Below are positions 1-34,714 of a stretch of DNA of 34,714 bases, one piece after another. The notes beneath the pieces were generated by a model. The model saw only the letters and a program-made list of their open reading frames with translations. It ran no database searches and was not told where the DNA came from. How positions within the stretch are numbered: the stretch's first letter is position 1; the number at the start of each line of letters is the position of its first letter. The translations under genes were made by a program, and so were the position numbers. This stretch comes from Acidimicrobiales bacterium (lineage in GTDB: Bacteria; Actinomycetota; Acidimicrobiia; Acidimicrobiales; RAAP-2): NCBI GenBank assembly GCA_017883075.1, contig JADGOI010000014.1, positions 1 through 34,714 of the forward strand, read 5' to 3'.

Positions 1-2
1 TC

Positions 3-779
3 GCCTTCTACTCGGGCCTTGCGGTCCTGCTCCTCGCGGTTGAGTCGCCGATCGATTACTGGGCGAGCGACTACTTCTTCGTGCACATGCTCGAGCACCT
101 CCTCATCGCCTTCTACGCGCCGATCCTGATCGTCCTCGGTGCTCCGTGGATCCCCCTTCTCTTCGCGTTACCGGTAGGTGCTCGCAGAAAGGTGGGTCGC
201 TTCTTGATCCTCGGGCCCTGGTCACGGCTTCTTCGACGGGTCGGAAGATTTGTCACCGATCCATGGTTCGCCCTGATCTCCTTCAACGTCGTCATGGTCG
301 TCTGGCACTTTCCGGCCGTTTTCGACTTGTCCGAGCGCAACCAGACCGTTCATATCTGGCTGATGCACGGGAGCTTCTTCATCACCGGCGTGCTCTTCTG
401 GCTGCAGATCATCCCCTCGCACCCCTTCAGGTTGAAGGCCAGCCCGATCTGGCAGGCCGGAGCGATAGTCGGTACGAACATCGTGATGTTCGTGCTGGCC
501 ATGGCCCTGAGTATTTTCAGCGCGTCGAGTTGGTACTCGGTGTATGCACACCTACCCGGCGTGAATTTGGCACCCTTCGCCGACCAGCAGATCGGCGCCG
601 CCATCCTCTGGGTCTGTGGTGACTTCTGGGCGGTGCCGGCCCTCATTGTGGTGATCAAGCGGGCGATCGACCAGGAGGGATCAATCTCCAATGTGCTCGA
701 GCGGCTTTCGCACCGCACCGCCGCACCGGCCGTCCACGATCTGCGTCCGCAACGGACCAACACTGCCGACCGGACCTAG
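3..779 (+). CDS. ctaG: Cytochrome c oxidase assembly factor CtaG, caa3 type (5' partial)
   Basis: The reading frame is open from base 3, so the start lies before the window; 258 residues are visible. It is a polytopic membrane protein with the CtaG hallmarks: an ESPIDYW...HMLEHLL segment with paired histidines near the start of the visible part, a [11 protein letters not shown]-like loop, and a C-terminal [18 protein letters not shown] helix. CtaG proteins of this family assist copper loading or assembly of caa3-type oxidases in the membrane. The gene sits directly upstream of a complete oxidase operon, separated by about 190 bases with a likely promoter. A second, divergent CtaG closes that operon (5592-6437). 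Family assignment is firm; the metal-delivery role is inferred from the family and the neighbours. Confidence 0.9.
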
Positions 780-816
780 GGCCAGGCCAGAACCTGTTCG
801 GACCATGCGATGAATA

Positions 817-833
817 GGTGCTTGACCAGCACC
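817..833. repeat. 6-bp inverted repeat overlapping the cox promoter -35
   Basis: GGTGCT and AGCACC form perfect inverted arms around a 5-base centre. The centre carries most of a -35-like TTGACC hexamer. It could be an operator for a repressor of the oxidase operon or a weak terminator hairpin behind the upstream ctaG. No T-run follows, which favours the operator reading slightly. Confidence 0.35.
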
Positions 834-850
834 CTTGGTCGGCATACTGT
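822..850 (+). promoter_or_regulatory. Putative sigma70-type promoter for the oxidase operon
   Basis: TTGACC at 822-827 matches the -35 consensus at five of six positions. A 17-base spacer leads to TACTGT at 845-850, which fits the TAnnnT -10 pattern common in high-GC actinobacteria. Transcription would begin near 857, giving a leader of about 115 bases before the cupredoxin gene at 972. This is a pattern match only. Confidence 0.45.
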
Positions 851-971
851 CGGTCTCACCTTTTAGATTCTTCACGAAGTTTTAGGTAACGTCCGGCGTC
901 TGGATAGAAGCAGGCACGGGAGGGTCCGAGGTCGGGCCTGATCGAGTCCTCGACGGCATGAGGGGTACTGG

Positions 972-1649
972 ATGTCATTTGGGGGAAGGCTTTCCGTGGT
1001 CCTCGGACTCTTCGTCGTTGCCGCGGGGTTGGCTGTCTGGGCCGTGGTGGGCTTTATGCTCCCGACGACACCGACCGTCGACTTCACCGCCGCGCAGCCA
1101 TCGGGTGCCCCGGTGGACCTGACCGTGCAGACGGTGGGCACGATCGGATTCGGGGCACATCCCACATGGGTCTCGTACCTGGTGAAGAACCCGAGTGGCC
1201 AGTGGGTCCACTCGACCGTTTGGAAGGTGCCGGCGCATACCCGCATCAACCTGACCATCGAGCAGTACGACTCGGGGAGCCCCCTCCGCAATCAACAGTG
1301 GGGCCTCGTGGCCGGAACCACAGGCGGCGTCGCGACTCTCAATGGCAAGCCGATCGCTTTGTACGACTCCAACAGCGGCAACGGAGTTGGCCACACGTTT
1401 TCGATCCCGACCCTCGGAATCAGCGTTCCCTTGGTCGGTATAGCGGACGACGCCAAAAATCCCTGTAGTCAGGCACCGTGTACCACCGACTTTGACCACA
1501 ACGTCATCAAAGTCTCGTTCGTGACACCGGGGCCCGGTGAGTATCCGTGGCAGTGTTACGTGCCTTGCGGCTTGGGCTTCTTGTACGGAAATGGGGGACC
1601 CATGAGCACCCTTGGATACATGGGCGGCTTCCTGGATGTCACAGCGTGA
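972..1649 (+). CDS. Membrane-anchored CuA-like cupredoxin (subunit II-like)
   Basis: 225 residues with an N-terminal membrane helix (about 7-30) and an extracytoplasmic cupredoxin-like domain. His141 lies in GHTFSIPTLGI, which resembles the first CuA ligand region of oxidase subunit II (H-S/T-F-x-x-P). The C-terminal part has a CYVPCG pair (Cys195, Cys199) with the C-x3-C spacing of CuA, but the histidine normally four residues after the second cysteine is Phe203, and the methionine is displaced to Met211. A further cysteine pair is at 165 and 170. It is the first gene of the oxidase operon, and its stop overlaps the GTG start of ctaC. I infer an accessory electron-transfer or copper-binding subunit; a normal binuclear CuA site looks unlikely without the histidine. 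Confidence 0.7.
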   Translation: MSFGGRLSVVLGLFVVAAGLAVWAVVGFMLPTTPTVDFTAAQPSGAPVDLTVQTVGTIGFGAHPTWVSYLVKNPSGQWVHSTVWKVPAHTRINLTIEQYDSGSPLRNQQWGLVAGTTGGVATLNGKPIALYDSNSGNGVGHTFSIPTLGISVPLVGIADDAKNPCSQAPCTTDFDHNVIKVSFVTPGPGEYPWQCYVPCGLGFLYGNGGPMSTLGYMGGFLDVTA

Positions 1650-2623
1650 CCATCGACAACGCAGAATCTGAGGGCCAGGGCGTGGCGGCAGAGGCGGTGA
1701 TCGCACAGCCAGGCAAGGAACCTCGCCACATCTGGCGCATGGTCGCCATCTGGCTGGTCCTCTCCGCCGTTCTCGACCCCCTCTTCTATATTCTGGTTGG
1801 GCCCCACGTTCCCCCGGGGACGATGACCTCCGCGGCGAAGGACAATCAGTTCGACTTCAATATCCTGTTGGTGGCTGCCCTTCCGGTGTTTCTGGCGGTG
1901 TGGGTCTACCTCGCCTACTCGGCGGTGGTGTGGAGAGCTTCCCGCAAGGGTGCTCCTGAGCCGGTCGGAGGGGCGCAGGCCCGGACCCATCTCGGCGTGC
2001 AGGTCGGGTGGATCGTCACCACCACCGTGATCGTGCTCGGACTGTTCGCCTTCGGCACGGTCGAAGTGATCACCAAAGCCGGTTCCGGCGGAGGTGAAGG
2101 GCCCAATCCGATCTGGACTCCCACGTCGGCCACCATCCTGCCGGTGCAGGTCATCGCCCAGCAGTGGAAATTCACCTACCGCTACCCGACCTTCGGGGGG
2201 TTCGAGAGCCAGCAGCTCATTGTGCCCAACAACACCACCATCGCCTTCCACGTCACCTCGCTCGACGTGATCCATGGTTTCTGGGCCTATGAGTTGAGCA
2301 TCAAGGCTGATGCCAATCCCCAGCAGGACAACGTGGCCTACGCAACCACCCGTCAGACCGGAAGTGTGACCGTTCGATGTGAGGAGCTCTGCGGCTTGTG
2401 GCACGGAGCGATGTTCAACTACGGGAAGGTCGTCTCCAAAGCTGCCTTCATGGCCTGGGCGAAATCGACAGAGGCCGGCACTGCCGCCAATACCAAGCTC
2501 TTGCCGCCCTTTGCCTACACGTACGTGCCCGACGCAAACGGCTCCGATGGCGGGTACTACCCCGACAACGTGGATCCCTATAGCAACTCAGAGGTCTACG
2601 GGGCCAAGCCGGCGGCATCGTGA
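1646..2623 (+). CDS. ctaC: Cytochrome c oxidase subunit II
   Basis: 325 residues from a GTG start that overlaps the previous stop (GTGA). Three hydrophobic segments (about 30-51, 70-96, 117-142) precede a periplasm-facing cupredoxin domain. The CuA site is complete: His210 in DVIHGFW, then Cys245, Glu247, Cys249, His253 and Met256 in the C-x-E-x-C-x3-H-x2-M motif. An aromatic stretch QQWKFTYRYP at 172-181 corresponds to the electron-entry region. It takes electrons from cytochrome c or another carrier and passes them to subunit I. No cytochrome c domain is fused at the C-terminus, although CtaG neighbours are typical of caa3 systems. The frame is open to an upstream start at 1547, but that would overlap about 100 bases of the cupredoxin gene, so 1646 is preferred. 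Confidence 0.93.
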   Translation: MTIDNAESEGQGVAAEAVIAQPGKEPRHIWRMVAIWLVLSAVLDPLFYILVGPHVPPGTMTSAAKDNQFDFNILLVAALPVFLAVWVYLAYSAVVWRASRKGAPEPVGGAQARTHLGVQVGWIVTTTVIVLGLFAFGTVEVITKAGSGGGEGPNPIWTPTSATILPVQVIAQQWKFTYRYPTFGGFESQQLIVPNNTTIAFHVTSLDVIHGFWAYELSIKADANPQQDNVAYATTRQTGSVTVRCEELCGLWHGAMFNYGKVVSKAAFMAWAKSTEAGTAANTKLLPPFAYTYVPDANGSDGGYYPDNVDPYSNSEVYGAKPAAS

Positions 2624-2738
2624 CACCGACCATCTGTGGATCCCAGTGCACCAGTCCTGCTAATGATCGGAGTGGCCCGTCGATGATCGGACCAATCAGC
2701 TTCAGCCCGGCACCGTTGAAAAAGGTGATGGTCGATCA

Positions 2739-4730
2739 ATGACCGTGACTGCCGAACGCGAGACTGAAGTTGTCTATCCCGACCCCACTCCACCTGTGCT
2801 CGGCGGATTTCAGGGATTGCCTCAGCGGCCCGGTTGGCTAAGCCAGCACCTAGGCACCGCGGCGATCGGAGCAGTGCTCGGGTATCTGCTGGGACACTGG
2901 CTCGGAAACGTCGTTGCCAGCGGTTATACGAACATCGCAGACAGCGGGGTAAACGCCGTGGCGATCACCGGGGGCCTGCTCCTCGGCGTCTTCGGATGGC
3001 TGTTGGGAATCGGCGCGTTGAACTATCCGCTGGCGAAGATGGTCGGCCTCGAACTGCGTCCCGATTATGAGTCGACCAGTTGGACCAGGTATCTGCGCTA
3101 CACCGTCGACCACAAAGTTGTGGGACTTCAGTACGTCATCGGCGTACTCGCATTCCTCTTCACCGGTGGGCTTCTGGCCATGGGGATCCGTACCGAGCTG
3201 CTCTCTCCCTCCAGTCACCTCTTCGGGCCGGGGACCTACATCGCCATCGTGAGCGAGCACGGCACGATCATGATGATGATGGCCACCTCGGTCATCGTGG
3301 GTCCGCTCGGCAACTGGCTGGTGCCGTTGATGATCGGAGCACGGCGAACCGCGTTCCCCAGGGTTGAAGCCTTCAGCTTCTGGATCTTCACTGCCGGGTA
3401 CCTGGTCATCCTCTCTGCCCTCTTCTACGGCGGGTTCCCCACCGGATGGACGGGCTACGCGCCTCTTCAGACCCAGGCCGGTGGAGGCATGATGTCCTAC
3501 CTGGTCGGCTTCGCCGTCATCGGGCTGGGCATGATGGCCGCCGGCTTCAACCTGGCGGTCACCATCATCAACTACCGAGCACCGGGTATGACCTGGAGCA
3601 GGATCCCCATCTTCGTGTGGTCCATCCTCGCCACCTGCGCCCTACTCACCCTGGCTACCCCGACCCTGGTGGCCGCAGGGTTCTTCGGCATCCTCGACCA
3701 CACCGCCCAGACTGCCTTCTTCGTGACCGAACACGGAGGAAGCTCCTTCCTCTGGGAGAACCTCTTCTGGTTCTTCGGCCACCCTGAGGTGTACATCATG
3801 GCCCTCCCCGGGTTCGGGATCGTCTTTGAGATCCTTCCGGTCTTCACGAGGAAGCCACTCTTCGCCTACAAGGTGGCGGCGGCGGGGATGGTGGGAGTCG
3901 CCCTCCTGTCGTTCTTCGTATGGCAGCACCACCTGTTCCAGAGTGGGATCAATCCGGACATGCGGCCGTTGTTCATGCTGACCACCGAGCTCATCTCGAT
4001 CCCGACCGGGTTCATCTACTTGGTGGGCCTGGGAACGCTCTACAAGGCGAAGATCAAGTTCGAAGTACCGATGCTCTTTGCACTGGCCCTCTTCTTTAAC
4101 TTCCTCATCGGCGGGATTACCGGAGTCTTCCTCTCCGATGTCCCGGTCAACGTGACCGTGCACGGAAGCTTCTTCGTCCTGGCCCACTTCCACTACACCA
4201 TCATGGGTGGATTGATCTTCGCCTTCTTCGGAGGCCTCTACTACTGGTTGCCGAAGATGACCGGCAAGACCATGAACAAGAAGCTGGGGCAGATCCACTT
4301 CTGGATCATGTTCATCTTCTTCAATCTGACCTTCTTCCCGATGTTCCTGATCGGCTTGCTCGGCCAGCCTCGTCGGGTATTCGAATATGCGCAGAACCTG
4401 CAGGCGCTCAACGATTTCTCATCGGTCAGCGCGTTCATCCTCGGTGCTTCGTTCCTTGTCTTCGTGGCCAACTTCGTGTGGTCGATCTTCATCAAGCCGA
4501 CTCCGGCGCCGGCCAACCCATGGGACTCGCTCGGACTCGAGTGGCAGACGCCGACTCCTGTCCCGTACTACAACTTTGAACGCATCCCCGTCGTTCTGAG
4601 TGATCCGTATCACTACAGCGAGGAGAACGCTCCCGCTGTCGCCGATCTCGGCGAAGAAGGTGTACTCGTAGCAGCTGGGGCTTCGTCCCCTGCGAGTGTC
4701 GCCGAGGATCCCCGACCGCCGGCCCAATGA
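2739..4730 (+). CDS. ctaD: Cytochrome c oxidase subunit I, divergent A-type
   Basis: 663 residues; the heme a/heme a3-CuB catalytic subunit that reduces oxygen to water in the membrane. Ligands are all present: His174 and His485 (low-spin heme), His483 (heme a3), His348, His397 and His398 (CuB). Glu350 and Tyr352 in GHPEVY match the A1 subtype. Against the Paracoccus numbering I remember, three proton-path or Mg positions differ: D124 is Arg203 (GARRTAFPR), K354 is Ile426 (IPTGFIYL), and the Mg ligand D404 is Gly476 (VHGSFF). Asn131 is Ala211. Two extra hydrophobic segments (about 38-60, 73-94) precede the usual first helix. The start is ATG with an AAGG-like site about 10 bases upstream. The frame is intact, so this is not a decayed gene. 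Confidence 0.95.
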   Translation: MTVTAERETEVVYPDPTPPVLGGFQGLPQRPGWLSQHLGTAAIGAVLGYLLGHWLGNVVASGYTNIADSGVNAVAITGGLLLGVFGWLLGIGALNYPLAKMVGLELRPDYESTSWTRYLRYTVDHKVVGLQYVIGVLAFLFTGGLLAMGIRTELLSPSSHLFGPGTYIAIVSEHGTIMMMMATSVIVGPLGNWLVPLMIGARRTAFPRVEAFSFWIFTAGYLVILSALFYGGFPTGWTGYAPLQTQAGGGMMSYLVGFAVIGLGMMAAGFNLAVTIINYRAPGMTWSRIPIFVWSILATCALLTLATPTLVAAGFFGILDHTAQTAFFVTEHGGSSFLWENLFWFFGHPEVYIMALPGFGIVFEILPVFTRKPLFAYKVAAAGMVGVALLSFFVWQHHLFQSGINPDMRPLFMLTTELISIPTGFIYLVGLGTLYKAKIKFEVPMLFALALFFNFLIGGITGVFLSDVPVNVTVHGSFFVLAHFHYTIMGGLIFAFFGGLYYWLPKMTGKTMNKKLGQIHFWIMFIFFNLTFFPMFLIGLLGQPRRVFEYAQNLQALNDFSSVSAFILGASFLVFVANFVWSIFIKPTPAPANPWDSLGLEWQTPTPVPYYNFERIPVVLSDPYHYSEENAPAVADLGEEGVLVAAGASSPASVAEDPRPPAQ

Positions 4731-5404
4731 GTGGAGACAACGCGGTGACTGATACAGCCGACAAACCCCAGATGTTCACCGAAACTCCCGAGGAGAGGGA
4801 GTTCGAACTGCGCGCTGCAGTCGGTGCCTACTGGTCCGGAGGGCGTCTGCTGATCGGCATGTTCACGTTCCTCTTCGCCTCGCTGGCCTTTGCCTACTTC
4901 TATTTGAGGTCGAACAATGCTGGGCAACTCTGGCGCCCCGGCGGTATAACCGCGCCGACCGGAATCGGTGGGGCAATCTTCGCCGTGGCGGTGGCGTCCT
5001 CACTGCTCGCCATCTACGGACAGGGGCGCCTTCGATCGGGATCGACCCTCGATTGGGAGGTGAGTGGCTGGACAGCGGTCCTCGGAGGACTTGTGGCCAT
5101 CGGACTCCAGATCTGGCAGCTGACCCAGCTTCCCTTCTTCCCCGGATCCAGCGGGTACGCATCGTGCTTCATCGGTTGGGCGGTGATGAACATCATGCTG
5201 CTCGTCAGCGGGGTGTACTGGCTCGAGACCAACCTGGCCCTCTGCATTCGACTGCGTCGCCTCGACGCCGAGGACGGGACACTGGCTACCTCGGTGGGTC
5301 CCGTCGCCCAGCTCTTTCGGGCCAATGTCGAGTCCTGCACGTACTTCTGGGGATTCATGGCGGTGGTGGGCGGCCTGTTCTGGGTGTTCTTCTACCTGAT
5401 CTGA
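4727..5404 (+). CDS. ctaE: Cytochrome c oxidase subunit III
   Basis: 225 residues; ATG overlaps the ctaD stop (ATGA), implying coupled translation. Five hydrophobic helices are visible (about 40-62, 77-98, 110-130, 146-168, 203-225), the usual count for short actinobacterial subunit III. The final helix, with YFWGFMAVVGGLFWVFFYL, corresponds to the family's C-terminal W-x-F-x-D-x-V-W region, although the usual histidine and aspartate are not kept. Subunit III stabilises subunit I and the proton-uptake region in known oxidases. Here it may matter that the D-channel mouth in subunit I is altered. Function is assigned from topology, length and position. Confidence 0.88.
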   Translation: MSGDNAVTDTADKPQMFTETPEEREFELRAAVGAYWSGGRLLIGMFTFLFASLAFAYFYLRSNNAGQLWRPGGITAPTGIGGAIFAVAVASSLLAIYGQGRLRSGSTLDWEVSGWTAVLGGLVAIGLQIWQLTQLPFFPGSSGYASCFIGWAVMNIMLLVSGVYWLETNLALCIRLRRLDAEDGTLATSVGPVAQLFRANVESCTYFWGFMAVVGGLFWVFFYLI

Positions 5405-5478
5405 TCAGGACGATTGATCACGAGTAGGGGCAATGGGTATCATTTTGGACACGAAGCGAGAGTGAGGTCGGTAGGCCA

Positions 5479-5595
5479 GTGAGCGTTGCCACAGATAGCT
5501 TCATCGGGCCACAGATACTGACTCTCGCCATTCCCCTCGGCACCCTGTTCGTGGTCTGCCTCTGGGGATTCTTCCAGCGCCAGTCACACCGATGA
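5479..5595 (+). CDS. 38-residue single-helix membrane microprotein of the cox operon
   Basis: A GTG-started frame encodes VSVATDSFIGPQ followed by one hydrophobic helix of about 20 residues (ILTLAIPLGTLFVVCLWGFF) and a basic tail QRQSHR. Its TGA stop overlaps the ATG of the second ctaG (ATGA), the same junction used elsewhere in this operon. Helix plus cytoplasmic basic tail is typical of small oxidase subunits such as CcoQ or subunit IV types. I do not recognise a family. The overlap, strand, spacing (74 bases after ctaE) and composition support a real gene. A weak purine-rich stretch lies about 10-20 bases upstream. Role inferred: accessory subunit or assembly helper. Confidence 0.6.
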   Translation: MSVATDSFIGPQILTLAIPLGTLFVVCLWGFFQRQSHR

Positions 5596-6437
5596 ACCAA
5601 GGGGCCGCGTCACACCGGTCCCTCGAACCACAGGGCAGCAGAACTTACGAGGCCGATCGCGCATTCCTCTTTGTGGGGGCCGTCATACTGTTCATCGCCT
5701 GCCTGGTCCCACCGTTCTCCTCATACGCTCGGCGTTATGAATTCGTCGAGGCTCTCCAGTTCGCCATATTGGCTGTGGTGGTTCCCGTATTGGTAGTCAG
5801 TGGATCGCCCTGGCGTCTGCTCCGCATTGCTGAACACCTACCTCCAGAGGACCGTGATAATGCGGGCTCGGGGGCGAACTCACTGCGGTTGGTGGACGAG
5901 TTGGCCGCTCATCGGCGGCGCCATCCTGAGGCGCTACGCAGCGTGCTCTTTGCTTCCCTGTTTCTTGCTGGGGTGACGCTCTGGAGGATTCCATTGACGG
6001 TCGATGCCTTAGTCAGGCATCCGTGGTTGGTGGGCGTCGAAGCGGTCACCTTGTTGATGGTCGGCGTCGGCCTCTGGCTCGAGCTGATCGAATCCCCTCC
6101 CCTCTCACCGAGGCTGTCACGACCCAACCGGATCGCCTTGGCCGCTGTCTCCATGTGGACAATCTGGGTCCTCGCCTACCTGGTCGGACTATCGCATGGG
6201 GCGTGGTATCACGCCTACTCGCATCACCCGGGGCAGGGCCTCAGTCTCTCTGCCGACCAGCAGCTGACGACAGGGATGATGTGGTTCGTTTGCGGTTGTG
6301 CATTCATTCCGGTCATCTTCTGGAACCTGATCCGCTGGTTACAGTCGGAGGAGGATCCAGACGCAGAACTGCACCGCCTGGTGCGACAGGATCGAACCCG
6401 GGGTCGCTCATTGGATAGCGGCCAAACCTCGCCGTAA
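5592..6437 (+). CDS. ctaG: Second CtaG-like oxidase assembly protein
   Basis: 281 residues, polytopic, last gene of the oxidase operon, ATG overlapping the stop of the microprotein. Its C-terminal half matches CtaG: LSADQQLTTGMMWFVCG aligns with [15 protein letters not shown] of the first ctaG, preceded by a HGAWYHAYSHHPG loop with several histidines. The N-terminal half is much less like the first copy; it has an RRYEFVEALQFAIL helix and a charged loop (about 85-120) not seen there. The two copies are therefore old paralogs rather than a recent duplication. It likely assists copper insertion or assembly of the adjacent oxidase. Confidence 0.82.
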   Translation: MNQGAASHRSLEPQGSRTYEADRAFLFVGAVILFIACLVPPFSSYARRYEFVEALQFAILAVVVPVLVVSGSPWRLLRIAEHLPPEDRDNAGSGANSLRLVDELAAHRRRHPEALRSVLFASLFLAGVTLWRIPLTVDALVRHPWLVGVEAVTLLMVGVGLWLELIESPPLSPRLSRPNRIALAAVSMWTIWVLAYLVGLSHGAWYHAYSHHPGQGLSLSADQQLTTGMMWFVCGCAFIPVIFWNLIRWLQSEEDPDAELHRLVRQDRTRGRSLDSGQTSP

Positions 6438-6475
6438 GCGGTTGTGGCGTCGAAGTCAGCTGTTGGGGACGGCGA

Positions 6476-7150
6476 TCAGGTGCCGACGAGGTGTGGAAGA
6501 GCCGGCAGGTCGGGCATCGGCAGCTTGGCACCGAGAATCCTGTCGGCCGCTTCCACATAGGCGTCGGCTCGGGCCCGATCCTTGGCAAGCAGGCCCTCCT
6601 GCTTGGTGAGGTCTGCGATCGTCGAAGTACTTCCCGAGTTGACAGAGAGATTTTGGATGTCCTCGATGGCGGCGAGTGCATCGGAGCTTACCCAGAGGGT
6701 GGACACGTCAACCACCTGCCCGATGTTCTTTCCCGCTGGTGAACCCGACGCCTGCACATTGGAGAGGTCGAAGATGTCACTGTTGGTGAACGAGCAGGCG
6801 GTCTGGTCATCTCGCAGCATGGACGGCGTCAGCGATCGATCAGCAGCGGACAATTGACCCGTCTTCATGTCCTGGTAGATGGTGAATGTCTCCTGGATGG
6901 CATAGGCACATCCTCCGACGTCGGTATTGATCTCATGCATGATGCTGGTTTGGTCGGCAATGTCGGCGGAGACGGTGGTGTGGCTGGGCAGATCGACAAT
7001 TACCGAGGCGGCGACGACGACGACGACTGCCGCGGTGACCAGGACCCACGTTCGCTTGTACCAGGCGCCCTTTGTCGGCGTCTCGGCAATGATGCCGTCC
7101 AGATCAAATGGATCCTGGGGATCGGATGGGCTGGCGATGTTGTCGGTCAT
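6476..7150 (-). CDS. Membrane-anchored protein of unknown function downstream of sco
   Basis: 224 residues; acidic cytoplasmic N-terminus, one membrane helix at about 35-53, then an extracytoplasmic, mostly helical domain with two cysteines (81 and 119) that could form a disulfide. I recognise no family or catalytic motif. Its ATG overlaps the stop of the sco gene (ATGA), so it is translated with the TlpA-Sco operon and probably takes part in copper delivery or thiol handling for the oxidase. It converges on the second ctaG with only 38 bases between stops. Confidence 0.8.
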   Translation of the reverse strand: MTDNIASPSDPQDPFDLDGIIAETPTKGAWYKRTWVLVTAAVVVVVAASVIVDLPSHTTVSADIADQTSIMHEINTDVGGCAYAIQETFTIYQDMKTGQLSAADRSLTPSMLRDDQTACSFTNSDIFDLSNVQASGSPAGKNIGQVVDVSTLWVSSDALAAIEDIQNLSVNSGSTSTIADLTKQEGLLAKDRARADAYVEAADRILGAKLPMPDLPALPHLVGT

Positions 7151-8079
7151 GAGGGCCCTCCAACCAGGCTTTCGGCCGCGTGGGCCATCCCTTGGGCGAA
7201 TTTCTGAATGCTGTCGGGGGACAGGGTGTAGATGCCGAAATGATCCTCATTTGCGAACGGGGTGGCGCGCAGTGTCAGCCGGCCACTGGGATCGATGAAA
7301 TACATGATGTCACTGTGGGTGACCACCCGCGTCTTCTTCCCGACCGCAATGGTGATGCCATAACCGGTCCAGATGCGATTGAGATCGGTGACGGGCCCAT
7401 TGAGAAACGTAACGTTCGCCAGGTTCGCGAGGCCAGTCTGGGTCAGGGCGGGTGGGGACGGGACGACGGATGTCTGCAAGGGGTCCGAGTTGACGATCAC
7501 AAAGTCAACCGCGGCAATCCTTGGACCCAGCAGTTGATCGGCTTGGGCGATTTCCTTGGCGAGCACCGGGCAGATGTCGTCGCACGCTGAGTTGAAGAAG
7601 GCAAGGACGGTCACCTTACCCGGGGCGTATGCAAGGGTCCAGGGTTTGCCGTTGGGATCCTGTAGGGAAATTGCGGGGGCTCGGTTGCCGGCTAGTTGGC
7701 TCAGTCCTATGAACGCATTCAGGGACGCGCTGACGGGAGGAGCGCTGGGCGGGGCGGGCGCGGGGGGCGGGGTGTCGCTGGTTCCAGCCAGGGTGGTCGG
7801 CGGGGTGGCGATCAGTGCGCTGACCCCTGCATTGCCGATGAAATGCTCGGTCAGGACACCGCCCACAGCGAGAACCGCGAACCCGGCGATGATCCAATGG
7901 ATGAACTTTCGGGGGACCGGCACTGATCCGGCACGGAGTGCTGCCCCTCGGTCGATAGGTACTTTGCCGGTGGCGAATGCCGTGGCGCGATCCTCGGGCG
8001 AAAGGTGCGCTCGAGGGTGGGCAATCGGTCCGTCAGTCGGCGGCGCCGTGGTTGTCCTGTCCGGGGGATCGCTGGTCAC
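7147..8079 (-). CDS. sco: Sco1/SenC-type copper chaperone
   Basis: 310 residues from a GTG start overlapping the stop of the TlpA gene (GTGA). A long cytoplasmic N-terminus (about 1-57) leads to a membrane helix at about 60-80, a Pro/Ala-rich linker (about 100-118) and a thioredoxin-fold domain. The Sco copper-site residues are present: Cys166 and Cys170 in CDDICP (C-x3-C-P) and His255 in VVTHSDIMYFID. Sco proteins deliver copper or reduce the CuA cysteines of subunit II. The oxidase operon with subunit II lies just across the convergent junction. The 57-residue cytoplasmic extension is longer than usual for Sco. Confidence 0.88.
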   Translation of the reverse strand: MTSDPPDRTTTAPPTDGPIAHPRAHLSPEDRATAFATGKVPIDRGAALRAGSVPVPRKFIHWIIAGFAVLAVGGVLTEHFIGNAGVSALIATPPTTLAGTSDTPPPAPAPPSAPPVSASLNAFIGLSQLAGNRAPAISLQDPNGKPWTLAYAPGKVTVLAFFNSACDDICPVLAKEIAQADQLLGPRIAAVDFVIVNSDPLQTSVVPSPPALTQTGLANLANVTFLNGPVTDLNRIWTGYGITIAVGKKTRVVTHSDIMYFIDPSGRLTLRATPFANEDHFGIYTLSPDSIQKFAQGMAHAAESLVGGPS

Positions 8080-8693
8080 GGCGTCGCCGTCTTGGTGGTC
8101 AGGACAGCTGCCCAGTGGCGCAGAGACGCAAGCGACTGGGCCCCGAACGCCGCATGGACCACCCGGCCGTTCGAGTCGAGGAAGTAGGTGACCGGCAGAG
8201 CATTCAGGAGATAGGAAGTCGCCACGGTTGCGTCACCGTCGACGGCGACGGGATAGGAGGCCTTGGCACCAGCGAGGAGAGTCTGGGCGGCCGATCCGTT
8301 GGAGTCATTCGAATCGACTCCGATGATGGCCACCCGTCCGGCCGACTGAGCGGACAACGCTGCAAATGCGGAGAGTTCGGCCTGGCAATTCCGACACCAC
8401 GAGGCGAAGAAGTTGACGATGGTCGGCTCCCCTCTGGTACCCGCCAGTGAGACCGGTGGCCCCCCACCCAGGCGGGGAAGGACAAAGGCGGGTGCCTCGC
8501 TGCCGATTGCGAGTGTCGCCGGTGGCGTCACCGGGTAGGACACCGAGCGCTGGCTGTGCGGTCGGGTCGCCACGTAGGCGATGAAGCCGATGAGGAAGAG
8601 CGCCGCCAACGCTGCCAGCAATTTCCATACTTGCTCGCCTTTCTTGACCGGCGTCTTCTCGGAGGTCGATCCGGGCTGTTCGGTGAGCATCAT
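8076..8693 (-). CDS. TlpA-like membrane-anchored thioredoxin
   Basis: About 205 residues starting at one of two adjacent ATGs (8693 or 8690). An upstream in-frame start at 8894 would add an arginine-rich stretch that does not look like protein, so it is not used. A membrane helix lies at about 24-43. The extracytoplasmic redoxin domain carries the WCRNC active site (Cys100, Cys103) and a conserved cis-proline region LPVTYFLD. In known systems TlpA reduces the cysteines of Sco and of CuA before copper loading. The gene overlaps sco by 4 bases, which supports the same role here. Confidence 0.87.
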   Translation of the reverse strand: MMLTEQPGSTSEKTPVKKGEQVWKLLAALAALFLIGFIAYVATRPHSQRSVSYPVTPPATLAIGSEAPAFVLPRLGGGPPVSLAGTRGEPTIVNFFASWCRNCQAELSAFAALSAQSAGRVAIIGVDSNDSNGSAAQTLLAGAKASYPVAVDGDATVATSYLLNALPVTYFLDSNGRVVHAAFGAQSLASLRHWAAVLTTKTATP

Positions 8694-8846
8694 CGAGCTG
8701 TCTTCGAAACCGAGGATGAGGTCGTTCGGCGCCCACGTCGGCCGCAACGTAGAGCATCGCAAGGCCGGCCGTGGAGGAGCGCACCCGGTTCGTTCACCAC
8801 GATGATCCGGAATTCGCACAGTACTGCGGACGTCGATAAGGCGGGC

Positions 8847-8898
8847 AGCGGTGAGGATCGGTGCGGTGGCGACAGAGGTGAAGGCGATCCTCACCGCT
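8847..8898. repeat. Perfect 14-bp inverted repeat with 24-base loop
   Basis: AGCGGTGAGGATCG at 8847-8860 and its exact complement CGATCCTCACCGCT at 8885-8898. It lies about 155-205 bases upstream of the TlpA start on the minus strand. A second, shorter hairpin (GCTCGC 8896-8901 with GCGAGC 8912-8917) shares three bases with the right arm, so the two stems cannot be complete at the same time. No T-run flanks it. Confidence 0.65.
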
Positions 8899-9387
8899 CG
8901 CGCGGGTGCCAGCGAGCCGAGCCATGAGGTTTGGTCGTGTCCAAATCACCTGGTGCACCCGAATCCATTTGTCGGCGACAACGGTGCCGGTGTCGCATGT
9001 GGGCTTCGATCAGATCCCTGTGACAAAGCACGTCCAACGGTCTAGCACTGGGGCTTGCTCCCGGATTCGCTCAGAAGGGCATGTGGGAATTGCGATGCGC
9101 CGGGAGGGGACTTGCCGCATCTCGGTGGGCCAGCCGCGTCCAAGCCAGGTCGTCGGGCGGTTCGTGCTGGTAGTGATGTGACGGCGACCGGTGGTACTGG
9201 TTCAACAGCTGTCATTTCGGAATCACACTGCCAGCAGATTAGTCGTGGCGCTGCAACAATGCCGGTAGCCCCAAAAGGCCATGCCTCAGTATGCGAACCG
9301 GTCAGAATCCGAAGTCCTGCCTCTGGTTGACCCGGACGCTGCATGGTCGCCGAGCCAACCCTCTCCCATGCCGAGCCCGGGTCGATC

Positions 9388-9411
9388 CGGTGCCGATCCG
9401 ATTCGGCATCG
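9388..9411. promoter_or_regulatory. Imperfect palindrome upstream of the sulfatase gene
   Basis: Nine-base arms (9388-9396 and 9403-9411) around a 6-base centre, perfect over TGCCGA/TCGGCA and with one G-T pair further out. It lies about 145 bases before the sulfatase ATG. Size and symmetry would suit a dimeric repressor operator, but no regulator gene is adjacent. Confidence 0.25.
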
Positions 9412-9553
9412 ACAAGGTGAGCCGGGCGATCCGACAACAGGCCTGTAGGCTGCCGTTCGTTCGATGGCGACAGCCAGCAAACTCGGTAAAGGGTGACGTC
9501 ATGTCCCGGCCGTCGTGGGGATGGGTGCGTGAACCCGGTTGGAGGGACGACCC

Positions 9554-11179
9554 ATGGCCCGCAACATCCTGCTCATCACCAGTGACCAGCAACGGTATGA
9601 CTCGCTCGGCTGCAACGGCGGAACCGTGGCCCGCACGCCGGTCATCGACGCCCTGGCCGCCGGTGGCGTGAACTACCAGCGGGCCTACAACCAGAACACC
9701 GTGTGCATGCCGGCCCGGTCGACCATTCTCACCGGTCAGTACCCGCGCACCCACGGAGTGATCGCCAATGGCGTACCGCTGCCGGTCGACGCCCCCAGCG
9801 TAAGCGCCTACCTCGGCGACAACGGCGGCTATCGCACCGCGCTGTTGGGCAAGGCCCACTTCGAACCGGGTTTCGACCTGGGAGGAAAGTGGGAGGAGAA
9901 CAATCGGGCCCGGCGGGGCGACACAGGTCCCTGGCGGGGATTCGATCGCTCGATACAGGCCATGCACACTCCGGCGGTAACCGTGCCCAGCTTCGATGAC
10001 GGTCCGGATCGGGTGGTCCCCGTGGCGCATTACGGGCGCTGGCTGGTCGACAACCATCCCGAATACGTGGATGGGTTCGCCAGCCTGCTCAGTGCCGAAG
10101 GTGGTGGTGACACCGGTGCTCCCGAAACGAAGAACAACCCCATTCCGACGGCCTCCTACCATACCGATTGGATCGCGGATCTGGCGGTGGAGTGGCTCGG
10201 AGGCCTCGATGACAGCGCCCCCTGGTTCTGCTGGGTGAGCTTCCCTGATCCGCATCATCCCTGGGACCCACCGGCATCGGAGCTCGACCGGGTGCCGTGG
10301 CAGGATCTTTCGTTGCCGCCCGGCCACCCCGGCTCAGAAGACGAGATCCGTCGCATCCTCGGGGCCAAGCCCGCGCACTGGCTGGGCTACTACGACGGCA
10401 CCTGGCAGAACCGGGAGGGAGGACCGGCCACCTTTGTGCCCTCGTCGCTCACCGATGATCAGATCCGTGAAGTGAATGCCAAGACCCACGTGATGAACGA
10501 GCTGATCGACGAGGCGTGCGGACGGATCCTTTCCACTGTGGCGGCAAAGGGCTGGGAGTCCAATACCGATGTGCTGTTCACTACCGACCATGGCGAGCTC
10601 CAAGGCGACATGGGTCTGCTCTACAAGGGCCCCTACCACGTGGATGCACTGATGCGGTTGCCACTGGTGTGGCGTCCGGCACCGTCGGCCTGCGTGTCAC
10701 CGGCGGTCGTCCCCGAACCGGTGGGCCAGGTCGACATAGCGCCGACCTTGTGCGCCATCGCCGGTCTGCCCGTCCCCGAGTGGATGGAAGGACTGCCGTT
10801 GCCGGAGTCTTCTGCGGAGGCAAGAGGCCAGGAGCGTGAACGCGTGCTGTGTGAATGGGATAGCCAGTTCCCCGGATACGGCATGCACCTGCGGTCGATC
10901 GTCCGTGACGGTTGGCTGTGCACCGTCTATGAGGAGAGCACCGACGGGAAACCGAACGGACTCGAAAAGGTGATGGGTGCCGCGGTACTCCGCCCGAGCG
11001 GCGTTCACTACCAGGGTGACGAGGGTGAGCTCTACCGGCTGGACGACGATCCGTGGCAGTGGGAGAACCGATGGAGCGAGCCGTCCATCCGCGCTGTGCG
11101 CGATGACCTGGTGGCCGATCTGTACGCAGCCCTGCCTGAGGGCCGCAGCCAACCTCTCGAAGTGGAGGCACCGGCCTAG
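9554..11179 (+). CDS. Sulfatase-family hydrolase (alkaline phosphatase superfamily)
   Basis: 541 residues. ATG at 9554 is preceded by GGAGGGA with good spacing; an in-frame TTG 15 bases earlier is less likely. The N-terminal metal site ITSDQQRYDSLG is present. The sulfatase signature C-x-P-x-R is at Cys51 in CMPARSTILTGQYPRTHG; Cys51 would need conversion to formylglycine. A second metal site is TTDHGELQGDMGLLYKG. No signal peptide is seen, so it acts in the cytoplasm. The family includes sulfatases and phosphonate monoester hydrolases, and the substrate cannot be chosen here. No formylglycine-generating enzyme gene is in the window. It stands alone, with long spacers on both sides. Confidence 0.88.
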   Translation: MARNILLITSDQQRYDSLGCNGGTVARTPVIDALAAGGVNYQRAYNQNTVCMPARSTILTGQYPRTHGVIANGVPLPVDAPSVSAYLGDNGGYRTALLGKAHFEPGFDLGGKWEENNRARRGDTGPWRGFDRSIQAMHTPAVTVPSFDDGPDRVVPVAHYGRWLVDNHPEYVDGFASLLSAEGGGDTGAPETKNNPIPTASYHTDWIADLAVEWLGGLDDSAPWFCWVSFPDPHHPWDPPASELDRVPWQDLSLPPGHPGSEDEIRRILGAKPAHWLGYYDGTWQNREGGPATFVPSSLTDDQIREVNAKTHVMNELIDEACGRILSTVAAKGWESNTDVLFTTDHGELQGDMGLLYKGPYHVDALMRLPLVWRPAPSACVSPAVVPEPVGQVDIAPTLCAIAGLPVPEWMEGLPLPESSAEARGQERERVLCEWDSQFPGYGMHLRSIVRDGWLCTVYEESTDGKPNGLEKVMGAAVLRPSGVHYQGDEGELYRLDDDPWQWENRWSEPSIRAVRDDLVADLYAALPEGRSQPLEVEAPA

Positions 11180-11654
11180 ACGATGATGGGGAGGTGGTGC
11201 CCGGTCACCCGGGCCCGGTAGTCAACCTGGTCTCACCTGTCCCGAGGACCTGGCCAAGGGTCCCGCGGTCCCGCGGTTCATCCAGGTGCTACCAGCGAGC
11301 GGTCGCCCGAAAGCCCACGGTCGGCATCGGCAGCGGTGAGCCCCGTGCTCGGGGGCGGGTGGCTCATCGAACGCCGCGGGCGTCTTGAACCATCACCGCC
11401 AACAGCCGTTCGACGACAGTCACGGGTTCGCGGGCCGGGGCCCGGCAAGCAGTTGGGAGCCGAGTCGGGCCTTGTTCGTCACCTCTCTGCGCTTCCATCA
11501 GTGGAGACGAGGGTGAATTTGCGGATCCGCTGGGATCGGGCATCCTTGCAGTATGGACGGCGAACGGGTCTGCCAACCAGACTGACGCCGCCGACCACCG
11601 ATGGAGTCGCCCCCACCCGTCCGATTCCGCCGAGCCAACCAGAGAGAAGAGGCC
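11180..11654. other. 475-base gene-free stretch after the sulfatase gene
   Basis: No convincing gene on either strand. It contains a GC-rich hairpin just after the sulfatase stop (11199-11214) and a tandem TCCCGCGG pair at 11261-11276. The last 20 bases hold the ribosome site of the next gene. Small frames here are arginine-rich and lack ribosome sites. Confidence 0.55.
11199..11214 (+). terminator. Possible GC-rich hairpin terminator
   Basis: GCCCGG, a 4-base loop TCAC, then CCGGGC, 20 bases after the sulfatase stop. There is no following T-run, so at best it is an atypical intrinsic terminator of the kind seen in high-GC genomes. Confidence 0.3.
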
Positions 11655-12806
11655 ATGCGTACAGCTATCACGGATCTACTTGACATCGAGTTCCCGATCT
11701 TTGCTTTTTCCCACTGCCGCGATGTTGTCGCCGCGGTTACCAAGGCCGGTGGGCTGGGAGTCCTGGGTGCAGTGGCCCACTCCCCGAAGCAGTTGGAGAT
11801 CGACCTCCGTTGGATCGAGGAGGAGGTCGGGGACCGGCCCTATGGCGTGGATCTCATCGTCCCGGCGAAGTACGCCGGCGACGAGGCGGGTGGCTACACC
11901 ATGGACGACATCCGCAGCCTCATCCCGGCTGAGCACCAGGCATTCATCGACGACATCCTCGCCCGCTACGAGGTCCCTGACCTACCTGCCGGTGACGAGT
12001 CCGCCGCCGGTCGGGGCATCGGGAACACCAACGGAACCGCGGCGCCGTTTTCCGCCGCCGCCGCCGGTCCTCAACTCGAGATCGCCTTGGCCCATCGGAC
12101 CGCGTTCGTGGCCAATGCCCTCGGGCCTCCCCCGAAGTTCCTGATCGACCGGGTCAAGGCCGAGGGCCGATTGGTCGGTGCCCTGGCCGGCAAGGCGGTC
12201 CACGCCGAACGTCATGTGCAGGCCGGAGTCGACATCATCATCGCCCAAGGGTACGAAGCCGGCGGTCACACCGGAGAGATCGGATCGATGGTCCTCATCC
12301 CCGAGGTGGTCGACGCGGTCGCCCCTGTTCCGGTGCTCGGAGCCGGGGGAATCGGGCGTGGGCGCCAGATGGCGGCAGCCATGGCCCTCGGAGCGCAGGG
12401 GGTCTGGTGTGGCTCGGTGTGGCTCACCACCGACGAGGCCGAGACCCATCCGACGGTGAAGAAGAAGATGCTGGCCGCCACATCGGCCGACACCCTGCGA
12501 TCCCGATCGCTCACCGGCAAGCATGCCCGCATGCTCAAGTCGGCATGGACCGAGGAGTGGGAGCGGGCCGACACGCCCGATCCACTCGGGATGCCGCTAC
12601 AGCCCATCCTGAGCTCCGAGGCCCAGCGACGGATCAATCGCGGGGCCCACATGCCCGGATCCGGTGCCGAGAAGTTGGCGAACTACTTCGTCGGCCAGAT
12701 CGTCGGCGCCATGAACCAACCGAAGACGGCGGCGCAAGTCGTCTTCGAGATGATCGAGGAGTTCATCGACGCCTCCCAGAGCCTTGCCCATCAACTCGAG
12801 ACCTGA
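11655..12806 (+). CDS. Nitronate monooxygenase-like FMN protein
   Basis: 383 residues from the ATG at 11655, preceded by the purine-rich AGAGAAGAGG; the frame extends upstream to 11601 but without motifs. It is a TIM-barrel flavoprotein: the N-terminus IEFPIFAF...VVAAVTKAGGLGVLGA and the phosphate-binding segment GYEAGGHTGEIGSM...VPVLGAGGIGRG match the nitronate monooxygenase/2-nitropropane dioxygenase family. The conserved histidine of that family is in AGGHTG. A low-complexity loop rich in Ala, Asn and Gly (about 118-136) interrupts the barrel. Members near acyl-CoA genes often act on unknown substrates, including enoyl compounds, so the nitronate reaction is not certain. It is followed after 153 bases by the acyl-CoA dehydrogenase. 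Confidence 0.82.
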   Translation: MRTAITDLLDIEFPIFAFSHCRDVVAAVTKAGGLGVLGAVAHSPKQLEIDLRWIEEEVGDRPYGVDLIVPAKYAGDEAGGYTMDDIRSLIPAEHQAFIDDILARYEVPDLPAGDESAAGRGIGNTNGTAAPFSAAAAGPQLEIALAHRTAFVANALGPPPKFLIDRVKAEGRLVGALAGKAVHAERHVQAGVDIIIAQGYEAGGHTGEIGSMVLIPEVVDAVAPVPVLGAGGIGRGRQMAAAMALGAQGVWCGSVWLTTDEAETHPTVKKKMLAATSADTLRSRSLTGKHARMLKSAWTEEWERADTPDPLGMPLQPILSSEAQRRINRGAHMPGSGAEKLANYFVGQIVGAMNQPKTAAQVVFEMIEEFIDASQSLAHQLET

Positions 12807-12882
12807 CAGTCCGGTCCCTGGTAGGGGCCGGGTCTGCTCACGCCCTGACGGTCTCCCGGCCGGCCGGATGGCTGTCCCCGGT

Positions 12883-12911
12883 TTTCCATTCAGCGGAACC
12901 GCTGTGATAAT
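12883..12911 (+). promoter_or_regulatory. Putative extended -10 promoter for the acyl-CoA gene cluster
   Basis: TTTCCA at 12883-12888, a 17-base spacer, and GATAAT at 12906-12911 with TG one base before it (12903-12904), the extended -10 pattern. Transcription would begin near 12918, about 40 bases before the GTG of the acyl-CoA dehydrogenase. Confidence 0.45.
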
Positions 12912-12959
12912 ACGCAGTGACGCCAGAGGCAACGCTCTGATCTACGCCGTGGGGGGCCC

Positions 12960-14315
12960 GTGACCGACACTGCAAACATCGACTCGACCGACCAGGTCAT
13001 CGCCGAACTGGGCGACTGGTTGTCGTCCAACTGGGACCCGGATCTCACCGTGGGAGCCTGGTGGGAACGACTGGGTCTGGCCTGCTGGTCGGCCCCGACA
13101 CTCCCGGCCAACGCCTACGGCCGGGGGCTCTCCCGCAATGACGCGGTGCGGGTGGCCCAGGAGATCGATCGTTTCGGTGCCCTCGGTGCCCCGGCCGGTC
13201 TCGGGCTCCTACTGGCGGCCCCGACCATCGCCACCCATGGCACCCAGGAGCAGATCGACACCTTTGTCCGTGACATCGTCACCGGGCAGAAGTCGTGGTG
13301 CCAGCTGTTCAGTGAGCCGGCGGCCGGTTCGGATCTGGCCGGCTTGCAGACCAGGGCCATCCGAGACGGTGACGAATGGATCGTGAATGGTCAGAAGGTC
13401 TGGACGTCGGGAGGGCAACACGCCAACCTCGGCATGCTGATGGCCCGCACCAACCCCGAGGTGCCCAAGCACCAGGGGATCACCTACTTTGCCATCGAGA
13501 TGATCCAGCCCGGAGTGGAGATACGTCCGCTCAAGGAGATGACCGGACGGGCATTGTTCAATGAGGTCTTCATGACCGACGCCCGGGTGGCCAACGATGC
13601 ACTGATCGGTGGGGAGAACAACGGCTGGGCAGTGGCGAATACGACCCTGGCCAACGAACGGGCCGGTCTGGGCTCGGGGGGAGGGAGCGGTGCCGGTGGC
13701 GCCGCTCTTCCCGGGACAGTGGGTGGCGCCCTCGACGGTCGGGCCGGTGACTTTGCCTCCGTCAAGGGTGGGAAGAAGAGCAACGGCTCGGCCAAGTCGA
13801 AGAAGGGTGGTGGGGACGCGGCCATGGTGCAGGCCCTGGCCGGGGGCACCAAGCTCCTGGTGGACCTGGCCAAGAGCAACGGTACGGCCGCCGATCCCAA
13901 GGTCCGCCAAGGCCTGGCCCAGCTCTACACCTGGGGTGAGCTCGGACGGTTCAACGGGTTGCGGCTGAAGGCGGCCAAAGCCAGCGGCAGCGATATCCCG
14001 GGCATGCCCAACATCTCCAAGCTCTCGATGAGTCACATCATGCGGCTCTCCCGCGATCTCGGCCTGCAGATCTCCGGGGCGGCCGGGATGTTGCACGGCT
14101 ACAACCAGAAGGACCGCGAGGCGGTGGCGGCGGCGACCGGGAACCCGCTGGTCGGTTTCGTGACCGAAATGGCGATGTTTGCCCAGGCTCCCTCCATCTA
14201 CGGGGGTACCGACCAGGTCCAGAGGAACATCATCGGAGAGCGCGTCCTCGGACTGCCCAAAGAGCCCAACAACGATCGCACCACTCCGTTCTCGGAGCTT
14301 CCCAAAAACGTCTGA
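12960..14315 (+). CDS. Acyl-CoA dehydrogenase, FadE type, with low-complexity insert
   Basis: 451 residues from GTG. Flavoenzyme introducing an alpha-beta double bond into an acyl-CoA. The FAD/substrate motifs are clear: CQLFSEPAAGSDLAGLQT (114-131), WIVNGQKVWTSGGQHA (140-155) and, near the end, SIYGGTDQVQRNIIGERVLGLP. The catalytic glutamate used by medium-chain enzymes in Y-E-G-T is glycine here (YGGT), so the base must lie elsewhere or in a partner subunit. Residues about 237-288 are a Gly/Ser/Lys/Ala-rich insert between the beta domain and the C-terminal helices. Steroid-degrading actinobacteria use FadE pairs in which only one subunit is catalytic; no partner is adjacent here. It leads a cluster of acyl-CoA genes. 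Confidence 0.88.
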   Translation: MTDTANIDSTDQVIAELGDWLSSNWDPDLTVGAWWERLGLACWSAPTLPANAYGRGLSRNDAVRVAQEIDRFGALGAPAGLGLLLAAPTIATHGTQEQIDTFVRDIVTGQKSWCQLFSEPAAGSDLAGLQTRAIRDGDEWIVNGQKVWTSGGQHANLGMLMARTNPEVPKHQGITYFAIEMIQPGVEIRPLKEMTGRALFNEVFMTDARVANDALIGGENNGWAVANTTLANERAGLGSGGGSGAGGAALPGTVGGALDGRAGDFASVKGGKKSNGSAKSKKGGGDAAMVQALAGGTKLLVDLAKSNGTAADPKVRQGLAQLYTWGELGRFNGLRLKAAKASGSDIPGMPNISKLSMSHIMRLSRDLGLQISGAAGMLHGYNQKDREAVAAATGNPLVGFVTEMAMFAQAPSIYGGTDQVQRNIIGERVLGLPKEPNNDRTTPFSELPKNV

Positions 14316-14369
14316 TCCGATCGTGGGTTCGGGCATGCACGACGCCTGCCCCACCTGATCCATGCATTT

Positions 14370-14397
14370 CGTAACCACCAAGACGTAACCACCAAGA
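14370..14397 (+). repeat. Tandem 14-bp direct repeat in front of the SDR gene
   Basis: Two perfect head-to-tail copies of CGTAACCACCAAGA (14370-14383 and 14384-14397). The second copy runs directly into the AGGAGAG ribosome site of the gene starting at 14407. It looks like a recent tandem duplication in the leader. Confidence 0.75.
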
Positions 14398-14406
14398 GGA
14401 GAGAAC

Positions 14407-15321
14407 ATGTCAGGAATCTGTGACGGCCGAGTGGTCATCATCACCGGCGCAGGGCGCGGTATCGGCCGGGGCCATGCCATCGAGTTCGCCCGGCAGGGCG
14501 CCAAGGTCGTGGTGAACGACCTTGGCGCCGAAGTGGACGGGAGTGGCAGCTCGGCGGGACCTGCCGGCGAAGTGGTGGAAGAGATCCGCGGCATGGGTGG
14601 CGAGGCCATCGCCAACGGGGAGGACATCTCTGACGCGGACGGGGCGAAGCGTCTCATCGATGCGGCCATCGAGACATACGGCGGACTGGATGTGCTCGTC
14701 AACAACGCCGGCATCCTGCGGGACCGGATGCTCGTCAATATGACGGTCGACGAATTCGATGCGGTCATCCGGGTGCACCTGCGGGGGACATTCGCGCCGA
14801 TGCGTTGGGCTGCCAGCTACTGGAGGGACCGAGCCAAGGCGGGACAGGCCAACGATGCCCGGATCATCAACACCACCTCGCCTTCCGGCATCTACGGGAA
14901 CGTCGGGCAGACCAACTACGGGGCGGCCAAGGCGGGTATCGCCTCGATGACCGTCATTGCCGCCATGGAGCTCGGCCGCTATGGCGTCACCGTCAATGCC
15001 ATCGCCCCCGCCGCCCTCACCCGGATGACCGAAAACCTGGGGATGGGCCAGCCGACCGAGCGGAAGCCCGACGAGTTCGAACCCAATGATCCCGACAACA
15101 TCGCTCCGTTGGTCGTCTGGTTGGGTAGCCCCGAGTCCAAGGACATCACCGGCCGGGTGTTCAATGTCTTCGGCGGCCATATCTCGGTGGCCGAAGGGTG
15201 GGTGGCCGGTCCCGGTGCCGACAAGGATGATCGTTGGGACAGTGCCGAACTCGGTTCTGTGATCCCTGATCTGGTGGCCAAGGCCGCCCCGAACGCCAAT
15301 ATGTTCGGTCGCCGGGGGTGA
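14407..15321 (+). CDS. SDR oxidoreductase, MFE-2/17-beta-HSD4-like 3-hydroxyacyl-CoA dehydrogenase
   Basis: 304 residues with a strong AGGAGAG site before the ATG. Classical Rossmann SDR: TGAGRGIG cofactor motif (14-21), NDLG at the end of beta 2, NNAG, a catalytic Ser in TTSPSGIYG, and Tyr/Lys in NYGAAK. The 304-residue length, with a C-terminal extension past the Rossmann fold, resembles the dehydrogenase unit of peroxisomal multifunctional enzyme 2 and its actinobacterial relatives, which oxidise 3-hydroxyacyl-CoA of branched or steroid side chains. It follows the acyl-CoA dehydrogenase, and its stop overlaps the next start (GTGA). The substrate class is inferred. Confidence 0.87.
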   Translation: MSGICDGRVVIITGAGRGIGRGHAIEFARQGAKVVVNDLGAEVDGSGSSAGPAGEVVEEIRGMGGEAIANGEDISDADGAKRLIDAAIETYGGLDVLVNNAGILRDRMLVNMTVDEFDAVIRVHLRGTFAPMRWAASYWRDRAKAGQANDARIINTTSPSGIYGNVGQTNYGAAKAGIASMTVIAAMELGRYGVTVNAIAPAALTRMTENLGMGQPTERKPDEFEPNDPDNIAPLVVWLGSPESKDITGRVFNVFGGHISVAEGWVAGPGADKDDRWDSAELGSVIPDLVAKAAPNANMFGRRG

Positions 15322-16535
15322 AGGTCGACCCGGCGGCGGCTGGAATGGACGACCAGCGGCTCGAACGGATAACCGAGCACTTCAATGAACGCTACGTGGC
15401 TACCGGGAAACTGCCCGGATGCCAGGTGACGGTGGCCCGGGGCCAGAGCGTGGGGTATTTCAGGTCGTTCGGCACCATGGACCGTGAACGCCACAAGCCG
15501 GTCGAAGAGGACACCGTCTGGCGGATCTACTCGATGACCAAACCGATCGCGTCGATCGCCCTCATGCAACTCTATGAACAGGGGGCATTCCAACTCAGCG
15601 ACCCGGTGCACCGTTTCATCCCCGAATGGCGGGGCCTGTCGGTGGAGGAGTCGGCCGAGGACGGATCGGTCCGCAACGTCGCCCAGGACCGACCCATGTC
15701 GGTGCGTGATGCGCTGATGCACATGACCGGCCTGCCGGGCAGTGTGGTTGCCGACCATCCGGTGGACGATCGATTCGCCACCGCCCTCCGGGCGTCGCGC
15801 TCGGGGATGACCCTCGAGGGGATGTGCACGCTGTTGGCCGACTTTCCCCTCAAATTCCAACCCGGTACCCGGTGGAACTACGGGCTCTCCACCGACATCT
15901 GTGGTCGCTTGGTGGAGATCATCTCGGGCCGTCGGTTCGACGATTACCTGCACGACGAGATCTTCGGGCCCCTCGGCATGCCCGACACCGGCTTCTCCGT
16001 CCCTGACGGATCAGCCGATCGCTTCTGCGCCTCGTATCTCTACCAACCGGGCGGAGAGCCGAAACTGGTCGACGATCCCGACACCAGCTCGTATCGCCGC
16101 CCACGCTCCTATCTGTCAGGAGCCGGCGGACTGGTCTCGACGTCCGGCGACTATCTCCGGTTCTGCCAGATGCTGCTGGGAAAGGGAGAGCTCGACGGCC
16201 AACGGGTCATCGGTCGCAAGACCCTCGAACTGATGACCTGCAACCACCTTCCCGGCGGTGGAGATCTCGGACAGTTCGTCAGTGGGGGATTCGGGGAGTC
16301 AGGGTTCGAGGGGGTCGGATTCGGCCTGGGGTTTGCCATCGGCCTGGGCCCGGCCGCCACCGGCACCGCCGGGTCCTTCGGTGAGTACTACTGGGGTGGG
16401 GCGGCGTCCACCGCGTTCTGGGTCGATCCGGTCGAGGAGGTGACGGTGGTCTTCATGGCCCAACTGTTGCCGTCTACCTGCTATCCGTTCCGGTCTCAAC
16501 TTCGCGCCCTTGTCTATCAGGCACTATTGGACTGA
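15318..16535 (+). CDS. Serine beta-lactamase-fold esterase
   Basis: 405 residues from GTG overlapping the SDR stop. Class C beta-lactamase/penicillin-binding fold: the nucleophile motif SMTK at Ser72-Lys75, a catalytic Tyr188 in WNYGLSTD, and a third motif near WGGAASTAFWVDP. There is no signal peptide, so it is probably cytoplasmic, unlike true beta-lactamases. Actinobacterial homologues (LipE/EstB-like) hydrolyse esters or CoA thioesters and are often found in lipid or steroid gene clusters, as here. Translational coupling to the SDR suggests a shared pathway. Antibiotic resistance is unlikely. Confidence 0.87.
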   Translation: MKVDPAAAGMDDQRLERITEHFNERYVATGKLPGCQVTVARGQSVGYFRSFGTMDRERHKPVEEDTVWRIYSMTKPIASIALMQLYEQGAFQLSDPVHRFIPEWRGLSVEESAEDGSVRNVAQDRPMSVRDALMHMTGLPGSVVADHPVDDRFATALRASRSGMTLEGMCTLLADFPLKFQPGTRWNYGLSTDICGRLVEIISGRRFDDYLHDEIFGPLGMPDTGFSVPDGSADRFCASYLYQPGGEPKLVDDPDTSSYRRPRSYLSGAGGLVSTSGDYLRFCQMLLGKGELDGQRVIGRKTLELMTCNHLPGGGDLGQFVSGGFGESGFEGVGFGLGFAIGLGPAATGTAGSFGEYYWGGAASTAFWVDPVEEVTVVFMAQLLPSTCYPFRSQLRALVYQALLD

Positions 16536-16561
16536 GCACCAGCACACCCGGGGGGGGCTGC

Positions 16562-16774
16562 ATGACGACGGCAATTGTGACGAACACTCCGGAGGTCGAT
16601 GGGGATCCGGAACGCGTGGGGTGCGAGATGGGGAACATCGTCGGTTGCCCGCCTGGGAGAATTCAGGTCGGCATGCCGGTGTCGGTGTCCTGGGCGGCTC
16701 TCTCCGACGGTCGCCACGTTCCCTGTTCGAGCCGAGGCGTGAGGAGAATGCACGATGACGACAACATCGGTTGA
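16562..16774 (+). pseudogene. Probable DUF35 OB-fold remnant
   Basis: A 70-residue frame lies between the esterase and the acyl-CoA synthetase and overlaps the latter by 20 bases. Residues about 25-55 (VGCPPGRIQVGMPVSVSWAA, then LSDGRHVPCS) resemble the C-terminal end of DUF35 Zn-ribbon/OB-fold proteins, where an I-G-M-P-V-x-V-x-[FW]-E segment is followed by D-G-x-x-[LV]-P. The Zn-ribbon with its four cysteines and most of the OB fold are missing. DUF35 proteins partner with thiolases in steroid and acyl-CoA degradation, so a decayed copy fits this cluster. It could also be a short gene; the similarity is by eye. Confidence 0.4.
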
Positions 16775-18338
16775 AACCCAGCGCCGCCGGGAGCTGGCCG
16801 ACAAGGGCATGACGATCGCGTTCTGGGCCGACCGTCAGGGCGACCGGGAGGCGATCATCTCGCCCACCGGCACCCGCACCTTCAGGGAGTTGAACGAGAA
16901 CGCCAACCGTCTGGCCCGGGCCCTCCGCCGGCGCGGGCTTCGGGCCGGGGATGCTGTGGCGCTGTTGTGCGACAACCGTCCCGAGTTCGCCGAAGTCCTC
17001 TTCGCCTGTCAGCGCGCCGGGCTTCGTCTGACCACCGTCAACTGGCACCTCACCGTGGACGAGGTCGCCTACATGGTGGACGATTGCGAGGCGAAAGCCC
17101 TGTTTGCCGACGCCCCGCGGGGAGAGGTGGCGGTGGGGGCGGCGGCACGAGCCGATGCCGAGGTGTTGGTGGTGGCCATCGGAGGCGGATTCGAGGGGGC
17201 GGAAAGCTACGACCGGATGCTGGCCGGCGAAGACGGAGCCGACCTCGAGGACGCGGTGCTCGGAACCAGCATGCTCTATACATCGGGCACCACGGGTCGG
17301 CCCAAGGGCGTGTCACGGCCCCAGGGCGGCACACCGTCGTCGTTCAACCTCAACATCTACGGCTACGACGAGGATGCCGATGACCGGCACCTCTGTACCG
17401 GCCCGCTCTATCACGCCGCACCGCTCCTCTTCTCGTTGGCGGTGCCACTGGCCTTCGGGGTGGGGGTGGTGCTCATGGAGCGATGGGATGCCGAAGACGC
17501 ACTCCGCCTCATCGATGCCCACAGGATCACCCATACCCATATGGTCCCGACGATGTTCCACAGGCTCTTGTCGATATCCGAGGAGACCCGCCGGCGCTAC
17601 GACGTCTCCTCGCTGCGCTATGTCCTGCACGGAGCCGCTCCGTGCCCGGTGGTCACCAAGCAGCGCCTCATCGAATGGCTCGGGCCCATCGTGTCCGAGT
17701 ACTACGCGGCCACCGAGGGTCTCGGGAGTTTCGTCGACTCGGCGACCTGGTTGGCGCACCCCGGGACGGTCGGCAAGCCACTGGCCGAGGGTCTGGTGAT
17801 GGTGGCCGACGACAGGGGTACCCCACTCCCGCCCGGTGAGACCGGGCTGGTGTTCCTCAAGGCCGTCGACGGGGCCGCCTTCGAGTACTACAAGGATCCG
17901 GCCAAGACCGCGGATACCTATGTGGGCGAGTACTTCACCCTCGGTGACGTCGGGCACTTCGACGAGGACGGGTATCTCTATCTCACCGACCGCTCGGCCA
18001 ACCTGATCATCTCGGGTGGCGTGAACATCTACCCGGCCGAAGTGGACGCCATCCTCTTGGAGCACCCGGCTGTCGGTGATGTCGGCACCATCGGCGTTCC
18101 CGATCGCGAATGGGGCGAGGCGGTGAAGGCGGTGGTGGAGTTGCAACCGGGCCTGCAACCGAGCGACGAGTTGGCGGCCGAACTGATTGCCCACTGCCGC
18201 GACCGACTGGCTCACTACAAGTGCCCGCGGACGGTCGACTTCGTCGACGAGCTGCCCCGTCTGGACAACGGCAAGCTGTACCGACAGGTGCTGCGGGAGC
18301 GCTACGCCCACCCCTCGCCCGGTCGCCTGCTCCCCTAG
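16755..18338 (+). CDS. Acyl-CoA synthetase (AMP-forming)
   Basis: 527 residues; ATG with GAGGAG 8 bases upstream. Adenylate-forming enzyme that activates a carboxylic acid to its CoA thioester through an acyl-AMP. Motifs in order: the P-loop YTSGTTGRPKGV, the A5-like YYAATEG, GDVGHFDEDGYLYLTDR (A7/A8), the hinge ISGGVNIYPAEVD, and the C-terminal lysine in LDNGKLYRQ. It is close in layout to FadD/long-chain or bile-acid CoA ligases of actinobacteria. It ends at a TAG that shares four bases with the TAG of the convergent SDR. It would supply substrate for the acyl-CoA dehydrogenase and SDR upstream. Confidence 0.93.
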   Translation: MTTTSVETQRRRELADKGMTIAFWADRQGDREAIISPTGTRTFRELNENANRLARALRRRGLRAGDAVALLCDNRPEFAEVLFACQRAGLRLTTVNWHLTVDEVAYMVDDCEAKALFADAPRGEVAVGAAARADAEVLVVAIGGGFEGAESYDRMLAGEDGADLEDAVLGTSMLYTSGTTGRPKGVSRPQGGTPSSFNLNIYGYDEDADDRHLCTGPLYHAAPLLFSLAVPLAFGVGVVLMERWDAEDALRLIDAHRITHTHMVPTMFHRLLSISEETRRRYDVSSLRYVLHGAAPCPVVTKQRLIEWLGPIVSEYYAATEGLGSFVDSATWLAHPGTVGKPLAEGLVMVADDRGTPLPPGETGLVFLKAVDGAAFEYYKDPAKTADTYVGEYFTLGDVGHFDEDGYLYLTDRSANLIISGGVNIYPAEVDAILLEHPAVGDVGTIGVPDREWGEAVKAVVELQPGLQPSDELAAELIAHCRDRLAHYKCPRTVDFVDELPRLDNGKLYRQVLRERYAHPSPGRLLP

Positions 18339-19105
18339 GCGCCTACCGTCGCGATCCCGCCGTCGACGGGGATGATCGCGCCGGTCAGGTAGGACCCTGC
18401 CCGTGAGGCCAGGAAGATGGCTGTCCCGGCCATGTCATCGGGCCTCCCGATTCTCCGAAGCGGGGCGGATGCCTCGATGTGCTCTCGGAATGCCTCGAGG
18501 GTGGCGGCCATCATCTTCGATTCGAACGGTCCCGGCGCGATGGCATTGACGGTGATGGACGGGGCCAGTCTTTTGGCCAAATGGCGGGTGAGTTGGTGCA
18601 CTGCCGCCTTTGACGCCGAGTAGGAGTACGTCTCCATCTGCGGGACCTGAATGCCATCGATGGAACCGATGTTGATGACCCGGGCCGGATTCTCTGCGCT
18701 CCCCGACGCTTCGAGCAGAGGGAGGAGGAATTTGGTGGTGTGAAAGACACCCTTGACGTTGAGGGCCAACACCCGTTCCCACGCTGCCTCGTCGAAGGAT
18801 TCGATGGGGGCACCCCAGGTGGCCCCGGCGTTGTTGACGAGGATGTCGAGCCTGCCCTCCCTGGCGGCCAGCTGTTCGGCCAGGCCCCGACAGCCGTCCT
18901 CGGTGGACAGGTCGGCGGGAAGAGAGATGCACTCGCCCCGGGTCGACAGTTCAGCCGCTACTTCATCGCAGACCTCGGCCTTTCGCGACGAGATGTAGAC
19001 CTTGGCCCCGGCGTCCACGTACCCCGAGGCGATCATGAGGCCGATGCCCCGAGAGCCTCCGGTTACCAACGCTGTCTTCCCGGCGATGGAGAATAGTTCG
19101 GTCAT
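18335..19105 (-). CDS. SDR oxidoreductase, RhlG/FabG-like
   Basis: 256 residues. The start chosen is the ATG at 19105, preceded by AAGGGAG; the frame stays open to 19483, but the added region is Arg/Ser/Pro-rich noise overlapping another gene. Motifs: TGGSRGIG (about 16-23), NNAG, a catalytic Ser in NIGSIDG, and YSASK with Tyr/Lys. It ends with SYLTGAIIPVDGG, typical of the family. This subgroup includes 3-oxoacyl reductases and RhlG-type enzymes with NADPH. The site LPADLS after beta 3 is normal. The substrate is unknown; the position opposite the acyl-CoA synthetase suggests fatty-acyl or related alcohol metabolism. Confidence 0.88.
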   Translation of the reverse strand: MTELFSIAGKTALVTGGSRGIGLMIASGYVDAGAKVYISSRKAEVCDEVAAELSTRGECISLPADLSTEDGCRGLAEQLAAREGRLDILVNNAGATWGAPIESFDEAAWERVLALNVKGVFHTTKFLLPLLEASGSAENPARVINIGSIDGIQVPQMETYSYSASKAAVHQLTRHLAKRLAPSITVNAIAPGPFESKMMAATLEAFREHIEASAPLRRIGRPDDMAGTAIFLASRAGSYLTGAIIPVDGGIATVGA

Positions 19106-19235
19106 ATGATGACTCCCTTTTGTGGGCCGGCACTGACGTTGACGGGGCCAGCGTAGGGGAGGGGCCCTTCGAGGTCGAGACGACGAGGCGCCCCGCCTTC
19201 GGGTGGTGATGATGGCCGACGGGTTCCCCGATGGT

Positions 19236-20432
19236 TCACCGTAGGGCTGCGACCCGGGATGGTTGGGTGTCCGATGGCGACCGGCCCCGGACTCTGAGCA
19301 TGGCGGCGATTCCGACGAGGAAGACCACCATGGAGAAGAAGAACGAGTCGCCGTAGAGAAGGTTGAGCCCGTGCAGGTTGTACTCGGCGCCATTGCCGTG
19401 GGGAGGCCACCAGATAGGAGCCTGCCAGAACAACAGGGCAGCACCGATCGCCCAGAGGCGTCCGAATTTCGGGCGGTCATCACCCAGCCACAACCAGAGG
19501 ATGACCGGCACGATCCACACCATGTGGTGGTCCCACGAGATCGGCGACACGAGGAGGCCGGTCACGGCACAGACAAGGACCGCCAGTATCCGCGAGGAGG
19601 AGCGATGGGCCCATGCCGCCAGACAGACGCCGGCGACCCCCACCACCACCACCAGCAGGTCCACCACCAGCGCCGGCACCGGTGCATGATTGATGCGCAC
19701 GACGGCGCTCTGGATGTTCTGGTCACTGATGTAGTTCACGCCCACCCGGTTCGCTTGGTAGGCGTATTTCGTCCAGAACTCCCACGAGGTGCGAGGAACG
19801 ACCACGAACATGGCCAGCCCCAGGGCGGCGAACGTCACCACCACGACGACGGCTGTCCGGGTCCGCCGGGCCAACCACAGGTAAGGCACGAAGATGAGCG
19901 GGGTCAGCTTGATGGCTGCGGACAGTCCCAGCAATGCCCCTTCGGGAATCGAGCGCCGGCAGAGGCGCCGGGAGATGGCGAGGTCGCTCATGATCAGGAG
20001 GGTCACCAGAATATTGATCTGGCCGAAGCTCATCGTCTGGAAGATCGGATCGAGGTGGTAGGCGGGCCAGGCCAGGAGCAGCGACCACCACAGGAGATGG
20101 GTGCGGGCCATGGCCGGGCGCACGGCTCGGAGCGAGACGCCGATGAGCGTCACCAGGAGTGCTGCGTTGAACGCGGCCCAGAGGTAGATCGCCGCCTTTG
20201 CCGGCAGCAGGCTGAGCGGGACGAAACAGAGTCCGGCAATGGGCGGATACAGGAACGGGAGACCGAAGTCCGCCGATCGCGCCGTGTAGATGTCACCTTT
20301 GAAGAGATGGGCGGCGCCGGTCAGGTAGACCTCGATGTCCCCGTGCTTGTGGGTCGCCAGTTGAAGCGCTTGCACCAGGAGATACGCCCCTGATGCCGCG
20401 GCTGGTCCCCATAAAACCCAACGCAGTCGCAT
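19236..20432 (-). CDS. GT87 family polyprenol-phosphomannose mannosyltransferase
   Basis: About 398 residues from the ATG at 20432; a GTG at 20459 would add nine residues, and neither has a clear ribosome site. It is a polytopic membrane protein with about ten helices. The GT-C catalytic region follows the first helix: an aspartate in KHGDIEVYLTGA and the GDIYTA...FLYPP loop are GT87 marks. Enzymes such as PimE use polyprenol-phosphate-mannose on the outer face of the membrane to extend phosphatidylinositol mannosides or lipomannan. It is transcribed toward the SDR with 130 bases between. Acceptor unknown. Confidence 0.82.
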   Translation of the reverse strand: MRLRWVLWGPAAASGAYLLVQALQLATHKHGDIEVYLTGAAHLFKGDIYTARSADFGLPFLYPPIAGLCFVPLSLLPAKAAIYLWAAFNAALLVTLIGVSLRAVRPAMARTHLLWWSLLLAWPAYHLDPIFQTMSFGQINILVTLLIMSDLAISRRLCRRSIPEGALLGLSAAIKLTPLIFVPYLWLARRTRTAVVVVVTFAALGLAMFVVVPRTSWEFWTKYAYQANRVGVNYISDQNIQSAVVRINHAPVPALVVDLLVVVVGVAGVCLAAWAHRSSSRILAVLVCAVTGLLVSPISWDHHMVWIVPVILWLWLGDDRPKFGRLWAIGAALLFWQAPIWWPPHGNGAEYNLHGLNLLYGDSFFFSMVVFLVGIAAMLRVRGRSPSDTQPSRVAALR

Positions 20433-20550
20433 GGGGGCTGAGGATACCCGAGGCTCCACGGAGACCGACCGAGCGCACGGTCATCCCTGCCCGTAGTTGT
20501 CGATGAGCCACGGATCCGACGGGTCCCGGTGCATCGGGATGTTCCGGAAT

Positions 20551-20582
20551 CAGTCCGGGTTGCCGATACCGAACCGGAACTG
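20551..20582 (-). terminator. Possible imperfect hairpin after tRNA-Phe
   Basis: CAGT-CCGG-G-TT and AA-CCGG-A-ACTG pair as an interrupted stem 12 bases beyond the 3' end of tRNA-Phe. There are single-base bulges and no T-run. It may end the tRNA transcript. Confidence 0.25.
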
Positions 20583-20593
20583 GGACTTCTCGG

Positions 20594-20666
20594 TGGTCGG
20601 GACCGGCGTCGATCCGGTGACCTCACGCTTTTCAGGCGCGCGCTCTACCAACTGAGCTACCCGACC
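20594..20666 (-). tRNA. tRNA-Phe (GAA)
   Basis: 73 nt cloverleaf: acceptor GGTCGGG/CCCGACC, D-stem GCTC/GAGC, anticodon stem CGCGC/GCGTG with loop CTGAAAA (anticodon GAA), T-stem ACCGG/CCGGT. The discriminator is A, and the next bases are CCG, so CCA is not encoded. The T-loop reads ATCGACG, with A instead of the near-universal T at position 54. Confidence 0.95.
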
Positions 20667-20685
20667 CCGCCTCGGCGAACCGAGG

Positions 20686-20763
20686 TGGCGGACCTGACGG
20701 GATTTGAACCCGCGACCTCCGGCTTGACAGGCCGGCGTGCACTCCAGGCTGCACCACAGGTCC
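20686..20763 (-). tRNA. tRNA-Asp (GTC)
   Basis: 75 nt body plus an encoded CCA. Acceptor GGACCTG/CAGGTCC, D-stem GTGC/GCAC, anticodon stem CCGGC/GCCGG with loop CTGTCAA (anticodon GTC), T-stem GCGGG/CCCGT with a normal TTCAAAT loop, discriminator G. Second gene of the Glu-Asp-Phe cluster. Confidence 0.96.
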
Positions 20764-20791
20764 CCAACCAGCCAACGAGCTGGGGAAAACG

Positions 20792-20864
20792 CACCCCCAA
20801 CGGGATTCGAACCCGTGTTACCGCCTTGAAAGGGCGGCGTCCTAGGCCGCTGGACGATGGGGGC
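20792..20864 (-). tRNA. tRNA-Glu (TTC)
   Basis: 73 nt. Acceptor GCCCCCA/TGGGGGT, D-stem GTCC/GGAC, anticodon stem CCGCC/GGCGG with loop CTTTCAA (anticodon TTC), T-stem ACGGG/CCCGT with loop TTCGAAT, discriminator G; CCA not encoded. First gene of the Glu-Asp-Phe cluster, an order often seen in actinobacteria. Confidence 0.96.
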
Positions 20865-20879
20865 TCAAACCCGATCTGG

Positions 20880-20895
20880 GCTACTGGAGAGTAGC
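20880..20895 (-). terminator. Small hairpin between DUF2017 gene and tRNA-Glu
   Basis: GCTACT and AGTAGC form a perfect 6-bp stem around four bases, 8 bases after the DUF2017 stop on the minus strand. A TTT follows about 10 bases later. It may end the ctaA-clpS-DUF2017 transcript ahead of the tRNAs. Confidence 0.35.
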
Positions 20896-20902
20896 AGAGC
20901 CT

Positions 20903-21403
20903 TCATCGGGCACTGGCCGGTTGTCCGTCGTCAGGGAGTTCCGCGCCCAGGACGTCGATAATCGTCCCCTGCAACACTCCCAACAGGTGGAAGACCGCGT
21001 GTTCGGGCTCCGACGGGTCCCCCGGGGCCGGATCCACCATGCCCTCGCTGACATCGAGGCGGGTCCCGATGACCAGTCGCATCGATCCGATCGCCGACAG
21101 CCATCCGGCGAGCTCATCGGCGCTGAGGGAGTCTGCCGTCACCGTTTCGGTGAGGACCTGTACCGCGTGGTGGTGGTGGCTGTGCAGCGCTCCGTCGACC
21201 AGCTCGCGGTACTGCTGCTCGGCCTCGGAGGTGTGGGTCCCGACATATGCGGGGGGAAAGAGCCGGGTGGCCGCCGGGTCGTCCGAGTCGATCATCGGGA
21301 TCATCTGTTCGGCCAGTGAGCCGAGCAGCGCCCGCACCTGGGGCGACAGCCGCACCGCATACCGCCCGTCCCGCCGACGGCGGATCGGTGAAGTGAAGGA
21401 CAT
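20903..21403 (-). CDS. DUF2017 family protein
   Basis: 166 residues from the ATG at 21403 (MSFTSPIRRRRDGRYAVRLS); the frame is open to 21532 but would overlap clpS. Soluble, helical, acidic. The N-terminal R-x-x-D-G-R-Y-x-x-R-L segment followed by LLGSLAEQM and the RLFPPAY motif are marks of DUF2017, an actinobacterial family of unknown function that almost always lies beside clpS. The pairing holds here, with 31 bases between the genes. A link to Clp proteolysis or its regulation is inferred only from this conserved pairing. Confidence 0.85.
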   Translation of the reverse strand: MSFTSPIRRRRDGRYAVRLSPQVRALLGSLAEQMIPMIDSDDPAATRLFPPAYVGTHTSEAEQQYRELVDGALHSHHHHAVQVLTETVTADSLSADELAGWLSAIGSMRLVIGTRLDVSEGMVDPAPGDPSEPEHAVFHLLGVLQGTIIDVLGAELPDDGQPASAR

Positions 21404-21434
21404 CAGCCGACCGGTATCGGAAAGGGGATCATCT

Positions 21435-21734
21435 TCATCCCGATTGTTCCATGGTGGCCCACAACCCATGCTCGTGGAGACGATAGACATCGAGCTCGGC
21501 CCGATCACGGGTGCCCGAGGACACCACGGCACGACCCTTCACGTGGACATCCATCATCAGCTTGGTCGCCTTCTCCTTCGAGTAGCCGAACAGCTTTTGG
21601 AAGACAAACGTCACGAATGACATCAGGTTGATCGGATCGTTCCAGACGATGACCAACCAGGGTCGGTCGGGCGCCACCGACTGGTCGGTGTCGGTACGGA
21701 CGTCTCCCGCCGGAACGGTCTGCACGTCGGTCAA
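21435..21734 (-). CDS. clpS: ATP-dependent Clp protease adaptor ClpS
   Basis: 99 residues. The core [20 protein letters not shown], then [19 protein letters not shown], matches ClpS: the N-D-P-x-N-x-M-x-F-V ligand pocket and the histidine in DVHVKG that bind N-degron residues. ClpS hands such substrates to ClpA/ClpC. The start is uncertain. I use a TTG that overlaps the ctaA stop (TTGA), with AGAGG 10 bases upstream; a GTG at 21725 is the alternative. The open frame upstream to 22214 is noise within ctaA. Confidence 0.92.
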
Positions 21735-22699
21735 CCGGTGCCGACCTCTGCTGTGGCCGCGTGGATGGGTGTGGCCTGCCCGGTACCGTGCACCGCGGTG
21801 TCGAGGCGATCGGCGGTGAGCTCGGGGGCATGGACCGACATCCGGTGGTGGAACCAGATCACCGTCGACCACACCACCGACGCCCCCAGCACGTGGATCC
21901 CGACCAGAACGGGGGGAAGGTGGGTGAAGAATTGGGTGTATCCGATGATCCCCTGGGCGATCATGACCACCAGCACCACCCGACCGGCGTTCTGCACCGA
22001 TGCGGGGGCATCGCTCCGCCAGAGCATCCAGAGCAGTGCCAGCAACACCACGACGGCGGTGATCACGATCTCCGCATGGATCCGGGTCATGTCCCCCAGC
22101 CCGAGCGGTATCCGCTTCGCCCCTCTTCCGCCGGCATGGGGCCCGGTGCCGGTGGTGGTCGCCCCGGCCGCGAGTACCACCACGACCACCGCCACCAACA
22201 GACGGCTGACCCACAGCGCACCGGCCGACACTGCCACCACGCCACGCCCCCCTTTCGAACCGGCCCGGAGGGTGAGGACCACCGCCACGGCCAGGAGTGC
22301 CATCCCCACCATGAAGTGGGTGGCCACCACGTACGGATTGAGTTTGGAGTAGACCACGACGCCGCCCAGCACCGCTTCACCGATGACCCCGAGGATGAGG
22401 CCGGCGGACAGCCACCGGAGGTCTCGCCTGACCGGCGAGCGGCGCACCGCACCGATGACCGTGGCAGCGCAAGCCACCACCAAGGCGACGACCACCACCC
22501 GATTGGCAAACTCGATCAACGGGTGGAGGGCCAGCACCGGGGTCAAGTGGTGTTGGGAGCAGTTGGGCCAGTCGGGGCACCCGAGACCCGAGTCAGAAAG
22601 TCGGACAGCGGCTCCGGTGACGATATTGAGGACAATCACGGCCAGGGTCAGCTGACAGAGCCGAAGAAAGGGGCGTGGGCCGATACGCAGGGAGGACAC
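21731..22699 (-). CDS. ctaA: Heme A synthase
   Basis: 322 residues from GTG, with eight hydrophobic segments. It converts heme O to heme A in the membrane for aa3/caa3 oxidases. Features seen: [15 protein letters not shown] with the conserved cysteine pair C-x6-C of Gram-positive-type CtaA, and paired histidines in the helix bundle halves ([34 protein letters not shown]). A Gly/Lys loop separates the two four-helix halves. It is divergent from ctaB with 99 bases between, which should hold both promoters. clpS follows with a 4-base overlap. It serves the oxidase encoded at 972-6437. Confidence 0.93.
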
Positions 22700-22798
22700 C
22701 GTCCGTCAATGATATCGGGCCGCCTGCTCCCTCCGCCTATCGGCACCAGGACAGTCCCGCTCTGGCCGGATTACCGGCGAGGTCGTAGTGTGGCGACA

Positions 22799-23704
22799 AT
22801 GTCGACGCCGGCTGTTGCCCTGTTGGGCCCACGGACTGGTGGATCCCGGATCGGTGCCTATGTCGCGCTCACCAAGCCGCGCATCATCGAACTCCTGCTG
22901 GTCACCACGCTCCCGACCATGATCGTGGCCAAGCGCGGCCTGCCGTCGATCGGGTTGATGGTGGCCACCTTGGTGGGTGGCACCCTGGCCGCCGGTGGGG
23001 CCAACGCCATCAACATGGTCGTGGACCGGGACATCGACAAGGTGATGCACCGCACCCGGAACCGCCCGCTGGTGACCGGGGCCATGACCCCTTCCAACGC
23101 CTTGATCTTCGCCATCGCGCTGGAGGTGGTGGCCTTTCTCGAATTGTGGCTCGTCGTCAACCTGCTGTCCGCGGTGCTGGCCCTGTCGGCCACCCTCTTC
23201 TACGTGTTCGTCTACACGCTGTGGCTGAAGCGGACATCCAGCCAGAACATCGTGATCGGTGGGGCGGCCGGGGCGGTGCCGGTGTTGGTGGGTTGGTCGG
23301 CGGTGACCAACAGCCTGGCCTGGACCCCGGTGGTGATGTTCGCGGTCATCTTCGTCTGGACCCCACCCCACTTTTGGGCATTGGCCGTGAAGTACAAGGA
23401 CGACTACAAAGCGGCCAATGTGCCGATGCTGCCGGTGGTGGCCACCTTTCGGCGCACCGCACTGGAGATCCTGGTCTACACAGTGGTGCTGGTGGGGGTC
23501 TCGCTGCTTCTGGCCGTGGTGGGCCACCTCGGTGTGATCTACGTGGTCGCCGCGTCGCTGCTCGGAGCGGTGTTCGTCGCCATGTCGATCCGTCTCTGGA
23601 TGCAGGCCACCCCCAAGGCGGCCATGCAGTTGTTCAGCTACTCGATCACCTACCTGACCCTGCTCTTCGTCTTCATGGCGGTCGACATCTTCACCAAGCA
23701 TTGA
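22799..23704 (+). CDS. ctaB: Heme O synthase (protoheme IX farnesyltransferase)
   Basis: 301 residues from the ATG at 22799; the frame stays open far upstream (to 21761), but that part is antisense to ctaA and has no membrane pattern. UbiA-family prenyltransferase with about nine helices. The two prenyl-diphosphate/Mg motifs are NAINMVVDRDIDKVMHRTRN (N-x3-D-x-D-x3-D type) with RPLVTG, and the later KYKDDYKAANVPMLP. It attaches a farnesyl group to heme B to make heme O, the substrate of CtaA. The stop overlaps the TTG of the next gene. Confidence 0.94.
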   Translation: MSTPAVALLGPRTGGSRIGAYVALTKPRIIELLLVTTLPTMIVAKRGLPSIGLMVATLVGGTLAAGGANAINMVVDRDIDKVMHRTRNRPLVTGAMTPSNALIFAIALEVVAFLELWLVVNLLSAVLALSATLFYVFVYTLWLKRTSSQNIVIGGAAGAVPVLVGWSAVTNSLAWTPVVMFAVIFVWTPPHFWALAVKYKDDYKAANVPMLPVVATFRRTALEILVYTVVLVGVSLLLAVVGHLGVIYVVAASLLGAVFVAMSIRLWMQATPKAAMQLFSYSITYLTLLFVFMAVDIFTKH

Positions 23705-24291
23705 CCCGAGCCCCGCGGCGGCTCCGATCGCTCCTCATCGGTTCGGGCGTCGCCGTCGTGTTGGCGGCGTTCCTGTTCCTGGTGCTCAAGCCGGCGGCCA
23801 CCACCAGCAACGGCCAGCCGGCAGTGGTGGGGGTGGGAAGTGTGGCCCCGAACTTCTCGTTGCCCAATCTACTGAGCACTACCGATAGACCCCTGGCGCC
23901 GGTCGACGCCTACGCGCTGGGAAAGAACCGACACCGTCCGGTGGTGTTGAACTTCTTTGCTTCGTGGTGCGTCCCGTGCCGCACCGAGACACCTCTGTTG
24001 GCCGAGGTGGCCAAGGCGGAGATGGCCAAGGGCTCACCGGTGCAGTTCATCGGCGTCGACGTGGCCGACGCATCATCGTCGGCGGTGCCGTTCGTGCAAC
24101 AGTCGGGTATCCCCTACCCGGTGGGAGCCGACCGCACCCTCAACGTCACCTCGGTCCTCTACGGGTTGAACGGTCAGCCCAACACCTTCTTCATCGATGA
24201 GTCGGGCAAGGTCATCGGACATCATCTGGGTGCGCTCACGTCGAGCGAGCTCGCCGACTGGCTGCACCGCCTGGCCGGGGCGGCCGGGTAG
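23701..24291 (+). CDS. TlpA/ResA-like membrane-anchored thioredoxin
   Basis: 196 residues from a TTG that overlaps the ctaB stop (TTGA); the longer frame from 23146 lies inside ctaB and is noise. A signal anchor at about 9-29 leads to an extracytoplasmic redoxin domain with WCVPC (Cys90, Cys93) and a cis-proline region QPNTFFIDESG. TlpA/ResA proteins keep cysteines of cytochrome c or CuA reduced outside the membrane. Coupling to ctaB points to oxidase maturation. It is the second such thioredoxin in the window, the other being at 8076-8693. Confidence 0.88.
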   Translation: MTRAPRRLRSLLIGSGVAVVLAAFLFLVLKPAATTSNGQPAVVGVGSVAPNFSLPNLLSTTDRPLAPVDAYALGKNRHRPVVLNFFASWCVPCRTETPLLAEVAKAEMAKGSPVQFIGVDVADASSSAVPFVQQSGIPYPVGADRTLNVTSVLYGLNGQPNTFFIDESGKVIGHHLGALTSSELADWLHRLAGAAG

Positions 24292-24341
24292 CCGGGCCGA
24301 GACCACCGACCGCCGGCACCGCCACGCACCGCCACGCACCG

Positions 24342-25082
24342 CTACTCCCAGCGGAAGGTGAGTCCGGCCACCATCGGCGCGGCGATCGCCCAGACCCCCA
24401 GCACCAACCAGTCCCGCCCGGACACGGCCGTCCCACTTCCGAGCGAGGCATGAAGGCCGTCGGCCAATGCCGAGGCCGGGAGCACCTTGGACAGATCGGC
24501 CAGCCATCCGGGCAGCTTGGCCAACGGGATGAGCATGCCCCCCAAAAGAAGCAGGATCACGAACAAGGTATTGACCACTGCCAGGTTGACCAGGGGCTTG
24601 AGCGCCCCGGCCAGCAACAGGCCGATGCCCCCGAAGGCGATGGTCCCGAGCACCATGACCCCGGCGGCCACCCCGACCAGCACACCACCCGAACCTGATC
24701 TTCCCGGGCTCCATCCGAGGGTCAGACCGACCAACACCAGCACCACCGCCTGGACCAGCTCCACCCCGATCACCGTCAGGATCTTTGCGCCCAGCAGCCG
24801 CGGCCGCCCGAGGGGCGTGGTGCCCAACCGCTTCAGGACGCCGTAACCCCGTTCGAACCCGGTGCCGATCCCGAGAGCAGTCATGGCGGTGGACATCACC
24901 GCCAGGGCGAGGATGCCGGGGACCAGGAAGTCGACAGGATGGCTGGTCCCGGTGGGGAGCACGTGCACCCCCGAGAAGAAGAGCAGAAACAACACGGGTA
25001 TCCCCAGGGTCAGAAAGAGGGTCTCCCCGTTGGTGAAGATCATGGTGACTTCGACCCGGAGTTGGGCGAGGAGCGGTCGCAT
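24342..25082 (-). CDS. ABC-2 type transporter permease
   Basis: 246 residues with six hydrophobic segments and a short cytoplasmic N-terminus (VEVTMIFTNGETLFLTLGIP) typical of ABC-2/DrrB-like exporters. The FERGYGVLKRLGTTPLGR cytoplasmic coupling loop is the classic ABC-2 mark. Its ATG shares one base with the stop of the ATPase gene, so the pair is co-translated. The substrate is unknown. ABC exporters of this type sit near ctaB in other actinobacteria, including mycobacteria, so a link to heme or respiration is possible but unproven. Confidence 0.9.
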   Translation of the reverse strand: MRPLLAQLRVEVTMIFTNGETLFLTLGIPVLFLLFFSGVHVLPTGTSHPVDFLVPGILALAVMSTAMTALGIGTGFERGYGVLKRLGTTPLGRPRLLGAKILTVIGVELVQAVVLVLVGLTLGWSPGRSGSGGVLVGVAAGVMVLGTIAFGGIGLLLAGALKPLVNLAVVNTLFVILLLLGGMLIPLAKLPGWLADLSKVLPASALADGLHASLGSGTAVSGRDWLVLGVWAIAAPMVAGLTFRWE

Positions 25083-26095
25083 CAGCGCGGACTCCGTCGT
25101 CCGGCCCGTTGGCCCCGTCGTCCGTCGAGCCCGGGCCCCGACGGAGCATCAGAGGTGCCGGCAGAGCCGGTGATGGCCAGGTAGGCCTCCTCCAGCGACT
25201 GGCCGGTCCGGAGATCGCCCAATGCCAACCCGCGCTCGGCCAACCACCCGGCCAGGTTGGCCACCACTGTCGGGATGGCGGCTCCCGGTGGGGGGCGCAG
25301 GCGGTAGGAGCCGGGGCTCTCTTCGTCCACCCCGACGCTATCCCCCATTGCCAGGACCAGGGCACCGGTATCGATCCCCGGGTCGGTGGTGAATCGGATG
25401 GAGCCATCGGCGGTGCCTGCGGCCAGGGCGGCCGGGCTGTCCTCGGCCAGCTTCCGCCCGTGGTCGATGATCACCACCCGATCGGCCAGGCGTTCGGCTT
25501 CGGCCAACTCGTGGGTGGTGAGGATGACGCAGATCCCCCGCTGGCGACAACCGGCGATGATCTCTCGCACCACGACCCGCCCTTCGGGATCCACGCCGGC
25601 GGTGGGCTCGTCGAGGAACACCACTTCGGGTTTCCCGATCAGGGCCAGGGCCAGGGACAACCGTTGCTGCTCGCCTCCGGAAAGCCTGCGCCACGGAGTG
25701 CGCTGCACGCCCCCCAATCCGACCAGGTCGACCAGTGCGTCGGGATCCTCGGCGTCGTCGTAGTAGTCGGCGAACAGATGGAGCACCTGGGATGGGCCCA
25801 GCATCGGGTAGACGCCGCCCCGCTGCAGCATCACCCCGATGCGGGGGACCAGGGAGGCGTGGTCGCGCCGAGGGTCGAGGCCGAGGACGGCCACCGATCC
25901 GGCGGAAGCCTTGCGGTATCCCTCGAGGGTCTCGACAGTGCTGGTCTTGCCCGCCCCGTTGGGCCCGAGCAGGGCCACCACTTCTCCCGACAGGGCCCGG
26001 AAGGACAGCCCGTCGACGGCCACCAGGTCCCCGTAGCGAATCACCAACTCGTCACAGGTGACGACGGGCGCTGGTGCGTCGGCGAGATGCTCCAC
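25082..26095 (-). CDS. ABC transporter ATP-binding protein
   Basis: 337 residues from GTG. Nucleotide-binding domain with Walker A GPNGAGKTS (about 44-52), Q-loop MLQRGGVYP, signature LSGGEQQR, Walker B VVFLDEPTAGVDP and an H-loop in LTTHELAEAERLAD. A C-terminal region of about 100 residues follows the NBD, as in DrrA/CcmA-like exporters. It powers the adjacent permease. The start lies only 27 bases from the divergent serS start, so their promoters must overlap the opposite gene. Confidence 0.93.
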   Translation of the reverse strand: MEHLADAPAPVVTCDELVIRYGDLVAVDGLSFRALSGEVVALLGPNGAGKTSTVETLEGYRKASAGSVAVLGLDPRRDHASLVPRIGVMLQRGGVYPMLGPSQVLHLFADYYDDAEDPDALVDLVGLGGVQRTPWRRLSGGEQQRLSLALALIGKPEVVFLDEPTAGVDPEGRVVVREIIAGCRQRGICVILTTHELAEAERLADRVVIIDHGRKLAEDSPAALAAGTADGSIRFTTDPGIDTGALVLAMGDSVGVDEESPGSYRLRPPPGAAIPTVVANLAGWLAERGLALGDLRTGQSLEEAYLAITGSAGTSDAPSGPGLDGRRGQRAGRRSPR

Positions 26096-26122
26096 GGGCC
26101 GTCACGCTACCGTGATGTGGTC

Positions 26123-27424
26123 ATGATCGATATCCGGCAGGTCAGGGAAGACGTTGATGGGGTAAAGGTGGCGCTCGGACGTCGGGGTGTGGATCCGACC
26201 GAGATCGACCGCCTCTTCCAGCTCGACACTGCGGCCCGGGCTGCCGTCGGCCGACGCGACGATCTCCGGGCCCAGGTGAAAACTCTGTCGAAGCAGGTGG
26301 GTGAGGCCCGCCGTTCGGGGGATGCCACCGGCGCCGACGAGTTGTCCACCCGTAGCCGAGCTCTCGGTGACCAAGAGGCTGCTCTCGACGACGCTGCCAC
26401 CCGCGCCCAGCACGAGGTGCGCGAGGCCCTGCTCTATCTCCCCAACCTTCCTGCCGCCGACACTCCCGATGGAGCGGGTCCCGAGGACAACGTGGTTGTC
26501 CGCACCTGGCCCGAGGTGCCGCCTACCTATAGCGATGCGCAACGGATGCCCCACTGGGAGATCGGGTCCACGCTCGGCATCTTGGACATGGAGCGCGGCG
26601 CCAAGCTGTCCGGCTCCATGTTCCCGCTCTACCGGGGGTTCGGCGCTCGCCTGCTGCGGGCGCTCACCACGTATGCCCTGGACCGACACGCCGACGCCTT
26701 CGAAGAGATCCGTCCGCCGACCCTGGTCAGGACCGAGACGATGGAGTCGACCGGTCAGCTCCCGAAATTCGCCGATGACGCCTACCACCTCGAGCGGGAC
26801 GACCTGTGGGCTATCCCCACCGCCGAGGCCCCGCTCACCTCGATGGCGCGGGGCGACATCCTCGACGAGGACGAGCTGCCCATGCGGTTGATGGCGGCCA
26901 CCCCGTGCTTCCGCCGGGAGTCCGGCTCCGCCGGGCGGGACACCCGCGGACTGCTTCGGGTTCACGAGTTCGACAAAGTGGAGCTGTTCGCCTACGCCAC
27001 CCCCGACCAGGCCCCCGCGGTTCACGCCGACATCGTGGAGCGGGCCGAGGCTCTGCTGGTGGAGCTCGGGCTCCAGTACCGGGTCCTCAGCTTGTGCGCC
27101 GGCGACATCGGGATCTCCGCGGCTCGCACCTTCGACCTCGAGGTGTACGCCCCCGGGGTCGATCAGTGGCTCGAGGTCTCCTCGATCAGCTGGTTCAGTG
27201 ACTACCAGGCCCGGCGGGGAAACATCCGTTACCGGCCGGCCGGCGGGGGGTCACCGGCGTTCGTCCATACCCTGAACGGCTCGGCCCTGGCCTGGGCGAG
27301 GATATGGGCAGCGTTGGTGGAGAACGGGCGTCAGGCCGACGGCTCCATCGTCCTCCCCGAGGTGCTGCATCCCTATCTTCGGGGGGAAGGCGTGATTCCC
27401 GGACCGGGCTCCATGGCGCAGTGA
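26123..27424 (+). CDS. serS: Seryl-tRNA synthetase
   Basis: 433 residues from ATG (MIDIRQVRED); the long upstream open frame to 25109 is antisense to the ABC genes. The N-terminal tRNA-binding coiled coil spans about 30-105. The class II catalytic core has the TAEAPLT (T-x-E) loop, motif 2 FRRESGSAGRDTRGLLRVHEF with its ATP arginine, and motif 3 NGSALAWARIWAALVE. Length is normal. It charges tRNA-Ser and, in bacteria, also tRNA-Sec if present. The WARIW in motif 3 differs from the common VGRTL, but the catalytic arginine is kept. Confidence 0.95.
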   Translation: MIDIRQVREDVDGVKVALGRRGVDPTEIDRLFQLDTAARAAVGRRDDLRAQVKTLSKQVGEARRSGDATGADELSTRSRALGDQEAALDDAATRAQHEVREALLYLPNLPAADTPDGAGPEDNVVVRTWPEVPPTYSDAQRMPHWEIGSTLGILDMERGAKLSGSMFPLYRGFGARLLRALTTYALDRHADAFEEIRPPTLVRTETMESTGQLPKFADDAYHLERDDLWAIPTAEAPLTSMARGDILDEDELPMRLMAATPCFRRESGSAGRDTRGLLRVHEFDKVELFAYATPDQAPAVHADIVERAEALLVELGLQYRVLSLCAGDIGISAARTFDLEVYAPGVDQWLEVSSISWFSDYQARRGNIRYRPAGGGSPAFVHTLNGSALAWARIWAALVENGRQADGSIVLPEVLHPYLRGEGVIPGPGSMAQ

Positions 27425-27454
27425 CTCCACATACCCCCGTCTACTCTGTGGCCC

Positions 27455-28108
27455 ATGAAGACAGCGGGGCGGGTCGTGGTGGCAGCGGTTGCCTTGGCGT
27501 TGGCTTCTCCCCTGCTGGCGGCGTGTTCTTCGAACCCCTCCACCCCGTCGGTCACCACCCAGCCGAATTCCTCGTCAAGCACTTCGTCAAGTCCGGCGTC
27601 ATCCACTCCGGATGGATCGGTGCTGGCCCCAGCCGGCAATGCCGACCAGACATCGCCGGTGGACGGGATCAGCTGCAATACCGATGAACAGCTGGCGTTC
27701 CACATCCACGCCCATCTGGCCATCTACGTCAACGGCGCGCCGAAGCTGCTGCCGCCGGGGATCGGTATCGGTCCCCCTTTGCAGTTCGAACAGACTTCGA
27801 GCGGCCCGTCTGTCGCCAGTGGATCGTGCTTCAGTTGGCTGCACACCCACGACTCGTCCGGCGTGGTCCATATCGAGTCACCGATACAGAGGGTCTTCAC
27901 GCTCGGCGACCTGTTCGATATCTGGGGTCAACCCCTCTCCGCCAGCCAGGTAGGCCCGGCTCGAGGAGCCGTCACCGCCACGATCAACGGGAATCCCTTC
28001 GCCGGGGATCCACGGGGTATTCCGCTGGACGCCCAGAATGTCATCCAGTTGGACGTCGGAACCGCTCTTCCGCAGCCGCAGCCCTATACGTTTCCGTCCG
28101 GCTCATAG
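27455..28108 (+). CDS. Histidine-rich secreted lipoprotein of unknown function
   Basis: 217 residues. Lipoprotein signal with the lipobox LAAC (Cys24), then a Ser/Thr/Pro linker (about 25-55) and a compact domain. Two histidine clusters stand out: FHIHAHLAIYVNG (His83, 85, 87) and WLHTHDSSGVVHIE (His130, 132, 139), together with two cysteines (74, 125). The pattern looks like a metal site on a beta fold. Proteins with these motifs occur in several actinobacteria and Chloroflexi as far as I remember, without known function. It stands alone, 30 bases after serS and convergent to the response regulator. Confidence 0.82.
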   Translation: MKTAGRVVVAAVALALASPLLAACSSNPSTPSVTTQPNSSSSTSSSPASSTPDGSVLAPAGNADQTSPVDGISCNTDEQLAFHIHAHLAIYVNGAPKLLPPGIGIGPPLQFEQTSSGPSVASGSCFSWLHTHDSSGVVHIESPIQRVFTLGDLFDIWGQPLSASQVGPARGAVTATINGNPFAGDPRGIPLDAQNVIQLDVGTALPQPQPYTFPSGS

Positions 28109-28248
28109 AGGGCTCCACCTCGGATCTGAGGCAACGGAGGCTTCTGGGGTGCCGTCACGCATGGCGTCACGAGGGATGGGCGATCCCATGCTGCTTCCGA
28201 TGGACGGCGCCGCGGTGGTGACGTACCCGAGACCACCCTTGGAGAGGC

Positions 28249-28983
28249 TCAGTCCGGGGAGGCGTTGAATCGGTAGCCGACACCGCGGATGGTGGTGATC
28301 AGGATGGGCAAGGAGGGATCCACTTCGACGTGATTGCGGAGTCGCTTGATGTGCACGTCGAGAGTCTTGGTATCCCCGTAGTAGTCGGATCCCCAGATCC
28401 GATCGATGAGTACGTCGCGGGTCAGCACCCGACCGGAGTTCTCGATCAACAACGACAGCAGTTCGAACTCCTTACGCCGGAGGTGGACATCCACCTCCCG
28501 GACGGAGACCCGGTGCCGGTCGGGATCGATCCGAATGCCACCGGCTTCGAGAATGGGTCGACTGTCGAGGTGGCCGGCGTCGGAGTCGGAGGGGTGATCA
28601 CCCGTTGGGACGCGCCGCAGCACCGCCCGCATGCGGGCGACCAGCTCGCGGAGCCGATACGGCTTGGCGACGTAGTCGTCGGCGCCGACTTCGAGTCCGA
28701 CCACCGTATCGATCTCGGTGCCCTTGGCCGTGACCATGATGATCGGCACCGATGACCGGGCTCGGATAGAACGGCACACGTCGATGCCCGACAACTTGGG
28801 CAGCATCAGGTCGAGCAGGATCAGGTCGGGTGACACCAGATCGAAGAGGCGGAGTGCCTCGACGCCGTCTCTGGCCACGGTGACGTCGAAGCCCTCCCGG
28901 GTCAGTCCGATCACCAGGGCATCGATGAACGACTCCTCGTCCTCGGCCAGCAACACTTTGGTTTGGGACATCTCTGGGGTCAT
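28249..28983 (-). CDS. regX3: OmpR/PhoB-family response regulator, RegX3-like
   Basis: 244 residues. The receiver domain has acidic residues DEE near the start, the phospho-acceptor Asp58 in LLDLMLP, Thr in MVTAKG and Lys in AKPY. The C-terminal winged helix ends in TIRGVGYRFN, typical of OmpR-family DNA-binding domains. The sensor kinase gene is 11 bases upstream on the same strand. In mycobacteria SenX3-RegX3 controls the phosphate response; similarity and pairing suggest the same here, but no phoU or pst gene is visible in the window. ATG at 28983; a second Met lies at residue 5. Confidence 0.9.
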   Translation of the reverse strand: MTPEMSQTKVLLAEDEESFIDALVIGLTREGFDVTVARDGVEALRLFDLVSPDLILLDLMLPKLSGIDVCRSIRARSSVPIIMVTAKGTEIDTVVGLEVGADDYVAKPYRLRELVARMRAVLRRVPTGDHPSDSDAGHLDSRPILEAGGIRIDPDRHRVSVREVDVHLRRKEFELLSLLIENSGRVLTRDVLIDRIWGSDYYGDTKTLDVHIKRLRNHVEVDPSLPILITTIRGVGYRFNASPD

Positions 28984-28994
28984 GGTTGCCCGGT

Positions 28995-30233
28995 TCAGGC
29001 CGAGTACTCGGGGGGTCGCGGAAGAACCAGCGTGAAGGTCGATCCTTCGCCTTCCCGGGAGTCGACCTCGACCCGGCCGTGGTGATTGGTGGCAACGTGG
29101 CGAACGATGGACAACCCGAGGCCGGTGCCGCCGGTTTCGCGGCTGCGCCCCAGGTCGACCCGGTAGAACCGTTCGAAGATCCGCTCGAGGTCCCGGGCGG
29201 GAATGCCCACGCCCTTGTCGGCTACCGACAACTTGACATCCCCGTCCACCTGGCTCCCGGCCACCCGCACCACTCCGTCCTCGGGGGAGAACGTCACCGC
29301 GTTCTCCAACAGGCTGTGCATGGCCGATACCAGCTGTCGCCGATCCCCGATGACGTGGATGGGCGGGTCGGGCTCATCCATCTCGATGGTGATCCGGCGC
29401 TGTTCGGCCGCGGCCCTGACACGCTCGACCGCCTCGGCCATCACCAGGTTGACAGAGGTGGGCTCGCGGGGAGGCGTCTCCTCCGACTCGATGCGGCTGA
29501 GGTCGAGGAGGTCGTCGATGATCCGACTCACCCGGAACGCCTCGGTGTGGATCCGGGACGCCAGCCGTTGGGCAATGACCGGATCGGGCTCGACAGTCAG
29601 GGTTTCGGCCAGCAGTCCGAGAGCCCCGATCGGTGTCTTCAACTCGTGACTCACGTTGGCGACGAAGTCGCGGCGAATCTCTTCGAGGCGACGTCGCTCC
29701 GAGACGTCTTCGATGATGGCGATCACTCCGAGTGGCCGCCGGCCGTCGTCGATGAGGCGGGTGCCGATGGTCAAGGTCTGACGGGGAGGTCCATACAGAT
29801 CGAGCGTGCGCTCGTCCGATCCTTTGTGCCAGGCGTTCTCGAGCAGCTCGGTGACGGCCTGAGCGGCGAGGGCGGCGCCGTGACGGTTGTTCATCAGGGC
29901 ACCTGCACGGGCATTGCGAAACCCGACCTCACCGTTCTCGTCGCACACGATCACACCCTGAGGCAGGGTATCGAGCGCCCGGCGCAGGCGGATGGCGTCG
30001 GAACTGGCCTCGGAGACAGCTTCAGCAGCCTCACCGGTCAACTTCTCGAGGTGGCTGAGGACCGGCTCCATACCGCCCTCGTCGGGTGGTTCCGCCCCCA
30101 GCCGATTGGCCAATGCCGTGAGCCGCTGCTGCAGGCTCCGGCGACCGGCCCGGCGTCCCAGCCGTGCGGCGACCACGACAGCAATGACGGCGACGGCGAC
30201 GATCACGATGTACCCGATGACGTACGGCTTCAC
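28995..30233 (-). CDS. senX3: Sensor histidine kinase, SenX3-like
   Basis: 412 residues from the GTG at 30233, which puts the membrane helix (about 5-25) at the N-terminus; a GTG at 30272 would add 13 residues. Domains in order: membrane anchor, a short coiled linker, a PAS domain (about 80-180; LPQGVIVCDENGEV), HisKA with His196 in FVANVSHELKTP, and HATPase_c with N-box ENAVTFS, DKGVGIP and GTGLGLSIV. The single anchor and intracellular PAS match SenX3 rather than two-helix periplasmic sensors. It phosphorylates the adjacent RegX3-like regulator. It is divergent from the secretion-like operon. Confidence 0.9.
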   Translation of the reverse strand: MKPYVIGYIVIVAVAVIAVVVAARLGRRAGRRSLQQRLTALANRLGAEPPDEGGMEPVLSHLEKLTGEAAEAVSEASSDAIRLRRALDTLPQGVIVCDENGEVGFRNARAGALMNNRHGAALAAQAVTELLENAWHKGSDERTLDLYGPPRQTLTIGTRLIDDGRRPLGVIAIIEDVSERRRLEEIRRDFVANVSHELKTPIGALGLLAETLTVEPDPVIAQRLASRIHTEAFRVSRIIDDLLDLSRIESEETPPREPTSVNLVMAEAVERVRAAAEQRRITIEMDEPDPPIHVIGDRRQLVSAMHSLLENAVTFSPEDGVVRVAGSQVDGDVKLSVADKGVGIPARDLERIFERFYRVDLGRSRETGGTGLGLSIVRHVATNHHGRVEVDSREGEGSTFTLVLPRPPEYSA

Positions 30234-30317
30234 GGCTCCAGCATGGCAGGCCTGCGTCCGAAGTTGTGACACCAGCGGGTTGGCAGGATGGATTGATAAG
30301 AAACACTATGGAAGGCC

Positions 30318-30346
30318 TTGAAAAATACTGAAAGATCGTTTACCTT
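30318..30346 (+). promoter_or_regulatory. Putative leaderless promoter of the secretion-like operon
   Basis: TTGAAA at 30318-30323, 17 bases, then TACCTT at 30341-30346 (TAnnnT). The -10 ends seven bases before the ATG at 30354, the spacing expected for a leaderless transcript, and no ribosome site is present there. The stretch 30290-30345 is unusually AT-rich for this window. An alternative TTGGCA/CACTAT pair lies at 30280-30309. Confidence 0.4.
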
Positions 30347-30353
30347 TGGCCTC

Positions 30354-30764
30354 ATGCTCCCTGACCCCCGCGCAGCAGCCCTTGCACACACCGCATCTGT
30401 GGTCGGCCGGCTGGCCGGCTGGGCCGGGGGGTGGCGACCCGCCCTTCGGGCCCACCTCGATGTGGCCCATCCGGTTTCGGGCCGTCTCGCCGACGTGGTG
30501 CTCCACCCTGACACCAACTCTCTTCCCGGCGGGGATGTCCTCCAGAGCCTGATGAACGGGCTGGGCGGCTGGGCCCTGGCGCTGTCCTTGGTCGGGCTGC
30601 TGATCGGCGCGGCGGCATGGGCGCTCGGCTCCCATGGCCAGAATTACCAGCAGACATTCGTCGGCCGGCGGGCGGTGTTGATCTCAGGGCTGGCGGCCTT
30701 GTTGGTGGGAGCGGGCCCGGCCATCGTCAACTTCTTCTACAAGGCGGGGCAGGGGGTCCATTGA
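30354..30764 (+). CDS. Small two-helix membrane protein, VirB2/DUF6112-like
   Basis: 136 residues from the ATG at 30354; a TTG at 30318 is possible but would lie in the putative promoter. The first half is soluble and probably outside or cleaved. The second half has two hydrophobic helices (about 71-91 and 106-129) joined by a short polar loop, the layout of VirB2/TrbC pilins and of small proteins that open actinobacterial conjugation-like operons. It is followed one base later by the VirB6-like gene. Pilin or channel subunit is inferred from topology and position only. Confidence 0.65.
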   Translation: MLPDPRAAALAHTASVVGRLAGWAGGWRPALRAHLDVAHPVSGRLADVVLHPDTNSLPGGDVLQSLMNGLGGWALALSLVGLLIGAAAWALGSHGQNYQQTFVGRRAVLISGLAALLVGAGPAIVNFFYKAGQGVH

Positions 30765-30765
30765 C

Positions 30766-32163
30766 ATGTTGACCGCGCTGGGCATCCCGTCGATCCCGGG
30801 CTTGGCCTGCCCGGCTGCGGCCGGAGCGCTGGGCGTGGCCGGTCTCGGCCCGATCTGTCAGGCGGCCGGTGGAGTTGCGGGGGCAGCCGCGACCCAGGTC
30901 GCCGGTTTCGGCGTTTCCAGCATCCTCGACGCCATTTCGGGATGGGTTTCCGCCGGAGGAGTCTGGCTGCTCGGACAGATCGGCACGTTTCTGGATGCGA
31001 CCACGACCGTCGATCTCGGGGCTTCATGGTTCACCAGCCACTACCAGACCATGGCCGGATTGGCCGGGGTGGTGATCATGCCGATGCTGTTGCTCGGGGT
31101 GATGCAGGCCATCCACCGGCAAAGTGCCTCGATGCTCATCCGTTCCGTGGTCATCAACGTGCCTCTGGCGATGGTGCTCACCGCCGTGGCGGTCAAACTG
31201 GTCCAGCTCGGACTGGCCCTGACCGACTCGATGAGTGCGACCGTCGCCCATGGTGCCGGGCTCGATAGCGGGCACTTCTTCGGCTCCACCATCACCGGGT
31301 TATCGGGTCCCACCACCGGAGGCCCGGTGACCCCGACGTTCGTGCTGCTCCTCGGCGGCCTGGCCGTGGTCTTCGGGGCATTCCTGTTGTGGGTCGAACT
31401 GCTGGTTCGCTCCGCGGCCGTCTACGTGGCCGTCCTCTTTCTCCCGCTCGCTCTGGCCAGCTTGGCGTGGCCGGCCATCGCCCATTGGACCCGTCGGTTG
31501 GTCGATACCTTGGCGGCATTGATCCTGGGCAAATTCGTGATCATTTCGGTGCTGAGCCTGGCCGTCGGTGCTCTGGCCGGGGGATCGGGTTCGACCCCGG
31601 CCGGTGCGACCGGAGCCGGGGCCGGTGCCCATAGCGGCTTCACCGATGTGCTGGGGGGCGCCGCCCTCCTCATGTTGGCGGCGTTTTCTCCCTGGGCGCT
31701 CTTTCGGCTCCTCCCCTTCCTCGAGGCGGGAGCGGTGAGCCATCTCGAAGGTGCGGGGCGCCGGACATCTCAGACTGCACTGGGGCCGCCCAAGAGCCTG
31801 GCCCAGACGGCCATGCGGATGTCGGCCGGAGGTGCCACCGGCGGCGCCAGTGAGGTTGGCATGGCGATGACGTCAGCGGTAGGTGCCAAGTCATCGCAAG
31901 GCAGTGCGGGCGAGGGAGGCGGGACAGGCGGGTCCGCGTCCCCGCTCCCTGACCTCGGGCGTTCGGCGGTCGAGAAGAACGGGGTGGGGACAGCCACCCC
32001 ACCGGGGGCCAGTGTGCCCCTGCGAACTCCCCATCCCCGGGCCGGTCACGACGCCAGCGCGGTCATGCGCGGGGAGGCGTCTCCGGGTGAGGGGGACACC
32101 TCCGACTCCGCCGGATCGCCATCCCGATCACCGGCAGCCCAACCCCTGACGCTGAAGACGTGA
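30766..32163 (+). CDS. VirB6/TrbL-like polytopic membrane protein
   Basis: 465 residues. A hydrophobic N-terminal third and a set of about six to seven helices across residues 95-330 resemble VirB6/TrbL inner-membrane channel proteins of type IV secretion, including LLWVELLVRSAAVYVAVLFLPLALA, the family's best-kept helix. The last 130 residues are hydrophilic, rich in Gly, Ser, Pro and Ala, and probably disordered in the cytoplasm or at the cell surface. It starts 1 base after the small pilin-like gene and overlaps the next GTG (GTGA). Confidence 0.78.
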   Translation: MLTALGIPSIPGLACPAAAGALGVAGLGPICQAAGGVAGAAATQVAGFGVSSILDAISGWVSAGGVWLLGQIGTFLDATTTVDLGASWFTSHYQTMAGLAGVVIMPMLLLGVMQAIHRQSASMLIRSVVINVPLAMVLTAVAVKLVQLGLALTDSMSATVAHGAGLDSGHFFGSTITGLSGPTTGGPVTPTFVLLLGGLAVVFGAFLLWVELLVRSAAVYVAVLFLPLALASLAWPAIAHWTRRLVDTLAALILGKFVIISVLSLAVGALAGGSGSTPAGATGAGAGAHSGFTDVLGGAALLMLAAFSPWALFRLLPFLEAGAVSHLEGAGRRTSQTALGPPKSLAQTAMRMSAGGATGGASEVGMAMTSAVGAKSSQGSAGEGGGTGGSASPLPDLGRSAVEKNGVGTATPPGASVPLRTPHPRAGHDASAVMRGEASPGEGDTSDSAGSPSRSPAAQPLTLKT

Positions 32164-33752
32164 GCGTGTCGGAACCCGCGATGCGCACCGAGCGAGTGCG
32201 CTACCGCTTCGGTCCTTTGGAACAGCGGGGCCTGATCGCCGGTTGGCGAGGCGGACAGATCGGGTCGGTGGCCACCGGGTTGGTGCTCGGTGTCCTCGTC
32301 CTGCGTTCCCATCCCTCGGTGGTCGGCGTCCTCGGGGCACTGCTCTGTACCGGGACCGGTGTGGCTGTGGCCTGTTGGCCGGTGAGGGGCCGGACCGGTG
32401 AGCAGTGGCTTCCGCTGGTGCTGCGTTGGTTGGTGGCCGAGTTGCGCGGTGGCCACCGACAGCACGCCGGCGCTCCCGGTCTGGGCCATCTGGCTGCGGT
32501 AGGCCCTCTCGACGATGGGAGTGACCGTTCGTCAGTTCGCACTGCTCGACCTGCCGGGCACCGAGCCTTCGCGGCACCTGGGGTGTTCGACGGGCTCCGC
32601 ATCATTCCGCTACCGGTCAGCGACGACCGGGATGCACCGGTTGCCGGAGTGGTGATGGATGCCCGGGCCCGGACCGCCACTGCGGTACTGGCGGTGCGTG
32701 GCCACAGTTTCGCGCTGCTCGGTCCGAATGACCAGGATTCGCGCATCACCGCCTGGGCCCGGGTGTTGGCATCCATGGCTCGAGAGGGATCCACCGTCCA
32801 CCGGGTGCAGTGGGTCGAATCGTCCCTCCCCGACGACGGAAGTGGGGTGCGGCATCACCGAGAAGCGAATGCGGTGCTCGGGGTCGACACCGCTCCGGGG
32901 CGTTCCTATCAGTCATTGGTCGACCAGTCGGCCCCGGTGACCCGACGCCACCGGGTGTTGCTGGCCGTATCGATTCATACCGCCCGCTCGTCACGGGCGA
33001 TCCGGGCGTCGGGGGGCGGAGACAAGGGGGCGGCTGCGGTGCTGCTGCGAGAGGTGATGGCTCTGCAACGACTGATGGAGGAAGCCGATGCCACCGTCGA
33101 CGGGATTCTGGGGCCGGGAGGTTTGGCCTCGGTGGTGCGGGAGTCGTCGGCCCCTTTGACTTCGGCGGCCGGCTCGGGGACACCTCCGTTGCCGGGCATG
33201 GCCACAGGTTCGGGTGGAAGTGGACGTGAACCGTCGCACGGGTGGCCGTGGCCGATGGTGATCGAACCGCAGTGGGATTCGGTCCACATCGACGCCACCT
33301 GGCACGCGACCTATTGGATCGCCGAGTGGCCCCGGATCGATGTGACGCCTGACTTCTTGGGCCCGTTGCTCTTCTCACCGCTCCGACGTTCCATCTCCCT
33401 GGTGATGGAACCGGTGAGCCCGAGTCGGGCCGCACGCCAGGTTGCCCAGGCACGGACTGCCGACATCGCTGACGGCGAGCTGCGACGGCGGGGCGGCTTC
33501 CTGGTGACTGCACGCCAAACCCGCGAGAAGGAAGGGGTAGAACATCGGGACGTCGAGTTGGCCGACGGCCATGCCCAATACCGATTCTCGGGGTACATCA
33601 CCGTGACCGCCGACAGCCGTGATGCCCTGCGCGACGACTGCGGGTCCATTGAACAAGCGGCCGGGCAGGCTCGGATGGAGCTCCGGCAGCTCTACGGAGA
33701 ACAGGATGTGGCCTTCGCCTGCACCCTGCCGCTGTGCCGGGGACTCACATGA
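32160..33752 (+). CDS. SCO6880-family protein (VirB3/VirB4 N-terminal-like)
   Basis: 530 residues from GTG overlapping the previous stop. The start RYRFGPLEQRGLIAGWRGGQ is the mark of SCO6880-type proteins of actinobacterial conjugative elements: a PrgI/VirB3-like helix hairpin (about 35-75) followed by a soluble region resembling the N-terminal half of VirB4. No Walker motifs are present. The ATPase half is a separate gene directly downstream (ATGA overlap), so VirB4 is split in two. It probably forms the inner-membrane platform of a type IV-like transporter. Confidence 0.82.
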   Translation: MSVSEPAMRTERVRYRFGPLEQRGLIAGWRGGQIGSVATGLVLGVLVLRSHPSVVGVLGALLCTGTGVAVACWPVRGRTGEQWLPLVLRWLVAELRGGHRQHAGAPGLGHLAAVGPLDDGSDRSSVRTARPAGHRAFAAPGVFDGLRIIPLPVSDDRDAPVAGVVMDARARTATAVLAVRGHSFALLGPNDQDSRITAWARVLASMAREGSTVHRVQWVESSLPDDGSGVRHHREANAVLGVDTAPGRSYQSLVDQSAPVTRRHRVLLAVSIHTARSSRAIRASGGGDKGAAAVLLREVMALQRLMEEADATVDGILGPGGLASVVRESSAPLTSAAGSGTPPLPGMATGSGGSGREPSHGWPWPMVIEPQWDSVHIDATWHATYWIAEWPRIDVTPDFLGPLLFSPLRRSISLVMEPVSPSRAARQVAQARTADIADGELRRRGGFLVTARQTREKEGVEHRDVELADGHAQYRFSGYITVTADSRDALRDDCGSIEQAAGQARMELRQLYGEQDVAFACTLPLCRGLT

Positions 33753-34714
33753 GGACGCCGACGCCACGTGTGCCGGCCCATATCGCCACGACCAGGCATC
33801 TCAGTGTCGCCTATCCGCTGGCCACCGAGGCCGGGCTCGGCCATCAAGGGGTGCTGATCGGTCAGGACGTGCTGGGCGGCTCATTCGTCTATGACCCGTT
33901 CGTGCTCTACCTCCAGGGGGTGATCACCAATCCCAACATGGTGGTGTTCGGCCAGATCGGTCGGGGGAAGAGTTCATTCGTGAAGTCGTACCTGTGGCGA
34001 CAGGCGGTGTTCGGTCGGCGGGCTTGGGTGGTCGATCCGAAGGGGGAGTACGGCCCCTTGGCCCGGGCCTGGGGGGTCACACCGGTGGCGCTGCGTCCCG
34101 GCGGCTCAGTCCGACTCAATCCGCTCGATACCGGGGAACTGAACAATGGCGCGGGCCCCGAGGATGACCGTCGACCCGATGGCGCCGGCGGTGGAGCCCG
34201 TGGCGACGAGGCGTGGCGCCGCCGGGTCGAGCTCACCGCCTCGTTGGCGGTGGCCTGTCTGGGTCGCCAGCTGGTGCCGAGGGAGCGGGCCGCCATCGAC
34301 GCCGCCCTCACCGAGGCCACCGAACGTTCGCGGACGGCTCAGATGCCGGCACCCACCCTCCCCGACGTCGTCGAGTCGCTACTCGATCCGAGTGCGCACG
34401 CCGCCCGCCAGCTCCGTACCGATCAGCTCACGTTGATGGAGGACGGAAGAGATGTGGCTCTCGAGCTCCGGCGCCTTGTCTACGGTGACCTCCGGGGGAT
34501 GTTCGACGGACCCACCACACCGGGCCTCCGCCTCGATGCCCCCCTGGTGGTTCTGGACCTGTCGGCGGTCTACAACTCACCGGCCCTGGGAGTCCTGATG
34601 GCGTGCGCCACAGCGTGGCTCCAGAACGCGGTCCAGGCCGAGCACCGGCACCGGGTCATCGTGGTGGTGGACGAAGCCTGGGCGATCCTCAGCAAGACGG
34701 GCGTTGCCCTGCGC
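33749..34714 (+). CDS. VirB4-like secretion ATPase (3' partial)
   Basis: The frame is open from the ATG at 33749, which overlaps the previous stop, to the end of the window: 322 residues. The Walker A is FGQIGRGKSS (Lys74, Ser75), followed by VVDPKGEYGPLARAWG, typical of VirB4/TraC/HerA-like ATPases. Walker B is VIVVVDEAWAIL (Asp308, Glu309). An Asp/Gly/Arg-rich loop at about 135-155 is an insert. Such ATPases energise pilus assembly or substrate transport in type IV secretion and conjugation. The remaining C-terminal part (arginine finger region) lies outside the window. Confidence 0.88.
   Translation, partial: MRTPTPRVPAHIATTRHLSVAYPLATEAGLGHQGVLIGQDVLGGSFVYDPFVLYLQGVITNPNMVVFGQIGRGKSSFVKSYLWRQAVFGRRAWVVDPKGEYGPLARAWGVTPVALRPGGSVRLNPLDTGELNNGAGPEDDRRPDGAGGGARGDEAWRRRVELTASLAVACLGRQLVPRERAAIDAALTEATERSRTAQMPAPTLPDVVESLLDPSAHAARQLRTDQLTLMEDGRDVALELRRLVYGDLRGMFDGPTTPGLRLDAPLVVLDLSAVYNSPALGVLMACATAWLQNAVQAEHRHRVIVVVDEAWAILSKTGVALR

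Follow-up and report, generated by a model that had tools for sequence, protein, structure and literature searches.

Background

AcoP of Acidithiobacillus is a membrane-anchored, cox-linked protein that takes electrons from cytochrome c4 and has a potential of +566 mV (PMC4059628, PMC5982212); its ligands are H85 and C159-X6-H166-X4-M171 (PMC4059628). Membrane-bound cupredoxins, the 'Cup' of Degli Esposti et al. 2021, are also found with a basal COX1 group that has extra N-terminal transmembrane segments (TMs) and includes iron oxidisers (PMC8239418). Sulfocyanin of Ferroplasma, an oxidase-associated copper protein of an acidophile, is reported to have a rusticyanin-type ligand set (PMC10654088).

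Cupredoxin copper sites serve as a standard model of redox-metal tuning by proteins. With few exceptions they are either type 1, with two His and one Cys, or CuA, with two His and two Cys. A set of one His, two Cys and two Met that is shared by a large natural family would add a third to these recurring solutions. Here we describe a family of this kind, represented by the COX-linked cupredoxin cup, which we consider to be probably a membrane-anchored copper electron carrier that is permanently partnered, in Acidimicrobiales and their actinobacterial relatives, with a distinct kind of A-family oxidase. COX-associated cupredoxins as such are already known; what is new is the ligand set, which matched no described family that we found in a limited search of the open-access literature. 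Cup bears on the open question of the part played by AcoP-like cupredoxins when a complete CuA is already present, and also on oxidases that do not have the textbook proton channels.

The cup gene and its oxidase cluster

The window, by which we mean the whole stretch of 34,714 nucleotides that was analysed, belongs to a 2.8 Mb assembly with a completeness of 94% (contig G000:C42). Cup has an ATG start, encodes 225 amino acids with a single N-terminal TM, and ends with a 4-bp overlap onto ctaC, which begins with GTG (Table 1). The initial annotation of this ORF, based on the sequence alone, is confirmed in its observations: H141, the C195-x3-C199 pair and F203 at the position of the second CuA His are as described, and the adjoining subunit II does have a complete CuA. 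Its 'displaced Met' needs amending, for the Met is indeed shifted by a longer loop, but there are two invariant Met residues (M211, M217) rather than one. The motif thus reads C-x3-C-x11-M-x5-M, without a second His.

Table 1. Features of the cup-oxidase cluster and its surroundings, in window coordinates
Feature	Position	Strand	Basis or remarks
ctaG, upstream copy	81..779	+	PF09678 E 3.3e-37; without N-terminal part of family model; contig begins just upstream
COX-linked cupredoxin 'cup'	972..1649	+	TM anchor residues 3-29; cupredoxin domain; candidate copper ligands H141, C195, C199, M211, M217
ctaC, subunit II, complete CuA (H210, C245, E247, C249, H253, M256)	1646..2623	+	PF00116 E 4.7e-12; GTG start
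ctaD, A-family COX1	2739..4730	+	PF00115 E 4.6e-126
ctaE-like subunit III	4727..5404	+	Position, TM pattern, conservation; no Pfam match at E<1
38-aa single-TM ORF	5479..5595	+	Conserved between ctaE and ctaG
ctaG (Caa3_CtaG assembly factor), downstream copy	5592..6437	+	Caa3_CtaG family
SCO1/SenC-like, CxxxCP and distal His (ordinary CuA assembly factor)	7147..8079	-	PF02630 E 1e-10
TlpA-like thioredoxin-fold protein	8076..8894	-	PF00578 E 3.9e-17

A scan of genome contigs yielded 65 related loci, mostly labelled Acidimicrobiaceae, Acidimicrobiales or Actinomycetes. The cup-ctaC pair was kept wherever the contig was long enough, and almost every long locus continued with ctaD, ctaE and ctaG. 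In 11 diverged loci, some of them from other families and apparently from other classes of the phylum, the genes again stand in the order cup-ctaC-ctaD-ctaE, which bears out the proposed link between cup and the oxidase. Distances between cup sequences correlate with those of ctaD (Mantel r 0.93) and ctaC (r 0.95; p 0.001) about as those of ctaC and ctaD do with each other (0.94); as a comparison of sequence distances, this co-divergence is a mark of vertical co-inheritance and no proof of contact.

Among public genomes, the closest relatives are Acidimicrobiaceae assemblies obtained from samples of palsa, bog and the like; in one of them cup is 98% identical. The habitats of cup-carrying actinobacteria are acid soil and mine water. 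Records titled Acidobacteria/Acidobacteriota or Saccharibacteria (L010, L047, L051, L060, L064 and L026) also contain this cluster, 56-64% identical; these are probably mislabelled bins rather than cases of transfer. Two further features of the cluster deserve mention. The 38-aa ORF (VSVATDSFIGPQILTLAIPLGTLFVVCLWGFFQRQSHR) occupies the ctaE-ctaG interval in 51 of 52 related loci and is a candidate for an unannotated small oxidase subunit. The two ctaG copies flank the cluster, and the upstream one is also present in many related loci, where the copies are 26-32% identical.

Conservation of the candidate copper ligands

Profile searches found cup matches in 69 of the 298 genomes of the order and recovered diverged members in a set of 397 genomes from the phylum; complete distinct members of the family number at least 125. 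The pattern CxxPC-x(3-12)-M-x5-M-x-G was kept in all 125 complete non-redundant members; the only two members without it are truncated or damaged. Among 66 cup sequences, H141, C165, C170, C195, C199, M211 and M217 were invariant where present. In an alignment of 36 homologues, whose identity to the window cup ranges from 21 to 80%, the invariant columns were D100, H141, C195, P198, C199, M211, M217, G219 and V223. His, Cys and Met account for five of these nine columns as against 13 of the 225 residues of the protein (hypergeometric P 3e-5), and because of this enrichment the conservation of the ligands cannot be put down to chance.

Other potential ligands fell away. H63, H80, H89 and H176 were rejected since each is replaced in some close or diverged homologues. 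The second Cys pair, C165/C170, which the initial annotation missed, is conserved in the close clade only, and was rejected because it is missing from the diverged COX-linked branch and from the NrfD-linked paralogues described below. The ligand loop of the COX-linked branch contains no conserved His. Several short NrfD-linked paralogues have a His after the first Met of the motif, so their site may differ.

The site had been described as a degenerate or broken CuA. We found instead no variation in the H-C-C-M-M set across a family that is large and deeply diverged, and for this reason we regard it as a distinct, maintained site and not as decay. Specifically, C195, C199 and H141, whose loss in homologues had been named as evidence against a copper site, are invariant.

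Some cupredoxin-fold subunits of oxidases carry no copper, for example subunit II of quinol oxidases. Cup could by this precedent be a structural or accessory oxidase subunit that holds a C195-C199 disulfide and no metal, and the C165/C170 pair of the close clade does resemble a disulfide. We think this very unlikely, because a disulfide leaves unexplained why H141, M211 and M217, too, stay unchanged in homologues of as little as approximately 21% identity. A metal-free structural subunit was one of the three roles proposed initially; it is disfavored by the invariance of the five potential ligands, and of the three an extra electron carrier fits best.

Fold and type of the probable copper site

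Family databases did not place cup. Pfam gave no match to the window protein at E<1, including PF00116 and the sulfocyanin family, Pfam and NCBIfam scans of cup and 40 homologues matched no family, and COX2 was not matched in the 40 homologues at E<0.1. A single-sequence search of the PDB returned only chance glucokinase matches, and the narrow alignment (A1) had no significant match there. With the wide alignment (A2), a profile search of PDB chains reached 6kol and auracyanin A at E 2-4e-4, while the AcoP entries 7z3g, 7z3b and 7z3i were not significant (E 0.9-2.4).

Both AF2 models (pLDDT 80 and 84.5) consist of an N-terminal helix, residues 3-29, and a beta-sandwich. In Foldseek searches against the PDB, rusticyanin ranked first for both (E 2.3e-5 and 4.5e-5; prob 1.00), with COX subunit II also among the best matches of both (prob 1.00); AcoP (7z3i) was matched more weakly than rusticyanin, at E 1.7e-3. 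TM-scores to rusticyanin are 0.46-0.52, modest values which we attribute to the anchor and to insertions. On these models cup is a member of the cupredoxin superfamily, and the fold assumed at the outset stands. Profile-profile alignment to the CtaC family (E 2.4e-6, probability 89%) places C195 on C245, C199 on C249 and H141 on H210.

As to the type of site, H141, C195, M211 or C199, and M217 could hold a single copper in a type 1-like arrangement in which a Met replaces the second His, and we give this just under an even chance. The best structural matches are rusticyanins, among them the engineered His143Met form 2CAL; M217 lies directly before the last strand, like an axial Met, and the short paralogues keep the same order. 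A plain type 1 site is harder to square with the C-x3-C pair, which matches CuA in spacing and alignment, and would have no need of the invariant C199. This alternative concerns the site and not the role, and is compatible with an electron carrier.

The partner oxidase

Judged by its sequence, the partner CtaD is an A-family heme-copper oxidase that has neither the textbook K-channel Lys nor the D-channel Asp. It keeps the HPEVY motif and all heme and CuB ligands, with active-site residues H348, E350, Y352, H397, H398, H483 and H485. Compared with the solved actinobacterial oxidases 8hcr and 9wcx, the K-channel Lys (PTGIK) is replaced by I426, the D-channel Asp by R203 and the Asn by E210. The K-channel Lys is missing from every cup-linked CtaD; the D-channel Asp is kept in the diverged CtaD branch and lost in the window clade. 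An N-terminal extension of about 110 residues, with one or more predicted extra TMs, appears to be in line with the basal COX1 group (PMC8239418). As a separate observation, E417 and E210 are nearly invariant in the CtaD proteins without these Lys and Asp residues.

The initial annotation suggested looking for co-occurrence of cup with the altered ctaD. We searched the 298 genomes of the order with the DNA pattern TELIS-x-PTG, which gave 42 sites, and took cup positions from the profile search of the order. Cup was directly upstream in 38 of the 40 assessable genes for CtaD without the K-channel Lys; the 2 further sites are at contig ends (G438:C37, G554:C44). The suggestion was right, though the association is not absolute, since two such genes (G542 and G410) have no cup, and a strict one-to-one link was therefore rejected. 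These two exceptions (L184 and L185) have HPAVY in place of HPEVY and fall on a separate COX1 branch; a small tree of CtaD separates them from the cup-linked genes with support of 0.999.

NrfD-linked paralogues and the probable function of cup

Elsewhere in the order, genomes have cup paralogues next to the genes for a 4Fe-4S protein and NrfD. In loci L137 to L146 (for example L139:4345-9536 and L145:5117-9924), cup is followed by a 4Fe-4S protein of about 310 aa, an NrfD of about 510 aa and a protein of approximately 200-215 aa that has no Pfam match; the cluster is found in many Acidimicrobiales, and in several loci a short cup (C-x3-C-x3-4-M-x5-M) comes next. The pairing of 4Fe-4S proteins with NrfD is known from quinone-interacting complexes, and the cluster is possibly a quinol-oxidising module with cupredoxins as acceptors. 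Two other loci, L090 (G242:C15) and L091 (G221:C95), have three to four tandem cup paralogues and no cox genes nearby. In the host genome of the window we found no NrfD, so that an NrfD module was rejected as the electron donor in this organism. That genome also contains a second, canonical aa3 oxidase, and its only c-type cytochrome hit (PF13442, PF00034) is a diheme QcrC-like frame near a Rieske gene on contig C45.

The main functional rival to the carrier role is copper delivery. Like Sco and PCuAC, cup would hold Cu(I) with its C-x3-C, His and Met residues and pass it to CtaC for assembly of CuA. The ligands are of the soft, Cu(I) type, C-x3-C plus His is similar to the Sco set, and the gene sits directly upstream of ctaC and overlaps it, in a cluster flanked by two ctaG copies. 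We nevertheless hold this to be unlikely: Sco-like (CxxxCP) and TlpA-like proteins are already in the window, which makes another delivery protein less needed, and no CuA protein was found among the neighbors of the NrfD-linked paralogues that share its ligand set, where electron transfer fits better.

Because of the 4Fe-4S/NrfD respiratory context of the paralogues, an electron-transfer role is the most economical one for the family as a whole. For cup itself, the carrier role is favored by the cupredoxin fold, the single anchor, the invariant ligand set, the conserved operon and the co-divergence with CtaC and CtaD, as well as by the frequent presence of cup before the altered ctaD, by a host with no c-type cytochrome beyond the diheme protein and by the precedent of AcoP (PMC4059628, PMC5982212). 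On the other side, the oxidase could in principle do without an extra carrier, given the complete CuA of its subunit II; two CtaD genes have neither the K-channel Lys nor a cup upstream, so that this COX1 feature alone does not need it; and the predicted ligand loop is the least confident region of the model (residues 200-204, pLDDT <50). As a carrier, cup would be attached to the oxidase and bind copper through the H-C-C-M-M set at the outer face of the membrane. Its sulfur-rich coordination would be expected to give a high potential, and it may pass electrons to the CuA of CtaC, or buffer or protect that center, as proposed for AcoP of acidophilic iron oxidisers.

A more specific proposal, which we put forward tentatively and regard as rather doubtful, is that H141, C195, C199, M211 and M217 form a natural dinuclear CuA-like center with Met in place of the second His. 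This center would serve as a carrier throughout the family. One branch would have it bound to an oxidase that lacks the K channel, the other to a quinol module of the 4Fe-4S/NrfD type, in respiratory links that need no soluble cytochrome c.

Comparison with known systems

Cup has the ligand set of neither CuA, type 1 nor AcoP sites, and it falls in no Pfam or NCBIfam family. It shares with the CuA domain (PF00116) the cupredoxin fold, the first His and C-x3-C-G at matching positions. It departs from the CuA motif (H, C-x-E-x-C-x3-H-x2-M) in that Phe203 replaces the second His, a position at which no homologue has a His, in that the Glu position is not kept, and in that Met residues lie at +12 and +18 from C199 rather than at +7. 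Type 1 blue copper sites have two His, one Cys and usually one Met; cup has one invariant His, with C199, M211 and M217 invariant as well. Rusticyanin- and auracyanin-type proteins are the best structural and profile matches, but theirs is the type 1 set of two His and one Cys. Among the chaperones, Sco has a thioredoxin fold and PCuAC a characteristic Met/His motif, whereas cup has a cupredoxin fold and no Pfam match. The sulfocyanin-linked oxidases resemble the present case in that a copper protein of an acidophile is tied to an oxidase, and differ in their rusticyanin-type ligands (PMC10654088) and in the Pfam family, which cup does not match.

AcoP, which is further marked by a green copper site, a high potential and binding to both cytochrome c4 and the oxidase, has several features in common with cup. 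Each is an N-terminally membrane-anchored single-domain cupredoxin in a COX gene cluster of acidophiles (PMC4059628, PMC8239418), with a long loop from the Cys to the last Met and a partner COX1 that has an N-terminal TM extension. Cup differs from AcoP in its lack of a second His, in an additional Cys four residues after the first, and in having two Met. We have not classified cup as an AcoP, because the ligand set differs and the sequence relationship is not significant; by analogy of role, AcoP appears to be the closest known system.
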